Source of the DNA: an uncultured Flavobacteriaceae bacterium
GTDB lineage: Bacteria; Bacteroidota; Bacteroidia; Flavobacteriales; Flavobacteriaceae
DNA: 64,000 nt
Reading direction: 5' to 3'
Assembly (NCBI GenBank): GCA_947501625.1
Contig: CANMWN010000001.1
Coordinates: forward strand, 445,319-509,318
Both the position numbers and the translations under genes were made by a program. Below, in pieces: positions 1-64,000 of this stretch (within the stretch, counting starts at the first letter, position 1; each line of letters starts with the position of its first letter). The notes beneath the pieces are model-generated. The model was not told the DNA's origin and searched no databases. It worked only from the letters and a program-made list of their open reading frames with translations.

Positions 1-2
1 TT

Positions 3-599
3 CAAGGAACAAATCCAGTTGCTGCATGTGTTGTTTTTAAAGACGGGAAGCCTAGTAAAAAGGAATATCGACATTTTAATATTAAAACCGTTGAAGGTCC
101 AGATGATTTTGCTTCAATGGAAGAAGTGGTATTTAGAAGATATAAGCGCTTATTGAATGAAAATGAACCCTTACCTCAATTAATAATTATTGATGGTGGT
201 AAAGGCCAATTATCATCTGCATTAAAAAGTTTGGATGTGTTGGGGCTTAGAAATAAAATAGCCATTGTAGGAATAGCAAAAAGATTGGAAGAAATTTATT
301 ATCCAAATGATCCAATTCCTTTATATTTGGATAAAAAATCTGAAACTTTAAAAATCATTCAGCATTTAAGAAATGAAGCGCATCGTTTCGGTATTACACA
401 TCATAGAAATAAACGTAGTAAAGCTGCAATTCAAACAGAGTTAGAGCAAATTCCTGGAATAGGCCAACAAACAATTGTAACATTATTACAACATTTTCGT
501 TCTACTAAAAGAGTCGTAAAAGCATCTAAAGAAGAATTAGTAGAAATAATAGGTGAATCACGCGCAACCAAATTGCATAATTACTATCATAATAAATAG
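3..599 (+). CDS. uvrC: UvrABC system protein C, C-terminal part (5' end outside window)
   Basis: This is the C-terminal ~198 residues of the excinuclease subunit that makes the dual incisions in nucleotide excision repair. The frame is open from base 3, so the gene begins upstream of the window. The RNase H-like endonuclease core is visible as LPQLIIIDGGKGQ, whose Asp is one of the family's catalytic acidic residues, and FGITHHRNKRSK, whose His lies in the region of the conserved catalytic His. A helix-hairpin-helix DNA-binding tail follows (IPGIGQQT and a second copy near IIGESRA). The N-terminal GIY-YIG nuclease and UVR domains are off the window. The stop is 33 nt before the next gene on the same strand. 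Confidence 0.95.
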   Translation, partial: QGTNPVAACVVFKDGKPSKKEYRHFNIKTVEGPDDFASMEEVVFRRYKRLLNENEPLPQLIIIDGGKGQLSSALKSLDVLGLRNKIAIVGIAKRLEEIYYPNDPIPLYLDKKSETLKIIQHLRNEAHRFGITHHRNKRSKAAIQTELEQIPGIGQQTIVTLLQHFRSTKRVVKASKEELVEIIGESRATKLHNYYHNK

Positions 600-632
600 T
601 AAACTAACCAAAAAAAATTGACCAAAGCTAAA

Positions 633-2849
633 ATGAGAAAAATTTTATTTTTATCATTATTATTAATAACTCCATTCCTGTTTTCACAAGAAAATGATTC
701 TATAAAAAAAGATGTGAAAGTTGGGTTGGTACTTTCGGGAGGAGGTGCAAAGGGCTTTGCACATATAGGTGTTTTAAAAGTTTTAGAAGAGGCAGGAGTT
801 AGGGTTGATTATATTGGAGGTACAAGCATGGGAGCAATTGTTGGTTCATTATATGCTTCAGGATATACAGCCAAAGAATTGGATTCGTTGATGAAGACTT
901 TTGATTTTCAAGTGTTGTTACAAGATGAAATTCCAAGAAAAGCCAAACCGTTTTATGAAAAACAAAGTGGAGAAAAATATGCACTTTCTTTTCCATTACA
1001 AAAAGGAAAAATAGGCATTCCTAAGGCGATTTCTAAAGGTCAAAATATCCTTAATTTAACAACCGATTTATTACAGCATGTGGATACCATTAAAGATTTC
1101 AGTAAACTTCCTATTCCTTTTTTGTGTATTGCAACCAATATAGAAACAGGAGAGCAGGAACTTCTTGATAGTGGTTTTTTACCCAAAGCGGTCCAGGCAA
1201 GTGGTGCTTTTCCAACACTTTTGGAACCTGTAGAAATTGATGGTAAATCACTCGTTGATGGTGGAGTTGTAAATAACTTTCCAGTATTTGAAGTTAAAAA
1301 AATGGGCGCTGATATTATTATCGGAGTAGATTTAAAGAATGATTTTGTCAAAGATGAGGAACTAAACTCGGCAGTAAAAATTATCAATCAAATTATCAAC
1401 TTTCAAATGTATAAGGATCATGACAAGCGTATAGAAATGACTGACCTTTACTTGCATCCCAATATGAATGCTTATGAAGTAACGTCATTTGACAAGTTGG
1501 AAGAAATATTAAAAGTAGGTGAAGATATTGCTAGGTTGAATTTTGATAAATTTAAAGAAATAGCCAATCAACAATCCAGTAAAAGACCTCCTGTAATCAA
1601 AAAAGAAAAACCGCAAAAAATTGTGGTGAAAAATATTGAGATTGATGGAAATATAGATTACACGCGTACCTATGTGAAAGGTAAAATGCAACTGTATAAA
1701 AAGGATACTTTAAAATATAAAGATTTTGTTGAGGGTATTAATAACTTATCTGCCACAGGAAATTTTTCGACTATACAATATGAAATTGATGAAGAAAATG
1801 ATGGAGGAAGTAATATCAAATTAAAATTAAAACAAAATGATGTGTCTTCGTATGTCAAGTTTGCCGCTCATTATGATAACCTATATAAAACAGGAATATT
1901 AACCAATCTTACTGCAAAGCACATTCTTGGGAAGAATGATATTTTTTCAGTTGATTTAATTCTTGGAGATAATGTAAGGTATAATTTGGATTATTTCATA
2001 GATAATGGATCTTATTGGAGTTTTGGTTTAAAATCTAGATTTAATTCTTTTGAAACCGATATTGATGTCCCAGAAGATAATGACGATTTTAACGTTAATA
2101 GATTGGAAATTTCGTATTCCGATTTTACGAACCAATTATACTTCCAAACCGTTTTTAATAGACGCTTTGCCTTAGGAGTTGGTGCAGAGCATAAAAGAAT
2201 CAATGCATTTACCGAAACTGTGGCCATGAATCCTAATCAGCCAAAAACATATTTTGATAAATCCGATTATGGAAATTTAATTTCTTATATCAAATTCGAT
2301 AGTTATGATAAGAAATATTTTCAAAAAGAAGGTTTCTTGGTAGATGTTGATTTTAGATGGTATTTATTTTCTACCGATTTTAATAAAAACTTCAATTCCT
2401 TTTCACAACTTAGAGGAGAATTTGGCTATGCACATACGTTTTTTAATAGGCTAACTGCTCATTTTATATCTGAAGCGGGAATCACAATTGGTGATAATGA
2501 TAATGAAATATTGGATTATAATTTAGGAGGATATGGAGAAAATTTTATTAATACATTCATTCCTCATTATGGATATGAATTTGCTTCATTAAGTGGAAAT
2601 GCTTTTTTACGTTCCACTTTAAAAATGCGTTATGAGTTTACAGAAAATCATTATTTAATGGGAGCGGCAAATGCAGCAAGAGTTGAAGATGATATATTTA
2701 ATGAAGGTCGAATTTTTGAAGATACCAAATTAGGTTATGGAGTTGGTTATGGTTTTGATTCCTTTTTAGGCCCTATAGAAATCAATTATACTTGGTCTCC
2801 AGATACCGAAAAGAATTTTTGGTATTTTAATTTAGGCTATTGGTTTTAA
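633..2849 (+). CDS. Patatin-like phospholipase with C-terminal outer-membrane barrel
   Basis: A 738-residue exported protein. A signal peptide (MRKILFLSLLLITPFLFSQ) precedes a patatin lipase domain. The domain shows the oxyanion loop SGGGAKG (about residues 35-41), the nucleophile elbow GTSMG (Ser near 65) and the DGG catalytic Asp near 209. After about residue 320 there is a POTRA-like segment, then a long stretch rich in alternating aromatic and polar residues ending in GYWF, as expected for an Omp85/BamA-type 16-stranded barrel. Autotransporter-like patatins of this design (PlpD class) are known. I chose the ATG at 633 rather than the upstream TTG at 618 because the signal peptide begins there. 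It probably acts on phospholipids at the cell surface, but the substrate is not known. Confidence 0.88.
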   Translation: MRKILFLSLLLITPFLFSQENDSIKKDVKVGLVLSGGGAKGFAHIGVLKVLEEAGVRVDYIGGTSMGAIVGSLYASGYTAKELDSLMKTFDFQVLLQDEIPRKAKPFYEKQSGEKYALSFPLQKGKIGIPKAISKGQNILNLTTDLLQHVDTIKDFSKLPIPFLCIATNIETGEQELLDSGFLPKAVQASGAFPTLLEPVEIDGKSLVDGGVVNNFPVFEVKKMGADIIIGVDLKNDFVKDEELNSAVKIINQIINFQMYKDHDKRIEMTDLYLHPNMNAYEVTSFDKLEEILKVGEDIARLNFDKFKEIANQQSSKRPPVIKKEKPQKIVVKNIEIDGNIDYTRTYVKGKMQLYKKDTLKYKDFVEGINNLSATGNFSTIQYEIDEENDGGSNIKLKLKQNDVSSYVKFAAHYDNLYKTGILTNLTAKHILGKNDIFSVDLILGDNVRYNLDYFIDNGSYWSFGLKSRFNSFETDIDVPEDNDDFNVNRLEISYSDFTNQLYFQTVFNRRFALGVGAEHKRINAFTETVAMNPNQPKTYFDKSDYGNLISYIKFDSYDKKYFQKEGFLVDVDFRWYLFSTDFNKNFNSFSQLRGEFGYAHTFFNRLTAHFISEAGITIGDNDNEILDYNLGGYGENFINTFIPHYGYEFASLSGNAFLRSTLKMRYEFTENHYLMGAANAARVEDDIFNEGRIFEDTKLGYGVGYGFDSFLGPIEINYTWSPDTEKNFWYFNLGYWF

Positions 2850-2861
2850 CCAATAGTACTT

Positions 2862-3386
2862 TTAACCAATTATACTATTCCACTTTTCACTTCTTCTAGC
2901 CACTGATTTCACATAACTACATACTGCAACTGCTCTATAACCCTCTTCGGTGAGTTTTTCAAACGTTTTCTCAACCAATGTTTTTCCAATACCTTTTCCT
3001 CTCATGCTTTTTGGCACTTCGGAATGTGTCAAAAACAACTTATCATCTTTAATTACATATTGTACTTGCGCTATGTCATTATTCAATGCTAGCGTAAATT
3101 TATGATTATCTTTATCATGTACTACTTCCATATAATTTGGGATTAACTTGTAAATCCATTTATATAATTCTTTATCAGTTGGATTTCGTAACTTCTTTTC
3201 TCCTATGGTAATTGTAGGGAAGTTAAGTTTTTTATTTTTATAAAGGTTCATCAGTTCTTCGGCAAATTCTTCATTTTGTTCAACATCAAGAAACACGTAA
3301 TTTAAATTACGTGTTTCAAAAAATGTTTTATAATACTGTGTTTTATGGCATCGCTCGGCGCCAAATAATTTTATTCTAGTATTCAT
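2862..3386 (-). CDS. Glutaredoxin-like domain fused to a GNAT-like acetyltransferase domain
   Basis: A 174-residue protein with two recognisable halves. Residues 1-80 look like a glutaredoxin fold (beta-alpha-beta start KLFGAERCHKTQYYK, the cis-Pro-like FPTITIG, then a C-terminal helix). Only one cysteine is present at the active site (CHKT), so it would be a monothiol type. Residues 85-174 resemble the short GNAT family of COG2388 (YjdJ-like), with the acetyl-CoA loop RGKGIGK and the CSYVKSVARRSEKW tail. The gene is monocistronic and convergent with the patatin gene (13 nt between stops). A perfect AT-rich palindrome lies 40 nt upstream of the start. The substrate of either half is unknown. 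Confidence 0.75.
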   Translation of the reverse strand: MNTRIKLFGAERCHKTQYYKTFFETRNLNYVFLDVEQNEEFAEELMNLYKNKKLNFPTITIGEKKLRNPTDKELYKWIYKLIPNYMEVVHDKDNHKFTLALNNDIAQVQYVIKDDKLFLTHSEVPKSMRGKGIGKTLVEKTFEKLTEEGYRAVAVCSYVKSVARRSEKWNSIIG

Positions 3387-3425
3387 ATTATTAATTAAAG
3401 TCGTAACAGTTCTTCTTTTCTTACC

Positions 3426-3456
3426 TTAATTATTTTGATTTAATCAAAATAATTAA
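3426..3456. promoter_or_regulatory. Perfect 15-bp palindrome upstream of the glutaredoxin-GNAT gene
   Basis: Two 15-bp arms (3426-3440 and 3442-3456, starting TTAATTATTTTG) are exact reverse complements around one central base. The element lies 40-70 bp upstream of the start codon at 3386 and in an AT-only context. A dimeric repressor or activator site is the simplest reading. It has no GC core or T-run of the kind a terminator needs. The binding protein cannot be named. The rest of the gap 3387-3678 holds only this palindrome and the terminator of the receptor gene at its far end. Confidence 0.5.
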
Positions 3457-3620
3457 TTTAAAGATACTTTTGAAGGTTTTTTAAAAAAGGAAGCTGATAA
3501 CATACTAACTATAATACCACACTTGAAACAATATAAATTACCAACTTCCTATATTCTTTTTCTAACTATTTTCCCAAACGAAAAATTTTATACTTATACT
3601 TTATTTGTTCTGTTTTAAAA

Positions 3621-3656
3621 GAAGGCGGTTTTAACAAACCATATACAACCGCCTTC
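3621..3656 (-). terminator. Rho-independent terminator of the TonB-dependent receptor gene
   Basis: Perfect 10-bp GC-containing stem (GAAGGCGGTT at 3621-3630 with AACCGCCTTC at 3647-3656), followed on the minus strand by a short T-rich run. It sits 23 nt after the stop codon at 3679, so it closes the receptor transcript. Confidence 0.8.
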
Positions 3657-3678
3657 AATTAACCAACAAAAAATATGC

Positions 3679-5910
3679 TTAAAATGTATATGATAATATC
3701 ATTTTAAAATTAAATGGTGTTCCTGGAGTAAAATGTATTTCCTCAACCGATTCAGTTTCATTTTGCAATCTAGATTCAGTTGCAAACTGTGTTTCATTCC
3801 ATTCTAAATCAAACAAATTCTCTATTGACATCCCAATATTTATATTATTAGACATATTATAAGATAAACTTGCATTTGTGATAAAGTACCCTTTAGCAAC
3901 AATTGAATTATCTTCATTTGCTGGTCGATCATCTAAATACTTAAAATTTAAATTTCCTGAAAGTTTATTATAATTCTTAAATGAAATTCCTCCTGCCATC
4001 GTAAAATCTGGAGCTAAAGGAATGTAGTTTCTCCCTTTAACTTCATTTACACTTCTTGCATGCGTATAGGTTGCATCAGTATTCAGATATAAATAATCGT
4101 TTATTTGAAATCTAAAACCTAAATCTACTCCAAAACGTTCAGATTCTCCATTTGGCTCTACAATCCCTGCGTCCCCAACATATACAAACTCTTGATCAGA
4201 AAACAAATACCAAAGAGTTGAGTTTACAATTAATTTTGAGTTTGGTTTCCATATATTTCCTAAATCTACTCCATAGGCTTTAGGTAAAATATCTTTTCCT
4301 TTTTGATTTACAACAACTCTAGCATCGTTAGAATGAAATCCTATTCCTGTTTTTAAGAACCATTGACTTTTCTCATTTTGATTGTAGAAGAAATTTAATT
4401 TTGGCGAAATGATAGATTTCTCCTCATCAGATATTGTATAGTTCTCTTCAAGTAAATCTTCATAAATAAATTTAAAATAATCTAGTCTAACTTCTGGTGC
4501 AATTTTAAATTTCCCTATTTCAAACTCTGATTTAAAAAAGGAAAAAGCATTTGTTTGTCTTAAATTTCCTAGTTGATTGTAATTTAGAATTGTTTTTCTA
4601 TTTAAGGTGTGTGACAGTTCAATATCGTCTACTAAATCATATTTTAGGCCAAATCCTGTTGTATAATCTGCCGAAACATTTCCGTATGTTTTTTGATTTT
4701 CAAACTGCGAATTGAAGCCAAAAATTGTTCTATCTTCTTTTTGTCTAATTTGGTCTCCATTAATTGGGTCGTCTAAGAAAAATGTAAAATTTGAAAATAA
4801 TTCAAAATCATACTTTGAATAAAAAACAGATGATTTAAAAGTAACTTCTTCATTTATATAAGTCTTATAATCAAGATTTATATTAGTTCTAGACGTATTA
4901 CCTCCTTCAGTGTCATCAATTGCCCCAAATCTTGAAATATTACCATTCTTAACTTCTCGTTCTGGAATTTGACCAGAAGCATTCCATCTACTATCAAAAT
5001 AAGATGCTGTAAAAGAAAGTTTAGCATTATTTTTAAGAAGTGTTGTATATTTTGCAAATACATTTATTCTATTGAAATTTTGTGGAGATTCGTATGGACC
5101 ATCATTGGCTATATATTCTACACCAACATAAGAGTTTTGATTGTTTTTATTATTTATTAAATTAAATAATCCCAAAGTTCTAAGATGATTATACTGACCA
5201 ATACTTGTTTGTATAGTACTGTGATCTAATTTATCTTTTGTTTTAAAATCTACATAACCAGCAGTTGCAAAATCTCCCTTGCTAGCATTATATGGTCCTT
5301 TATTAAAATCTAAATAGTCTATGGTTTCTGGGATAACAAAATGTAAATCACTATATCCTTGTCCATGCGCATGTGATACCATGTTTACTGGCATTCCATC
5401 TACAGATATTTGAATATCTGTACCATGATCTATATCAAATCCTCTCAAAAAAAGCTGTTCAGCTTTTCCTCCACCTGCATGTTGTCCAATTATTAATCCT
5501 GGTACTTTTTGTAATACTTCTTGAGATGAATTTACAGGATTTAATTCTAGATCTAACTTTGTAATAGTACTAGTAATATATGGTTGATTAGAAATAATTA
5601 TTTGATCTAAATTATAAATACTTTCTTCTAAATTAAAAACAATATCGTTTTCAAAATCTTGAGATTCTAAAATTTTAATTTTAGATTTATATCCTAAAAT
5701 AGTTACTTTAAGTGTATCACCAATCTTATTATTATCAATAGTAAATTTACCGTTATCTAAACTGTGAGAATGATTATAACTATTATTATTTATTATAAAC
5801 GCATTTTCAATTGATTCGCCATAAGTATCAAAAACATGACCAGTTATATCTTGAGACTTGACAGACAACACAAACAAACAACTAAAGCAAATAAAATATA
5901 ACAATTTCAT
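3679..5910 (-). CDS. TonB-dependent receptor with carboxypeptidase-regulatory-like domain
   Basis: A 743-residue outer-membrane receptor. A signal peptide (about 1-19) is followed by a CarboxypepD-regulatory-like beta-sandwich (about 20-95). The plug is about 110-220 (VLQKVPGLIIGQHAGGG, LFLRGFDIDHGTDI, SVDGMPVN) and a 22-stranded-type barrel ends in the aromatic terminus LSYTF. The plug carries a histidine-containing loop VSHAHGQGYSDLH directly after SVDGMPVN, which could contact a metal or a metal-bearing ligand. It is the last gene of a TPR-receptor pair (2 nt from the TPR stop) downstream of DUF4331 and sigma/anti-sigma genes. Substrate not known. The barrel and plug assignment is firm; ligand and regulation are inferred. 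Confidence 0.9.
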   Translation of the reverse strand: MKLLYFICFSCLFVLSVKSQDITGHVFDTYGESIENAFIINNNSYNHSHSLDNGKFTIDNNKIGDTLKVTILGYKSKIKILESQDFENDIVFNLEESIYNLDQIIISNQPYITSTITKLDLELNPVNSSQEVLQKVPGLIIGQHAGGGKAEQLFLRGFDIDHGTDIQISVDGMPVNMVSHAHGQGYSDLHFVIPETIDYLDFNKGPYNASKGDFATAGYVDFKTKDKLDHSTIQTSIGQYNHLRTLGLFNLINNKNNQNSYVGVEYIANDGPYESPQNFNRINVFAKYTTLLKNNAKLSFTASYFDSRWNASGQIPEREVKNGNISRFGAIDDTEGGNTSRTNINLDYKTYINEEVTFKSSVFYSKYDFELFSNFTFFLDDPINGDQIRQKEDRTIFGFNSQFENQKTYGNVSADYTTGFGLKYDLVDDIELSHTLNRKTILNYNQLGNLRQTNAFSFFKSEFEIGKFKIAPEVRLDYFKFIYEDLLEENYTISDEEKSIISPKLNFFYNQNEKSQWFLKTGIGFHSNDARVVVNQKGKDILPKAYGVDLGNIWKPNSKLIVNSTLWYLFSDQEFVYVGDAGIVEPNGESERFGVDLGFRFQINDYLYLNTDATYTHARSVNEVKGRNYIPLAPDFTMAGGISFKNYNKLSGNLNFKYLDDRPANEDNSIVAKGYFITNASLSYNMSNNINIGMSIENLFDLEWNETQFATESRLQNETESVEEIHFTPGTPFNFKMILSYTF

Positions 5911-5912
5911 AA

Positions 5913-7196
5913 TTAAATATTTTTAATGTCCATTTCCATTGAAGGTCCTAATTCAAATAGACTCTCAATCAACTCCTTTTTCAACTTTTGTGCTTTTTTT
6001 AGTTCTCCATTAGCTTTATAAATTTGTGCAACGCGAAACAAAACATCAGGCTCAAAAGTTTTATTAACAATTTTATTTTCAACAATCTGAAGCGCCTCAG
6101 GTTTTTTATCAGAATTATAATAAGACCAAGCTAGTAAATCATAAGATTGAGGTGTAGGTCTATTTTTAATTTCTTTCTGCGCAATGTCTATTGCCTTCCT
6201 AATTGTTTCTTGGTTTTCACTATATAATAAAACGTTATATTTATTGTACATATCTCCATATTTAGGATTGTTTACCAGAGTTAAATATTCGTTTATACTT
6301 TCATTTTTTGCATCTTTATTATTTTCATACTCTGCTATTTCAACTTTCAATAAAGATAAATCTGGTGTGTTATGATTTGATGCAATTGCATTTATAATTC
6401 TTAATGCTTCTTTAGGATTTTTTTCATGTGAAAAAACAATCCATGAAATTCCCTTTTTAGCATAGGCATTCAAAGGATTAATAGCTAGCGCTTTTAAAAA
6501 ATGATTATACGAGTCTTTAATACGTCCTGCGTGACCATAAAAATCAGCAAGGTTTGTGTAAGACCATTCTATCAAGTTTTTATTTTTTGATTTTTCCGCA
6601 ATTTTAGTTGCGTTTTCCATAGAATAAATTGCTTGGTTTAAATTCCCTTTATGATCATTCCATTTTGAGTTTCTAATTAAATAATCAAAATCTTGAGCAT
6701 TTCTAAACTGTGATAGGTAGTAAAATGCTTGATTTTTATTTCCTAATTCTAGGTAAACGTCAAAAAGCATTTTTTGTGTAGATTTTAAATTCTCACCATT
6801 TTTTTCAGCTTTTTTTAATAATTCTATTGCTTCTAAAAATTTATGTTGAGAAATATAATTTCTTGCTAAGGATCTTAAATAATTAGCATTCTTAAATTTT
6901 GTTTGTTGATTTGCTTTTTCTAAATTAGAAGAAGCGTCTACTAAATAATCAATATTTCCTGTTTCATTAAATAATTGAGTTTGTGCATTTGCTATTTTAA
7001 TTAAATAAGGAAATTGATTAGGGTTTTCATTCAATTTGTTTTCCCAAAAGTTTAAGTCTTCTTTGTTTAATTCAGTTTTGACATCCAAATATGCTTGGTA
7101 ATCTTTTGGGTTAGTTATTGTTTCTAGGTTTTTTTCACAACTACTAATTATTAAAAGCAAAAGTAATACTGATAATATGTTATATATAGTTTTCAT
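5913..7196 (-). CDS. TPR-repeat lipoprotein
   Basis: A 427-residue predicted lipoprotein: signal peptide ending in the lipobox SSC (Cys near 20), then helical tetratricopeptide repeats through the rest of the chain. Typical TPR signatures can be seen (AIELLKKAEKNGENL, YNHFLKALAINPLNAYAKKG, LDVYLELGN-type helices). TPR proteins scaffold protein-protein contacts. Attached to the periplasmic side of a membrane or exposed at the surface, it may serve the TonB-dependent receptor encoded 2 nt downstream. No enzyme motif is visible. Confidence 0.8.
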   Translation of the reverse strand: MKTIYNILSVLLLLLIISSCEKNLETITNPKDYQAYLDVKTELNKEDLNFWENKLNENPNQFPYLIKIANAQTQLFNETGNIDYLVDASSNLEKANQQTKFKNANYLRSLARNYISQHKFLEAIELLKKAEKNGENLKSTQKMLFDVYLELGNKNQAFYYLSQFRNAQDFDYLIRNSKWNDHKGNLNQAIYSMENATKIAEKSKNKNLIEWSYTNLADFYGHAGRIKDSYNHFLKALAINPLNAYAKKGISWIVFSHEKNPKEALRIINAIASNHNTPDLSLLKVEIAEYENNKDAKNESINEYLTLVNNPKYGDMYNKYNVLLYSENQETIRKAIDIAQKEIKNRPTPQSYDLLAWSYYNSDKKPEALQIVENKIVNKTFEPDVLFRVAQIYKANGELKKAQKLKKELIESLFELGPSMEMDIKNI

Positions 7197-7229
7197 AATA
7201 CTGTTATTTTTTGTTGATTATTAAAAAAG

Positions 7230-7268
7230 AAAAAGAGTGTGTTTTGGTTTGCACACACTCTTTTTTTT
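7230..7268 (-). terminator. Terminator or attenuator between the DUF4331 pair and the TPR-receptor pair
   Basis: Stem GAGTGTG (7235-7241) with CACACTC (7254-7260), flanked by A and T runs on either side. On the minus strand it follows the stop of the second DUF4331 gene by 9 nt and precedes the TPR start by 34 nt. The DUF4331 genes may therefore be expressed more highly than the TPR-receptor pair, with partial read-through. Confidence 0.7.
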
Positions 7269-7276
7269 GGGGTGCT

Positions 7277-7831
7277 TTACCAAGGAGATGCTAGGTAAGG
7301 AAAAGAGGTTAAAAATGCTTTATCATTCGTATCAACATGATCATCTGATAATGTAGGATTTTCAGTAAAGTCTTCACCACCAAAAATCAATAATAATTCT
7401 ACAGTAATCACATCATCTGCTAAAGCACGACCTGTAAGTACGTTTGTACCATCATAAAATGTTGTTGTACCATCTAACGAAACTGTTAATACATCTGTCG
7501 CTAAAACACCAGAAAACGCTGCAGCGTCTAATCCAAGTGCATTTTGGTCTCCAGGATTAGCATAAGCTGGGCTTAATGCTGTTAAATTTGCTTCAAACAT
7601 ACTTTGAAAAGTACTTCCTTGTGTTGAAGGTGTTGTTCTGTTAAACATATCTTTACTCGTTGAAGACACAAACACTGTATTTACAGCAGGTCTTCCCATT
7701 TGATCTTCTTGTTGATATACACCAGAAAAATCTGGTTCTGCGCTCATCATCATGTCATCATCACTATCATTACAACTAATAACAATTAATGAAAGAAAGA
7801 AAATGGCTATTGAATATTTTAAAGTTTTCAT
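7277..7831 (-). CDS. DUF4331-related lipoprotein (resembles the C-terminal half of the family)
   Basis: A 184-residue lipoprotein with lipobox ISC (Cys near 20), followed by an acidic and methionine-rich linker. The body shows features I associate with the C-terminal half of DUF4331 proteins: the GRPAVNTVFVSS segment, an FN..TP block and the ending FPYLASPW. It lies 22 nt downstream of the first DUF4331 gene, so the two look like halves of one family working as a pair, one exported and one lipid-anchored. The function of DUF4331 is not established. No catalytic motif is evident. Confidence 0.7.
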   Translation of the reverse strand: MKTLKYSIAIFFLSLIVISCNDSDDDMMMSAEPDFSGVYQQEDQMGRPAVNTVFVSSTSKDMFNRTTPSTQGSTFQSMFEANLTALSPAYANPGDQNALGLDAAAFSGVLATDVLTVSLDGTTTFYDGTNVLTGRALADDVITVELLLIFGGEDFTENPTLSDDHVDTNDKAFLTSFPYLASPW

Positions 7832-7853
7832 ATTTTTATATTTTATTGATTAT

Positions 7854-8501
7854 TTATTTTCTTTTAGATTCTACCCATGTGTTAATATCTCCTGAAGTTC
7901 CAATCATAGTTTTAGGTACTTCAACAACTATTGACATTACATTAGTTCCTGCAAATGTGTCTGCTCCCGGATTATTAAAACTTGTTGCATTGCCGGCAAT
8001 AATATCACTATACTGAGCAAAATCCATAAAGAAAGGATCGTCTCTAGGTCCAGCAAAAAATGACATTCCACCATTACTTTCAATTTGTGGAGAACTACCG
8101 TAAGTTGTTATATCAACACTATTAGTTGTTGCAGAAGTTTGAATTGTACTTGACAAACCTGGAGAAGCTGGCGCTACAGGTCCAAAAAAGTACATTTTAC
8201 CATCTCTAGGTGTTGCTTGAATTACTAAATCTTCAACAGCATCACCATTGGTATCTATATTAAACTCTACCAATACATTCTCATCAAATGTTGCTGTTGA
8301 TGTCGCAGATGGGCTTAATAACCCTTGAACATTTGCTACAAATACAATGTTATTTGTATCCTCACCTTGAAAGGCGTAATAATCAGTAATATCACTTGTG
8401 CCACCTTGAACTGCAGGAGCATCAATATGATCTGCTGCAATAAAAGTAAATACTGCTACTACAAGTGTACTGATTCCTAAATAAATTTTTTGTTTCTTCA
8501 T
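7854..8501 (-). CDS. DUF4331 family exported protein (N-terminal half type)
   Basis: A 215-residue protein with an N-terminal signal or anchor segment (MKKQKIYLGISTLVVAVFTF) running straight into the DUF4331 hallmark DHIDAP and DITDYYAFQ. The rest is beta-rich with several Asp/Asn turns. It ends at about residue 215 (WVESKRK), shorter than the single-chain DUF4331 proteins I know of; the missing half seems to be supplied by the next gene. It is first in its transcript, after the terminator of the anti-sigma gene. Localisation is probably periplasmic or surface. Function unknown. Confidence 0.75.
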   Translation of the reverse strand: MKKQKIYLGISTLVVAVFTFIAADHIDAPAVQGGTSDITDYYAFQGEDTNNIVFVANVQGLLSPSATSTATFDENVLVEFNIDTNGDAVEDLVIQATPRDGKMYFFGPVAPASPGLSSTIQTSATTNSVDITTYGSSPQIESNGGMSFFAGPRDDPFFMDFAQYSDIIAGNATSFNNPGADTFAGTNVMSIVVEVPKTMIGTSGDINTWVESKRK

Positions 8502-8670
8502 AATAATGAAATTTTCGTTTATGTTATTTTTTGTTACTCATATACACTTACGAGAGATTCTTATACTCGGTTTTAAAAAAGAGTGTTTTTATTTTTAAAG
8601 AAATTTGAATTTGTCCAAAAAACCAAGTATTTAATGGGCTTATACCTCTATAAAAAATTATGTTTTTTTA

Positions 8671-8747
8671 TTATTAGAAATTAAAAGCAAGTCGTTTCTA
8701 ATAAATTTTTCCAATAAAAAAAGCCTCAAAAATTATTTTGAGGCTTT
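8671..8747 (-). terminator. Terminator of the anti-sigma operon, with an adjacent palindrome
   Basis: Arms AAAGCCTCAAAA and TTTTGAGGCTTT (about 8720-8731 and 8736-8747), followed on the minus strand by a run of seven T, form a clear intrinsic terminator 23 nt after the anti-sigma stop. Immediately beyond it, 8671-8680 and 8695-8704 form a separate perfect 10-bp inverted repeat (TTATTAGAAA) without a T-run. This may be an operator for the DUF4331 promoter that must lie between about 8510 and 8670. Confidence 0.72.
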
Positions 8748-8769
8748 CAGGTTGTATTGATTATACTTT

Positions 8770-9564
8770 TTACGAAGCTACTAATCCAAGAGTATAAAGT
8801 TGATCCATAGTTGGTGATTCACTTCCACCTTCAGGTTCTAGTGTTATTCCAAAGGCTTGAGATTCATTTAAATTGGCAAGTTTAAATACTTTGTTTTCAT
8901 CATCAGCAAAATTTTCTAACAATCCCATACTTGTAGGTGTTAAAGGATTTAATGTTAATGACCAAACTTGATAGACTTTCCCAGAAGGTGGCTCAGGTAA
9001 ACCTAGCGCGTCAATAAATGCTACGCCATCTTTTTTATTCCAATAAACTTTAGCGTACGAATCAGGTGAAACTTGTTGACCACCCAATTTAATCGTTTCA
9101 ATATCTTTATCTCTAAAAATAGCAACCAATTCTTTTGCTTTTTCTGTACTTTCATTTGCCTCAGAAATCTTTTGTTCTAATTCAGCATTTTGCTGGGCAA
9201 TTAATTGAATATTATTTTCTACAGATTTATATTCATTAAACATCCAAAACATCCCTATGGCAAGTAATACTGAAGCTGCCCAACCTGAATATGCAAACCA
9301 ATTCGGTTTTTTAATTTCTTGTTTTAATTCAATAATTTTAGGTATTGATGAGATTTTATTAGAAATTTTATCAAAACCAATCGTTGATTTTGGCGCTAAT
9401 GACCCAGACAAAATAACAATTGCTCTTTCAATCTCTTCGACTTCTTTTCTTATTTCAGGATACTGTTTTATCAATTCACTAACCTCTACATTTTCTTTTT
9501 CAGATAATGCACCGGCAACATATAATTCTAATATGCCAGATTCTATGTATTGTTTAGTGTCCAT
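8770..9564 (-). CDS. RskA-like anti-sigma factor
   Basis: A 264-residue single-pass membrane protein. The first ~100 residues are cytoplasmic and acidic/helical (a zinc-less anti-sigma domain; no HxxxCxxC seen). One transmembrane helix lies around 105-125 (AYSGWAASVLLAIGMFWMF), then a coiled coil (about 130-170). The C-terminal domain has the anti-sigma-K signature: YAKVYWNKKDGVAFIDA, LPEPPSGKVYQVWSL and LEPEGGS. It should sequester the ECF sigma factor encoded 1 nt upstream and release it on an envelope signal. Sensing is inferred from family knowledge. Confidence 0.88.
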   Translation of the reverse strand: MDTKQYIESGILELYVAGALSEKENVEVSELIKQYPEIRKEVEEIERAIVILSGSLAPKSTIGFDKISNKISSIPKIIELKQEIKKPNWFAYSGWAASVLLAIGMFWMFNEYKSVENNIQLIAQQNAELEQKISEANESTEKAKELVAIFRDKDIETIKLGGQQVSPDSYAKVYWNKKDGVAFIDALGLPEPPSGKVYQVWSLTLNPLTPTSMGLLENFADDENKVFKLANLNESQAFGITLEPEGGSESPTMDQLYTLGLVAS

Positions 9565-9565
9565 T

Positions 9566-10096
9566 CTAATTTAAAACAATTTTTCTAAGTTCTAAAATGC
9601 AATTTCTATTATTTGTTTTTACAGTTCCTAATGGAATATCTAATTCTTCGGAGGCTTCTTTTTGCGTATAGCCTTGAAAGTATAAAAGTTCTATTAGTTT
9701 TTTACACTTTTCTTTAAGAGAGCCTACAAACTTTTTTATTCCCAATGAATCCATTTTTTTTTCAAGATTTTCATCCGATTCAATAATATCTACGAAAAAA
9801 GTGGCATCAGAGTTTTTATTCTTATTTTTAAATTGCTTAGACCTAGTCATATCAATGGCTGAGTTGCGTGCAATATTAATAAGCCACGTAAAGAATCTAC
9901 CTTTCTTTATCGAAAAAGATTCTGAATTATTCCATGCTTTAATAAAAACATCTTGTAATACTTCTTCAGCTAATTCTTGATTTTTAACGATATTATAAAT
10001 AACACCATGCATACTCTCCGAATACATTTCATAAAGTTTTTCAAAGGCTTTAATATCTTTATTTTGAAATTTTACAAGAAGTTGATCTAAATTCAT
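9566..10096 (-). CDS. ECF-type RNA polymerase sigma factor
   Basis: A 176-residue sigma-70 family protein of extracytoplasmic-function type. Region 2 is about 10-80 (FEKLYEMYSESM, QELAEEVLQDVFIKAWNN, FFTWLINIARNSAID). A variable linker follows, then region 4 about 120-170 with the helix-turn-helix YTQKEASEELDIPLGTVKTNNR. The anti-sigma gene starts 1 nt after its stop, so the two are translationally coupled. The likely regulon includes the neighbouring DUF4331/TPR/receptor genes, judged by location only. A promoter motif common to both transcripts was not convincingly identified by eye. Confidence 0.92.
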   Translation of the reverse strand: MNLDQLLVKFQNKDIKAFEKLYEMYSESMHGVIYNIVKNQELAEEVLQDVFIKAWNNSESFSIKKGRFFTWLINIARNSAIDMTRSKQFKNKNKNSDATFFVDIIESDENLEKKMDSLGIKKFVGSLKEKCKKLIELLYFQGYTQKEASEELDIPLGTVKTNNRNCILELRKIVLN

Positions 10097-10659
10097 AAAG
10101 TGGATTACTTATATACAATAATACAATATATTTACTTCTTAAAAAACTATCTAGTAAGAATCGATGTTAATAGTAGTTTACATGAACTCAAAAATTATAA
10201 TTGTTGGAGTTCGAGTTGTTTTTGAATGTTTAAAAAACTAACTTCGCTAACGGACGATATAGTTAATTATTAACTAACCATATCTTAACATTGAAGCACA
10301 TTCAGCAAAGCTGAACTTTTGTTTCTTCGTGCTTCGCACTCCCATCCCAAAAGATTGTGCTTCAACAGACCTGCTAAACCAAATTATTTAGTATAGTGAT
10401 ATTTAAAATTAATATCACCTTTGCTGGGCATCGAGCCAAAACGATGCACCAACTTTTACTAAACATAATTTGGCTCTGCAATTTTTGCTCCCAATAATCG
10501 AAATTTGGCAAATAACGCAAGACTCGCTTGCTATTCGATAAATTATTATCAGATTGATATAGGAAGTCTAATATCTGATAATAATTGCCCAAATTCCTTA
10601 TATTTACTCAAAAATTACAGAACTACGTTTAGCAGGTCTGTTAGCAAAACCTTCGAGTT
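10097..10659. other. 563-bp intergenic region, no convincing gene
   Basis: The space between the sigma factor start and the tyrS stop. Bases 10097-10290 hold the sigma upstream region and nothing else I can name. Bases 10291-10642 hold the folded inverted-repeat element listed separately. A 72-codon open frame (10374-10592, minus) lies wholly inside that element and looks fortuitous. Confidence 0.6.
10291..10642. repeat. Structured inverted-repeat element, possibly MITE-like or a structured RNA
   Basis: Two adjoining structures. First, 10291-10300 pairs perfectly with 10356-10365 (TTGAAGCACA). It encloses a 6-bp hairpin (TTCAGC at 10301-10306 with GCTGAA at 10310-10315), a CTTTTG/CAAAAG stem (10316-10321/10348-10353) and a small GTGC-TTC-GCAC hairpin (10329-10339), giving a branched fold. 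Second, a 16-bp perfect inverted repeat (10364-10379 with 10627-10642, AACAGACCTGCTAAAC) bounds a 247-bp interior. That interior contains more perfect stems, including a 14-bp pair 10541-10554/10573-10586. There is no transposase. A non-autonomous mobile element or a decayed cassette fits best; the identity is unknown. Confidence 0.6.
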
Positions 10660-11946
10660 TTATACTACACTTAACAAGAAATAACTCTTTTTACCTCTTT
10701 GTAGCAACACATATTTATTGGCAATTAAATCATCAGTAGTAATTACAAAATCATCTTTTACTTTGCTTTTATTTACCGAGATTGAATTCTCTTTCAAGGC
10801 TCTTCTTACTTCGCCATTAGATTTTAAGAAACCTGCATCAGCAAATGCAGGAACAATTTCCAATCCATTTTCAATCTGTGCTCGTGTTACTTCCGCTTGT
10901 GGTACACCTTCAAAAACATCTAAAAATGTCTGTTCATCCAATGTTTTTAAATCATCAGAAGTAGATTTTCCAAACAAAATATTAGACGCTTTGATAGCAT
11001 TGTCATAGGCTTCTTTACCATGTGTTAAAATAGTAACCTCTTCACCAATTTTCTTTTGTAAAATACGCATATGTGGCGCTTCTTGATGCTCGGCAGTCAA
11101 TTTATCAATGGTTTCTTTATCCAAAAACGTGAATATCTTAATATACTTTTCAGCATCAATATCAGAAGAGTTTAGCCAATATTGATAAAATTTATAAGGC
11201 GATGTTCTCTCAGCATCCAACCAAACGTTTCCACCCTCTGTCTTTCCAAATTTTGTCCCATCTGCCTTAGTAACAAGCGGAACTGTAATTGCAAATGCTT
11301 TTCCTTGAATTTTTCTTCGTATCAATTCAGTTCCTGTGGTAATATTTCCCCATTGATCAGAACCTCCCATTTGTAGCAAGCAATTTTTCTCTTTATATAA
11401 ATGATAGAAATCATACCCTTGAAATAGTTGGTAAGTAAACTCCGTAAAACTCATTCCTTCGGTATTTTCACCTGAAATACGTTTCTTCACCGAATCTTTT
11501 GCCATCATATAGTTTACCGTCAAGTGTTTTCCTGTTTCGCGCACAAAATCGATCAATGAAATTTCTTTCATCCAATCGTAATTATTAACCAATTCTGCAC
11601 CGTTTTCGGCATCCGAAAAGTCTAAGTAACGCTCTAATTGTGCTTGAACACCTTTAATATTGTGATTCAACGTTGCTTCATCCAATAAATTACGCTCAGC
11701 AGATTTTCCCGAAGGGTCTCCAACCATTCCTGTTGCACCACCAACCAAAGCAATTGGTTTATGTCCACACAATTGGAAATGTTTTAAAATGAAGATTTGC
11801 ACTAAACTTCCTATATGTAACGAATCTGCAGTTGGATCAAATCCAATATAAGCAGTCGTTTTTTCTTTGGCAAGTTGCTCTTCAGTTCCAGGCATAATAT
11901 CGTGTAAAAGTCCACGCCATTTCAATTCTTCTACAAAATTCTTCAT
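10660..11946 (-). CDS. tyrS: Tyrosine--tRNA ligase
   Basis: A 428-residue class I aminoacyl-tRNA synthetase that charges tRNA-Tyr. The HIGH-type motif is HIGS (within [13 protein letters not shown], about residue 45) and the KMSKS-type loop is KFGKT (about 232). The tyrosine pocket is represented by GGSDQWGNI. The C-terminal ~70 residues form an S4 RNA-binding domain ([17 protein letters not shown]). Length is normal for the bacterial TyrRS. The start is supported by a consensus -7 element (TATCTTTG, minus strand, 11966-11973) 20 nt upstream. It appears monocistronic. Confidence 0.96.
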
Positions 11947-12074
11947 TCTAAAAATTAATTTTGTGCAAAGATAAAAATGAATGTAGAATTAAAAATGAAT
12001 AATGAATAATTATTTTTAAGCAACAGTTTCTTTGATTTTTTAGCCTTCACCCAAAACCTTTGACCTTTTGTTTC

Positions 12075-12112
12075 TTTGTTGCTTTAAACCTTTTTTATAC
12101 TTTCGTGCTATG
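12075..12112 (+). promoter_or_regulatory. Bacteroidota promoter, apparently leaderless
   Basis: TTTG at 12075-12078, a 19-nt spacer, then TACTTTCG at 12098-12105 (consensus TAnnTTTG with one change). The ATG follows only 4 nt after the -7 box, so the transcript is expected to begin at or within the start codon. Confidence 0.7.
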
Positions 12113-13108
12113 ATTTTGGTTACAGGTAGTACAGGATTGGTCGGCACACATTTATTGGCGGCACTTACGCAAGAACATAATGTTATTAGAGCCATCTATC
12201 GTTCCAAAAACACCCTCCAACGTGTTGAAGAAGTGTTTTCATTTTATTTTGATGATATTCAACCATACTATTCTAAGATTGAATGGATACAAGCGGATAT
12301 TACTGACACAACAACTTTAGACAAAGTCTTTGAAGGAGTTACTCATGTTTATCATGCTGCAGCATTGGTTTCTTTTAATCCAAAAGATTATAAACTAATG
12401 CGAAAAATAAATATAGAAGGAACTGCCAATATTGTCAACTTTAGTATTGATGCAAAAGTGAAGAGGTTATGTTATGTAAGTTCAATTGCTGCTGTTGCAA
12501 AAAATGCTAAACAAGAATTAATTACCGAAGATGGTGACTGGACCGTTGAAGCCAACAACTATGGCTATGCTATTACAAAATATGGTGCCGAAATGGAAGT
12601 TTGGAGAGGAACCCAAGAAGGTTTAGACGCTGTGATTGTGAATCCTGGAATTATTTTAGGCTCAGGTTGTTGGGATACTAGTTCAGGAAAAGTATTTACC
12701 AATGTTAAAAAAGGATTGCGTTTTTATACCGAAGGTGTAACTGGATATATTGATGTCAAAGATGTGGTAAAATCAATGGTTCAATTGATGAATAGTACCA
12801 TTAAGAATGAGCGTTATATTTTGGTATCAGAAAATAAAAGTTTGAAATCTATTTTATTTCAAATCGCTGATGTAATGGGTAAAAAAAGACCTACAATCAA
12901 AGTATCTAAAACGATGAGTGAAATTGCTTGGAGGTTGTTAAGTGTTGTTAAATTAGTAGGTGTTCAACCAACATTAACTAAGCAAACTGCAAAATCAATC
13001 CATAATCAATACTATTTTTCTAGTGAAAAAATTAAAGAGGCTATTGGAATTAATTTTCAACCAATTGATAGTGTAATTGAGGAAGTTTGTAAGAATTATA
13101 GAAATTAA
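12110..13108 (+). CDS. NAD-dependent epimerase/dehydratase family protein
   Basis: A 332-residue extended short-chain dehydrogenase. The NAD(P)-binding glycine motif GSTGLVGTH is at the N-terminus, and the catalytic pair is visible as YGYAITKYGAE (YxxxK) with an upstream Ser in CYVSSIAAV. The interior resembles 3-beta-HSD or dihydroflavonol-reductase-like epimerases rather than sugar-nucleotide epimerases of known specificity. I chose ATG 12110 because the glycine motif starts there and the promoter ends just before it. The longer TTG-initiated frame has no support. It overlaps the convergent DUF4296 gene by 4 nt. Substrate unknown. Confidence 0.85.
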   Translation: MILVTGSTGLVGTHLLAALTQEHNVIRAIYRSKNTLQRVEEVFSFYFDDIQPYYSKIEWIQADITDTTTLDKVFEGVTHVYHAAALVSFNPKDYKLMRKINIEGTANIVNFSIDAKVKRLCYVSSIAAVAKNAKQELITEDGDWTVEANNYGYAITKYGAEMEVWRGTQEGLDAVIVNPGIILGSGCWDTSSGKVFTNVKKGLRFYTEGVTGYIDVKDVVKSMVQLMNSTIKNERYILVSENKSLKSILFQIADVMGKKRPTIKVSKTMSEIAWRLLSVVKLVGVQPTLTKQTAKSIHNQYYFSSEKIKEAIGINFQPIDSVIEEVCKNYRN

Positions 13109-13542
13109 TTTACAATCAAAGTTGTATCTTTTGAAGAAACTGAAGGACGCATTTTATCTCTTATTTCTCCTCGACTAGGTTTATTAACAGAATCTTTATC
13201 TTTTTTAATTTTATTATATTCTTCTTTCATTTTCTGAAGTTTATTTTTTGACTTTTTCAGAATCTTATTGAACTTGTCAATATCAGACATATAATAAAAA
13301 TTACTTTCGGCAAATCTAGTACTATCTATTTGATATTTCTCATATACCAAATACATATAATCTATATTCTTTTTTCCTTGAATGTTTTTAATCGATTTTG
13401 CTCCAAGTGCCAACTGTAAATCTACTAGTAAATCTACCATCTCATCTTCAGGTATTAAATTATCTGGTTTCTTATAAATAGTATTACTAGTACAAGAAAC
13501 TACAAAGATTAAAATCAATAAAATATAAATTAATTGTTTCAT
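13105..13542 (-). CDS. DUF4296 domain lipoprotein
   Basis: A 145-residue lipoprotein: signal peptide with lipobox VSC (Cys near 17). The DUF4296 segment is recognisable by IPEDEMVDLLVDLQLA and the YxxxYxKYQIDSTRFAESNFYYMSD block. The C-terminal third is lysine-rich and coiled-coil-like. In Bacteroidota this family often sits beside dihydroorotase, as here: the start codon overlaps the dihydroorotase stop (TAATG), so the two are translationally coupled. Function unknown. Confidence 0.82.
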   Translation of the reverse strand: MKQLIYILLILIFVVSCTSNTIYKKPDNLIPEDEMVDLLVDLQLALGAKSIKNIQGKKNIDYMYLVYEKYQIDSTRFAESNFYYMSDIDKFNKILKKSKNKLQKMKEEYNKIKKDKDSVNKPSRGEIRDKMRPSVSSKDTTLIVN

Positions 13543-14882
13543 TACCTGTTAAACGTTATACGTTTTCCTTTAATTGTGTCATTAAACTTACCTTGATCAT
13601 AAATCAAGTGACCGTTTACAAATGTACGTGTAATTTTTGATTGAAAAGTAGTTCCTTCAAAAGGCGACCATCCACATTTATACAGCACATTTTCTTTACT
13701 CACTGTCCAAGGGTCGTTCACATCTACCAAAACAAGGTCAGCAAAATAACCTTCTCTTATAAATCCTCTTTTTTCTATCTGAAATAATTTAGCAGGATTA
13801 TGACACATTTTTTCTACTATTTTTTCAATAGTTATTTTTCCTTCTAATGATTTATTTAACAACGCTGGCAAAGCATGCTGAACCAACGGTCCTCCACTTG
13901 GCGCCGAAATATAATTATTACTTTTTTCTTCTAGTGTATGTGGTGCATGATCAGTAGCAATTACATCAATTCTATCGTCTAAAAGCGCTTCCCAAAGTCC
14001 TTCTCTATCTGAAGCCGACTTTACTGCAGGATTCCATTTAATGTGCGTTCCTTTTTCTATATAATCTTTATCAGAAAACCATAAATGATGTACACAAACC
14101 TCAGCAGTAATTTTCTTTTCTTCTAATGGAATATCATTTCTGAAAAGTACTGTTTCTTTGGCAGTAGATAAATGAAATACGTGCAATCTTGCTCCTGTTT
14201 TTTTTGCCAATGCTATTGCACTTGAAGAGGATAAATAACAAGCTTCTTCACTTCTTATTATTGGATGTAATTCAATAGGAATTTCATCTCCATAAATTGC
14301 TTTTTGTTCTGCAAGGTTTTTCTTAATTGTTGCTTCATCTTCACAGTGAACAGAGATTAACATATCGGTTGATGAAAAAATCTTCTCAAGTACTTCTTGA
14401 TTATCTACCAACATATTTCCAGTAGAAGAACCTAAAAACAATTTTATTCCTGCCACATTTTTAGCATCAGTTTTTAATAATTCTTCAAGATTGTCATTTG
14501 TTCCGCCAAACATGAAAGAGAAATTGGCATAAGAAGTCTTACTTGCTGTTTTAAATTTTTGTTCTAAAAGATCTTGAGTTGTTGCTTGTGGAACTGTGTT
14601 TGGCATTTCAATAAAAGTAGTAATTCCACCAGCAACTGCGGCTCTACTTTCAGTCTCTATGTTTGCCTTGTGTGTAAGTCCAGGTTCACGAAAATGTACT
14701 TGATCATCTATTGCTCCAGGAATTAAGTATTGACCATTCGCATCAATAATTGCAACATCTTCACCTTCCAATTCTATTGATGAATTTACTTTTTCTATAA
14801 AATTTCCTTTAATCAAAACATCTCCTAAAAAAGTTGAGTTTTCATTTACAATTTTAGCATTTTTGATTAATGTTTTTTTCAT
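13542..14882 (-). CDS. Dihydroorotase
   Basis: A 446-residue amidohydrolase that interconverts carbamoyl-aspartate and dihydroorotate in pyrimidine synthesis (class I type by length). Metal-site features: DDQVHFREPG near residue 60, the Lys in IKLFLGSSTGN, His in SVHCEDE and HVFHLSTA, and the catalytic Asp in ATDHAPH. The first His of the usual HxH motif is Gln here (QVH). As far as I recall this is shared with other Bacteroidota dihydroorotases and is not a private mutation. It is preceded 17 nt upstream by the glycosyltransferase gene in the same direction. Confidence 0.9.
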   Translation of the reverse strand: MKKTLIKNAKIVNENSTFLGDVLIKGNFIEKVNSSIELEGEDVAIIDANGQYLIPGAIDDQVHFREPGLTHKANIETESRAAVAGGITTFIEMPNTVPQATTQDLLEQKFKTASKTSYANFSFMFGGTNDNLEELLKTDAKNVAGIKLFLGSSTGNMLVDNQEVLEKIFSSTDMLISVHCEDEATIKKNLAEQKAIYGDEIPIELHPIIRSEEACYLSSSSAIALAKKTGARLHVFHLSTAKETVLFRNDIPLEEKKITAEVCVHHLWFSDKDYIEKGTHIKWNPAVKSASDREGLWEALLDDRIDVIATDHAPHTLEEKSNNYISAPSGGPLVQHALPALLNKSLEGKITIEKIVEKMCHNPAKLFQIEKRGFIREGYFADLVLVDVNDPWTVSKENVLYKCGWSPFEGTTFQSKITRTFVNGHLIYDQGKFNDTIKGKRITFNR

Positions 14883-14899
14883 TTTTTATAAAATCTAAA

Positions 14900-15610
14900 T
14901 TATTTATTAAATCGCATTTTAAGCACTCCAAAAATGGCTTCGGAAATAATAGAGCCATTCATTTTTGACTTGCCCTTTACTCGGTCAATAAAAGTAATCG
15001 GAATTTCTTTAATTTTAAAACCTTTTCTCCAAGCCTTAAATTTTAATTCAATTTGAAAAGCATATCCGACAAACTTAATTTTATCTAAATTTATTGTTTC
15101 TAATACTTTTCTATGATAACATACAAATCCTGCTGTAGTATCTTTCACAGGTATTTGAGTAATTATTCTTACATATAATGAAGCTAAATATGATAATAAT
15201 AATCTTTTTTTATCCCAATTATTTATTTTTCCGCCTTTAACATACCTAGAACCAACTGTTAAATCAAAACCATCTTCTTTACACGTTTTATAAAGCAATT
15301 CTACTTTATCAATAGGATGTGAAAAGTCAGCATCCATTTCAATTATATATTGATAATCTTTATTCAAAGCCCATTTAAAACCATGAATATAAGCTGCTCC
15401 TAATCCAGTCTTTTCTGCTCTTATTTCCAAAAACAAACGTTCAGGAAACTCATTCATGAGACTTTGAACTATTTGGTAAGTCCCGTCTATAGAAGTGTCG
15501 TCAACCACTAAAATATCAAACTCTTTTTTTAATGAAAAAACTGTGCGAATAATAGACTCAATATTCTCTTTTTCATTAAATGTAGGTACAATAATTAAAG
15601 TGTCGGACAT
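14900..15610 (-). CDS. Polyprenol monophosphomannose synthase-like glycosyltransferase (GT2)
   Basis: A 236-residue GT2 family enzyme close to dolichol-phosphate mannose synthase. It starts LIIVPTFNEKENI, with nucleotide-sugar residues DDTSIDGT and the metal-binding EMDADFSHP (DxD-like). The acceptor region contains VGSRYVKGG and the conserved RVKGKSKM near the end. It lacks C-terminal membrane helices and is therefore a short, peripheral DPM1-type enzyme. It probably loads mannose or another hexose on an undecaprenyl-type lipid for envelope or glycoprotein glycosylation. A -7 box TATCTTTG lies at 15628-15635 (minus). First gene of a run with dihydroorotase and DUF4296. Confidence 0.88.
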   Translation of the reverse strand: MSDTLIIVPTFNEKENIESIIRTVFSLKKEFDILVVDDTSIDGTYQIVQSLMNEFPERLFLEIRAEKTGLGAAYIHGFKWALNKDYQYIIEMDADFSHPIDKVELLYKTCKEDGFDLTVGSRYVKGGKINNWDKKRLLLSYLASLYVRIITQIPVKDTTAGFVCYHRKVLETINLDKIKFVGYAFQIELKFKAWRKGFKIKEIPITFIDRVKGKSKMNGSIISEAIFGVLKMRFNK

Positions 15611-15686
15611 AAAAATTTATTGAAGCGCAAAGATACTATTTTTTATTACTAATTTTGTTCAGTAATTATATCGATTACTTGAATTT

Positions 15687-16349
15687 ATGATTTATTTAAC
15701 TACCTTATTACTTATTAAAAGTGATTGGACAACATTTACATTTGTCATAGTTGTTTTCTTGCTTGCAATAAGTAAATGGTTGTACAAAGACCGCTTATTT
15801 CATCTAATCAGTATATTTTTTTCTAAAGATTACTTTATAAAATATGGTAAAGACACTCAATTAATTTTTAGTTGGTTTAATTGCCTGCTTTTTTTAGTTC
15901 AAGCTCTAATTTTATCTTTATTGATTGTTGCTTATATTACTCTTTATAAACCAACTATAATTGACAGTAATAGTTTATATCTCTTTTCATTATCCTTTTT
16001 AGCGGTAATTTTATTTTTTGGAATCAGATATATAGTTGGAAAAGTTTTGGCTATAATTTTTGAACTAAATAAAGCTCATGATTACCTGACATTTGCCAAA
16101 ATGAGTTATTTGTATAGTTCAGTATTGTTAATTATTCCATTTGTTTTTTTAACTTATTATATAAAAACATATAATCTTTTGTTATTTCAATTAACAATTT
16201 TACTTTTTACTATATTATTGATTGTGAGATACGTAAATATTTTAATTAATAATAAAAAAATAATTTTTCGCAGATTGTTTTATTTTATATTGTACCTTTG
16301 TGCCCTTGAAATAGCACCTATTTTGTTGACATACAAAATACTTGTTTGA
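15687..16349 (+). CDS. DUF4271 family integral membrane protein
   Basis: A 220-residue protein with about six hydrophobic segments spread along the chain (for example TFVIVVFLLAISKWLY and SVLLIIPFVFLTYY). The N-terminal block KWLYKDRLFHLISIFFSKDYFIKYGKD is the family landmark. No catalytic motif. It precedes the uroporphyrinogen-III synthase gene by 66 nt, an arrangement I associate with Bacteroidota genomes. A -7 box TAATTTTG is at 15650-15657. Function unknown. Confidence 0.82.
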   Translation: MIYLTTLLLIKSDWTTFTFVIVVFLLAISKWLYKDRLFHLISIFFSKDYFIKYGKDTQLIFSWFNCLLFLVQALILSLLIVAYITLYKPTIIDSNSLYLFSLSFLAVILFFGIRYIVGKVLAIIFELNKAHDYLTFAKMSYLYSSVLLIIPFVFLTYYIKTYNLLLFQLTILLFTILLIVRYVNILINNKKIIFRRLFYFILYLCALEIAPILLTYKILV

Positions 16350-16415
16350 TTGAGATAAAATGATTTGATTTAGGTCATTTCATTAACATAGAATAAATTT
16401 TAAAAGTTAAGAGAT

Positions 16416-17162
16416 ATGAAAGTGAAAACAATTCTGGTATCACAACCAACTCCAAAATCAGAAAGTTCACCATACTTTGAATTGGCTAACAAGCAAAAAG
16501 TAAAAATTGATTTTAGGTCTTTTATTCATGTTGAAGGAGCAACTTCTAAAGAGATACGGTTACAAAAAATTGATTTGAGTAACTATTCAGCAATTATTTT
16601 TACAAGTAGAAATGCAGTAGATCATTTTTTTAGAATTGCTGAAGATATGCGTTATTCAGTGCCAGACGATTTAAAATATTTTTGTGAATCTGAGGCTATT
16701 GCTTATTATCTTCAAAAATATGTTGTTTATAGAAAGCGTAAAATTTATGTAGGTAAAAAAACATTCCCTGAATTAATAAAATTAATCAAGAAACATAAAA
16801 ACGAAACGTTTTTATTGCCTTGTTCAGATAAATTAAAGCCTCTAATTCCTGCTGAATTAGATGCATTAGGTGTAAATTGGACAAAAGCTGTTTTTTATAA
16901 AACAGTTGTGAGTGATTTATCAGATTTAGAAAATGTTTTTTATGATATTTTAGTTTTCTTTAGTCCTTCAGGAATAGATTCGTTATTCAAAAACTTTCCT
17001 AAGTTTAAACAAAATAACACTAGAATTGCTGTTTTTGGAAACTCAACAGTCAGAGCTGCTGAAGAAGCTGGACTTAAATGTAATATAAAAGTTCCAACAC
17101 CTGAAACACCTTCAATGACAATGGCTTTAGAAAAGTATATTGTTGATGTAAATAAAAAATAA
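16416..17162 (+). CDS. hemD: Uroporphyrinogen-III synthase
   Basis: A 248-residue HemD-fold protein that closes hydroxymethylbilane to uroporphyrinogen III in haem and sirohaem synthesis. Two-domain pattern: the first half has AIIFTSRNAVDHFF, and the second has LPCSDKLKPLIPAELDALG followed by VFFSPSGIDSLF and the C-terminal AVFGNSTVRAAEEAG. These are the sparse but recognisable landmarks of a poorly conserved family. It follows the DUF4271 gene in the same direction and ends at a bidirectional terminator. Confidence 0.88.
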   Translation: MKVKTILVSQPTPKSESSPYFELANKQKVKIDFRSFIHVEGATSKEIRLQKIDLSNYSAIIFTSRNAVDHFFRIAEDMRYSVPDDLKYFCESEAIAYYLQKYVVYRKRKIYVGKKTFPELIKLIKKHKNETFLLPCSDKLKPLIPAELDALGVNWTKAVFYKTVVSDLSDLENVFYDILVFFSPSGIDSLFKNFPKFKQNNTRIAVFGNSTVRAAEEAGLKCNIKVPTPETPSMTMALEKYIVDVNKK

Positions 17163-17176
17163 TATTATATAAATAT

Positions 17177-17207
17177 AAAAAAAGCCGAGTATTAACTCGG
17201 CTTTTTT
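17177..17207. terminator. Bidirectional intrinsic terminator (hemD / radA)
   Basis: GCCGAGT (17184-17190), a 4-nt loop and ACTCGGC (17195-17201) with an A-run on the left and a T-run on the right. It serves both convergent genes, and the T-run reaches the radA stop. Confidence 0.88.
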
Positions 17208-18565
17208 TATGCGAAAAGGTTATTGTAAACTTCTTCTACTTTTGAAACATTTACAATTTTAATCTTATATTTATTTATATCTATTTTATTAAATTTTGAA
17301 ATAAATATTTTAGTAAAACCTAGTTTTTCAGCCTCTAATATTCGTTGCTCAACTCTATTTACTGGTCTTATTTCTCCAGTAAGTCCTACTTCGGCAGCAA
17401 AACAATATTTTTCTGAAATCGCTTCATCATCATTAGAAGATAATATTGCACTTATTACCGCTAGGTCAATAGCCGGATCCTCAACTTTTATTCCTCCAGT
17501 AATATTCAAAAAAACATCTTTTGTTCCTAGTCTAAAACCTGCTCTTTTTTCAAGTACAGCAAGCAACATATTAAGCCGCTTAATATTATATCCAGTTGTT
17601 GATCTTTGAGGTGTACCATAAACTGCAGTGCTTACAAGTGCTTGGACTTCTATCATTAATAGTCTTACTCCTTCTAAAGTTGCTGAAATTGCAGTACCGC
17701 TCAAAGATTCATCTTTTTGAGAAATTAATATTTCCGATGGATTTTCTACTTCTCTTAAACCGATACTCTGCATTTCATAAATTCCAAGTTCAGCTGTTGA
17801 ACCAAAACGGTTCTTTTGCGCTCTTAAAATTCGGTAAGTATAATTTCTATCACCCTCAAATTGTAAAACTACATCAACCATATGTTCTAATATTTTTGGC
17901 CCAGCAATATGTCCATCTTTAGTAATATGCCCAATCAATATAACAGGTGTAGAAGTTTCTTTGGCAAACTTTATCAACTCAGCGGTAGTTTCTCTAATTT
18001 GAGAAATACTTCCAGGAGAAGCATCTATTGTATCAGTATGAAGTGTTTGGATAGAATCAATGACAACAATATTTGGAGACGATTCTTCAATACTTTTAAA
18101 AATATTTTGAGTTTTAGTCTCAGTTAAAATAAGGCAATTATTATTTTGATTGCTAAGCCTTTCAGCTCTCATTTTTATCTGACTTTGACTTTCTTCACCT
18201 GATACGTATAATACTTTTTTTGAAACTCCTAAAGCTACTTGCAGCAATAAAGTCGATTTTCCAATTCCAGGCTCACCACCAAGTAATAAGACAGATCCTT
18301 TAACCAATCCTCCTCCAAGTACTCGATCTAACTCTTTATTTCTTGTGGTAATTCTATCTTCAGAGTTTACAATAATATCACTAATTTGAAGTGCTTTTGA
18401 AACTTTTCTAGTGTCTTTAGTTTGCTTCCATTGTCTTTTTTCTTCTTTCTGAATTAATTCTTCAACAATTGTATTCCATTCATTACAAGAAGAGCATTGC
18501 CCAAGCCATTTAGCATATTGAGTTCCGCAATTTTGACAAAAAAAAGTTGTTCTGGTTTTAGCCAT
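17207..18565 (-). CDS. radA: DNA repair protein RadA
   Basis: A 452-residue branch-migration ATPase acting in homologous recombination. The N-terminal zinc finger has CxxC pairs in FFCQNCGTQ and GQCSSCNEW. The Walker A motif is GGEPGIGKST (about 92-101), the Walker B region is VVIDSIQ, and the RadA-specific KNRFGS is near 255. A C-terminal Lon-like domain follows (GGIKVEDPAIDLAV, GLTGEIRPV). Length is typical. It is last in a minus-strand run panC-panD-flippase-radA, 17 nt after the flippase stop. Confidence 0.96.
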   Translation of the reverse strand: MAKTRTTFFCQNCGTQYAKWLGQCSSCNEWNTIVEELIQKEEKRQWKQTKDTRKVSKALQISDIIVNSEDRITTRNKELDRVLGGGLVKGSVLLLGGEPGIGKSTLLLQVALGVSKKVLYVSGEESQSQIKMRAERLSNQNNNCLILTETKTQNIFKSIEESSPNIVVIDSIQTLHTDTIDASPGSISQIRETTAELIKFAKETSTPVILIGHITKDGHIAGPKILEHMVDVVLQFEGDRNYTYRILRAQKNRFGSTAELGIYEMQSIGLREVENPSEILISQKDESLSGTAISATLEGVRLLMIEVQALVSTAVYGTPQRSTTGYNIKRLNMLLAVLEKRAGFRLGTKDVFLNITGGIKVEDPAIDLAVISAILSSNDDEAISEKYCFAAEVGLTGEIRPVNRVEQRILEAEKLGFTKIFISKFNKIDINKYKIKIVNVSKVEEVYNNLFA

Positions 18566-18582
18566 AACACAAAGAAACGGAA

Positions 18583-19548
18583 TTATTTTTCTTTGTTATA
18601 CATTGGAAGAAATAAAAATGATAATCCGCCAAAAACAAGTATCATTAATGTTTGGGCTGTCCACATAATCCAACCAAAAGCATTTGCAGGATTTTCAGCA
18701 ATACCGTACAAAACAAGAACTTTGGCTACAAAAAACGGATAATAACCTAAACCTCCATTAGTCAAAGCCATACTGATTCCACCTACAACAAAACCAACAA
18801 TAATAGCTTCAAAAGGCAAATTGGTAGTTTCAGGCAATGCAAAAGTTACTACATAAAACATCATCACATACATAACCCAAATAAAAACTGTATGAAAAAT
18901 AAATGCCCATTTATTTTTCATTTTTAAAATACTCTTCGCTCCTTCAATAAGACCACTTATAAAATTTCTTACTTTGATAGCAAATGCATTTTTAGATTTC
19001 TTTAAAAAATAGAATCCAACTACTGCAACAATCCCTAAAATCAATAAGATGAATATAGTTTGCATTGGATTAGAATCTTCTTTAATTAATAGGCTCTTAA
19101 TTAAATCTGCTTGAAGAAAAAATGCGATTGCAATAATAGAAAGTAACATAATAACATCAGCAATTCGTTCAGCAACAATAGTTCCCAATGATTTTTCAAA
19201 AGGAATTTCTTCATATTTACTTATTGCTGTTGCTCTAGCAACATCTCCTGCTCTTTGAAATACAAGATTGACCAAATAAGAAATTAAAACTGTCATTACC
19301 AAGTTTGGAAATTTAGGTTTATAACCCAAAGGTTCTAACATAAATTTCCATCGATAAGCTCTTGAGAAATGACTTAATGCACCACAAACCAATGACAATA
19401 AAACCCACCAATAATTTGCTGTTTTAAAAGAATTTATAATTGCTGTTTTATCTTCAGCAGATAATTGCGATACAAAATACACAATCAAAAAAACTCCCAA
19501 TAAAATTGGGAGAACTGTAAAAATTATCTTTTTTGTCTTTTTAGCCAA
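18583..19548 (-). CDS. Flippase-like/lysylphosphatidylglycerol synthase transmembrane domain protein
   Basis: A 321-residue integral membrane protein with about eight helices. Family markers of the LPG-synthase membrane (AglD/UPF0104) superfamily are present: SHFSRAYRWKFML, QRAGDVARA, ER-x-A-D (AERIADV) and the glycine-rich AL..GGLGYYPF near the end. Such proteins lacking the soluble synthase domain are thought to move lipid-linked substrates. Translation appears to start at TTG, one nucleotide after the panD stop (TAG T TTG); no in-frame ATG precedes the first helices. Substrate unknown. Confidence 0.82.
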   Translation of the reverse strand: MAKKTKKIIFTVLPILLGVFLIVYFVSQLSAEDKTAIINSFKTANYWWVLLSLVCGALSHFSRAYRWKFMLEPLGYKPKFPNLVMTVLISYLVNLVFQRAGDVARATAISKYEEIPFEKSLGTIVAERIADVIMLLSIIAIAFFLQADLIKSLLIKEDSNPMQTIFILLILGIVAVVGFYFLKKSKNAFAIKVRNFISGLIEGAKSILKMKNKWAFIFHTVFIWVMYVMMFYVVTFALPETTNLPFEAIIVGFVVGGISMALTNGGLGYYPFFVAKVLVLYGIAENPANAFGWIMWTAQTLMILVFGGLSFLFLPMYNKEK

Positions 19549-19549
19549 A

Positions 19550-19903
19550 CTATTTAGTTAACAAGTTATTTTCTTCATTAGGGAACACAATTGAAGGCGA
19601 AAATTTTTTCGCTTTATCTATATCCATCATAGCATAAGTTATTAAAATTAAGACATCACCAACTGCGACTTTTCTTGCAGCAGCGCCATTCAAAATAATT
19701 TCTCCTTTTCCCCTTTCTCCTTTTATAGCATAGGTTTCTAAACGTTCACCGTTATTGTTATTTACAATTTGAACGCGTTCGCCAACAATAATATTTGCAG
19801 CATCCATTAAATCTTCATCAATAGTAATACTACCAATATAATTTAAATCGGCTCCTGTTACTTTTACTCTATGAATTTTTGATTTTACAACTGATATTAA
19901 CAT
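19550..19903 (-). CDS. panD: Aspartate 1-decarboxylase
   Basis: A 117-residue pyruvoyl enzyme that makes beta-alanine for pantothenate. The self-cleavage site is Gly-Ser in YIGSITIDE (about 23-25), and Lys near 9 ([10 protein letters not shown]) and the NGAAARK segment match the family. It sits 22 nt after panC, its pathway partner, which consumes beta-alanine. A TAATTTTG -7-like sequence lies 4 nt before the ATG (19908-19915, minus), so it may also have its own leaderless promoter. Confidence 0.95.
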
Positions 19904-19925
19904 TTGGCAAAATTAACTAATCTAT

Positions 19926-20765
19926 TTATAATTTTATATTATCTATTAGTCTTATTTCGCCAGCAAAAACAGCAATAAAACCTCTATATTTCTCTCCCTT
20001 TACTTTTTCTTTAGCCGACTTTAATGTTTTTTCATCGGCAATTGTGAAATATTCTAACTCTAATAATTGATTCTTTTCAAACCTTTTTACAACCCAATTT
20101 AAAACGTCATCTATACTTTCTTTCTTAAATCTTTTTTTTGCTTTTTTAAGAGTTTTATAAATAAATGGTGCTTCTTTTCGATGTTCGGGAGTTAATCTCG
20201 TATTTCTAGAACTCATAGCTAAGCCATCTTCTTCTCTATGAATTTTACAACCAACTATTTTTACTGGAATTTCATGTTTTTCAACCAACTTTTTTATGAT
20301 TTGTAATTGTTGAAAATCTTTTTCGCCAAAAAAGGCAACATTTGGTTTTACAATCTCAAATAATTTTTTGACAATTGTACCTACACCATCAAAATGACCA
20401 TCTCTAAACGCTCCTTCCATTTGATGCTCTAAACCATCAAAATGAAAGGTTTGTGCATCAATATTACTTCCATAAATTTCATTGCTAGAAGGAGTAAAAA
20501 CAGCATCGCAGCCTATAGCTTCCAACATTTTTAAATCATTCTCTAACGTTCTTGGGTATTTAACTAAATCTTCAGGGTTATCAAACTGAGTAGGATTAAC
20601 AAAAATACTTACAACAACATAATCACTTTTCTCTTTTCCTTTTTCAATCAACGACATATGTCCCTCATGAAGCGCTCCCATTGTAGGAATAAAGCCAACC
20701 TTTTTAGATTTTTTAATTAATGATAAATGAGATTGAAGTTTTGCGATATTTTGAAAAACAACCAT
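19926..20765 (-). CDS. panC: Pantothenate synthetase
   Basis: A 279-residue ATP-dependent ligase joining pantoate and beta-alanine. The nucleotidyltransferase motif PTMGALHEGHMSLI is at about 28-41 (HxGH class), with the substrate loops VVSIFVNPTQF, FFGEKDFQQ and MSSRNTRL. Normal length. It heads the panC-panD-flippase-radA transcript and is divergent from the glycogen-synthase-like gene (105 nt between starts). Confidence 0.96.
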   Translation of the reverse strand: MVVFQNIAKLQSHLSLIKKSKKVGFIPTMGALHEGHMSLIEKGKEKSDYVVVSIFVNPTQFDNPEDLVKYPRTLENDLKMLEAIGCDAVFTPSSNEIYGSNIDAQTFHFDGLEHQMEGAFRDGHFDGVGTIVKKLFEIVKPNVAFFGEKDFQQLQIIKKLVEKHEIPVKIVGCKIHREEDGLAMSSRNTRLTPEHRKEAPFIYKTLKKAKKRFKKESIDDVLNWVVKRFEKNQLLELEYFTIADEKTLKSAKEKVKGEKYRGFIAVFAGEIRLIDNIKL

Positions 20766-20870
20766 TTTAATTTGTTATTTTACTGTTAAAAGGCTTGCAA
20801 ACTTACAGTTTTACAACTTAAAACTGTATAAAATTTCGTATTTTTGCACCTAAATTAAATTTTAGGGAGA

Positions 20871-21677
20871 ATGAAAGATAAGAGAGTGTTATGTGTTTCG
20901 TCAGAAGTAGTGCCTTACTTGCCTGATACTGAAATGGCTAGAATGTCATTTGAAACTGCAAGAATGGTACATGGTAATGGTGGACAAACTAGAATATTCA
21001 TGCCTCGTTTTGGTTTAATAAATGAAAGAAGACATCAATTACATGAAGTAATAAGATTATCGGGAATGAATATGATTATTGATGATATTGATATGCCTCT
21101 AATTATCAAGGTTGCTTCTATCCCAAAGGAAAGAATGCAGGTTTATTTTATTGATAATGATGAATATTTTAAGCGTAAGGCAACTTATACTGATGATGAT
21201 GGAAAAATGTTTGATGATAATGATGAGCGTATGATATTCTTTGCCAAAGGTGTGGTTGAAACAGTAAAAAAGTTGAATTGGGCACCTGATATTATTCACA
21301 TTCATGGATGGATGGCTTCATTGTTACCTATATATCTTAAAGAATTTTATAAAGATGATGCACTATTTGCTCAAAGTAAAATCGTAACATCAATATATAA
21401 TAACTCATTTGATGGAGCGTTAAATAATGAGTTAAAAAATAAAATCAATTTTGATAATATTGAATCTGAAACTATTTCGGAGCCAAATCATTCTAACCTA
21501 CTTAAAATATCTATTGAAAATTCAGATGCTATTATCAAAGGTAGTGAAGACATTTCTGAAGATTTAATAGAATATGCAAAATCATTAGATAAACCTGTAT
21601 TAGACTTTCATCCTGATGATGATTTTAAAGATGCTTATATGGAGTTTTATGAAACTAAAGTTTTACAATTAAATTAA
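20871..21677 (+). CDS. Starch-synthase-catalytic-domain-like protein, truncated (probable pseudoenzyme)
   Basis: A 268-residue protein that matches only the N-terminal GT5 half of glycogen/starch synthase (RVLCVSSEVVPYL, FETARMVHGNGGQTRIFMPRFG, DIIHIHGWMASLLP). The ADP-glucose-binding KxGGL loop after SSEVVP is replaced by PDTEMAR, and the entire C-terminal GT-B domain with its second nucleotide site is absent. It is therefore unlikely to make glycogen. Such genes occur divergent from panC in Bacteroidota, and this one is followed 8 nt later by the DUF4270 gene, then glmS. A role in envelope or export is possible but unproven. A TATTTTTG -7 box is at 20839-20846. Confidence 0.8.
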   Translation: MKDKRVLCVSSEVVPYLPDTEMARMSFETARMVHGNGGQTRIFMPRFGLINERRHQLHEVIRLSGMNMIIDDIDMPLIIKVASIPKERMQVYFIDNDEYFKRKATYTDDDGKMFDDNDERMIFFAKGVVETVKKLNWAPDIIHIHGWMASLLPIYLKEFYKDDALFAQSKIVTSIYNNSFDGALNNELKNKINFDNIESETISEPNHSNLLKISIENSDAIIKGSEDISEDLIEYAKSLDKPVLDFHPDDDFKDAYMEFYETKVLQLN

Positions 21678-21685
21678 AATTTATA

Positions 21686-23287
21686 ATGACAACTAAAGTT
21701 GTGAAAAGTTTAAAGCAAATAACATTGTTTTTAATGTTATGTATTGGGATAATGTCTTGCGAAAAAGATATTGAAAATGTTGGTGTGAATTTAGTTGAAA
21801 ATGGTGTTTTTGATACTCAAAAATATAATTCATCTGTTATTGCCTATAACCAAAATATAATAAAAAGAAGAGCAAATAATTTAGGAGAATACTTACTTGG
21901 AACTTATAGTAATGGAGATTTTGGTTCTCTACAAGCATCTATTATTACTCAATTAGCGCCACCAAATGGTTTTGAAGGTTTTGGAGCAAACCCTTCAATT
22001 GATGCTGTTATTTTAACATTGCCATATCAAGCAACTAATAATGGATTGAAAAGTGTTGAATTCCCGCCTAGTTCTGAAATTTATATTGACGTTCCAGATC
22101 TTGTATTAGACTCTGTTTGGGGAAATCAAAATGAAAGTTATTTTTTAAATGTTTATCGATTAGAAACTTATTTAAATACACTAGACCCTTCGAATCCATC
22201 TGAAGAGTTAGACTACTTTACAAATCAAACATATAACTACAATTCGAGTGCTTTATATTCAGAATTATTTACACCTAGCGAAAGTGATAGTATTTATATT
22301 ATTGAGCGTCCAGAATTTTTAGAAAATAGTGTTATTGATAAAGACACTATTAGAACTTTTCAAAATAATAGCGGAACTTCTAATTTATTAAATCTAGCTA
22401 AGGCTTCAGATATAAATTCTAGACTTATTCCTTCTATCAGGCTTCCTTTAGACAAAACATTTTTTACAGATAACTTCTTAAATAATAATAATGTACTTGA
22501 TGAAGCATCATTTATTGAGTTTTTTAATGGTCTTGTTATTGAAGCGATGCCAAATGGGAATCCAGCAGCTTCAATTATGTCTTTAGATTTAAGTAGTCAA
22601 GCAACAAATATTACTATATATTATACAAATACAGATGAAGGTGAAAGAACAAAACAATCAGTTTCATTTAACTTTAGTGGTGTAACAGCCAACACTTATA
22701 CAAGAGACTATTCTGGATCACAAGCCCAACCTTTTTTGGATAACCCCAACACACTTTCTGGAGACGAGCGTCTATACTTGCACGGAGCTGCAGGATCAAT
22801 TGGTTTAATTGATTTATTTACATTAGACAATATCAACGAGTTAAGAAATAATGATTGGTTAATAAACGAAGCAAATCTTACTTTCTATGTAGATCAACAA
22901 AATCCTATGGCTGATTTTTCAATCGCTCCCGATCAATTATTTGTTTACAATTATGATGAAAATACATACTTAAAAGATATTTTTAGTGAAGGGCTTACCT
23001 CTTTTGATGGAACCCTCGAAAGAGATGAAGATGGCAATCCATATAGATATATAATAAATATTACTGATTATATTTCAGATGTGTTGAATTCCGATGAACC
23101 AATTGAACATTCAAAACTAATTGTTAAAGTTCATAATACATCAGATACCCCTATACAAACTACAACTATTGATTCAGAAATTGGAGATTATAGTTGGACT
23201 CCAAAAGGTGTTGTGTTATTTGGGAATCACACATCCAACTTAGAAAAAAGACTAAAATTAGAGATTACTTATACAGAAGTTAACTAA
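21686..23287 (+). CDS. DUF4270 domain lipoprotein
   Basis: A 533-residue lipoprotein (lipobox MSC, Cys near 25). The family's start is recognisable: CEKDIENVGVNLV, then the segment around YLLGTYSNGDFGSLQASIITQL. The bulk is beta-rich with many Asn/Asp turns, consistent with a periplasmic or surface-exposed protein. It lies between the starch-synthase-like gene (8 nt) and glmS (15 nt), so all three probably share a transcript. Biochemical function is not known to me. Confidence 0.85.
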   Translation: MTTKVVKSLKQITLFLMLCIGIMSCEKDIENVGVNLVENGVFDTQKYNSSVIAYNQNIIKRRANNLGEYLLGTYSNGDFGSLQASIITQLAPPNGFEGFGANPSIDAVILTLPYQATNNGLKSVEFPPSSEIYIDVPDLVLDSVWGNQNESYFLNVYRLETYLNTLDPSNPSEELDYFTNQTYNYNSSALYSELFTPSESDSIYIIERPEFLENSVIDKDTIRTFQNNSGTSNLLNLAKASDINSRLIPSIRLPLDKTFFTDNFLNNNNVLDEASFIEFFNGLVIEAMPNGNPAASIMSLDLSSQATNITIYYTNTDEGERTKQSVSFNFSGVTANTYTRDYSGSQAQPFLDNPNTLSGDERLYLHGAAGSIGLIDLFTLDNINELRNNDWLINEANLTFYVDQQNPMADFSIAPDQLFVYNYDENTYLKDIFSEGLTSFDGTLERDEDGNPYRYIINITDYISDVLNSDEPIEHSKLIVKVHNTSDTPIQTTTIDSEIGDYSWTPKGVVLFGNHTSNLEKRLKLEITYTEVN

Positions 23288-23302
23288 AAATACAACATTG
23301 CT

Positions 23303-25153
23303 ATGTGTGGAATTACAGGATATATAGGATATAGAGAGGCTTATCCAATTATTATTAAAGGTTTACAAAGATTAGAATATCGTGGTTATGATAGTGCAGG
23401 TATTCTTTTATATAATGATGATGTTTTTATTTCTAAAACTAAAGGAAAAGTATCTGATTTAGAAGATTTGATGAATACAGATTCTTCAAAGCAAGGAAAT
23501 ATTGGTTTTGGACACACTCGTTGGGCAACTCATGGTATTCCAAATAATATCAATTCACACCCACATACATCAAATTCTGGAAACTTAGTTATTATTCACA
23601 ATGGTATAATTGAAAATTATGACGCTTTAAAAAAAGAATTAATAAAAAGAAATTATACTTTTAAAAGTGATACCGATACTGAAGTGCTTGTAAATCTAAT
23701 TGAAGAAGTTAAAAAAACTAACGATTGTAAATTAGGAAAAGCAGTTCAAATTGCACTCAATGAAGTCATTGGAGCTTATGCAATTTGTGTATTTGACAAA
23801 ACAAAACCTAATGAACTCGTTGTTGCAAGACTTGGGAGCCCTATTGCAATTGGAATAGGGAAAGAAAATAAAGAATTTTTTGTAGCCTCTGACGCTTCAC
23901 CATTTATTGAATATACTAAAAATGCTATTTACCTTGAAGATGAGGAAATGGCAATAATTACAGCCAATAAAGAAGTTGAAATCAGAAAAATAAAAGATGA
24001 TTCTATCATTACTCCTGAGATTCAACAATTAAAAATGAATCTTGAGCAAATTGAAAAAGGAGGATACGATCATTTTATGTTAAAAGAGATTTACGAGCAA
24101 CCACATGCAATTACTGACACATATCGTGGGCGTTTAATTGCCAATCAAGGAATTATTCGTATGGCTGGTGTTGATGATAATATGGAAAAATTCCTTAATG
24201 CAGATAGAATTATTATTGTGGCTTGTGGGACCTCGTGGCATGCTGGTTTAGTTGCCGAATATCTTTTTGAAGATATTGCTCGAATTCCAGTGGAAGTTGA
24301 ATATGCTTCTGAATTTAGATATAGGAACCCAATCATAACAGAGAAAGATGTTGTAATCACTATTTCACAATCTGGAGAAACTGCCGATACACTTGCTGCT
24401 ATTAAATTAGCAAAATCTAAAGGCGCTTTTGTATTTGGAATCTGTAATGTCGTTGGATCATCAATTGCAAGAGAAGCACATGCTGGAGCGTATACACATG
24501 CAGGTCCAGAAATTGGTGTCGCATCTACCAAAGCTTTTACCACTCAAATAACGCTATTGTCACTTATTGCCCTTAAATTAGGAAAGGCCAAAGGCTCTCT
24601 TTCTAATGCTGCTTATCGTAATTATCTTCAGGAAATGGAGTTAATTCCGAAAAAAGTAGAAAGATTATTGAAAGAAGATGAAAATGTAAAATATATTTCT
24701 TCGATATATAAAGATGTTCCGAACTGTTTATATTTAGGTAGAGGATATAATTTTCCAGTTGCCTTAGAAGGAGCGTTAAAACTTAAAGAAATTTCATACA
24801 TTCATGCCGAAGGATATCCTGCTGCTGAAATGAAGCATGGGCCAATAGCATTAATCGATGAAAATATGCCTGTTTTTGTAATTGCCATAAATAAAGGGCA
24901 TTACGAAAAAGTAGTTAGCAACATTCAAGAAATAAAATCTAGAAAAGGGAAAATTATTGCCATTGTAACTGAAGGAGATATACAGGTAAAAAAGATTGCA
25001 GATCATGTTATTGAAATTCCTGAAACTGAAGAAGCATTTACACCATTACTTACAACTATTCCTTTACAGTTATTATCTTATCATATTGCAGTAATGTTGA
25101 ATAAAAATGTTGATCAGCCTAGAAATTTAGCAAAATCTGTAACTGTAGAATAG
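23303..25153 (+). CDS. glmS: Glutamine--fructose-6-phosphate aminotransferase (isomerizing)
   Basis: A 616-residue enzyme that makes glucosamine-6-phosphate, the entry to peptidoglycan and lipid A precursors. The N-terminal glutamine amidotransferase has Cys2 (MCGITGYIGY) and GHTRWATHG. Two SIS sugar-isomerase domains follow (ACGTSWHAGL, SQSGETADT, STKAFTTQ, LGRGYNFPVALEGALKLKE). The conserved tail is LAKSVTVE. No upstream ribozyme is possible here because the DUF4270 stop is only 15 nt before the start. Confidence 0.97.
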   Translation: MCGITGYIGYREAYPIIIKGLQRLEYRGYDSAGILLYNDDVFISKTKGKVSDLEDLMNTDSSKQGNIGFGHTRWATHGIPNNINSHPHTSNSGNLVIIHNGIIENYDALKKELIKRNYTFKSDTDTEVLVNLIEEVKKTNDCKLGKAVQIALNEVIGAYAICVFDKTKPNELVVARLGSPIAIGIGKENKEFFVASDASPFIEYTKNAIYLEDEEMAIITANKEVEIRKIKDDSIITPEIQQLKMNLEQIEKGGYDHFMLKEIYEQPHAITDTYRGRLIANQGIIRMAGVDDNMEKFLNADRIIIVACGTSWHAGLVAEYLFEDIARIPVEVEYASEFRYRNPIITEKDVVITISQSGETADTLAAIKLAKSKGAFVFGICNVVGSSIAREAHAGAYTHAGPEIGVASTKAFTTQITLLSLIALKLGKAKGSLSNAAYRNYLQEMELIPKKVERLLKEDENVKYISSIYKDVPNCLYLGRGYNFPVALEGALKLKEISYIHAEGYPAAEMKHGPIALIDENMPVFVIAINKGHYEKVVSNIQEIKSRKGKIIAIVTEGDIQVKKIADHVIEIPETEEAFTPLLTTIPLQLLSYHIAVMLNKNVDQPRNLAKSVTVE

Positions 25154-25154
25154 G

Positions 25155-25760
25155 TTATACCTTATCATGTACTTTTACATGTATTCCATTATTCCAAAGC
25201 ATAAGGATATCAGTTGCAACTGCTGCACCACTTCCTGCTGCAATTGCAAATTGACTTCTATGCCCTGCAATAGTTCCGCAAACATATAAACCTTCTTTAA
25301 TGAAATGATCTGAATTTTTTAACTGAATTCTATCTTTTTGAGGGTTTGCTTTTTGGTGTGGCTCAAGATAATTTTCTAGCCCTTTTATAGTAAATGGTTT
25401 TGAATAATTTAATGCAATCACAACTATTTTAGAAAAATAAGTTTTCTTATTTGAAACAATAGTATATCCTTCTTTATTTTCTTCAATAGAAATTACTTTT
25501 TCGTTTTCAATTAGAGAGATGTGTGGGTATAAACTTGAAATTTGTTTTTTACCATTTTCTAAGATATTCTTTCCTAAAGTTTCTGGCTCTAGTCCAAGTA
25601 CATTATTAAAAAGTGCGTTTTGTAAATGAGAAGATTTTTGATGTGCAATTAATCCAATAGACTTTAATTTAGCAAATTCTTTGTTTTTCGCAGATCCTAA
25701 CACTAATGCGCATTGCATTCCTGCAACTCCACCACCAATAATTAATGCGTCAAATTCCAT
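25155..25760 (-). CDS. Small FAD-dependent oxidoreductase (thioredoxin-reductase-like fold)
   Basis: A 201-residue protein with an N-terminal FAD-binding motif IIGGGVAGMQCALVLG and a C-terminal FAD motif (YVCGTIAG..SQFAIAAGSGAAVATDI). It lacks the separate NADPH-binding domain and the redox CxxC found in thioredoxin reductases of about 310 residues, so it is a minimal or degenerate relative. It starts directly after the marC stop (no spacer). Electron donor and substrate unknown. Confidence 0.75.
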   Translation of the reverse strand: MEFDALIIGGGVAGMQCALVLGSAKNKEFAKLKSIGLIAHQKSSHLQNALFNNVLGLEPETLGKNILENGKKQISSLYPHISLIENEKVISIEENKEGYTIVSNKKTYFSKIVVIALNYSKPFTIKGLENYLEPHQKANPQKDRIQLKNSDHFIKEGLYVCGTIAGHRSQFAIAAGSGAAVATDILMLWNNGIHVKVHDKV

Positions 25761-26342
25761 TTAAGCAAATAACATTTTTATATTGGCAGCAAATAATTTT
25801 ACCGAAATAGCCAATAAAATAACTCCAAATATTTTTCTGATTATCTTAATACCATTTTGACCTATTATTCTTTCAATTTTAGAAGAAGTTTTTAATACAA
25901 GATATATAAATACAACATTTAAAATAACTGCCGCAATAATATTTTCAATAGAAAATTCAGCCCTTAAAGAAAGTAATGTAGTCAAACTACCTGGACCAGC
26001 AATTAAAGGAAAGGCAAGAGGGAAAACAGAAGCTGTAATAGCGTCACCTTCTTCCTCTTTATATAAAGTAATTCCAAGAATCATTTCCAGTGCAATAAAA
26101 AACAATATAAATGCACCTGCAACAGCAAATGAATTTACATCTATACCAATTAAAGAAAGTAAACTTTGTCCTAAAAACAAAAATACTATCATAATAACGC
26201 CAGCAATTAATGACGCTTTTTCTGACTGTATGTGACCTGCTTTTTTACGCAAATCAATAATAATAGGAATGTTTCCAATAATATCAATTACAGCAAACAA
26301 TACCATAAATGCGGTAAATATTTCTTTAAAATCAAAATTCAT
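25761..26342 (-). CDS. MarC family integral membrane protein
   Basis: A 193-residue protein with six predicted helices and the family landmarks FAVIDIIGNIPII, near the start, and PLAFPLIAGPGSL, in the middle. Despite the name, MarC proteins are not proven antibiotic exporters; function is unsettled. A TAATTTTG -7 box is at 26364-26371 (minus), 22 nt upstream. It is co-transcribed with the small oxidoreductase. Confidence 0.88.
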   Translation of the reverse strand: MNFDFKEIFTAFMVLFAVIDIIGNIPIIIDLRKKAGHIQSEKASLIAGVIMIVFLFLGQSLLSLIGIDVNSFAVAGAFILFFIALEMILGITLYKEEEGDAITASVFPLAFPLIAGPGSLTTLLSLRAEFSIENIIAAVILNVVFIYLVLKTSSKIERIIGQNGIKIIRKIFGVILLAISVKLFAANIKMLFA

Positions 26343-26426
26343 TTCTCAATATTTTTATGGTGCAAAATTAGTAAACTAACTTTAGTTAGTGTTATTAAAA
26401 GGGAAATAAAATGTTATTTTTGCCCT

Positions 26427-27008
26427 ATGATTCAAATTGGGAAAACACTACTTTCTGAAGATATTATTGAAAAGGAGTTTGTTTGCAACTTGTCGGCCTG
26501 TAAGGGTGCTTGTTGTATTGATGGTGACGCTGGAGCACCTTTAAGCAAAGAAGAATTACCTATTTTAGAAAAAGTTTACTCTAAGATAGAGTCATTTTTA
26601 ACCAATTCGGGAAAAAAAGCAATAGAAGAACAAGGCTTATTTACCAAAAATGAATTTGGTGAATATGAAACTACCCTTGTTGATGGTAAAGATTGCGCGT
26701 ATGTGATTTTCGATGAACATAAAACTGCATTATGTGCAATTGAAGAAGCGTATAATCAAGGAATTGTTGATTGGAAAAAACCTATATCATGTCATTTATA
26801 TCCAATAAGAGTTCAAGATTACACCGAATTTTCTGCAATAAACTATCACAAATGGGAGATTTGCGATGATGCTTGTTCATTAGGAAAAGAATTACAAGTT
26901 CCAGTTTACAAATTTGTAAAACAAGCGTTGATTCGAAAATTTGGTGAAGATTGGTATAGCGAATTAGAGAAAACTGCTGAAGAATATCTCAAATTTAAAA
27001 AACAATAA
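26427..27008 (+). CDS. DUF3109 family protein
   Basis: A 193-residue cytoplasmic protein with a cysteine-rich N-terminus (VCNLSACKGACCIDGDAG) plus later conserved cysteines (GKDCAYV, ALCAIEEA, ISCHLYPIR, EICDDACSLG). The pattern resembles the YkgJ-like zinc/iron-binding families. I chose ATG 26427 because a TATTTTTG -7 box ends 4 nt before it and the conserved block starts soon after. The frame extends further upstream but without support. Function unknown. Confidence 0.85.
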   Translation: MIQIGKTLLSEDIIEKEFVCNLSACKGACCIDGDAGAPLSKEELPILEKVYSKIESFLTNSGKKAIEEQGLFTKNEFGEYETTLVDGKDCAYVIFDEHKTALCAIEEAYNQGIVDWKKPISCHLYPIRVQDYTEFSAINYHKWEICDDACSLGKELQVPVYKFVKQALIRKFGEDWYSELEKTAEEYLKFKKQ

Positions 27009-27279
27009 TTTTATTTCATTTTTTTTTCTGATTTTTCAAAATCTGACGTTTTAAATACAAGCGCAGTAAAATCAACTAGCAAGCATTTTTTTAGATTTTT
27101 AACTTATTGTAAACCAAAACTTTACAAAAATATTTTTTTTAATTTTTTTTTACTTTTTTAATTTTTTGTTAAAAACTCACTTATGATTGTGAATAAGTAT
27201 GGCTTTTATTTTCAAGCAAAAAATTCAATATTTGTTTCTCTCGTTTTTTTATAAAACCCAATCAAAAAACAACAACAAA

Positions 27280-28251
27280 ATGTCAGTTATAGAACCAATA
27301 TTACAAGAAAATAAAAATCGATTTGTCATCTTTCCAATTCAGCACCATGATCTTTGGGAATGGTATAAAAAACAAGAAGCGAGTATTTGGACTGCCGAAG
27401 AGATTGATTTACATCAAGATGTAGTAGATTGGGAAAATAAATTAACTGATGATGAACGCTATTTTATCAAGCATATTTTAGCATTTTTTGCCGCTTCTGA
27501 CGGTATTGTAAATGAAAATCTGGCTGAAAATTTTGTAAGTGAAGTTCAATATACTGAGGCAAAGTTTTTCTACGGATTTCAAATAATGATGGAGAATATT
27601 CACTCTGAAGTATATTCATTATTGATTGATACTTATGTAAAGAATGAAGCTGAAAAAGAACAATTATTTAAAGCAATTGAAGTCTTTCCTGCAATTAAAG
27701 CAAAGGCTGAATGGGCGCTAAACTGGATTGAAAGTGACAGTTTTGCAGAACGTTTAATTGCATTTGCAGCTGTTGAAGGAATTTTCTTTTCAGGAAGTTT
27801 TTGTTCTATTTTTTGGATGAAAAAAAGAGGTTTACTTCCAGGATTAGCATTTTCCAATGAATTAATCTCGAGAGATGAAGGTATGCATTGTGATTTTGCA
27901 GTACACCTTCACAACAACCATATAGTAAACAAAGTGCCAAAAGAAAGGATTACTAAAATTTTGACCGATGCACTAGATATAGAAAGAGGATTTATTACCG
28001 AATCACTTCCAGTAAGTTTAATTGGAATGAATGCCAAATTAATGACACAATATTTGGAGTTCGTAACAGATAGATTGTTGCAAGAGTTTGGGTGTGATAA
28101 GGTGTATAACTCTACAAACCCTTTTGATTTTATGGAAATGATTTCGCTTGAAGGAAAAACTAATTTCTTTGAAAAACGAGTATCAGAATACCAAAAAGCT
28201 GGTGTAAAATCAGGAGGTACAGGAAGTATTTCTTTTGATGCTGATTTTTAG
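27280..28251 (+). CDS. nrdB: Ribonucleoside-diphosphate reductase, beta (small) subunit
   Basis: A 323-residue class I radical-generating subunit. The di-iron ligands can be followed in [17 protein letters not shown] (E..H), [11 protein letters not shown] and RDEGMHCDF (E..H). The tyrosine four residues after the first His (HSEVY) is in the position of the stable tyrosyl radical. ATG 27280 is favoured over an in-frame ATG at 27199 because the N-terminal extension is basic and hydrophobic and not family-like. nrdB precedes nrdA here, with 169 nt between them. Confidence 0.95.
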
Positions 28252-28265
28252 AAGTTTTAATATCT

Positions 28266-28345
28266 TTTCTCTAGATTAGAGAAATCCCCACATACTAGTT
28301 TCCTTTTATTTAGGAAGCCCCCAAATTTAGCAATCGTTTGGTTTA
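28266..28345 (+). promoter_or_regulatory. Hairpin cluster in the nrdB-nrdA spacer
   Basis: TTTCTCTA (28266-28273) and TAGAGAAA (28277-28284) form a perfect 8-bp hairpin 15 nt after the nrdB stop. Two weaker stems follow (TTTCCT/AGGAA and CCAAA/TTTGG). None ends in a T-run, so they could stabilise the nrdB mRNA end or tune read-through into nrdA. No NrdR box was recognised. Confidence 0.35.
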
Positions 28346-28420
28346 AATAACTAAAACGTAAAAATATAATGAGTGTCATTTTAAAAAAGGACTAACTAAC
28401 TTAAAAAAAAATATAAACGT

Positions 28421-30802
28421 ATGTATGTAGTAAAAAGAGATGGTCGCAAAGAGCCAGTAATGTTTGACAAAATCACGTCAAGAATCCGTAAAATGTGTTA
28501 TGGACTTAACAAGTTGGTAGATCCCACCAAAGTTGCGATGCGAGTTATTGAAGGATTATATGATGGTGTAACAACATCAGAATTAGATAATCTTGCCGCT
28601 GAAACAGCAGCAACAATGACTGTTCAACATCCAGATTATGCTAAACTTGCCGCAAGAATTGCCGTTTCAAATCTACATAAAAACACTAAAAAAACATTTT
28701 CAGAAGTTGTAACGGATTTATACAACTACATTAACCCAAGAACTGGAAAAAAAGCACCATTAATTGCTGATGACACATACAAAGTAATTATGGACAATGC
28801 TGCTAAGTTAGATTCTACTATCATATATAATCGTGATTTTAATTATGATTATTTTGGGTTTAAAACATTAGAGCGTTCTTATTTATTGAAATTAAATGGC
28901 GAAGTAGTTGAGCGCCCACAACATATGCTAATGCGTGTATCAATAGGTATTCATTTAGATGATATTGATGAGGCTATCAAAACATACGAGTTGATGAGTA
29001 AAAAGTTCTTTACGCACGCAACACCAACTTTATTTAATGCAGGTACTCCAAAACCACAAATGTCTTCATGCTTTCTATTACAAATGCAAGATGATAGTAT
29101 TGATGGTATTTATGACACTTTAAAACAAACGGCTAAGATTTCTCAATCGGCTGGAGGAATAGGACTATCTATTCACAATATTAGAGCTACTGGTTCTTAC
29201 ATTAGAGGAACTAATGGAACTTCTAACGGTATTGTACCAATGTTAAAGGTATATAACGATACAGCAAGATATGTTGATCAAGGAGGCGGAAAACGTAAAG
29301 GTTCTTTTGCAATGTATTTGGAGCCATGGCATGCCGATGTATTTGAATTCTTAGATTTAAGAAAGAATACAGGAAAAGAAGAAATGCGTGCACGTGATTT
29401 ATTCTATGCTATGTGGATTCCAGATTTATTTATGAAGCGTGTTCAAGAAGATGGCAATTGGACTTTAATGTGTCCAAACGAATGTCCTCATTTATACGAT
29501 ACGTATGGAGATGAGTTTGAAAAGTTATATGAAGGATATGAGAAAGTTGGCAAAGGTAGAAAGACAATCAAAGCTCGTGAATTATGGGAAAAAGTTTTAG
29601 AAGCTCAAATTGAGACAGGAAACCCTTATATGTTGTATAAAGATGCAGCAAACAGAAAATCTAATCAAAAGAATTTAGGAACAATTCGTTCTTCAAATCT
29701 TTGTACTGAGATTATGGAGTATACTGCCAAAGACGAAGTTGCGGTATGTAACTTAGCGTCTATTGCAGTTTCAATGTTTGTAAGTGAAGACAAAGAAGGA
29801 AAAAAATTCTTCGATCATAAGAAATTATTTGATGTAACTAAAAAAGTAACTCGAAACTTAGATACAGTAATCGATAGAAATTACTATCCTGTAAAAGAAG
29901 CTGAAAATTCTAATTTCCGTCATCGTCCAGTAGGTTTAGGAATTCAAGGTTTGGCTGATGCATTTATTATGCTCCGTTTACCTTTCACATCAGATGAAGC
30001 AAAAAAACTGAATCAAGAAATATTTGAAACTATTTATTTTGCAGCAGTAACTTCATCTATGGAAATTGCAAAAGCAAAAGAACCATATTCAACATTTAAA
30101 GGGTCTCCAATGAGTGAAGGGGAATTCCAATTCAATATGTGGGGAATTTCAGAAGACGAGTTAAGTGGTCGCTGGGATTGGAAAAAACTGCGTAAGCAAG
30201 TAATGAAAAATGGAGTGCGTAACTCATTATTAGTTGCTCCAATGCCAACAGCATCGACTTCTCAAATCTTGGGTAATAATGAAGCATTTGAGCCTTATAC
30301 TTCTAACATTTATACGCGTAGAGTATTATCTGGTGAGTTTATCGTTGTAAACAAACATTTATTAGAGGATTTAGTTGAATTAGGTCTTTGGAATAATAGC
30401 ATGAAAGAAGATATAATGAGAGCTAATGGTTCGATACAACATATAGAATCTATTCCTCAAGATTTAAAAGAATTATATAAAACTGTTTGGGAATTGAGTA
30501 TGCGTGATATTATTGATATGGCGCGTCAAAGAGGTTATTTCATTGACCAATCTCAATCTATGAACTTATTCATGCAAGATCCAGATTATGCAAAATTAAC
30601 TTCTATGCATTTCTATGCTTGGAAAAGTGGCTTAAAAACTGGTATGTATTATTTAAGAACTAAATCGGCTGTAAATGCAATTCAATTTACGGTGTCAAAC
30701 AATAAAAAAGATGAAGAAAAACCATTAACTCCAGAAGAGTTAAAAGCAATGTTAATTGCTTCTCAAAACAATCCAGATGATTGTGAAATGTGTGGTTCTT
30801 AA
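28421..30802 (+). CDS. nrdA: Ribonucleoside-diphosphate reductase, alpha (large) subunit
   Basis: A 793-residue catalytic subunit of class I ribonucleotide reductase. The N-terminal ATP-cone ([18 protein letters not shown]) is the allosteric activity site. Active-site landmarks are SSCFLL (redox Cys), NLCTEI (thiyl radical Cys, with NLCTEIMEY), [13 protein letters not shown] and the PMPTASTSQ loop. The C-terminal redox pair is CEMC, six residues from the end. It pairs with the upstream nrdB and ends at a bidirectional terminator. Confidence 0.96.
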
Positions 30803-30830
30803 ACGTCTTTCTTCCTAATTTTTACAAATA

Positions 30831-30860
30831 AAAAAACCTCAACAAATGTTGAGGTTTTTT
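30831..30860. terminator. Bidirectional intrinsic terminator (nrdA / phosphate transporter)
   Basis: AAAAAACCTCAACA (30831-30844), a 2-nt loop and TGTTGAGGTTTTTT (30847-30860). It is a perfect stem with A and T tails between convergent genes. Confidence 0.9.
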
Positions 30861-30879
30861 TATTTAATAGAGTTAAGAA

Positions 30880-33153
30880 TTACTTCTTTGCGGCATACAA
30901 TTCTAATAAACTCATCGTCGCTTTTATTAAATCCTCAGTCTCCAATAGCACACTAAAATATAGTGTAGTATTCTTTGGACTAGATTCTGTAGTTCTTGTA
31001 CGCTCAACTTGTTTTTGAGCATAAGAAGAAACATCTTTCAATAATTCTTTTTTGTTTTCAATTAAAGAAGGTATCTGGTCAAAAGCTCGTAAATCAAATG
31101 CTGCCTGAACCTTAGTAAGTAGTGCACTTAATTTATTAGCAATTTCTTTTAACTCTTTAGATTGATTTTTCTTTAATGCTTTGTGGTTATTATTGATATG
31201 TTTATGACTTACTTTTGAAATAAACCCAACTGATTGTGCAATATCTTGCAAGTCTCCAATAACATCAATATAGAATGTACTCGCACTAACAGATGTTTCA
31301 TCTAAATTTTTAATGAAATAGAAAATATTATTCTGTAAGTCTTCAATTTCAGCTTCTAACTTACCAACTGTTTTTCTAGTCTTTTTAAGAGCAATTAAAT
31401 CTTGATTTATCAATCCATTAATAGTATTTTCATTGATTTTACTAACTCTCTTAAGCACTTTAGAAATATTATCAGCACTCTCTTCAATAACACCTTGAAC
31501 AGATTTACTTTCACTTCTATTTAAACTATCAGTAGCCTTAGTTTCTTTAGTTTTTCTTACATGTTTAATAGAATTTCTAACCAATAATAAAACAGCTAAA
31601 AACAATAATACTGCAATCATTGTTGCACCACCTAAGTGAATTAGATATGCTGCAGTTCCTGCTGCAATAAATGCAGTTATTGCAGTTCCAAACCATCCAC
31701 CAATTACATTTAATACACCAGCAACTCTATACACAGCGCTTTCGCTTCCCCAAGCTCTATCGGCAAGTGAAGTACCCATAGCCACCATAAAAGTTACATA
31801 AGTAGTAGATAAAGGTAGTTTATATGAAGTAGCGATAGAAATTAAAATACCAGCAACCATTAAATTTACTGCAGCACGAACCATATCAAAAGCAGGTAAC
31901 TCGTGTGTTTTTCCTTGCGATAATTCAATCACTGGCTTTTCAAACTGTTCTTCAATTTTCTCTTTTGCAGAATTAGGTAATACGTAAGAAGTATATTTTG
32001 ACATTAACATGGCTCCTCTAACTAAACCTCTTGACAAGAAATTAGGTTGAAAACGCTCTTTTGTCTCACCTTGACTTGATAAATCTAGTGATGTTTTCAA
32101 AACATTTCTTGACTTACTTGAGAACCATAATGTCAATACCATAATCATTCCTGCAATGAATAACAACAATGTAGGTGTTGGAACTTTTTTCCCTAAAGAA
32201 TCCATTGGAAACTCTGTAGCTGCCAATCCTAAAGTATTAACTAAAGGATCCATAAATGCTTGATACGATTGCCAAGCAGCAATAGGAACACCAATAAAGT
32301 TTACTAAATCATTTCCTGCAAATGCTAGTGCCAATGCAAAAGTACCTACAAGAATAATCAGTTTATAAATATTTGTTTTTAAGAAATTTATAAAAACATA
32401 AGATAATAAAGACCAAACAACAAAACTCACTGATACAATCGCTAATACATTGTCCTCAAGAAAGTCTTTAATTGTAGCACCACCAATTACATCAAAACTC
32501 TGTTTTGCAATATCAGCTCCTTTAATTCCTTTCATTAGTATAAAGTAAACCATCGAAGTTAAAGCAACACCTCCAAATAAGGCGCCAACCCAACTTGCTT
32601 TCTTTTCAAAATTAAAAGACAATAATAAGCGAGAAATATATTGAACTATTGCACCAACTGTGAAGGCTACGACTACCGAGAGTAATATTCCAAAGATAAT
32701 TTGAGTAGCTTTAGCGGTATTGATATAATTAGTAACTTCTGCAAAACTTCCTCCATCAGCACCAATTTTAATCAATGATACTGCAACAGCTGCACCTAAC
32801 AATTCAAATACAATTGATACTGTAGTAGAAGTAGGCATACCAAGTGTATTGAAAAAGTCTAAAAGTAAGATATCGGTAATCATAACCGCCATAAATATGA
32901 TCATGATATCATTGAACATAAACATACCAGGATTAAAAATTCCCTTACGTGCAACTTCCATCATTCCGCTGGAGAAAATTGCACCACAAGCTATACCTAT
33001 GCTTGCAACAATCATTATTGTTCTAAAAGAAATGGCTTTAGAACCAATTGCAGAATTTAAAAAATTTACTGCATCATTACTTACACCAACTACTAAATCG
33101 GCAATAGCAAGTATCGCAAGAGCGACTATCATCAATAAATAAATATTATCCAT
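30880..33153 (-). CDS. Inorganic phosphate transporter (Pit family) with PhoU-like C-terminal region
   Basis: A 757-residue inner-membrane protein. The two inverted Pit signatures are visible (GVSNDAVNFLNSAIGS near residue 23 and AFAGNDLVNFIGVP near 275), with about ten membrane helices up to about residue 530. The last ~220 residues are soluble, charged and helical (SKVLKRVSKINENTINGL, LDETSVSASTFYIDVIGDL), resembling PhoU/DUF47 regulators normally encoded as a separate Pit accessory gene. The porin gene lies upstream in the same direction, and a pair of 11-bp-phased repeats sits in the gap. Confidence 0.9.
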   Translation of the reverse strand: MDNIYLLMIVALAILAIADLVVGVSNDAVNFLNSAIGSKAISFRTIMIVASIGIACGAIFSSGMMEVARKGIFNPGMFMFNDIMIIFMAVMITDILLLDFFNTLGMPTSTTVSIVFELLGAAVAVSLIKIGADGGSFAEVTNYINTAKATQIIFGILLSVVVAFTVGAIVQYISRLLLSFNFEKKASWVGALFGGVALTSMVYFILMKGIKGADIAKQSFDVIGGATIKDFLEDNVLAIVSVSFVVWSLLSYVFINFLKTNIYKLIILVGTFALALAFAGNDLVNFIGVPIAAWQSYQAFMDPLVNTLGLAATEFPMDSLGKKVPTPTLLLFIAGMIMVLTLWFSSKSRNVLKTSLDLSSQGETKERFQPNFLSRGLVRGAMLMSKYTSYVLPNSAKEKIEEQFEKPVIELSQGKTHELPAFDMVRAAVNLMVAGILISIATSYKLPLSTTYVTFMVAMGTSLADRAWGSESAVYRVAGVLNVIGGWFGTAITAFIAAGTAAYLIHLGGATMIAVLLFLAVLLLVRNSIKHVRKTKETKATDSLNRSESKSVQGVIEESADNISKVLKRVSKINENTINGLINQDLIALKKTRKTVGKLEAEIEDLQNNIFYFIKNLDETSVSASTFYIDVIGDLQDIAQSVGFISKVSHKHINNNHKALKKNQSKELKEIANKLSALLTKVQAAFDLRAFDQIPSLIENKKELLKDVSSYAQKQVERTRTTESSPKNTTLYFSVLLETEDLIKATMSLLELYAAKK

Positions 33154-33202
33154 TTTTTAAATTTTTATAAAGTGTAAAATTATATTGTTTTTCTCTTTTT
33201 TG

Positions 33203-33220
33203 TGTTACCTAAACGTTATC
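33203..33220 (-). promoter_or_regulatory. 11-bp-phased repeat upstream of the phosphate transporter
   Basis: TGTTACC (33203-33209) and CGTTATC (33214-33220) on the plus strand are spaced 11 bp apart and lie 50-67 bp upstream of the transporter start. It resembles the repeats at three other promoters in this block. A PhoB-type site is inferred; the second half-site is degenerate. Confidence 0.4.
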
Positions 33221-33226
33221 ATTTAC

Positions 33227-34429
33227 TTAGAAATGAATATCAAATTGTAATCGATACATCAACCCATTATTACTTTCTTCATTAGACAAGTAACTTACAT
33301 CAGTTTGAACTTTTAATTTATGCCCAACTATGTATTTAGAAACTCCAAGTGTATACTGGCTCTCTGGGTATTTACCTGTAATATTCGTATCTAAATCAAT
33401 ATTGGTATATCTACCTGAAACTTCCCAATTGCTGTTTAATAAATATCCTGCTTGTAAGTTTAAGCCTTTTCCTACTTGTACTTCATCGCCAGTTAAAGTT
33501 CCATCAGAATTTTTTGCTAAAGGATCTTTCGCTTCTCTATCAGCATATTCAGCCATGAATGAGAAGCCTTGATATTTAAACATAGCATCAATAAACAAAG
33601 TATTGATATTTGTTTCAAAAAAACCTATATCATTTGTCATATATGAACCTTGATTACTTCTATTTTTAACCGCATTATTGTTATGGTCATAGGTAATTGC
33701 TAAAGCCAATTTTGGACTTTTTTCTCTTTTTAAATCACTTCCCGAATAATCTCCTTTTTTGGTGAAATTTCCAAATGGCAACAGTTCTATTCTTCCAGTA
33801 TATTGATGACCTCCTAAATTCCCTTTAGTTACATTTCTACCCTCACCTTGTGAAATTGAAAACATCTCTTTTACTACAAACTTATCTGAAAGTTTAAAAT
33901 GATGTCTTAATTGAATTCCTACATCACGATCAATATTAAATCTGCTATTTAATAACGAACGATCCACTTGTTGTAGATTCCCTGAAGAAATAACTCGCTC
34001 TCTGTTTCCTGGCAATTTGGTTTGACCAAACCATAATTCAAAATTCTTATGAAAATTCCATTTTATAACTGCATCCAAAATATATCTTGGAGCATTACTT
34101 GTAAATTCAGATGCTCCAGAAATATCTCTATTAGACAAACCTAATTCTAATTTATATTTCAATTTTGGAGTAAATGCAAAACCATCAAATTTTAATCGTG
34201 CTCTTCTCACCAAAGCATTTGATTCAGGGTTAGCTAAGTTTCCGTCTTCGATATCCCAAGAATTGACACTAAGAAATTGCATTCTAGCACCAACTTTCAT
34301 AGTATATGTGCTGTCTTTGCCAACCAAGTTAAACAATCCTTTTCCAAACTTTGGAGCATTAGATTCTTGAGCATTAACATAAAGTAATGTAAATAACAAA
34401 CTCAAGATTAGAGCAGTTTTAAGTTTCAT
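33227..34429 (-). CDS. Phosphate-selective porin O/P-like outer-membrane porin
   Basis: A 400-residue porin. A signal peptide (MKLKTALILSLLFTLLYVNAQ) is followed by a 16-stranded-type barrel with short turns (FGKGLFNLVGKDSTYTMKVGARMQF, WFGQTKLPGNRERVISS) and an aromatic C-terminus (LQFDIHF) for BAM recognition. This matches the OprP/OprO family, which passes phosphate or polyphosphate. The start was set at the ATG opening the signal peptide, not the earlier in-frame codon. It is adjacent to the Pit transporter, 73 nt before its start, so the pair can carry phosphate through both membranes. Confidence 0.9.
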   Translation of the reverse strand: MKLKTALILSLLFTLLYVNAQESNAPKFGKGLFNLVGKDSTYTMKVGARMQFLSVNSWDIEDGNLANPESNALVRRARLKFDGFAFTPKLKYKLELGLSNRDISGASEFTSNAPRYILDAVIKWNFHKNFELWFGQTKLPGNRERVISSGNLQQVDRSLLNSRFNIDRDVGIQLRHHFKLSDKFVVKEMFSISQGEGRNVTKGNLGGHQYTGRIELLPFGNFTKKGDYSGSDLKREKSPKLALAITYDHNNNAVKNRSNQGSYMTNDIGFFETNINTLFIDAMFKYQGFSFMAEYADREAKDPLAKNSDGTLTGDEVQVGKGLNLQAGYLLNSNWEVSGRYTNIDLDTNITGKYPESQYTLGVSKYIVGHKLKVQTDVSYLSNEESNNGLMYRLQFDIHF

Positions 34430-34470
34430 TTGTAGTATTAGTTTTTGTCGCCACAAAGAACCTATATTAA

Positions 34471-34488
34471 TGTAAACTTAATGTTAAG
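34471..34488 (-). promoter_or_regulatory. 11-bp-phased repeat pair upstream of the porin
   Basis: TGTAAAC (34471-34477) and TGTTAAG (34482-34488) on the plus strand are separated by a 4-nt AT spacer, 42-59 bp upstream of the porin start. They have the same geometry as the repeats at 34727 and 39338. Candidate activator site; orientation relative to the gene is opposite to that at 34727. Confidence 0.45.
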
Positions 34489-34524
34489 AGACTATTATTT
34501 TATTACTAACAATTATTATAAAGA

Positions 34525-34548
34525 AGGGTTGTCAAAATTGACAACCCT
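34525..34548. promoter_or_regulatory. Perfect 24-bp palindrome between divergent promoters
   Basis: AGGGTTGTCAA (34525-34535), loop AA, TTGACAACCCT (34538-34548). It lies between two divergently transcribed genes, so it is not where a terminator of an annotated gene would be. A dimeric regulator site, or the end of an unannotated small RNA, are both possible. Confidence 0.45.
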
Positions 34549-34726
34549 AAATAGTTCATAAAACCTAGTTTCTGACAAAAACTAATAGATTTAAATGAAA
34601 TTAGTTACTTCATATAAGTAAAAAATAACTTAAACAAAGATCCATGAATTACACTTTTCTTATGTAATGTAAATATTATGAAATGTTTAAAGTTTTGTGA
34701 AAAAGCAATTTTGAATTAAATTTTAA

Positions 34727-34781
34727 TGTTAAGAGAATGTTAAGAAAATGTTTGAAAATTGTAAATTATTTTTTATTTTAG
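34727..34781 (+). promoter_or_regulatory. Promoter with triple 11-bp-phased repeat (Pho-box-like)
   Basis: TGTTAAG (34727-34733), TGTTAAG (34738-34744) and TGTTTGA (34749-34755) are spaced exactly 11 bp. The third repeat contains the -33 TTTG (34751-34754), followed by a 19-nt spacer and the -7 TATTTTAG (34774-34781). Repeats of 7 bp plus a 4-bp AT spacer running into the -35 region are the geometry of PhoB/OmpR-type activators. The regulator itself is not in the window. Confidence 0.65.
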
Positions 34782-34804
34782 CTTAACTCAAAAAAATTTA
34801 GGTC

Positions 34805-35158
34805 ATGAAAAACATAGCAATAATAGTATTAATACTTCTTTTTTCTTGCGGAAGTTTTGCGCAAAATATTAATAAACCTTCTTATGAAAAACAAGGAGAT
34901 TTAGTTGCTGTAACTACCTATTATAATGATGGTTCTATAAAGGAACAAGGTTTTTATAAAAATCAAAAACTACATGGAGAATGGAATATGTACAACGAAG
35001 ATGGAGTAAAAGTTACTAAAGCAAATTATGAAAATGGTAAAAAATCAGGCACTTGGATGTTTTTAAAAAACGGTGTTGTAACAGAGGTTAATTATCAAAA
35101 CAATAAAATTGCAAGTGTTCATAAATGGAATGAAGAAGGTGCAGTTGCAATTAAATAA
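34805..35158 (+). CDS. MORN-repeat-like exported protein
   Basis: A 117-residue protein with a signal peptide (lipobox-like FSC near 15, or cleavage after SFAQ). The body has three to four tandem repeats of the MORN-variant/YwqK type (YYNDGSIKEQGFYKNQKLHGEW, YNEDGVKVTKANYENGKKSGTW). Such repeats form flat beta-sheets that bind protein or lipid. Its promoter has a strong phased-repeat site, suggesting induction together with the phosphate genes. Role unknown. Confidence 0.75.
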   Translation: MKNIAIIVLILLFSCGSFAQNINKPSYEKQGDLVAVTTYYNDGSIKEQGFYKNQKLHGEWNMYNEDGVKVTKANYENGKKSGTWMFLKNGVVTEVNYQNNKIASVHKWNEEGAVAIK

Positions 35159-35171
35159 TAATATAACAACT

Positions 35172-35207
35172 AAAAAAAGAGCGCTCAAATTTGAGCGCTC
35201 TTTTTTT
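35172..35207. terminator. Bidirectional intrinsic terminator (MORN / beta-helix lipoprotein)
   Basis: A perfect 18-bp inverted repeat (A-run, GAGCGCTCAAA, then its complement and a T-run) lies between convergent genes, 14 nt after one stop and 20 nt before the other. Confidence 0.92.
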
Positions 35208-35226
35208 ATTAACCAAATTCAAATAA

Positions 35227-36414
35227 TTATTCTACAGTCCAACCTGCACCCCAAATTGCGTAATCAGTTCCTGTACCTTCACCATCTCCAGATATCAAAT
35301 CTGCTTCGGTAAACGAAACTCCTGTATCATTTTTTAATTTTGTTATTACATCTACGAATGTAACATCCATAACATTTGTGATATTCATAGTCACTCCTTC
35401 ACCAGTCGGATTATCAATTGAATCTCCATCCATATCAATCCCTTCTTCAAAGCCTTCAATAACAGCATTATTTATAGTAACTCTTGTTCCTGCTCTTAAT
35501 CTAATTGCTTCATTTCCTGTTGATGACCCTAATCCTACAATAGTTAAATTTTCAATAGTAGGATTTGACCAAAATATTGGTGATGAATTATTCCCAATGT
35601 CAGTATTGTAACCATCTGCTTCAATTCCTTTATCATGATCAGCTCCATGTTTTACATAAGCATTTGTGATAGTCCCTACATATCCTTCAGTCCAATCAAT
35701 TGAGTCATCTTGTGCATTTACTACCGATAAATTATCAACATTTACCGTACCTCCAAAAAATTCAAAGCCGTCATCTAATCCTTCAAACATTTGAACATTT
35801 TGTATAGTAGTTCCATTTCCTACGCCGTAAAATGAAAACCCATTATTTTCTGATTGCCCATCAGCTTTACCGCCAGAATATTCAACTCTCACATATTGTA
35901 ATGATCCTGAATTATCAGTTGCATCATTTCCTCCATAAGGTAAAGAACCTATTTCTGAAGTAGCCGTTGAACCTGCTGTTACTGAATTTATTGGCGCTTT
36001 TCCTAACAAGATTAATCCTCCCCAATCTCCAGCCATTGGAGCACTAGCATTAGAAGTGAATACGATTGGATTACTTGCATTTCCATTTGCAATAATTTTT
36101 GCTCCTTGTGCAATTGCTAAATAAACATCTGAACCAGCAGCAAGCGCTTCAATTGTCATTCCTGCAGGAATAGTTAAAGTAGTTCCTGAAGCCATAATCA
36201 TTGGTCCATTAATGATATATTGATTTGAAGTATCTAATGACAAATTCTCTACATAAGTTCCAGACAAATAGACTGTTTGACCAGAATTATTTCCACCACC
36301 ATTGTTATTATTAGTTACACTATTATCATTAATTATAATATCAGCAGTATCATCATCTGCACAAGAGATTATTAATAATGACATTAATACTAAACTTAAA
36401 ATTGCTTTTTTCAT
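35227..36414 (-). CDS. Parallel-beta-helix-type surface lipoprotein
   Basis: A 395-residue lipoprotein (lipobox ISC, Cys near 18, then an Asp-rich and Asn/Gly-rich linker). The body consists of short repeating beta-strand units with stacked Asn/Asp/Gly turns (IVFTSNASAPMAGDWGGLILLG, FEGLDDGFEFFGGTVNVDNLSVVNAQDDSIDW), as in right-handed parallel beta-helices. No catalytic residues of pectate lyases were recognised. It lies 32 nt after the large TonB-dependent receptor and is presumably its surface partner, in the way SusD-like lipoproteins partner SusC, though it is not SusD-like. Ligand unknown. Confidence 0.7.
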   Translation of the reverse strand: MKKAILSLVLMSLLIISCADDDTADIIINDNSVTNNNNGGGNNSGQTVYLSGTYVENLSLDTSNQYIINGPMIMASGTTLTIPAGMTIEALAAGSDVYLAIAQGAKIIANGNASNPIVFTSNASAPMAGDWGGLILLGKAPINSVTAGSTATSEIGSLPYGGNDATDNSGSLQYVRVEYSGGKADGQSENNGFSFYGVGNGTTIQNVQMFEGLDDGFEFFGGTVNVDNLSVVNAQDDSIDWTEGYVGTITNAYVKHGADHDKGIEADGYNTDIGNNSSPIFWSNPTIENLTIVGLGSSTGNEAIRLRAGTRVTINNAVIEGFEEGIDMDGDSIDNPTGEGVTMNITNVMDVTFVDVITKLKNDTGVSFTEADLISGDGEGTGTDYAIWGAGWTVE

Positions 36415-36446
36415 TTTTTTATTGTTTAATTTTTGGTTTATTATTT

Positions 36447-39299
36447 TTAAAATTTGTATTTATATTGGATTCCAATATTAATTCCTCGTTGAAAAGAACT
36501 TAGAATAATATCTTCTTGATTTGTTAATTCTCGTACTTGTTGAATTTTAGGATTTAAAAGGTTTTTTGCAGTAAAATTCAATTCAGATTTTTCAGCAATT
36601 TTATTTTTCCAAATAAAGTCTAGTGAAGCAATTCCTTTTTCAATGATATTTCCTAATTGACCTGAGCCAAGTGCCGAAATTCGATCTGAATAATAATTCC
36701 CTACAAGATTAAAAGTAGACTTAACATTTTTAAATAAATTTGGTTTATAACTAAAATCTGCATTTAAAATAAGTGGAGATGCTCCCTGCAATTCTTCAGT
36801 TTTTCTATTAAAACTTGTACTATATGTTCCTGAAATATTGCTATATAAATCTTGTTCAGTATGCATATAAGTTCCATTAAACCCAAAAGTTAACTTCCCA
36901 TTTTCTTCTTCATCAAGTAACAAGTGTTTTCTGTATTCCAATTCTACACCATAAACTGTTGCTTTATCGCCAGTTCTAAAATAACGTTGCGTACCTGTAG
37001 CGTCATTAGCCACTACAAGATTTACTGGGTTTAGTATCTGTTTTGTAAATGCTGCAAGAGATAATACTTGACCTTGACCTATAAAGTTTTCATACTTTAG
37101 ATCGATATTTAAAATTTCGGAATATGAAATATCTTTAACATTTTCATATGTACCATTTTCAACCCTTCCTAGCAAATCTGGATTTCCACCAACTCTTTGA
37201 GTAACGCCTTCATAAACTATTGGAGCCATCTCTTTAAACTCTGGTGTAGAAACAGTTTTACTTGCCGATAATCGTAAGTTTTTATCATCATTTAAAGCAT
37301 ATTTAACATTGATGCTAGGTAAATAAAATTCTTCGACAACTTTACTTGATCCTGGATTATTTACAAGATTTATTACATCATAATTAATTTCTTGTGCAAA
37401 TGATTCAGCTCTAAATCCAGGAACAATCAACCATTTATCATCTATATTGATTTCAAATGATACATATCCTCCATGTGCATCTAAATTTCCTGTATAAGTA
37501 TTTTCTAATTTTCCTGGTCTATTTGTTGGTCCAACACCATTTTGTGGGGCAAGAGCCCTAAAAACATCCGTTTGAATTAAACTATCTAATACATTTTGAA
37601 CGTTAAAAATTTCATTTAATTTATTGACATTTGTTATAACTAAACTATCGTCAAAATTTTTGTAACCATAACGAATATTCTCAAAATCTCTAGTTTTTGA
37701 TCTTCCGTTATATCCATAGTTTAATTTAATTTTATCATTGACTTGATGTGATAATTTTATTCTTCCATTAATTTCATCATCAGTCATTTCTTGAAAATAT
37801 CTTTGATTATCAAATGAATTGTTAGTTAAGAATACAGGGTTAGTATTTGGGTCATTGTCCAAAGCGTAGAAATAATCTTCTAATGATACTCTTTTTCTAT
37901 CTGGCTCGTTCGAATAGACTTTATTGTAACCTATTCCCCAATCTAAATTAAGTTTTTCGTTCAAAGTATGCTTTCCTAATAATTGGTTTACGAAAATCAT
38001 ATCTTGATTGAACTGGACATTCATTTGATAGAACCCTCTATCAGTATCCACTAAAGATCTTGATTCTCTATAAAACCCATTACCTTCAGTTCCAAAATAT
38101 GCAACTTTATCTCCCGAAGAATTAGAAAATAAAGAGTTATAAGTCATTCTATGATTGTCATCTATTTTATAAATAGCACTAGCTAAAAGAGTTGTATTTG
38201 TTGAGTAATTAAACTCTTCGGTTTTAGGAAAAATTTTATTATAAGTATTTGAATAGTCTACAGCACTTCCTTCTTGAAATGTAAAATCATTTTCATAAGA
38301 ACCAGATAAAAACAAACTCAATCTAGAATTTTCATCATTTAAATCAAATGATTTTCCAATAATCCCTGAAATATTTGCTCCAATTGGTGCACCTGCATTC
38401 ACAGGGTCAACTCCATGAGAAAGAATAACAGCAAATGGATTATGATTATACCTATTATAAAAACCAAATCTTCCTGTACCTTCACTTTTCATAAATCTAT
38501 TCTCACCAATTGCATTTGAATTTACGCCACTTCCAAAAGACAATTCAAAAACACTATCTCCAGTAAAATTCTTAGAATCTATATTTACATTACCTGCTGA
38601 AAAATCAGCATAAAAATGTGGTGAATAAGATTTACTAATTGATACATTTTCAATAATATCAGTTGTAAACAAATCTAAATCTATATTCTTCTTGTCAATA
38701 CTATTTGATGGAAGCGATAGGCCATTAAATGTAGTATTTAAATATCTATCTCCTAGACCACGCACATAAACATTACTAGATCCTTCTTCTTTTGAAACTC
38801 CAGATATTTTAGCAACTGCTCCAGCTGCATCGCTTACACTTTTTTGAGATAATTCTTCAGCTCCAATAGATGTTTTTACCTCTATAGCCTTCTTTTGCTC
38901 TCCCAATAAAGATTGAAATGATTCTTTTCTACTAGATCCTTTAATTACTACTTCTTCTAGAGCAAGTCCTTCTGTAGGTTTTAAAACCAAATCTTCAATA
39001 GTAAAAGTTTCACCTGCTGTAACAATAATATTATTTACTTCTACCGTTTCGTAACCAATAAAACTAAAAACAAGTGTATAAGTACCTGGAAGTACATTAA
39101 ATGTATATAGACCTTCAAAATCGGTTGTTGAACCAATTTCAGTACCTTTAATATATACATTTGCAAATGGCAAAGGCTCATTATTCATTTCAAAGTCTAA
39201 TACTTTACCACTTAATGTTCCTTTATTTTGAGCAAATGCAAAAACTGTAGATACTAATAGTATGAATAGGGTTAAAAATATCTTTTTTATATCGGTCAT
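36447..39299 (-). CDS. TonB-dependent receptor with carboxypeptidase-regulatory-like domain
   Basis: A 950-residue outer-membrane receptor: signal peptide (to about 23, AFAQ), a CarboxypepD-regulatory-like domain (about 28-115), the plug (about 130-250, KISGVSKEEGSSNVYVRGLGDRY) and a long barrel ending GIQYKYKF. An extra GEQKKAIEVKTSIGAEELSQKS segment precedes the plug. The upstream region contains two TGTTA(A/C) repeats spaced 11 bp (39338-39355), like those at the phosphate genes. It forms an operon with the beta-helix lipoprotein. A phosphate-containing substrate is plausible but inferred from regulation only. Confidence 0.9.
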   Translation of the reverse strand: MTDIKKIFLTLFILLVSTVFAFAQNKGTLSGKVLDFEMNNEPLPFANVYIKGTEIGSTTDFEGLYTFNVLPGTYTLVFSFIGYETVEVNNIIVTAGETFTIEDLVLKPTEGLALEEVVIKGSSRKESFQSLLGEQKKAIEVKTSIGAEELSQKSVSDAAGAVAKISGVSKEEGSSNVYVRGLGDRYLNTTFNGLSLPSNSIDKKNIDLDLFTTDIIENVSISKSYSPHFYADFSAGNVNIDSKNFTGDSVFELSFGSGVNSNAIGENRFMKSEGTGRFGFYNRYNHNPFAVILSHGVDPVNAGAPIGANISGIIGKSFDLNDENSRLSLFLSGSYENDFTFQEGSAVDYSNTYNKIFPKTEEFNYSTNTTLLASAIYKIDDNHRMTYNSLFSNSSGDKVAYFGTEGNGFYRESRSLVDTDRGFYQMNVQFNQDMIFVNQLLGKHTLNEKLNLDWGIGYNKVYSNEPDRKRVSLEDYFYALDNDPNTNPVFLTNNSFDNQRYFQEMTDDEINGRIKLSHQVNDKIKLNYGYNGRSKTRDFENIRYGYKNFDDSLVITNVNKLNEIFNVQNVLDSLIQTDVFRALAPQNGVGPTNRPGKLENTYTGNLDAHGGYVSFEINIDDKWLIVPGFRAESFAQEINYDVINLVNNPGSSKVVEEFYLPSINVKYALNDDKNLRLSASKTVSTPEFKEMAPIVYEGVTQRVGGNPDLLGRVENGTYENVKDISYSEILNIDLKYENFIGQGQVLSLAAFTKQILNPVNLVVANDATGTQRYFRTGDKATVYGVELEYRKHLLLDEEENGKLTFGFNGTYMHTEQDLYSNISGTYSTSFNRKTEELQGASPLILNADFSYKPNLFKNVKSTFNLVGNYYSDRISALGSGQLGNIIEKGIASLDFIWKNKIAEKSELNFTAKNLLNPKIQQVRELTNQEDIILSSFQRGINIGIQYKYKF

Positions 39300-39337
39300 T
39301 GTTATTGTTTATTTACGATGCAAATAACCATCACAAT

Positions 39338-39355
39338 TGTTACCTAATTGTTAAG
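39338..39355 (-). promoter_or_regulatory. 11-bp-phased repeat pair upstream of the large receptor
   Basis: TGTTACC (39338-39344) and TGTTAAG (39349-39355) on the plus strand, 4-nt spacer TAAT, 39-56 bp upstream of the receptor start. The first half-site is identical to that at 33203, the second to those at 34482, 34727 and 34738. Confidence 0.5.
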
Positions 39356-39474
39356 AAGAGATTATAAAAATATTATTTCATTGTTGCTTTTATGTTAAGT
39401 AATAGAAATGAAAATTAACTTTTAATTAAGGTTAAATGTTATATATTTGTTAGTCACAACTAAACTCAACCAAA

Positions 39475-39780
39475 TTGTTTAAAAAATTAGTTTCTAAAAT
39501 ATTATTAATTTTATTTCTAGGCTTTTTAGCAACCCCTTCAACAATATTGATTGTAGATAGTTCTTTCGATGTGTCAATTTTTTATGGTATTGGCAATGAA
39601 AAGGAAGAAAAGGTAAATGAAAAAAACATAGAGATTGAATTATTATTAAATAATGTAGGTGAAAATGAGTTTGCAATTGATAAAAGTCAAGTTCAAAATA
39701 GAATTGATTATCTATTTAAAAAATATACCAAACCTCATTTAAATCTAATACTTCCTCCCCCTGACTTGTTGTATTCTTAG
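39475..39780 (+). CDS. Small exported or membrane-anchored protein preceding SulP
   Basis: A 101-residue protein that must start at TTG, because the frame contains no ATG: an N-terminal hydrophobic stretch (KILLILFLGFLATPSTILIV), a charged middle, and an ending rich in prolines (LPPPDLLYS). A -7 box TATATTTG lies at 39442-39449, about 25 nt upstream, which supports the start. It is 79 nt before the SulP transporter gene. I do not recognise the family. Being a real gene is supported by the promoter, the signal-like N-terminus and the position. Confidence 0.6.
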   Translation: MFKKLVSKILLILFLGFLATPSTILIVDSSFDVSIFYGIGNEKEEKVNEKNIEIELLLNNVGENEFAIDKSQVQNRIDYLFKKYTKPHLNLILPPPDLLYS

Positions 39781-39859
39781 ACAAATATTAATTCGTGTAA
39801 AATTTTAGACGAAAAACTTGAAATCAAAAAAATAGAATTAACAACAAATTATTCAAAAA

Positions 39860-41722
39860 ATGAAAAAATTATTTTCAAATATTAAAGGAGATGCCTTTGG
39901 AGGGATTACTGCTGGTATTGTAGCATTACCATTAGCATTGGCTTTTGGTGTATCTTCTGGACTAGGGCCAAGTGCTGGTTTATATGGAGCCATTTTTATC
40001 AGTTTTTTTGCTGCCTTATTTGGAGGAACTAATACTCAAATATCTGGTCCAACGGCACCAATGACAGCAGTAAGTATGGTAATTATTGCTGGAATTATAG
40101 CTGCGAATGACGGTGATGTGAATAAAGCCTTACCAGCAATTTTAACTGTGTTTTTATTAGCAGGACTAATGCAAATTGGTTTAGGTGCACTTGGGCTTGG
40201 GCAATATATTAGATATATCCCCTACCCTGTAGTTTCTGGTTTTATGACAGCAATTGGAGTTATAATATTAGTAACTCAAATTTTACCTTCTTTAGGTTAC
40301 TATCCGAAAGAAGATACAGAATACGTCAATCAATTTAAAGCACAAGCAGAAGAAGTAATTCTTGAAAACATATTGAAAGAAGAGGCTAATGAAGGCATTT
40401 TAGTTCTAGAAGACTTTAGAGAAACGATAAACCGTGCTGAAAAAATTACACAAGAAGATATACTAAAAGAATCACAAACTTTGGCTGCAAAAAACGCTTC
40501 TGGAGTTTTAGGGTCGCTCAAAGTATTACCTAGAGCAATCAAAAACATAAATTGGTTAGAGGTTATCCTTGCTCTTGGAACCATTTTTATTATTTATGGA
40601 TTTAAACGAATAACTACAAAAGTTCCTAGCACACTTGTTGCTTTAATTGTTATGTCGGCAATAGCAATTTTGGCAAATTTGGATTATAGACCTATACCAC
40701 AAATTCCTGAAGGTTTGCCTGAATTTAAATCTGAAATTTTTTCAAATTTTAATATTAGCAGTATAACTCCTTACATATTTACAGCTTTAGCATTGGCTTT
40801 GCTTGGAGCAATTGATTCATTACTTACAAGTATTGTTGCCGATAATATGACAAAAACAAAACACAAACCTAATAAAGAATTAGTAGGTCAAGGAATTGGA
40901 AATAGTATTGCAGCATTATTTGGTGGAATTCCAGGAGCTGGAGCAACAATTAGAACAGTTGTTAATATTAATTCGGGAGGTAAAACTAAACTTTCGGGAA
41001 TGATTGCGGGTGTTTTATTGTTCGTTATTTTATTAGCAATTGCACCACTGGCTTCAAAAATTCCAGCAGCCGTTCTTGCGGGAATATTAATTACTGTTGG
41101 TATAGGCGTTATGGATTATAAAGGTTTAAGAGCCATTCCTTCTCTACCTAAAGACATGAAACTAGGCCCTCTAAAACTAAGTTCTGAAGTGCTGATAATG
41201 CTTATCGTTTTAGTATTATCATCTTTTTGGGATCTAGTATATGCTGTAGGAATAGGACTAGTGATTGCTTCTTTAATGTTTATGAAAAAAATAGGTGATT
41301 TAACTGCTGAGCGTTCTGATGTAAAATCCCTTAAAGAAGAAGCTTGGAAAGATGAAGTTAGTTTTCCTGAAAATTTAAAAGAAGAAGTATTTATCAAACA
41401 TATAAAAGGGCCATTATTCTTTGGATCCACTAGTGATTTCCAAGCATTGTCATTACAAATTCCAGACACTGCATCTAAAGTTATTATGAGGCTAGATAGG
41501 ATGCAATATATGGATCAATCAGGATTATATGCTATGGAAGATATGCTACAGGATTTAAAGTCAAAAGGTATAGATGTATTGTTTGTTGGTTTATTAAAAC
41601 AGCCTAGATATATGATGGAGAGAATTGACATCATTCCAGATTTTATTCCAAAAGAACACATCTTTGAATCATTTGATGATTGTGTAGTTTGGATTAAAAA
41701 TAATGTAGATGATAAATACTAA
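39860..41722 (+). CDS. SulP family inorganic anion transporter
   Basis: A 620-residue inner-membrane transporter with the SulP start GDAFGGITAGIVALPLALAFG, the GPSAGLYGAI and SGPTAPMTAV signatures, and about 12-14 helices. A hydrophilic insert of ~70 residues (KAQAEEVILENILKEEANEG and onward, about 155-225) separates early helices, which is unusual. A C-terminal STAS domain is about 510-610 (RLDRMQYMDQSGLYAMEDML). Substrate may be sulfate or bicarbonate; the sequence does not decide. Confidence 0.9.
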   Translation: MKKLFSNIKGDAFGGITAGIVALPLALAFGVSSGLGPSAGLYGAIFISFFAALFGGTNTQISGPTAPMTAVSMVIIAGIIAANDGDVNKALPAILTVFLLAGLMQIGLGALGLGQYIRYIPYPVVSGFMTAIGVIILVTQILPSLGYYPKEDTEYVNQFKAQAEEVILENILKEEANEGILVLEDFRETINRAEKITQEDILKESQTLAAKNASGVLGSLKVLPRAIKNINWLEVILALGTIFIIYGFKRITTKVPSTLVALIVMSAIAILANLDYRPIPQIPEGLPEFKSEIFSNFNISSITPYIFTALALALLGAIDSLLTSIVADNMTKTKHKPNKELVGQGIGNSIAALFGGIPGAGATIRTVVNINSGGKTKLSGMIAGVLLFVILLAIAPLASKIPAAVLAGILITVGIGVMDYKGLRAIPSLPKDMKLGPLKLSSEVLIMLIVLVLSSFWDLVYAVGIGLVIASLMFMKKIGDLTAERSDVKSLKEEAWKDEVSFPENLKEEVFIKHIKGPLFFGSTSDFQALSLQIPDTASKVIMRLDRMQYMDQSGLYAMEDMLQDLKSKGIDVLFVGLLKQPRYMMERIDIIPDFIPKEHIFESFDDCVVWIKNNVDDKY

Positions 41723-41797
41723 TATTTTTTAGGGTATTTAAACTCTAAACTGTTTAAAATTAATAGCATCTCGAAATAGAATGCTATAGAATACTAT

Positions 41798-43138
41798 ATG
41801 AATTGGGAAAAATTACTTTCATTAAAACGCTACGGTGATACTGTTAAGCGTATTAGAAAAAATCAAGATGAAACAAGACTTGGTTTTGAAGTAGATTATG
41901 ATAGAGTAATTTTTTCCGATTCTTTTAGAAGTCTTCAAGATAAAACTCAGGTAATTCCACTTTCCAAAACAGATTTTGTACATACTCGTTTAACTCATAG
42001 TTTAGAAGTTAGTGTCGTTGCAAGATCTCTAGGGAGAATTGTTGGGAGAGAATTGTTAATTAAGTATCCTGAACTTAAAGAAAAAGGGTATTTACCTAAT
42101 GATTTTGGCGCAATCACCGCTGCTGCGGCTTTAGCTCATGATATTGGGAATCCTCCTTTTGGTCATTCAGGTGAAAAAGCAATTGGAGAGTATTTTAAAA
42201 CTGGTAATGGGCAAATTTATAAAGATAATTTAACTCCTAAACAGTGGCAAGATTTAATAGATTTTGAAGGGAACGCCAATGGGTTTAAGATTTTAACAGA
42301 AAATCGTGAAGGTATTGAAGGCGGTTTAAGACTTTCTTATGCAACTCTCGGAGCCTTTATGAAATATCCAAAAGAATCACTACCCAAAAAGCCAAGTAAA
42401 CATATTGTAGATAAGAAGTTTGGATTTTTTCAATCTGAAATTGAAAGTTTTAAAGATGTTGCAGTAGAACTTGGATTAACAACCTTACGTAATGATTCAG
42501 ATTTAGCCTACAATCGACATCCTTTAGCATATTTAGTAGAGGCAGCAGACGATATTTGTTATACCATTATAGATTTTGAAGATGGATTAAACTTAGGCTT
42601 AATTGAAGAAGAATACGCTTTAGAGTATCTAATTAACCTAGTTAGAGACACTATAAATACCGAAAAGTATCATCAACTTAAAACAAAAAAAGATAGATTA
42701 AGTTATTTACGAGCACTGGCCATTGGAAACCTAATAAATGAAGCGGCGAATATATTTTTAGAAAATGAAACCCAAATTTTAAAAGGTACATTTCAAAATT
42801 CTCTATTAGATAAATGTAAGTATGAAGCACAAATTAACGACATACTTAAGATAAGCATTGACAAAATATATAATAGTAAAGAGGTTATTGAGAAAGAAAT
42901 AGCTGGTTATTCAATAATATCAAGTTTGCTAGATGTATTTATTAATGCATTAAATAAAACTTATGATAACAATGCATCAAATTATGACAAAATGATACTA
43001 TTGTTATTGCCAAATCAATACAAGCAAAATAATGAAACTATGTATCAAAGAATACTCTCAATTTGCAGTTTTATATCTTCTTTGTCAGATAGTTATGCAA
43101 TATTGATACACAAAAAAATAAAAGGAGAAATACTCTAA
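41798..43138 (+). CDS. dgt: Deoxyguanosinetriphosphate triphosphohydrolase (HD domain)
   Basis: A 446-residue HD-superfamily dNTPase that cleaves dGTP to deoxyguanosine and triphosphate. Visible motifs are RDSFRSLQDKTQV-type start (SDSFRSLQDKTQVIPL), THSLEVSVVARSLGR, the HD pair in AALAHDIGNPPFGHSGE, and AYNRHPLAYLVEAADDICY. Length fits the long (E. coli type) class. A 7-bp inverted repeat (ATAGCAT/ATGCTAT, 41763-41787) lies just before the start and could be a regulatory site. Confidence 0.93.
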   Translation: MNWEKLLSLKRYGDTVKRIRKNQDETRLGFEVDYDRVIFSDSFRSLQDKTQVIPLSKTDFVHTRLTHSLEVSVVARSLGRIVGRELLIKYPELKEKGYLPNDFGAITAAAALAHDIGNPPFGHSGEKAIGEYFKTGNGQIYKDNLTPKQWQDLIDFEGNANGFKILTENREGIEGGLRLSYATLGAFMKYPKESLPKKPSKHIVDKKFGFFQSEIESFKDVAVELGLTTLRNDSDLAYNRHPLAYLVEAADDICYTIIDFEDGLNLGLIEEEYALEYLINLVRDTINTEKYHQLKTKKDRLSYLRALAIGNLINEAANIFLENETQILKGTFQNSLLDKCKYEAQINDILKISIDKIYNSKEVIEKEIAGYSIISSLLDVFINALNKTYDNNASNYDKMILLLLPNQYKQNNETMYQRILSICSFISSLSDSYAILIHKKIKGEIL

Positions 43139-43207
43139 CTTTAACAAGTCTAAATATAGATGTTAAATGATTATTAATATATTTGTAGAATCTTAAATTA
43201 ATTCATA

Positions 43208-46200
43208 ATGAAAAAAAAGTTACTAATACTATCTAGTATTGCTGCATTAATAGTTTTTGGACTATTAATAAGTACTAAAAATACTAGTAAAACTGAAATA
43301 GAAAAATTAAGAGAAAAACATCTCTCTTATTTGGATAATAGCCCTTTTAAAGAAAGTTTGAAGCTTTCAAAAAAGGAAAGAAAAGCCGCAGGGCTTCCTC
43401 CAAATAAATATTTTGAACAAATGTATGAGTTAACAATTGATCCTTCTACTGGAAGGCCGCATTCAGAACGTTTGTTTGAATTACAAGAATGGTTAGCGGA
43501 AAACCGTGTTCCTGGAGAAGAATCAATGCCTTGGACAGAAAGAGGTCCCGACAATGTAGGAGGGAGAACCAGAGCAATTATGTTTGACCCAAACGATGCA
43601 ACTAACAAGCGTGTGTTTGCAGGTGGAGTTAGTGGTGGTTTATGGGTAAATGATGATATTACAGATGCAAACTCTGCTTGGGCAGAAGTTGGAATTCCAC
43701 AAAACTTGGCAATAAGTTGTATTACTTATGACCCAAATAATACAAATATTTTTTATGCTGGAACTGGAGAATCATACGTAAATGGTACTTTTAGTGGTAA
43801 TGGTCTTTGGAAGTCTAATGATGGTGGAGCAACATGGTCACATGTTTTTGGGGGGACTACACAGGAATCTACTTTTGAAGCAAATACAATTCTAACAGTT
43901 AATACTCCAGCTTCAATTGCAGGTGACTATGCAGCTGTTCGTTCTTCAAATTTTGGAGGAGATTTAAGTTCAGCTCTTACGGGAGATTTAGTTTTAGTTG
44001 ACGATAGTACTGGAACAACATCAGATGGTTGTGAAGCACTTACAAATGGCAGTGCTGTAAGTGGGAAAATAGCGGTCATTCGAAGAGGTGGATGCCCATT
44101 TGTAACTAAAGTTTTAAATGCTCAAAATGCAGGTGCTACTGCTGCAATAATAGTAAATAATATTAGTTCATTTCCTTTTGATATGGGAGGAACAGATGGT
44201 AGTATTACTATTCCTGCTATTATGGTATCAAAAACTGATGGAGAAGCAATAATTGCTGAATTAGCAAGTGGTGTAAACGCTACAATGTCACTATCTGGGT
44301 CACCATATAATGGAGTTGTTGTAATTCCAGGCGTGCATCATATAAATGATATTGCAATAAAAGATATAGGAGGAGGAAACTCTGAAATATATGTTGCCGC
44401 TGCCGATGCATCTTATACTGATTCTTCTCCTTGGGGATTACATGGAGGAGTTGATATGGGCTTGTATAAAAAATCTACTGCCGATGGTGGTACTTGGGAT
44501 AAGTTAGTATTAAATACAGGGAGAGGAGACCCTTATATGCCGAATGATATTGAAATTGCAGCTGATGGTAAAATTTGGGTTGCCACTACCAATAGTAGAA
44601 CATTTGGTAATGGAGGAGGATTAATACTATCTTCATCAAATGACGGGTCAAACTTTATTTTAAGGCATACAATTGCTGGCGGAGCAAGAGTTGAGATTGC
44701 AGTTTCTGGATCCAATGCTGGAACTTTATATGTTTTAGCAAATGTTGGAGGCTTACCTACTCTTTTAAAAACAACTAATGAATTTACTTCAACAACCACT
44801 ATGGCGCAACCAAATGATGCTGATCCTGGAATCCCAGCAAATGATTTTTGTAGAACTCAAGCATTCTATGATTTAATGCTAGAAGTAGATCCAACCAATG
44901 ATAATATCCTTTACACTGGTGGAATTGACATATTCAAATCTACTGATGCAGGAGCCAATTGGCTTCAACGAACACATTGGTATGGAGGTTTTGGCTTTCA
45001 AGAAGTTCATGCTGACCAGCATGCCGCTGCATTTGGAAATAATGACCCTACAAAAATGCTTTTTGCCAATGATGGTGGTGTTTATTATTCATCAAATTCA
45101 GGGGCATCAATCCAACCAAGAAAAACGAATTACAATACATTACAATTTTATAAAGGCGCAATTGGACAAGAAGTTGCCAGTGAAAAATTATTAGCTGGAG
45201 CACAGGATAATGGCACACAATTAATTAATAATGCTTCTGCAGGAATAAATAGTTCAACTGAAATAAGAGGTGGCGATGGTTGTTACGTGTTTATTGACAA
45301 AGATAATGAGTACATGATTGCTTCTTATGTTTATAATTCTTTTACCTATCACAATTATTCTAGCGGAAGCAGTGTTTATACTATTGATGCAACAACAGCA
45401 AATAATACAAATAGAGGAGATTTCGTAAACCCTTCGGCATTGGATAGTGATAATAATATATTATATTCTAACGCTTCAAATTATAGCGCTCCATCATATC
45501 AAATAAATAGATATACCTTAGGATCTGGTTCTGCAACACAAGCAACATTGACAAATGCTTTGTTAACAAGAGCTCCAACAGCGTTTAAAACTTCTACTTT
45601 TACCACTACAACATTATTTGTTGGTACGGCTGATGGTAAATTATTAAAACTTACCAATGCGAATGCATCTCCAACTTGGACTGATATTTCAGGAACTGAT
45701 TTTGTTGGAAGTGTTTCTTGTATAGAATTAGGTGCTACAGAAGATATCATCATGGTAACTTTCCATAACTATGGGATAGATACAAATGTAATGTATACTA
45801 ATGATGGAGGTGTAACTTGGCAAAATAAAGAAGGTGATTTGCCAGATTTACCTGTAAAAGCAGTAATGATGAACCCATTAAACAATAATGAGGTTATTAT
45901 AGGAACTGATTTAGGGGTTTGGGCATCGCCTAACTTTAATGATGCAACTCCAAATTGGTATCAAGCACAAAATGGTATGAAAGACGTTCCTGTAACTAGT
46001 TTTGATTTAAGAACTGCTGATAATACAGTACTAGCCTCAACGTATGGTAGAGGAATGTTTACTGGTCAATTTACTGCTGCTGCTTCTGGATTATCGGTTA
46101 ATGAGTTTGATAAAAATGATTTAATCAAAGTATATCCAACGGTATCAAACGGTGAAATAACTATTTCATCAATTGCAGATATTAGAGAAGGAACTGTTAA

Positions 46201-46357
46201 TGTATATGACATAAATGGAAGAAGTGTTCACTCAACTAAAGTTAATTTTGAAGGTGGTTTAGAACAACCATTATCTTTAAGTTTATCTAGTGGAATGTAT
46301 GTTCTTAAATTTAGTGCTAATGAGAAACAATCTTCTCATAAAATTATTATAGAATAA
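43208..46357 (+). CDS. T9SS type A cargo: beta-propeller (BNR/sortilin-like) with inserted PA domain
   Basis: A 1049-residue secreted protein. After a signal peptide and basic prodomain, the propeller begins (TERGPDNVGGRTRAIMFDP) and contains Asp-box repeats (WKSNDGGATW, FKSTDAGANWL, MYTNDGGVTWQ). A protease-associated (PA) domain interrupts the first repeats at about 217-367 (DLVLVDD, IAVIRRGGCPF, AQNAGATAAIIVNN, IPAIMVSKTDGEAI). The last ~75 residues form the type A sorting domain (VYPTVSNGEITI, VNVYDINGRSV, SGMYVLKF). No protease catalytic motif is seen. A -7 box TATATTTG is at 43178-43185. It probably binds or processes extracellular polymer or protein. Confidence 0.85.
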   Translation: MKKKLLILSSIAALIVFGLLISTKNTSKTEIEKLREKHLSYLDNSPFKESLKLSKKERKAAGLPPNKYFEQMYELTIDPSTGRPHSERLFELQEWLAENRVPGEESMPWTERGPDNVGGRTRAIMFDPNDATNKRVFAGGVSGGLWVNDDITDANSAWAEVGIPQNLAISCITYDPNNTNIFYAGTGESYVNGTFSGNGLWKSNDGGATWSHVFGGTTQESTFEANTILTVNTPASIAGDYAAVRSSNFGGDLSSALTGDLVLVDDSTGTTSDGCEALTNGSAVSGKIAVIRRGGCPFVTKVLNAQNAGATAAIIVNNISSFPFDMGGTDGSITIPAIMVSKTDGEAIIAELASGVNATMSLSGSPYNGVVVIPGVHHINDIAIKDIGGGNSEIYVAAADASYTDSSPWGLHGGVDMGLYKKSTADGGTWDKLVLNTGRGDPYMPNDIEIAADGKIWVATTNSRTFGNGGGLILSSSNDGSNFILRHTIAGGARVEIAVSGSNAGTLYVLANVGGLPTLLKTTNEFTSTTTMAQPNDADPGIPANDFCRTQAFYDLMLEVDPTNDNILYTGGIDIFKSTDAGANWLQRTHWYGGFGFQEVHADQHAAAFGNNDPTKMLFANDGGVYYSSNSGASIQPRKTNYNTLQFYKGAIGQEVASEKLLAGAQDNGTQLINNASAGINSSTEIRGGDGCYVFIDKDNEYMIASYVYNSFTYHNYSSGSSVYTIDATTANNTNRGDFVNPSALDSDNNILYSNASNYSAPSYQINRYTLGSGSATQATLTNALLTRAPTAFKTSTFTTTTLFVGTADGKLLKLTNANASPTWTDISGTDFVGSVSCIELGATEDIIMVTFHNYGIDTNVMYTNDGGVTWQNKEGDLPDLPVKAVMMNPLNNNEVIIGTDLGVWASPNFNDATPNWYQAQNGMKDVPVTSFDLRTADNTVLASTYGRGMFTGQFTAAASGLSVNEFDKNDLIKVYPTVSNGEITISSIADIREGTVNVYDINGRSVHSTKVNFEGGLEQPLSLSLSSGMYVLKFSANEKQSSHKIIIE

Positions 46358-46380
46358 CTTAATTAATTTTATAAATATAA

Positions 46381-46409
46381 AAGGGAAGCAAATGCTTCCC
46401 TTTTTTTAT
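46381..46409. terminator. Bidirectional intrinsic terminator (T9SS cargo / dxs)
   Basis: AAGGGAAGCA (46381-46390), loop AA, TGCTTCCCTT (46393-46402) and a T-run; the A-run on the left serves the minus-strand dxs. Confidence 0.9.
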
Positions 46410-48181
46410 ATCAAACTATTAATTGTACTAAAAATTGATTGTTTATCTAAACCAACCATTTTGTGAAGTTCATCAACTTTTCCATGCTCAATAAAGTTGT
46501 CTGGAACTCCTAATCTCTTTATACTATTAGAATAATTATTTTCTGAAGCAAATTCTAAAATTGCACTTCCAAATCCGCCAATAACTACTCCGTCTTCTAT
46601 CGTTATTAATTTATCATATTTCTTGAAAATTTTGTGTAACATATCCACATCAAGTGGTTTAACAAATCGCATATTAAAATGTCCGATTTCTGTTGCAATT
46701 TTTGGGTTCTCTTTTTCTATTTCAGTAATTACAGTTCCTATCGCCCCTATTGTTAATACTGCAATTGAATTACCGCTAGAGAGTTCTTTTCCTTTTCCAA
46801 TTTCAATTTTTTCAAAAGGCTTTTTCCAATCAACAATTTTTCCTCTTCCTCGAGGGTATCTTATCGCTATTGGTAAATCTAATCCAAGTTGTGCAGTAAA
46901 CATTATATTCCTAAGTTCAGTTTCATCAATTGGAGAAAATATAATCATATTTGGAATCAATCTTAAATAAGAAATATCAAAAACACCATGATGAGTCGAA
47001 CCATCCTCTCCAACTATTCCTGATCTATCCAAACAAAATATAACTGGTAATTTTTGAAGGGCAACATCATGAATTACCTGATCATAGGCTCGTTGTAAAA
47101 AGGTTGAATAAATATTGCAGTAGGGAATCATTCCTTCTGCTACCAATCCAGCGGCAAAAGTTACAGCATGTTGCTCTGCTATACCAACATCAAATGCTCT
47201 TTCTGGCATTTCTTCTAACATATAGTTAAGGGAACTTCCTGTTGGCATTGCTGGAGTAATTCCTACAATTTTAGTGTTTTTCTTTGCTAATTCAACTATT
47301 GAATATCCGAATACATCTTGAAACTTTGGAGGTAAATTTTTAGACGGTTTAGTAATAACATTTCCTGTGATTTTATCAAATTTTCCTGGAGCATGGTATT
47401 TAACTTGATTTTCTTCGGCTTGTTTTAAACCTTTCCCTTTTGTAGTAATCACATGTAAAAACTTTGGTCCTTTAATAGACTTCAAGCGTTTCAATTCTTT
47501 TAATAATGCTTCAATATTATGCCCATCAATTGGCCCAGAATAATTGAAGTTTAAAGCTTCAATAATATTATTTTTCCTTACAGATTTTCCTGCTTTAACA
47601 TTGGTAAAATATTCTTTTAATGCACCAACACTTGGGTCAATTCCCATAGCATTATCATTGAGTATAATCAATATATTAGCATCCGTTACACCTGCATGAT
47701 TTAATCCTTCAAAAGCCATTCCTGAAGCTATAGAAGCATCTCCGATTACAGCAATATGCTGCTTCTCAGTTTCTCCTTTAAGATTGGATGCCATAGCCAT
47801 TCCTAAAATTGCAGAAATAGAAGTTGAACTATGTCCAACACCAAAAGCATCATATTCACTTTCACTTCGTTTAGGAAATCCTGATACACCACCTAATTGT
47901 CTATTAGTGTGAAATATATCTTTTCTGCCTGTCAATATTTTATGTCCATAGGCTTGATGACCAACATCCCAAATCAATAAATCATTAGGAGTGTCGAAAA
48001 CATAATGTAATGCTATCGTCAACTCAACAACACCTAAACTAGCGCCTAAATGACCTTCTTTTACCGAAACGATATCAATAATAAACTTTCTTAAGTCTAC
48101 TGCAAGAGAAATTAATTCCTCTTTGTTCAACTTTTTTAAGTCAGAAGGTAAATTAATTGATTCTAAAATATTTTTTTTCAT
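46406..48181 (-). CDS. dxs: 1-deoxy-D-xylulose-5-phosphate synthase
   Basis: A 591-residue thiamine-diphosphate enzyme, first step of the MEP isoprenoid pathway (pyruvate plus glyceraldehyde-3-phosphate). Landmarks: WDVGHQAYGHKILTGR, the GDG-type ThDP motif (GDASIASGMAFEGLNHAG and NDNAMGID), GPIDGHNI, the second-domain DVGIAEQHAVTFAAG and DRSGIVGEDGSTHHG. Slightly shorter than the typical ~620 residues but complete. The start was set at 48181 (MKKNILES) rather than an upstream in-frame codon. A -7 box TAAGTTTG is at 48194-48201 (minus). Confidence 0.96.
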   Translation of the reverse strand: MKKNILESINLPSDLKKLNKEELISLAVDLRKFIIDIVSVKEGHLGASLGVVELTIALHYVFDTPNDLLIWDVGHQAYGHKILTGRKDIFHTNRQLGGVSGFPKRSESEYDAFGVGHSSTSISAILGMAMASNLKGETEKQHIAVIGDASIASGMAFEGLNHAGVTDANILIILNDNAMGIDPSVGALKEYFTNVKAGKSVRKNNIIEALNFNYSGPIDGHNIEALLKELKRLKSIKGPKFLHVITTKGKGLKQAEENQVKYHAPGKFDKITGNVITKPSKNLPPKFQDVFGYSIVELAKKNTKIVGITPAMPTGSSLNYMLEEMPERAFDVGIAEQHAVTFAAGLVAEGMIPYCNIYSTFLQRAYDQVIHDVALQKLPVIFCLDRSGIVGEDGSTHHGVFDISYLRLIPNMIIFSPIDETELRNIMFTAQLGLDLPIAIRYPRGRGKIVDWKKPFEKIEIGKGKELSSGNSIAVLTIGAIGTVITEIEKENPKIATEIGHFNMRFVKPLDVDMLHKIFKKYDKLITIEDGVVIGGFGSAILEFASENNYSNSIKRLGVPDNFIEHGKVDELHKMVGLDKQSIFSTINSLI

Positions 48182-48375
48182 AATTCTATAATACAAACTT
48201 ACTACTTTTTGAATGCAAAAAACAACCTATATAATTCTTTCATTGAAATAATAAAATTCCCCTTTACTAGGTATTGTAATAAATATCATTTTCTTTTTCA
48301 TTTGTTATAAAAATATTGGGAAATACCGAACACCCAAGAGAAACAAGAAAGTGGGTTTACTAAAATATCTTTATT

Positions 48376-49053
48376 ATGAAAAATCAATTTTTAAAATTCA
48401 TTATGGTTTTTACGTTAGTTTTCATTACTTATTCTTGTAGTGATGATGATGATGAAATTGTAATTCCAACTATAGAAAGTAATACTACAAGTGCAAACGT
48501 TGTAAAAACTTATACATCAATTGCAATATCAGGAAATGTTACTGACAATGGTGGAGAGACAATCTCTGCTAGAGGTGTGGCTTGGGCAACTACTCCAAAT
48601 CCAACAGTAAGTGATAACAAAACTGAAGAATTAAGTAACAATTTTACTAGCGAAATAACAGATTTATCTCCAAACACTCAATACTATTTTAGAGTTTATG
48701 CAACCAATAGTGCTGGAACAGTATATGGAACTGAACGTTCTTTTAGCACACTTTCATTAGCAGGAACAACTTGGGTTTATTCGATAAATGCTGTTACAAG
48801 TAGTGGAAATCCTACTGGTTGGATTGCAGAAATTACTTTTAATGCTGATGGCACATCATTTTATACTGAGCCAGACTCTCCAGGAGTTTTTGATTATAAT
48901 GGAACATGGGACCTTAACGGAAGCAATATCAGTGTTGTTGTAGACATAACAGGATCTTGGTTCCCAGTCTTTAACGGAACAATATCTGGAAATAATATGA
49001 GTGGAACATGGGAATTTAATGGTTCTCAAACTTGGACTGCTATCCCAAAATAA
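48376..49053 (+). CDS. Lipoprotein with fibronectin-type-III-like domain
   Basis: A 225-residue lipoprotein (lipobox YSC, Cys near 21, followed by an Asp run). Residues about 35-125 form an FN3-like beta-sandwich (ISARGVAWATTPNP, LSPNTQYYFRVYATNSAGTVYG). The C-terminal ~95 residues form a second beta-rich domain with W-containing strands (GTTWVYSINAV, GTWDLNGSNISV, GTWEFNGSQTWTAI), a lipocalin-like pattern often seen in Bacteroidota lipoproteins. Surface location is likely. Function unknown. A short AAGAAGT/ACTTCTT hairpin at 49067-49083 may terminate it. Confidence 0.72.
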   Translation: MKNQFLKFIMVFTLVFITYSCSDDDDEIVIPTIESNTTSANVVKTYTSIAISGNVTDNGGETISARGVAWATTPNPTVSDNKTEELSNNFTSEITDLSPNTQYYFRVYATNSAGTVYGTERSFSTLSLAGTTWVYSINAVTSSGNPTGWIAEITFNADGTSFYTEPDSPGVFDYNGTWDLNGSNISVVVDITGSWFPVFNGTISGNNMSGTWEFNGSQTWTAIPK

Positions 49054-49140
49054 GAAAATTGTTATGAAGAAGTTTTACTTCTTTTCTATGAAAACAAAGG
49101 ATAATTTTTGATAATTTTACCGTCAAAATTATCCTTTTTT

Positions 49141-49590
49141 ATGAATAACCCTTTTGATGATGTCTATTTTATGAAGCGTGCTTTACAAGAGGCTCAATTG
49201 GCGTTTGATAAAAATGAAGTGCCTATTGGTGCAGTAATAGTATGCAAAAATCAAATTATAGCTCGTGCTCATAATTTAACAGAAATGTTAAATGATGTGA
49301 CTGCTCATGCCGAAATGCAAGCATTTACTTCTGCAGCTGATTTTTTGGGTGGAAAATACTTAAAGGAATGCACATTATATGTTACTCTTGAACCTTGTCA
49401 AATGTGTGCTGGAGCAAGTTATTGGTCACAAATTGGAAAAATAGTTTTTGGTGCAAGAGATGAACAACGTGGTTTTATGAATATGAAAACTCAATTACAC
49501 CCTAAAACAAAAGTGATTTCTGGTGTTCTTGAAGAGGAATGTAGCAAGATATTAACGCAATTTTTTATTGAAAAAAGAAATCTGAACTAA
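49141..49590 (+). CDS. tadA: tRNA adenosine deaminase-like nucleoside deaminase
   Basis: A 149-residue zinc deaminase of the TadA type, which makes inosine at the wobble position of tRNA. Zinc and catalytic residues: HAEMQA (HAE) and EPCQMCAGA (PCxxC). The N-terminal FMKRALQEAQLAFDKNEVPIGAVIV is typical of TadA. ATG 49141 is preferred; an upstream TTG would add eleven unlike residues. The next gene starts immediately after the stop, indicating one transcript of two RNA-modifying enzymes. Confidence 0.9.
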   Translation: MNNPFDDVYFMKRALQEAQLAFDKNEVPIGAVIVCKNQIIARAHNLTEMLNDVTAHAEMQAFTSAADFLGGKYLKECTLYVTLEPCQMCAGASYWSQIGKIVFGARDEQRGFMNMKTQLHPKTKVISGVLEEECSKILTQFFIEKRNLN

Positions 49591-50121
49591 ATGCGAAAAC
49601 TAAAGAATAGTGAATTAAACAGAATTGATGTAGATGGGTTTAAAAATGTCGAAAAAATTCCTTTAATAGTCATTTTAGATAATATTAGAAGCTTGAATAA
49701 TGTTGGTTCGGTATTTAGAACAAGTGATGCGTTTGTAATTGAAAAAATTTACTTGTGTGGAATTACTGCGCAACCTCCACATAAAGAAATTCACAAAACA
49801 GCACTTGGTGCCACTGAATCTGTTGATTGGGAGTATGTTGAAGATACGTTTGAATTGGTTGAAAAATTGAAAAAAGAGAATGTAAAAATTGCTTCAATTG
49901 AACAAGCGGATAATAGTACTAAACTGCAAGATTTTGCTATTGAGCAAAATCAAAAATACGCCGTAGTTTTTGGCAACGAAGTGAAAGGTGTACAACAAAA
50001 AGTCGTTTCAACATCAGACTATTGTATAGAAATTCCGCAATTTGGAACTAAACATTCTTTAAACATTTCGGTAAGTGTTGGTGTGGTACTTTGGGATATT
50101 TTTAAGAAGATGAGGTTTTAA
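49591..50121 (+). CDS. SpoU/TrmH family RNA 2'-O-methyltransferase
   Basis: A 176-residue SPOUT-fold methyltransferase using SAM. The three trefoil-knot motifs are visible: NIRSLNNVGSVFRTSDAF, VVFGNEVKGV and IPQFGTKHSLNISVSVGVVLW. There is no N-terminal substrate-binding domain, so it is of the minimal type; the RNA target (tRNA or rRNA) cannot be told. Its ATG abuts the tadA stop. Confidence 0.9.
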   Translation: MRKLKNSELNRIDVDGFKNVEKIPLIVILDNIRSLNNVGSVFRTSDAFVIEKIYLCGITAQPPHKEIHKTALGATESVDWEYVEDTFELVEKLKKENVKIASIEQADNSTKLQDFAIEQNQKYAVVFGNEVKGVQQKVVSTSDYCIEIPQFGTKHSLNISVSVGVVLWDIFKKMRF

Positions 50122-50226
50122 AAATTACAAGTCTCGACTTTCTAAATTTTTATAACTAACTTTACTTATCAGACGAGTTAATTTATTCATTAACTAAATT
50201 TACAAAAAGACACAAAACATTGAATA

Positions 50227-50775
50227 ATGAACAACCAAAAGATAACATTCAAGTATTTTATTACAATCTTAGTCGGAGTTTTATTCACTTGGATAATTCA
50301 TGAGTTTTCACATTGGTTGACTGCTAAATTATTGGGCTATGAATCAATAATGACTCTAAATGGAACTTTCTATAATGGTGACAAAGTTCTAACAGATACC
50401 CATGATATTTTAGTTTCCGCTTCAGGGCCTGTAGTTACAGTTTTACAAGGACTCATTATTTTTCTTTTGTTAAAATATCGAGGTTGGAATAAATATTTAT
50501 ACCCTTTATTATTTATTGCATTTTATATGAGGTTTTTAGCAGGATTAATAAATTTCATCAATTTAAATGATGAAGGAAGAATAAGTGAGTTTTTTGGAAT
50601 AGGGACTTATACTTTGTCTATAATTATTAGTAGTTTTTTATTTTATATTGTCTTTCTAATCTCTAAAAAATATAATCTAAAATGGAAATTTCAACTATTA
50701 ACAACTTTATTTATAATGCTTACAAGTTCAATCTTAATTCTTTCAGATATGTATTTTGGAATTAGATTACTCTAA
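50227..50775 (+). CDS. M50-like membrane zinc metallopeptidase homologue
   Basis: A 182-residue integral membrane protein with about five helices. The first helix carries HEFSHW (HExxH zinc motif, about residues 21-25). A second conserved-looking segment, SASGPVVTVLQG, corresponds to the region where site-2-protease relatives have a glycine-proline motif. No PDZ domain. It overlaps the convergent mgtE stop by 4 nt. A usual NPDG-type Asp ligand is not evident (DEGRISEF may be relevant), so activity is uncertain. Confidence 0.6.
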   Translation: MNNQKITFKYFITILVGVLFTWIIHEFSHWLTAKLLGYESIMTLNGTFYNGDKVLTDTHDILVSASGPVVTVLQGLIIFLLLKYRGWNKYLYPLLFIAFYMRFLAGLINFINLNDEGRISEFFGIGTYTLSIIISSFLFYIVFLISKKYNLKWKFQLLTTLFIMLTSSILILSDMYFGIRLL

Positions 50776-52121
50776 AACCCAAGAATCATTTTCGCAATAA
50801 AAAAGAATAAGAAAATTCCAAAAATATCATTGCTTGTTGTAATAAAAGGTCCAGTAGCAATTGCTGGGTCAATTCCTCTTTTATCTAATATTATTGGAAC
50901 AAATGTTCCAATCAATGCAGCAACTATAATCACACACAGCATTGAAAGGGCAATCGTCAAACTAAAATTGAAAGAAAGAGACATTAATGGAGCAACAAGA
51001 ATAATGATAATTCCTAATACCAAACCATTAATGAGGCTGAGCCCTACTTCTTTCATCAGTCTATTAAACAAACTACCTTTTACATTATCATTTGCCAAAC
51101 CTTGAACTATAATAGCACTCGATTGAACACCTACATTTCCAGCCATAGCGGCAATCAATGGTGTGAAGAAAAATAATTGTTTGTATTTTGCTAAGGCTTC
51201 TTCAAAACCTTCCATGATAAACACTGAACCCAAACCTCCAAAGAGTCCTAAAATAAGCCAAGGAAGTCGTGCTTTAGTTAATTCCAAAATACTATCATCA
51301 GCCTCTACATCTTGCGAAATACCTGCAGCCAATTGGTAATCTTTTTCAGCCTCATCTTTTATAACATCTACAATATCATCAATAGTAATTCTTCCTAATA
51401 AAACCATTTCATCATCAACAACTGGAATGGCTTCTAAGTCATACTTTTGCATGACTTTAGCAACTTCTTCAACATTTTCATTCACATTTACCGAATCTAC
51501 CTTAGGTCTTACTATTTTAGAAATATTACCTCTTGCAGGAGCCATTAAAAGGTCTTTTAACGAGAGTCTTCCTATTAATTGTTCCTCATCATTAATTACA
51601 TATATCGAATGAACTCTAGTAACTTCTTCTGCCTGAATACGCATTTCCTTTACACATCTAGGAACTGTCCAATTTTCATTGACTTTCACTAACTCCTTTG
51701 CCATGATACTACCTGCAGAATCATCTTCGTAGGTCAATAATTCTTGAATATCAGCCTTGTGTTCCTCATCTTCTATTTGAGAAATTACTCGCTCTTGACG
51801 CTCTTCAGGAAGTTCGGCAATAATGTCTGCAGCGTCATCAGAATCTAATTCTTCAATTTCTTCAGCAATTTCTTTGGCTGATAAATTTTCAAGGACTTTC
51901 TCACGAATATCCTCATCAATTTCCATTAAAATGTCAGAGGTCTTCTCACTATCCAGTAACTTAATGATATAAGTAGCCTCATCAAGATTTAGTTCATCCA
52001 ATATCTCAGCAATATCAGCATGATGCTCATTGGCGAGCATTTCTTGAATAGCAGTATCGTTCTGATTTTCAATCAGAAGTTCAATATCTTGAATAAATTC
52101 TTTGCTAATTTCTAATGCCAT
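50772..52121 (-). CDS. mgtE: Magnesium transporter MgtE
   Basis: A 449-residue Mg2+ channel/transporter. An acidic N-domain of helical repeats (about 20-130, [27 protein letters not shown]) precedes two CBS domains (about 135-255), both cytosolic magnesium sensors. Five transmembrane helices follow (about 280-449; signature [19 protein letters not shown]). Its start overlaps the end of rsmA by 17 nt, so the two are co-translated. Confidence 0.95.
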
Positions 52122-52893
52122 CTTCCGCTATTTTTGCCGTCAATTCAATAAATTCATTGACTGATAATTGTTCTGGACGCATGGCAAATATAGGTTGTTC
52201 TTTTAAAGTATCCGAAAGTTTAAAAGATTTTAAACTTCCTCGTAGCATTTTTCTTCGTTGATTAAAGGCTGTTTTTACCACTCTGAAAAATAATTTTTCA
52301 TCAACTGGTAGTGTGTAATTTTCTTTTCTGATGAGCCTTACAACACCAGAATCCACTTTTGGTGGTGGATTAAACACGGTCGGCGGAACTGTAAAAAGGT
52401 ATTCGGCATCATAAAACGCTTGAGTAAGCACTGATAATATTCCGTAAGTTTTTGAACCTTCTTTTTCAGCAATTCTTTGTGCAACTTCTTTTTGAAACAT
52501 TCCAGAAAATTCTGGAATTTGATCTCGATTTTCAATAGCCTTAAAAACTATTTGGCTAGAAATATTATAAGGAAAGTTTCCAATAATTGCCAAAGGTTTG
52601 TCTTGAAAATAATCTTTGAGATTAATTTTTAAAAAATCTCCTTCGATAATGTTGAAATCAAGTTTTTGAACTTCAATAGCCGTTTTAAGATAAGCAACCG
52701 ATTCTCTATCAATTTCTATAACGTGAGTTTTAATATCTTTTTTTAGCAAGTATTTAGTCAGCACTCCCATTCCAGGACCTATTTCCAATACATTTTCATA
52801 TCCTTGAAGCGTCAAAGAATCAGCAATGTCTTTGGCTATTTGCTCATCTTTTAAAAAATGTTGTCCGAGATGTTTTTTTGCTTTTACACTCAT
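52105..52893 (-). CDS. rsmA: 16S rRNA dimethyladenosine transferase
   Basis: A 262-residue KsgA/Dim1 methyltransferase that dimethylates two adjacent adenosines near the 3' end of 16S rRNA. Motifs: [13 protein letters not shown] at the N-terminus, the SAM loop [10 protein letters not shown], the acidic VIEIDRE and the catalytic NFPYNIS. A C-terminal helical domain includes [13 protein letters not shown]. It is immediately preceded by DUF4286 (no gap) and overlaps mgtE. Confidence 0.96.
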
Positions 52894-53199
52894 CTAATAA
52901 TCTTTAATCACTTCTAATTCGGTTCTAAAAGCAACAAATTTTCCTTTAAAAATCTCGCCGTCTTTTCTCAGCGCATCTGCATCATATTTATAATAATTGT
53001 CCAAGTCTTGACGGGTTTTTGCAGTATATTGAACTGAATAAGTAATCCCTCCCATTTCTTCCTCTACCAAAACTCTGGTGAATTTAGCACTCACAAACCT
53101 CTTTGTGGCAAGTACATCTTTGATATGTTTATCTATCCATTTAATCCATGGTTCTTGGATACTTTCATCTATATTTATCGTTACGTTGTATATGTACAT
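52894..53199 (-). CDS. DUF4286 family protein
   Basis: A 101-residue soluble protein with an alpha/beta ferredoxin-like pattern: YIYNVTINIDESI, WIKWIDKHIKDVLAT, GGITYSVQYTAKT and FVAFRTELEVI. The family is common in Bacteroidota directly before rsmA, as here (stop adjacent to the rsmA start). Function unknown; the small barrel-like dimer pattern is typical of sensing or scaffold proteins. Confidence 0.82.
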   Translation of the reverse strand: MYIYNVTINIDESIQEPWIKWIDKHIKDVLATKRFVSAKFTRVLVEEEMGGITYSVQYTAKTRQDLDNYYKYDADALRKDGEIFKGKFVAFRTELEVIKDY

Positions 53200-53207
53200 T
53201 TTTACAT

Positions 53208-54980
53208 TTAATTTATTAAATCTCCTCTCAATTTTCTATACTTTTTTCGTGCATCCACTAAGTGAATACTTGAAGGAAAATCAAAAATAATCTTTTGATA
53301 ATATTCTTTTGCTTTTTCTATATTGTTTTGTTTGTGGTGAAGCTCTGCTAATCTATAATATGCATCATCAACTAAAATATCTTCGGCATTTAATGCTGTA
53401 ATTTTAAGATAATTATTTTCTGCATTTTCATATTCTTCTAGTCGTTCATAAATTGATGCTTGTTTCATTAATGCTTCATCTTCAATAGCATGTCCTTTAT
53501 GATTTTCAAGGATTTCATTTAATATTACAATTGTTTCTTTATTCTTGTTTTGATAAGTTAATAAATCTGCTTTGGCATATAATTTTAAGGCAGTTTTTAA
53601 AGAATCTTGAACGCTATTATCTGCAATTACTAAACTTAAATCTAACGCATCATTCGCAATCAATTGAGAAGTGGAACCTTTCAAAACTTTTAATTGTGTT
53701 TCTGCCCAATCAAAATCTCCTTTAAAATAACTTGTTTGCGCAACTTTGTATCGTGCTTGTTGAGCTAATACATGATTCTTTAATGAAGTTTGTACTTGAG
53801 AAAAGTTAATTAATGCTTCATTAAACTTGTTATTAAAAACTAGTACATCTCCCAATTTTAACTTTATCATTCCTTTTTGAAATTTATTTACTGGAAGTTT
53901 TAAAGTGTTTTTTAAACTTGATATTGCTTCTGATGGATTATTTTTATTGAAGGTCAAAAAATCGGCATACAAAACTTGAATTTCAACAGTATTAATTGAT
54001 TTCCCATAAACTGAAAATAATTCATCAAACTTTTTTTCGATAGCCGAATTATCAACTGATGATTTCATGTCAATCTCTAATAAATATCTTTGTGCATATA
54101 ATTTTTCAATTTCATATACACTCTTATCAACTATATAATTAAAGATTTTCTTAGCAGTATTAAAATCATTATTTCCAAATGCTATTTCGCCTATTTCTTC
54201 AATTTTTTCAAGTGTTTCTTGAGTTCTATTATATAATGCTCGCTCTTGAATAAATGCCTTAAAATAATCTTTTTGTTGCATAAATAACCAACTAAGTATT
54301 TGATTCCAAGCATCTTTAGGGTTCGTTTGATTTCTTTTTAAAACAAGGTTTTTAAATAATTTATTATTCGAATCTTCAGAATCATCGGTTATATACTTTC
54401 CAGCAAATCTTACGACAGTTTTTACATACTTTTCATCAACATCAATTGCGTTTAAAAAAGTATCAAACATATTATGCATATCTCCCTTTTCTCCATAAAT
54501 AGAAGCAATTTGAAATGTAAAATTTGATTCAGGATTTAATTCCGTTGCCTTCTTATAGGCTTGTAAAGCAAAATCTAATAAATGATTTTCATGAAAGGTT
54601 TTAGCAATAGTATATGCCGAATATTTGTTTTTTTCTAATTGATCTATTGCTTTTTGATAATAGCTATTTGCTTTTTTAGTTTCATGTTGTAACTGATAAT
54701 TATATCCCAATTCTACCAAATATTGTAATTGTGATGGTTGATTTTCCAATTGTTTTTCAATTAAATCTTCAGCAATTTGAAACTCTTCAAGTTGTTGCTT
54801 ACAATCTATCAGCCTTAAAAGGTAGTATGAATTATATGGATTTTTTTCAAAAAGGTTCTTATAGATATTTGCAGATTTTTCATACTCACCTTTTCTAAAA
54901 TATTCATAGGCTATTTGTTGGTCTTGAGCCAACAAAACAAAGGAATAGAGCGTAAAAACAAAAGCAAAAATGGTACGCAT
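53208..54980 (-). CDS. Exported TPR-repeat protein
   Basis: A 590-residue protein with a signal peptide (MRTIFAFVFTLYSFVLLAQ) and tetratricopeptide repeats from end to end (YEYFRKGEYEKSANIYKNLFEKNPYN at the start and AEDILVDDAYYRLAELHHKQNNIEKAKEYYQKIIFDFP at the end). It resembles BamD/YbgF-type periplasmic scaffolds but is longer. A -7 box TATCTTTG lies at 55000-55007 (minus). It heads the operon with DUF4286, rsmA and mgtE (8 nt to DUF4286). Partners unknown. Confidence 0.85.
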   Translation of the reverse strand: MRTIFAFVFTLYSFVLLAQDQQIAYEYFRKGEYEKSANIYKNLFEKNPYNSYYLLRLIDCKQQLEEFQIAEDLIEKQLENQPSQLQYLVELGYNYQLQHETKKANSYYQKAIDQLEKNKYSAYTIAKTFHENHLLDFALQAYKKATELNPESNFTFQIASIYGEKGDMHNMFDTFLNAIDVDEKYVKTVVRFAGKYITDDSEDSNNKLFKNLVLKRNQTNPKDAWNQILSWLFMQQKDYFKAFIQERALYNRTQETLEKIEEIGEIAFGNNDFNTAKKIFNYIVDKSVYEIEKLYAQRYLLEIDMKSSVDNSAIEKKFDELFSVYGKSINTVEIQVLYADFLTFNKNNPSEAISSLKNTLKLPVNKFQKGMIKLKLGDVLVFNNKFNEALINFSQVQTSLKNHVLAQQARYKVAQTSYFKGDFDWAETQLKVLKGSTSQLIANDALDLSLVIADNSVQDSLKTALKLYAKADLLTYQNKNKETIVILNEILENHKGHAIEDEALMKQASIYERLEEYENAENNYLKITALNAEDILVDDAYYRLAELHHKQNNIEKAKEYYQKIIFDFPSSIHLVDARKKYRKLRGDLIN

Positions 54981-55068
54981 AAATGAGTATATATATTTTC
55001 AAAGATAACTAACAAACTGTTAAAATTTTTATAAAATCAATATAAATTCGAGGTTGCTTTGTAACGTT

Positions 55069-55085
55069 TTGGCACGAAACTTGTC
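55069..55085 (+). promoter_or_regulatory. Sigma-54-type promoter (-24/-12)
   Basis: TTGGCACG at 55069-55076, a 4-nt spacer AAAC, and TTGT at 55081-55084 match the RpoN consensus YTGGCACG-N4-TTGC except for one base at the -12 element. It lies 34 nt upstream of the 47-codon gene, a sensible leader length. It is the only match I noticed in the window; no enhancer-binding protein gene is nearby. Confidence 0.65.
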
Positions 55086-55117
55086 TATAGGATATACATA
55101 AACTAAAACAAATTATC

Positions 55118-55261
55118 ATGAAAGAATTAATCAAACAATACGAAAACGCAAAAAATAGCGCAAAGACATATATGAAAAATGGTCAAATCAATGCATATTT
55201 TGATGCACTAATTGAAATGAATAAGTACAAAAGAATGATGGTTGCAGTTGTTGCTAACTAA
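55118..55261 (+). CDS. 47-residue small protein behind a sigma-54-type promoter
   Basis: ATG 55118 to TAA 55261, overlapping the convergent serS stop by 8 nt. The peptide is highly helical and basic: it begins MKELIKQYENAKNSAKTYMK, continues with INAYFDALIEMNKYKRM and ends in a short hydrophobic tail (MVAVVAN). No signal peptide and no cysteine. The amphipathic pattern suggests a small regulator, an adaptor or a peptide that contacts the membrane or RNA polymerase. I do not recognise the family. The promoter match and the balanced codon use argue that it is a real gene. Confidence 0.6.
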   Translation: MKELIKQYENAKNSAKTYMKNGQINAYFDALIEMNKYKRMMVAVVAN

Positions 55262-56528
55262 TCATTTCGAAACCGCAGTAAGGCACTAATACTTTAGGTA
55301 TTTTTATACCTTCAGGTGTTTGGCAGTTTTCTAAAATTCCAGCAAGAACTCTAGGTAAAGCCAAAGAACTTCCATTCAACGTATGTGCCAATTCACTTTT
55401 CCCTTCGCTATTTTTAAAACGTAGTTTCAATCTATTGGCTTGGAAAGTTTCAAAGTTTGATACCGAACTTATTTCTAACCATCTATCTTGTGCTGTAGAA
55501 AAGACTTCAAAATCATAAGTTAGCGCTGAAGTAAAACCTAAATCACCTCCACATAATCTCAAAATTCGGTAAGGTAAATCTAATTCTTGTAGAATTCCTT
55601 TTACGTGCTCTACCATTCCATTCAAAGCATTATAAGAGTTTGTAGGATGCTCAATTCGTACTATTTCTACTTTATCAAATTGATGTAAACGATTCAATCC
55701 TCTCACATGCGCACCATAACTTCCAGCTTCTCTTCTAAAACAAGGTGTATATGCAGTATTGGTAATAGGAAAGTCAGTTTCTTTTAACAACACATCTCGG
55801 TAAATATTGGTAACTGGAACCTCTGCAGTAGGGATTAAATATAAATTATCCATTCCAGCATGATACATTTGACCTTCCTTATCTGGTAACTGTCCTGTTC
55901 CTTTTCCAGATTCTTCATTTACAAGATGAGGAACTTGTGTTTCTTCATATCCTGCGTCCGTATTTTTATCTAAAAAATAATTGATTAACGCTCTTTGTAA
56001 TCTTGCTCCTTTTCCTTTATAAACAGGAAAACCAGCACCTGTAATTTTATTTCCAAGTTCGAAATCAATAATATCATATTTCTTTGCCAATTCCCAATGA
56101 GGTAAAGCACCTTCATGCAAAACAGGGATTGTACCTTCTTCAAAAACAGTTTCGTTATCCTCTTCACTATTTCCTGCAGGAACTAATTCATTAGGTACAT
56201 TTGGAATTTGATATAATAATTCTTGTAAATCCTCCGAAAGCGCATTTAACTTTTCAGTCAATTCTTTAGAGTTTTCCTTTAACTGACTAGTTTTTTCTTT
56301 TAAGATTGTTGCTTTTTGGGCTTCACCACTTTTATAAAGAATTCCAATCTCCTTAGATAATTTATTAGATTCGGCAAGTTTATTATCTAATTCCGTTTGG
56401 GTTGCTCTTCTGTTTTCATCAGTAGATAAAACTGTATCTAAAATGTCTTCAGCATTTGCAAAATTTCTTTTTGCCAATCCTTTTATAACCAACTCTTTAT
56501 TTTCTCTAATAAATGCTACTTGTAACAT
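55254..56528 (-). CDS. serS: Serine--tRNA ligase
   Basis: A 424-residue class II synthetase. The N-terminal long coiled coil that grips tRNA-Ser is about 30-100 (ATQTELDNKLAESNKLSKEIG, KEKTSQLKENSKELTEKLNAL). The class II motifs are TGQLPDK/ YLIPTAEVPVTN region (motif 1-2), CFRREAGSYG (motif 2) and the C-terminal NGSSLALPRVLAGILEN (motif 3). Complete. A -7 box TAAATTTG is at 56558-56565 (minus), 29 nt upstream. Confidence 0.96.
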   Translation of the reverse strand: MLQVAFIRENKELVIKGLAKRNFANAEDILDTVLSTDENRRATQTELDNKLAESNKLSKEIGILYKSGEAQKATILKEKTSQLKENSKELTEKLNALSEDLQELLYQIPNVPNELVPAGNSEEDNETVFEEGTIPVLHEGALPHWELAKKYDIIDFELGNKITGAGFPVYKGKGARLQRALINYFLDKNTDAGYEETQVPHLVNEESGKGTGQLPDKEGQMYHAGMDNLYLIPTAEVPVTNIYRDVLLKETDFPITNTAYTPCFRREAGSYGAHVRGLNRLHQFDKVEIVRIEHPTNSYNALNGMVEHVKGILQELDLPYRILRLCGGDLGFTSALTYDFEVFSTAQDRWLEISSVSNFETFQANRLKLRFKNSEGKSELAHTLNGSSLALPRVLAGILENCQTPEGIKIPKVLVPYCGFEMIS

Positions 56529-56580
56529 AATTCTTTATTTGTGCTTTTTGGAATGCGCAAATTTATGAAATTGAAGTTAC

Positions 56581-57108
56581 TTAATCGAGAATAAGTGTTT
56601 CATTTATTGAAGTTATTACTTGCGGAACTTTATTCATTTTAAAATCTAACTGAATATTGTAAGTTTTAGAATCAGTTTTTTGAATATTTAGCGTTCCATT
56701 TTCAATAGGATAAAATCCTGCACTACCCTTACAATAGCACATACGATTAAAAAGAAGTTTGACTTCTTCTAACTCTTTATCTTTTAGGGAAATATCCTTG
56801 ATGCTATTATCGAATTCTGCATAAATTTCTTCTATATAATGACCATCTACAGCCATTTTATCTATATTTCTGCTAAAAGTAAATTTAAAAATTGTTTTAT
56901 CCCCTTTTACAATATTGGTGTAAGTGTTTCCAAACTCATCTGTTTTTATTTCAATTTCACTATTAAGGATATATTCAGTTTTACATACACCATCATCAGG
57001 GCAATTGGTTTTGATTTCAGTTTGTTTTTCTTCACTAGCCAACACCGCAGATTTCGACTTGCAATTCAACAATAAAGTAAGTGAAAAAAGATAGATAAAC
57101 AATTTCAT
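56581..57108 (-). CDS. Hypothetical lipoprotein
   Basis: A 175-residue lipoprotein (lipobox LNC near 16) with no family I recognise. The mature part is beta-rich and holds two cysteine clusters (TNCPDDGVCKTEY and MCYCKGSAGFYPI). The start is set at 57108 because TATATTTG (57112-57119, minus) ends only 3 nt before it, giving an apparently leaderless message. It lies between ribF and serS in the same direction. Function unknown. Confidence 0.68.
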   Translation of the reverse strand: MKLFIYLFSLTLLLNCKSKSAVLASEEKQTEIKTNCPDDGVCKTEYILNSEIEIKTDEFGNTYTNIVKGDKTIFKFTFSRNIDKMAVDGHYIEEIYAEFDNSIKDISLKDKELEEVKLLFNRMCYCKGSAGFYPIENGTLNIQKTDSKTYNIQLDFKMNKVPQVITSINETLILD

Positions 57109-57126
57109 ACACAAATATACAATTTA

Positions 57127-58059
57127 TTAATACTTCTTAAAAATCAATGATTTAGAAAAAATTTCATCTTTTTTAAGTTGATCTTTTAAAGTTTCTACAG
57201 AATCAAATTTTTGCTCATCTCTTAAAAACTCCAACACTTCAACTTCAACTACCTTATCATATATATCTTTATCAAAGTCAAAATAATAAACTTCTATAGT
57301 TTGTTTATCGCCTTTAACAGTTGGTCTAAAACCAATATTCATCATTCCAAAATATTCAATATTTTCTATGTTAGATTTCACTAAATAAGACCCTGTTTTA
57401 GGAATTAATTTATAGGATTCTAAAACGGAAATATTAGCTGTTGGAAAACCAATTTTACTTCCAAGATTATTTCCCTTTTCAATTTTTCCTGATAACATAA
57501 AATTGTATCCCAAATATTTATTTGCCTTTAAAATATGTCCTTCCTCTAATGCTTTTCTAACTTTTGTGGAACTAATAGCAATATCATTCAGTGTTTTTGC
57601 AGTGATTTCTTCAACTTCAAAACCAAACATTTGACCATATTCCTGTAATTGTTCAAAATTACCTTCTCTATTTTTTCCAAAGTGATGATCATAGCCAATA
57701 ATAATCTTAGAAATATTAAATTTCTCAACCAAAACATCTCTAACAAATTCAAAGGCCGATAATCTTGAAAATTCTTTATCAAAAGGATGAATTACCAATT
57801 CATCTATTCCAAGTTTTTGAAGTAATACTTGCTTTTCTTTAATGGTATTAATCAATTTAAGATTGTTATCCTTTTGAATAACCATCCTAGGATGAGGAAA
57901 GAAAGTCAATAAAATTGATGTATTATTTTCCTTTTTAGAAACTCTAACCAAATAATCTAATATTTCTCTATGTCCAAGGTGTACTCCATCAAAAGTTCCT
58001 ATGGTAAGTATTGTTTTTTTGTTAGAAAAAAAATTGGAAATATTGTTTGTAATTTTCAA
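57127..58059 (-). CDS. ribF: Bifunctional riboflavin kinase/FAD synthetase
   Basis: A 310-residue enzyme making FMN and FAD. The N-terminal adenylyltransferase has TIGTFDGVHLGHREIL (HxGH-like) and FFPHPR, with IIGYDHHFGKNREG. The C-terminal kinase has the IGFPTANI motif and the MMNIGFRPTV block. Translation appears to start at TTG 58059; no ATG occurs before the catalytic motif and the N-terminus aligns well with family members. Normal length. Confidence 0.93.
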   Translation of the reverse strand: MKITNNISNFFSNKKTILTIGTFDGVHLGHREILDYLVRVSKKENNTSILLTFFPHPRMVIQKDNNLKLINTIKEKQVLLQKLGIDELVIHPFDKEFSRLSAFEFVRDVLVEKFNISKIIIGYDHHFGKNREGNFEQLQEYGQMFGFEVEEITAKTLNDIAISSTKVRKALEEGHILKANKYLGYNFMLSGKIEKGNNLGSKIGFPTANISVLESYKLIPKTGSYLVKSNIENIEYFGMMNIGFRPTVKGDKQTIEVYYFDFDKDIYDKVVEVEVLEFLRDEQKFDSVETLKDQLKKDEIFSKSLIFKKY

Positions 58060-58137
58060 ATTATTGAAAGAAATGGTTTGTGATTTACAAAATTAATACA
58101 ATTCTAAATACTTTTTTGTTAAAAAAGGCTTGTTTTT

Positions 58138-58168
58138 TTTGGTAAAACAACAATAAAATATAACTTTG
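58138..58168 (+). promoter_or_regulatory. Bacteroidota promoter of the reprolysin-like protease
   Basis: TTTG (58138-58141), 19-nt spacer, TAACTTTG (58161-58168); exact match to the housekeeping consensus, 25 nt upstream of the ATG. Confidence 0.8.
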
Positions 58169-58193
58169 GAAGATTAACCAAAATTAAAGGACT

Positions 58194-60902
58194 ATGAAAT
58201 ATCTTTACCCCAAAGCAGTTCTTCTTTTAAGTTTTATTTTTTTTGGCGCTATTCAAGTAAATGGTCAAGCCGAAAAAAATGAATGGAAAAAAATATCAAA
58301 AGAAGAAATTTCAACCGACTTATTATCAAGAAAAGCTGAGCCAAAACGTGCCGTTTTTTTTGAATTGAATTTAGACGAATTAAAAAGTAAACTTCTAAAT
58401 TCACAATCTAATTTAATATTAAGATTTCCTAACAGTCAAGGGCAATTTGAAACTTACAGTGTTAAAGAAGCCTCAATATTTGCACCCGAACTTCAAACTC
58501 AATTCCCAGAAATTAGATCTTATTTAGGTCATTCAATAGAAAATCCTAGACAAATCATAAGATTTAGTATTTCTCCAAAAGGTTTACATGCTATGTTTTT
58601 TGGATTAGAAGGAGGGACGCAATTTATTGACCCTTATACTGTAGACAATAAGAATTATATAGTATATCAAAAAAGAGAGTTGCCAACTATTGACAACGAT
58701 TTAATGTGTTTAGTTGAAGATTCTATTGAGGCTGATAAAAATAATAATCATAACGATTCAAATAGAATCAATGATGGTAGTTTAAGAACTTATCGTTTAG
58801 CATTAGCGTGTACAGGAGAATACGCACAATTCCATGGAGGAACAGTGGCAGGTGCTTTAGCAGCTATGAATACAACAATGACTAGAGTTAATGGAATTTT
58901 TGAAAAAGAATTATCATTACGTATGGTTATTGTTGGCAACAATACTCAAGTTATTTTTACTAACGCTGCGACAGATCCATTTAATGGAAATAATAATGCA
59001 AACCTTCTTATAAATGAAAGTCAAACCGTAATTGACTCCGATTTTGGAGCAGTTGGATATGGTATTGGAAGTGCAAATTATGATATTGGTCATACGTTTA
59101 GTACAGGTGGCGGTGGTCTTGCCCAACTTAACTCTCCATGTGTTGCTGGGAGTAAAGCTCGAGGTATTACTGGTTCTTCTTCACCAACAGGTGATTCTTT
59201 TGATGTAGATTTTGTAGCTCATGAAATTGGACATCAATTTGGAGCAAATCACACATTTAATGGTAATGCTCTTAATTGTAGTGGAGCAAATCGAAACGAT
59301 CCTACCGCTTATGAACCAGGAAGTGGTTCAACAATTATGGCGTATGCTGGAATTTGTGCGCCACAAAACGTTCAAAATAATAGTGATGACTATTTTCATG
59401 TTGTTAGTTTAGAAGAAATGTGGGCTAATATTAGTTCAGGGGCTTCTTCAGGGTGTGCAGCTACAAGTTCATCAGGAAATAGTAATTCACCAACTATTAA
59501 TTCTTTAACAAATTATACAATCCCTAAATCAACGCCATTTGTATTAAGAGGAAATGGAAATGATGTTGATGGCAATGGAACATTAACCTATTGTTGGGAA
59601 CAAAAAGATAATGGAATAACTACTTATCCGTTAGTGTCGACAGCAACAATTGGTCCTGCATTTAGATCAGTTGAACCTAGTTCTTCTCCAGATAGATATA
59701 TGCCAGCACTTTCTACTGTGCTTGCAGGTAGTACCGCTTCAACTTGGGAAGTTCTTCCAAGTGTTGCAAGAACAATGAATTTTGATTTAACAGTAAGAGA
59801 TAATATCGCTACAGGTGGTAGATATACAACTGAGGATATGATTGTAACATTTGAAGATGTAACACCGTTTACAGTTAATAGCCCTAATGCTGTTGTTAAT
59901 TGGGCAATAAATTCTACTCAAACTATTACTTGGGAAGTAGGATCTACTACTAATGGTACTATAAATTGTCAAAATGTCAACATAAAATTATCAACCGATG
60001 GAGGACTTACTTTCCCAACAACTTTGGCTTCCAATACACCAAATGATGGTTCGCAAAATGTTACTATTCCAAATAGTTTAAGTACTACTTGTAGAATTAT
60101 GGTTGAAGCTGCTGATAATATTTTTTATGATGTATCCAATAGCAACTTTATTATATCAACTAGTGGTGGAGCAACTGAATATTGTCCATCTACTTATACA
60201 AATCCTGGAAGTGAATTCATATCAAATGTTACATTTGCAGGAATTGACAATGATTCAGGAGACGCAACAACAAATGGTTATGAAGATTTTACTGCTATAA
60301 GTGGAAATGTAGTTGCTAATTCTTCTTATACATTTGAAGTAACGATAGATACTCAAGGTAATTTTACCGATCATTGTAATGTATACATTGATTGGAATCA
60401 AAATCTAGTGTTTGAAAGTTCTGAATTATATGATCTTGGTGATGTTACTAATACTAGCGCTGGAGTATTAAATACTAGTATAAGTGTTCCTTCTGATGCA
60501 ATTAATGGTAATACTCGAATGAGGGTGTTAATTGAAGCTAATGAAGACCCTACAGGTCCTTGCGACGATCATGTAATTGAATGGGGAGAGACTGAAGATT
60601 ATACGTTAAATATTACAGGAGGAGTTGGCTTAAGTGTAAATGAAGAAACATTTGAAGGTTTTAAATTATTTCCTAATCCTACCTCAGGAATATTAAATAT
60701 TTCATTAATTTTGGATTCATCAAAAGATGTTTCTGTAGATTTATATGATTTATTAGGAAAAAGAATAGTTTCTAAAACTTTTACAAATAACAATTTTGTA
60801 TTTAATGAACAATTAGATTATAAAAATATTACTCAAGGTATTTATATCATAAAAATAACACAAGAGAATAAATCAATTTCAAAACAAATAATAATTAACT
60901 AA
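58194..60902 (+). CDS. Secreted reprolysin-like (M12B) zinc metalloprotease, T9SS type A
   Basis: A 902-residue secreted protease. A signal peptide (to about 25) and a propeptide (about 30-200, EIRSYLGHSIENPRQIIRFS) precede the catalytic domain, whose zinc site is HEIGHQFGANH (about 343-353) with a Met-turn STIMAYAGIC. FN3-like and SprB-like repeats follow, then a GEVED domain (CNVYIDWNQNLVFE, about 725-810). The final ~75 residues are the type A sorting signal (LFPNPTSGILNI, VDLYDLLGKRI, QGIYIIKI). It should be exported by the Sec-T9SS route and retained at or released from the surface. Confidence 0.9.
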   Translation: MKYLYPKAVLLLSFIFFGAIQVNGQAEKNEWKKISKEEISTDLLSRKAEPKRAVFFELNLDELKSKLLNSQSNLILRFPNSQGQFETYSVKEASIFAPELQTQFPEIRSYLGHSIENPRQIIRFSISPKGLHAMFFGLEGGTQFIDPYTVDNKNYIVYQKRELPTIDNDLMCLVEDSIEADKNNNHNDSNRINDGSLRTYRLALACTGEYAQFHGGTVAGALAAMNTTMTRVNGIFEKELSLRMVIVGNNTQVIFTNAATDPFNGNNNANLLINESQTVIDSDFGAVGYGIGSANYDIGHTFSTGGGGLAQLNSPCVAGSKARGITGSSSPTGDSFDVDFVAHEIGHQFGANHTFNGNALNCSGANRNDPTAYEPGSGSTIMAYAGICAPQNVQNNSDDYFHVVSLEEMWANISSGASSGCAATSSSGNSNSPTINSLTNYTIPKSTPFVLRGNGNDVDGNGTLTYCWEQKDNGITTYPLVSTATIGPAFRSVEPSSSPDRYMPALSTVLAGSTASTWEVLPSVARTMNFDLTVRDNIATGGRYTTEDMIVTFEDVTPFTVNSPNAVVNWAINSTQTITWEVGSTTNGTINCQNVNIKLSTDGGLTFPTTLASNTPNDGSQNVTIPNSLSTTCRIMVEAADNIFYDVSNSNFIISTSGGATEYCPSTYTNPGSEFISNVTFAGIDNDSGDATTNGYEDFTAISGNVVANSSYTFEVTIDTQGNFTDHCNVYIDWNQNLVFESSELYDLGDVTNTSAGVLNTSISVPSDAINGNTRMRVLIEANEDPTGPCDDHVIEWGETEDYTLNITGGVGLSVNEETFEGFKLFPNPTSGILNISLILDSSKDVSVDLYDLLGKRIVSKTFTNNNFVFNEQLDYKNITQGIYIIKITQENKSISKQIIIN

Positions 60903-60944
60903 CTTAAAAAATTAAACATTAACCAATTTAAAACCAAATCAGTC

Positions 60945-63926
60945 ATGAGATTAAAGTACTTTAAACTAATATTTAGTCTGCTGTTAATATCAACAGTGAC
61001 TATGTATTCACAAAGTAAAAAAAGTGAAAAAGCGAATTGGAATTTTCATGAAAGTGAAGAAGCCAAAAAATCGTTAGAAGAAACAGGGTTTGTTAGATGT
61101 TCTACAGTAGAATATAATGAAGCCTTAAGAAAAGTAAACCCAAATAATCCTTCAGATGAAGAATTTGAAGCTTGGTTAGCACCATTAATTCAAGCTAAAA
61201 AACAAGAAATCGCTGAACAAAAAGCTAGAAATCCATTATATAGGGCAGTAGTTACAGTTCCGATAATCTTTCATATTATTACGGATGGTACAGCGCCATC
61301 AAATATTTCGGCAGCTCTAGTTGAAGCGCAAATAGATCAATTAAATTTAGATTTTAATGATTTAGCTGGTAGTTCTTATGCACAATCTGCAACAGCCGAA
61401 ATTACCTTTATTCCTGCTTTAGTTGATCCTGATGGTAATGTACTAGCCGAGCCAGGAATTAATAGAGTTACTGATTATGGTGCAGGTCCATTCCCATCGT
61501 CAGATTTTGATGTAGGTGGCGGAGGTTTAGAAATTAAATCTACTCAATGGGATTTCAATCAATATGCAAATGTATGGGTAGCGCAATTATCTGGAGGACT
61601 TTTAGGATATGCTCAATTCCCTTCAAACTCTACATTACCAGGTTTTCCAGGTAGTGGAGGTGCTGATATTAATAATGGTGTGGTATGTGGTACAGGTACA
61701 ATAGGTTCTGTAGCAATGCCTGGATCAGCTCCACCATATAATTTAGGTAGAACTTTAACCCATGAGGTAGGGCATTGGATTGGCTTACGTCACATTTGGG
61801 GTGATGGTGGTTGTGGAGTAGATGATTTTTGTGATGACACACCTGAATCCGATGCTTCGAATTTTGGATGTGCTACAGGCCACGAATCATGTGGTAGTAC
61901 TGATATGGTTGAAAATTATATGGATTATTCAGATGATGCATGTATGGACACTTTTACTGAAGATCAAGTTTTAAGGATTTTAACTGTATTAGATAACGCA
62001 GATGGAATATCAAATTTGCCTGATTCAACTGCTGGTACCGCTGACTATAGTATAGTCTTTGATGAAGATGAAATGGATATATGTGATGGAGCAGATGCTG
62101 TTTATACCTTTGAATATAATGCTCTTGATGACTTTACTGAAGAAGTAACTTTTACTGGTTCAGGTCCTGCAGGTTTAACATTTGCATTTTCTCCTTCTTC
62201 TGCTTCTGCAGATGCAACAGTGACAGTGACAGTTTCTGGCACAGCAGGTGCGCCTAATGGATCACATAATTTACTTGTAACTGGAACTTATGGTTCAGAA
62301 TCAAGAGATACTGGGATTATTTTAAATAAATTCTCATCTACGATTGATACTCCTGTATTAACATCTCCAACTGATGGTGCTACTGATGTAATAATCCATC
62401 AATTAGAGTGGGATGCTGATGTAAATGTTACTTCTTATCTTGTAGAGATAGCATCAGATTCTGGATTTACTTCAATAATAGAGTCAGCTAATGTTACTGA
62501 AAGTAATTATTTGGCTGATATGCTAATGTCAGAAGTAGAATACTTTTGGAGGGTAACACCATCAAATGATTGTGCTGGTGGATCAGCATCAACAGTGTTT
62601 AGTTTTACAACAGCAAATATAGAATGTGACACATATGAAGCTACTGGTTTATCTGACCCAATAGGTCCTAATGGTGGAACTGTTACAACATCAACAATTG
62701 ATATTCCAGCAGGAGTTGATATTATTGATGTGAATATTCAAATAAATCTTGTTCATTCTTGGGATGCTGATTTAGACATTACAATTACAAGTCCTTCAGG
62801 AACTGTTGTAGAATTAACTTCGGACAATGGTAGTAGTGGAGATAATTATACTGACACCATTTTTGATGATGATGCAGCAACACCTATTACTGCAGGTTCA
62901 GCACCATTTACAGGTTCATTTATGCCAGAAGGTTCATTAAGTGATTTTAATGGTGAATCAAGTTTTGGTACTTGGACATTATCAATAACTGATGATACTA
63001 ATGGAGATTCTGGTACATTAAATTCATGGAGTGTTTATACTTGTGGTGAACCAATTCCAGATTTAGATGGAGATGGAATTGATGATGTAAGTGACAACTG
63101 TCCTACAATTGCAAATGTTGATCAAGCAGATAATGATATGGACGGTATTGGAGATGTATGTGATGATGATGATGATAATGATACAATCCTTGATGTAGAT
63201 GATAATTGTCCAATGACCGCTAATACTGATCAATCTGATTTAGATGGAGATGGAATGGGAGACGTATGTGATGATGATATGGATGGTGATAGTGTATTGA
63301 ATGCCGATGATAATTGTCCAATGACCGCTAATACAGATCAAGCTGATATGGATGGTGATGGCATTGGAGATGTTTGTGATGATGATATGGATGGTGATGG
63401 TGTATTGAATGTTGATGATAATTGTCCTGCAACAGTAAATCCTGGACAAGAAGATAATGATAATGATGGATTAGGAGATATATGTGATGATGATGATGAT
63501 GATGATACTATCATGGATGTTGATGACAATTGTCCGTTTACCCCTAATACTGACCAAGCAGATTCTGATGGAGATGGCTTAGGAGATGTTTGTGAAGATT
63601 GTGATGGAGATGGAGTTATTAATTATTATGATTCTGACACTTGTGACATGATGGTAAATGAAGGTTTCTCACCTAACAATGATGGAGTTAATGATCTTTG
63701 GATAATTCAAAATATTGAATATTACCCAAATAGTGTTGTGAAAGTATTCAATCGTTGGGGTGTTGAAGTATTCTCAGAAAAAGGTTATTTAAATACTTGG
63801 GATGGAGTATCAACTCGAGGATCTTCAAACAATAACAAATTGCCAGTTGGAGCATATTTATATGTAATTGAACCTAATGAACCAGGTTTCGAGCCAATGC
63901 ACGGGTGGTTATACATTAACTATTAA
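60945..63926 (+). CDS. Secreted pappalysin-like (M43) metalloprotease with P domain, TSP3 repeats and T9SS type B domain
   Basis: A 993-residue secreted enzyme. The catalytic site is HEVGHWIGLRH (about 273-283) with the Met-turn region VENYMDYSDDACM. FN3/Ig-like modules follow (about 365-555), then a proprotein-convertase P domain (about 560-700, IQINLVHSWDADLDITITSP, SFGTWTLSITDD). Thrombospondin type 3 repeats of Asp-rich calcium-binding loops span about 702-898 (DNCPMTANTDQ). The gliding-motility-associated type B sorting domain is about 903-993 (GFSPNNDGVNDLW, VKVFNRWGVEVF, PVGAYLYVIEPN). It lies 42 nt after the reprolysin gene. The next gene starts 25 nt after it. Confidence 0.9.
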   Translation: MRLKYFKLIFSLLLISTVTMYSQSKKSEKANWNFHESEEAKKSLEETGFVRCSTVEYNEALRKVNPNNPSDEEFEAWLAPLIQAKKQEIAEQKARNPLYRAVVTVPIIFHIITDGTAPSNISAALVEAQIDQLNLDFNDLAGSSYAQSATAEITFIPALVDPDGNVLAEPGINRVTDYGAGPFPSSDFDVGGGGLEIKSTQWDFNQYANVWVAQLSGGLLGYAQFPSNSTLPGFPGSGGADINNGVVCGTGTIGSVAMPGSAPPYNLGRTLTHEVGHWIGLRHIWGDGGCGVDDFCDDTPESDASNFGCATGHESCGSTDMVENYMDYSDDACMDTFTEDQVLRILTVLDNADGISNLPDSTAGTADYSIVFDEDEMDICDGADAVYTFEYNALDDFTEEVTFTGSGPAGLTFAFSPSSASADATVTVTVSGTAGAPNGSHNLLVTGTYGSESRDTGIILNKFSSTIDTPVLTSPTDGATDVIIHQLEWDADVNVTSYLVEIASDSGFTSIIESANVTESNYLADMLMSEVEYFWRVTPSNDCAGGSASTVFSFTTANIECDTYEATGLSDPIGPNGGTVTTSTIDIPAGVDIIDVNIQINLVHSWDADLDITITSPSGTVVELTSDNGSSGDNYTDTIFDDDAATPITAGSAPFTGSFMPEGSLSDFNGESSFGTWTLSITDDTNGDSGTLNSWSVYTCGEPIPDLDGDGIDDVSDNCPTIANVDQADNDMDGIGDVCDDDDDNDTILDVDDNCPMTANTDQSDLDGDGMGDVCDDDMDGDSVLNADDNCPMTANTDQADMDGDGIGDVCDDDMDGDGVLNVDDNCPATVNPGQEDNDNDGLGDICDDDDDDDTIMDVDDNCPFTPNTDQADSDGDGLGDVCEDCDGDGVINYYDSDTCDMMVNEGFSPNNDGVNDLWIIQNIEYYPNSVVKVFNRWGVEVFSEKGYLNTWDGVSTRGSSNNNKLPVGAYLYVIEPNEPGFEPMHGWLYINY

Positions 63927-63951
63927 TAACTAACGAAAAACCAATATAAAA

Positions 63952-64000
63952 ATGAAAAACATAAAATATATATTAATTTTCGCAGTGTTAATAGCAAGCG
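63952..64000 (+). CDS. Exported protein, 5' end only (window edge)
   Basis: Only 16 codons are visible: ATG 63952, then Lys-Asn-Ile-Lys and a hydrophobic run (YILIFAVLIAS), a typical signal-peptide start. By position after a type B T9SS cargo gene, a PorP/SprF family outer-membrane protein is the likeliest product, because such pairs are common in Flavobacteriia. This is context only and cannot be confirmed here. Confidence 0.45.
   Translation, partial: MKNIKYILIFAVLIAS

Follow-up and report, generated by a model that had tools for sequence, protein, structure and literature searches.

A SigK/RskA-type locus of Flavobacteriaceae with a probable inhibitor promoter inside the sigma factor gene and a DUF4331 surface protein divided over two chains

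The locus described here lies in a 64,000-nt window, the whole stretch of DNA analyzed, from an uncultured Flavobacteriaceae bacterium (GCA_947501625.1, CANMWN010000001.1, positions 445,319 to 509,318) and is, with a probability that we put at about 0.7, the regulator together with the chief target operon of an envelope response of SigK/RskA type in this family. The fuller reading, in which this response hides a promoter for its own inhibitor in the codons of the sigma factor gene and has as main output a two-chain DUF4331 surface protein derived from one gene fission, is held to be probable with slightly less assurance. All six minus-strand ORFs were present where an earlier, sequence-only reading of this DNA had placed them, and its family assignments (ECF sigma, RskA-like anti-sigma, DUF4331, TPR, and TonB-dependent receptor) were borne out by Pfam and NCBIfam (Table 1).

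Table 1. Features of the locus, in positions of the window.
Feature	Position	Strand	Basis
ECF sigma factor, SigK-like	9566..10096	-	Pfam Sigma70_r2/r4 (sigma2 and sigma4 regions)
Putative promoter within sigma gene, AAAACT-N16-CGTAGAT	9788..9816	-	Pattern match with one mismatch
RskA-like membrane anti-sigma factor	8770..9564	-	Pfam RskA_C, E 1e-19
Terminator-like hairpin 3' of anti-sigma gene	8719..8748	-	13 bp stem and T tract
ECF-type promoter of DUF4331 pair, AAAACC-N16-CGTAAGT	8546..8574	-	72 nt before start codon
DUFN, secreted DUF4331 N-half	7854..8501	-	PF14224 positions 2-237
DUFC, lipoprotein, DUF4331 C-half	7277..7831	-	PF14224 positions 243-421; lipobox VISC
Hairpin with T tract in DUFC-TPR gap, proposed attenuator	7230..7265	-	13 bp stem, -15.5 kcal/mol
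TPR lipoprotein	5913..7196	-	Pfam TPR models; lipobox in sequence
TonB-dependent receptor	3679..5910	-	Plug and CarboxypepD_reg_2

Although many Bacteroidota encode DUF4331, no mention of it was found in the literature searched; the present analysis supplies a likely regulator for it, along with a promoter, a conserved set of partners and a two-chain architecture. The sequence-only reading had counted two members of this family in the locus; DUFN and DUFC are instead matched by complementary, non-overlapping halves of the 421-position PF14224 profile (58.3 and 88.5 bits vs. a cut-off of 27), show no mutual similarity (BLASTP E 0.34) and line up collinearly along a protein that other Bacteroidota make as one chain, on which grounds a pair of paralogues was rejected. 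Neither of the two ORFs carries the whole domain, unlike the single chains in families of other Bacteroidota. The in-frame pair of a relative, read through with its stop codon taken as a residue, scored 141 bits to DUF4331, and the tree contained a single clean split/fused bipartition (support 100/100). Judged from these comparisons, the domain was split once in evolution; its two halves sit side by side in almost all of the Flavobacteriaceae loci read; long chained matches had pointed to single-chain DUF4331 proteins in some members of the family, a candidate that was rejected because the loci read carried two ORFs. DUFN was accompanied by DUFC in 80/80 named loci. It had also been proposed that two independent DUF4331 proteins bind ligand at the surface and feed the receptor, and both ORFs do match PF14224 and carry export signals; since they are dissimilar halves of a single domain, always together in the named loci, two separate ligand catchers are nonetheless unsupported and this explanation has very little chance of being correct.

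The two chains should rather pair into one domain rich in β-sandwich structure. The predicted structure of the linked chains, for which the in-frame pair of a relative served, was of moderate confidence (pLDDT 69, pTM 0.71) and matched generic β-sandwiches only (best Z 6.1; 7.3 with the N-half alone); as no fold match exceeded Z 7.3 and all were generic Ig-like and CBM9-like sandwiches, no family was inferred. PDB sequence searches returned no relatives of DUFN and, for DUFC, only a weak match of the N-terminal 60 residues to BamM. The single-chain loci of other Bacteroidota share with the window the domain itself and the TPR neighbor; a receptor of the same family is often present too, and in some cases the sigma/anti-sigma genes. 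They differ from it in having the domain in one piece, whereas in the window the N-half is a secreted protein and the C-half a lipoprotein.

The best NCBIfam model for the sigma factor was the ECF SigK subfamily (E 8e-35, under that model's curated cut-off), and the best PDB match was M. tuberculosis SigK (4NQW, E 1.6e-16); its two cysteines occupy other alignment columns than the C133/C183 pair of SigK, typical of ECF18/ECF19. The sigma and anti-sigma genes were adjacent in 93 loci, with a median gap of 1 nt. In Bacteroidetes, a class I anti-sigma factor is reported near only about 6% of ECF factors (PMC7406223); a pair that runs through a whole family and has a promoter that can be read therefore offers a good entry to the control of envelope stress in marine flavobacteria. 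By analogy with its family, the RskA-like membrane protein would keep the ECF factor inactive until an envelope signal frees it, and the free sigma factor would then transcribe from AAAACC-N16-CGTARGTA promoters, the one upstream of DUFN driving the DUF4331 operon and so yielding one secreted and one lipoprotein half. The boxes at the DUF4331 pair, of AAC type at -35 and CGT type at -10, are the hallmark of ECF promoters (PMC8103513), unlike the TAnnTTTG box of the flavobacterial main sigma factor (PMC9723704). The promoter core was present within 150 nt upstream of 95/152 DUF4331 homologues vs. 1/2,329 other nearby genes, and the exact pattern in 107 of the 152. Six matches to the pattern occur in the genome of the window, among which the DUF4331 site alone is intergenic and directly ahead of a coding gene. 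Anti-sigma orthologues were clearly apart from paralogues, and over 149 genomes orthologue and DUF4331 were both present in 54 and both absent in 82, with one of the two alone in 2 and 11 (Fisher p 7e-27, uncorrected for shared ancestry), a co-occurrence that extends to genomes where the genes are not adjacent. Control of the DUF4331 set by the sigma/anti-sigma pair, as previously suggested, is thus well supported by co-occurrence and by the conserved promoter at the pair.

A putative second copy of this promoter lies within the sigma factor gene, in the window 251 nt before the anti-sigma start, and is conserved in 81/93 sigma/anti-sigma pairs; the copy in the window differs at one position of its -35 box. 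The synonymous codons lying under the two boxes were invariant in 83 sigma genes, and four of the five most constrained among 119 codon columns (F101, N95, V102, and L96) fall within them. Retention of the promoter through synonymous codons implies that the anti-sigma gene is transcribed by the very factor that its product inhibits: transcription from this site would supply extra anti-sigma without extra sigma and act as a built-in brake. No ECF-type promoter was found ahead of the sigma gene (0/92). These codons may be constrained for another reason, such as mRNA structure or another factor. If the brake is real, the embedded promoter clearly exemplifies coding and regulatory constraints that overlap to produce negative feedback; priority for intragenic anti-sigma promoters is not established, since our literature search was confined to open-access papers. 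From the co-occurrence and from the motif within its own gene, we infer that the sigma factor of the locus reads AAAACC-N16-CGTARGTA. The alternative, that the sigma/anti-sigma genes are chance neighbors and a different ECF factor reads the motif, draws on the mutual resemblance of ECF promoters and on the several ECF factors of flavobacteria (seven in F. psychrophilum, PMC9723704); it is improbable, as the pair and DUF4331 co-occur across genomes even when unlinked and the same motif lies inside the sigma gene, ahead of the anti-sigma gene.

Terminators had been proposed near 8720 and 7235, and terminator-like hairpins are indeed present at both places. The one in the DUFC-TPR gap was retained in 64/114 relatives vs. 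0/228 shuffles, and this conservation makes the graded expression suggested earlier plausible: the hairpin would leave TPR protein and receptor less strongly expressed than the DUF4331 pair. The proposed division into three transcripts holds only in part: within the loci no ECF-type promoter was found upstream of the TPR gene (0/124) or of the receptor gene (0/81), and these two genes are therefore probably transcribed by read-through.

The gene block is far from a chance arrangement. The TPR gene stood beside DUF4331 in 78/80 named loci, the receptor gene was present at 54/80 and the anti-sigma gene at 53/80, so that the coherent set recognized in the sequence-only reading is conserved across relatives. 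The order in the window, with co-oriented sigma and anti-sigma genes at the head, is unusual: of the 53 named loci with the anti-sigma gene close by, 51 have it downstream and oppositely oriented. The receptor was rejected as a strict partner of DUF4331, as about a third of the loci lack it, at times with the gene encoded elsewhere, and as it occurs in 20/93 genomes without DUF4331.

The nearest known system is the mycobacterial SigK/RskA regulon, where a SigK-like ECF factor is likewise followed by an RskA_C anti-sigma factor and where, in M. tuberculosis, SigK targets the FAS1-type genes mpt70/mpt83 (PMC7509140). FAS1 proteins may belong to the regulon here as well: in relatives, small FAS1 (fasciclin) genes have a similar motif 59-72 nt upstream, with eight such loci, all in relatives and mostly with CGTT at -10. 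The Flavobacteriaceae locus differs in its phylum, in having the DUF4331-TPR-receptor operon as main target, in the AAAACC-N16-CGTARGTA promoter and in the conserved promoter within the sigma gene. In F. psychrophilum SM6, ECF-type promoters share the CGT at -10, and an ECF/anti-sigma pair is preceded by one of them; the genes concerned are mainly those of type IX secretion, and the available part of that report names no DUF4331 operon (PMC9723704). Outside the two main sites, about 95 motif matches were counted in 35 genomes vs. 41 with the reversed-pattern control; further regulon members are only candidates because these numbers are close. The motif inside the coding sequence of phytoene-desaturase-like genes, identified by sequence only (loci L243, L248, and L258), was set aside as a probable coding coincidence.

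As for function, the absence of a SusD-like lipoprotein and of glycan-degrading enzymes among the six genes separates the locus from SusCD polysaccharide utilization loci, as the sequence-only reading had held. FecI/FecR-TonB systems similarly bring an ECF factor, a membrane anti-sigma factor and a TonB-dependent receptor together in one locus, and the proximity of an ECF factor to a receptor that has CarboxypepD_reg_2 could suggest an orphan locus for a nutrient receptor of SusC or FecI/FecR type. This is highly unlikely, given that SusD and enzymes are missing, that the anti-sigma factor has RskA_C and not FecR, and that no N-terminal signaling domain was matched on the receptor. A response to oxidative or envelope damage under the same circuit, with DUF4331 pair and TPR lipoprotein protecting or repairing the outer surface and the receptor as an accessory, is a serious possibility without being the expected outcome. 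It accords with the position of sodC, in many relatives the gene immediately upstream of that for sigma, with motifs upstream of MsrB, ferritin-like, LpxR-family and several FAS1 genes, and with the loci devoid of receptor; however, the MsrB and ferritin matches come from single genomes, sodC has no ECF-type promoter (0/34), and the receptor gene, where present, directly follows the TPR gene on the same strand (median gap 13 nt). The weakest step of our own model, and a tentative one, is that the secreted proteins would act at the surface under oxidative or envelope stress, handling or taking up a transition metal or metal chelate. The histidine-rich plug of the receptor, in which H144, H162, H180, H182, and H190 are invariant, weakly suggests metal handling, as do HupE/UreJ neighbors: HupE/UreJ_2 frequently adjoins single-chain DUF4331 loci and adjoins some split loci, with none seen beside the Flavobacteriaceae loci. 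Unlinked copies of the receptor gene are preceded by a small histidine-rich protein in 10/16 loci.

The six-gene block of the window is real and conserved, and profile searches assigned its members to the families of ECF sigma factors, RskA_C anti-sigma factors, DUF4331 (two ORFs, here DUFN and DUFC), TPR lipoproteins and TonB-dependent receptors. In 80 named Flavobacteriaceae loci, from genera including Hyunsoonleella, Tamlana, Winogradskyella, Polaribacter, Tenacibaculum, Kordia and Bizionia, all 80 have DUFC, 78 have TPR and 54 have the receptor; the anti-sigma gene is near in 53 and the sigma gene in 51. Most relatives carry the sigma/anti-sigma genes downstream on the opposite strand, and the gene order of the window was matched in one named relative, Winogradskyella undariae (locus L170). 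The source genome is a flavobacterial assembly of 2.66 Mb, in which DUF4331 is confined to the window locus. A divergent LETM1-domain protein lies beside DUFN in most relatives (L034-L073, L109-L188; 57 of the 80 loci) and is absent there in the window. A glutaredoxin-like and GCN5-related N-acetyltransferase fusion protein is encoded just 3' of the receptor gene.

Coordinates of the features discussed
Feature	Position	Strand	Location
Six ORFs	3679-10096	minus	
DUFC	7277-7831	minus	within the block
DUFN promoter motif, window copy	8546-8574		
Repeat, window copy	10360-10650		just upstream of sigma gene
Glutaredoxin-like/N-acetyltransferase fusion	2862-3386		just 3' of receptor gene

The DUF4331 pair is one split protein. 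DUFN covers profile positions 2-237 and DUFC 243-421, and comparison of the two ORFs revealed no similarity between them; single-chain homologues from other Bacteroidota families align with the N-half as far as roughly residue 280 and with the C-half beyond it. The halves adjoin in nearly all Flavobacteriaceae loci read, and in the tree a single branch (support 100/100) separates split from single-chain forms, so that one fission, or one fusion, suffices. Joined by reading through the stop codon, the halves of Polaribacter sp. DS7-9 (L143) scored 141 bits to the DUF4331 model; the structure model of this chain (pTM 0.71, mean pLDDT 69) aligned to beta-sandwich proteins with residues from both halves, although this predicted fold match is generic and uninformative on function. 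The DUFC ORF carries a lipoprotein signal of its own, unlike DUFN, whose signal peptide is of ordinary type. After the lipobox DUFC starts CNDSDDD (CSNDDD in relatives), which resembles the flavobacterial surface-lipoprotein export signal, and DUFC may therefore face outward.

The block is very probably under control of the adjoining sigma factor. Anti-sigma orthologues, with at least 257 bits, stood well clear of the paralogues, which reached no more than 141, and among 149 genomes 54 held orthologue and DUF4331 together, 11 the anti-sigma alone and two DUF4331 alone (p 7e-27, a statistic that ignores shared ancestry). The hallmarks of ECF promoters are AAC and CGT (PMC8103513), and an exact AAACC-N16-CGTA stands 5' of DUFN in 107 of the 152 distinct sequences compared, in most cases 64-74 nt from the start codon. 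When CGTARRT was required within 150 nt upstream, the motif preceded 95 of 152 DUFN genes and one of 2,329 other genes of those loci. The source genome itself holds six AAACC-N15-17-CGTARRT matches, a total no higher than the reversed-pattern control, and the argument therefore rests on conservation of the motif rather than its count; of the six, only the window copy is intergenic and suitably spaced to serve as the promoter of a protein-coding gene. Three single-chain DUF4331 genes are preceded by a related box, (A/G)ATCC-N16-17-CGT. At L195, L197-L202, L206, L207 and L210, in genomes without DUF4331 as well, a Cu/Zn superoxide dismutase-like gene stands directly 5' of the sigma/anti-sigma pair.

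Of 93 sigma/anti-sigma pairs, 81 carry the DUFN-type motif again, as a putative promoter inside the sigma coding sequence at about 250 nt from the anti-sigma start; the window's copy is one base off in the -35 box (AAAACT). Across 119 synonymous columns of 83 sigma genes, Asn95, Leu96, Phe101 and Val102, whose codons fall in the -35 and -10 boxes, were four of the five most constrained: AAC 83/83, CTN 79/81, TTC 83/83 (background 21%) and GTA 83/83, in related sequences that are not independent events. Active sigma would thereby raise its own inhibitor without raising itself.

Both hairpins proposed by the sequence-only reading, near 8720 and 7235, are present in the window. Of 114 distinct intergenic sequences between DUFC and TPR, 64 contain a T-tract hairpin; 228 shuffled sequences gave none. 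No DUFN-type promoter of their own was found for TPR and receptor in these loci, so that their expression probably depends on read-through of this putative attenuator.

Across 35 genomes, other exact matches lay shortly 5' of FAS1, LpxR-family, ferritin-like, MsrB and uncharacterised lipoprotein family genes, and 141 nt 5' of an unlinked copy of the receptor. Since the reversed-pattern control reached about half their total, a match seen once is weak, and the recurrent targets (FAS1, lipoprotein, LpxR) are stronger; a weight-matrix scan supported small FAS1 genes at eight loci. The products of mpt70 and mpt83 are FAS1-type proteins. Both genes are SigK targets in M. tuberculosis (PMC7509140).

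As to function, five histidines are invariant in the plug of ten aligned receptors, and a small histidine-rich protein, with no Pfam match, precedes unlinked receptor copies in 10 of 16 loci (L291-L302, L306). TPR is also found at single-chain DUF4331 loci; some of them add the receptor and the sigma/anti-sigma genes, and several a membrane protein of the HupE/UreJ_2 family, which includes nickel/cobalt permeases. Together, histidines, small protein and HupE/UreJ_2 hint that the system may handle a transition metal, the main rival being a response to oxidative or envelope damage. Four unlinked receptor loci adjoin non-ribosomal-peptide-like synthesis genes, identified from sequence alone.

The repeat near the sigma gene is 283-291 bp long, has 27-nt terminal inverted repeats and occurs nine times in the source genome in near-identical form. 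Five of these copies, at intervals of about 1-1.4 kb that each enclose different genes, lie next to a tyrosine recombinase (L307; G000:C4:231325-236677) and form what looks like an integron-like cassette array.
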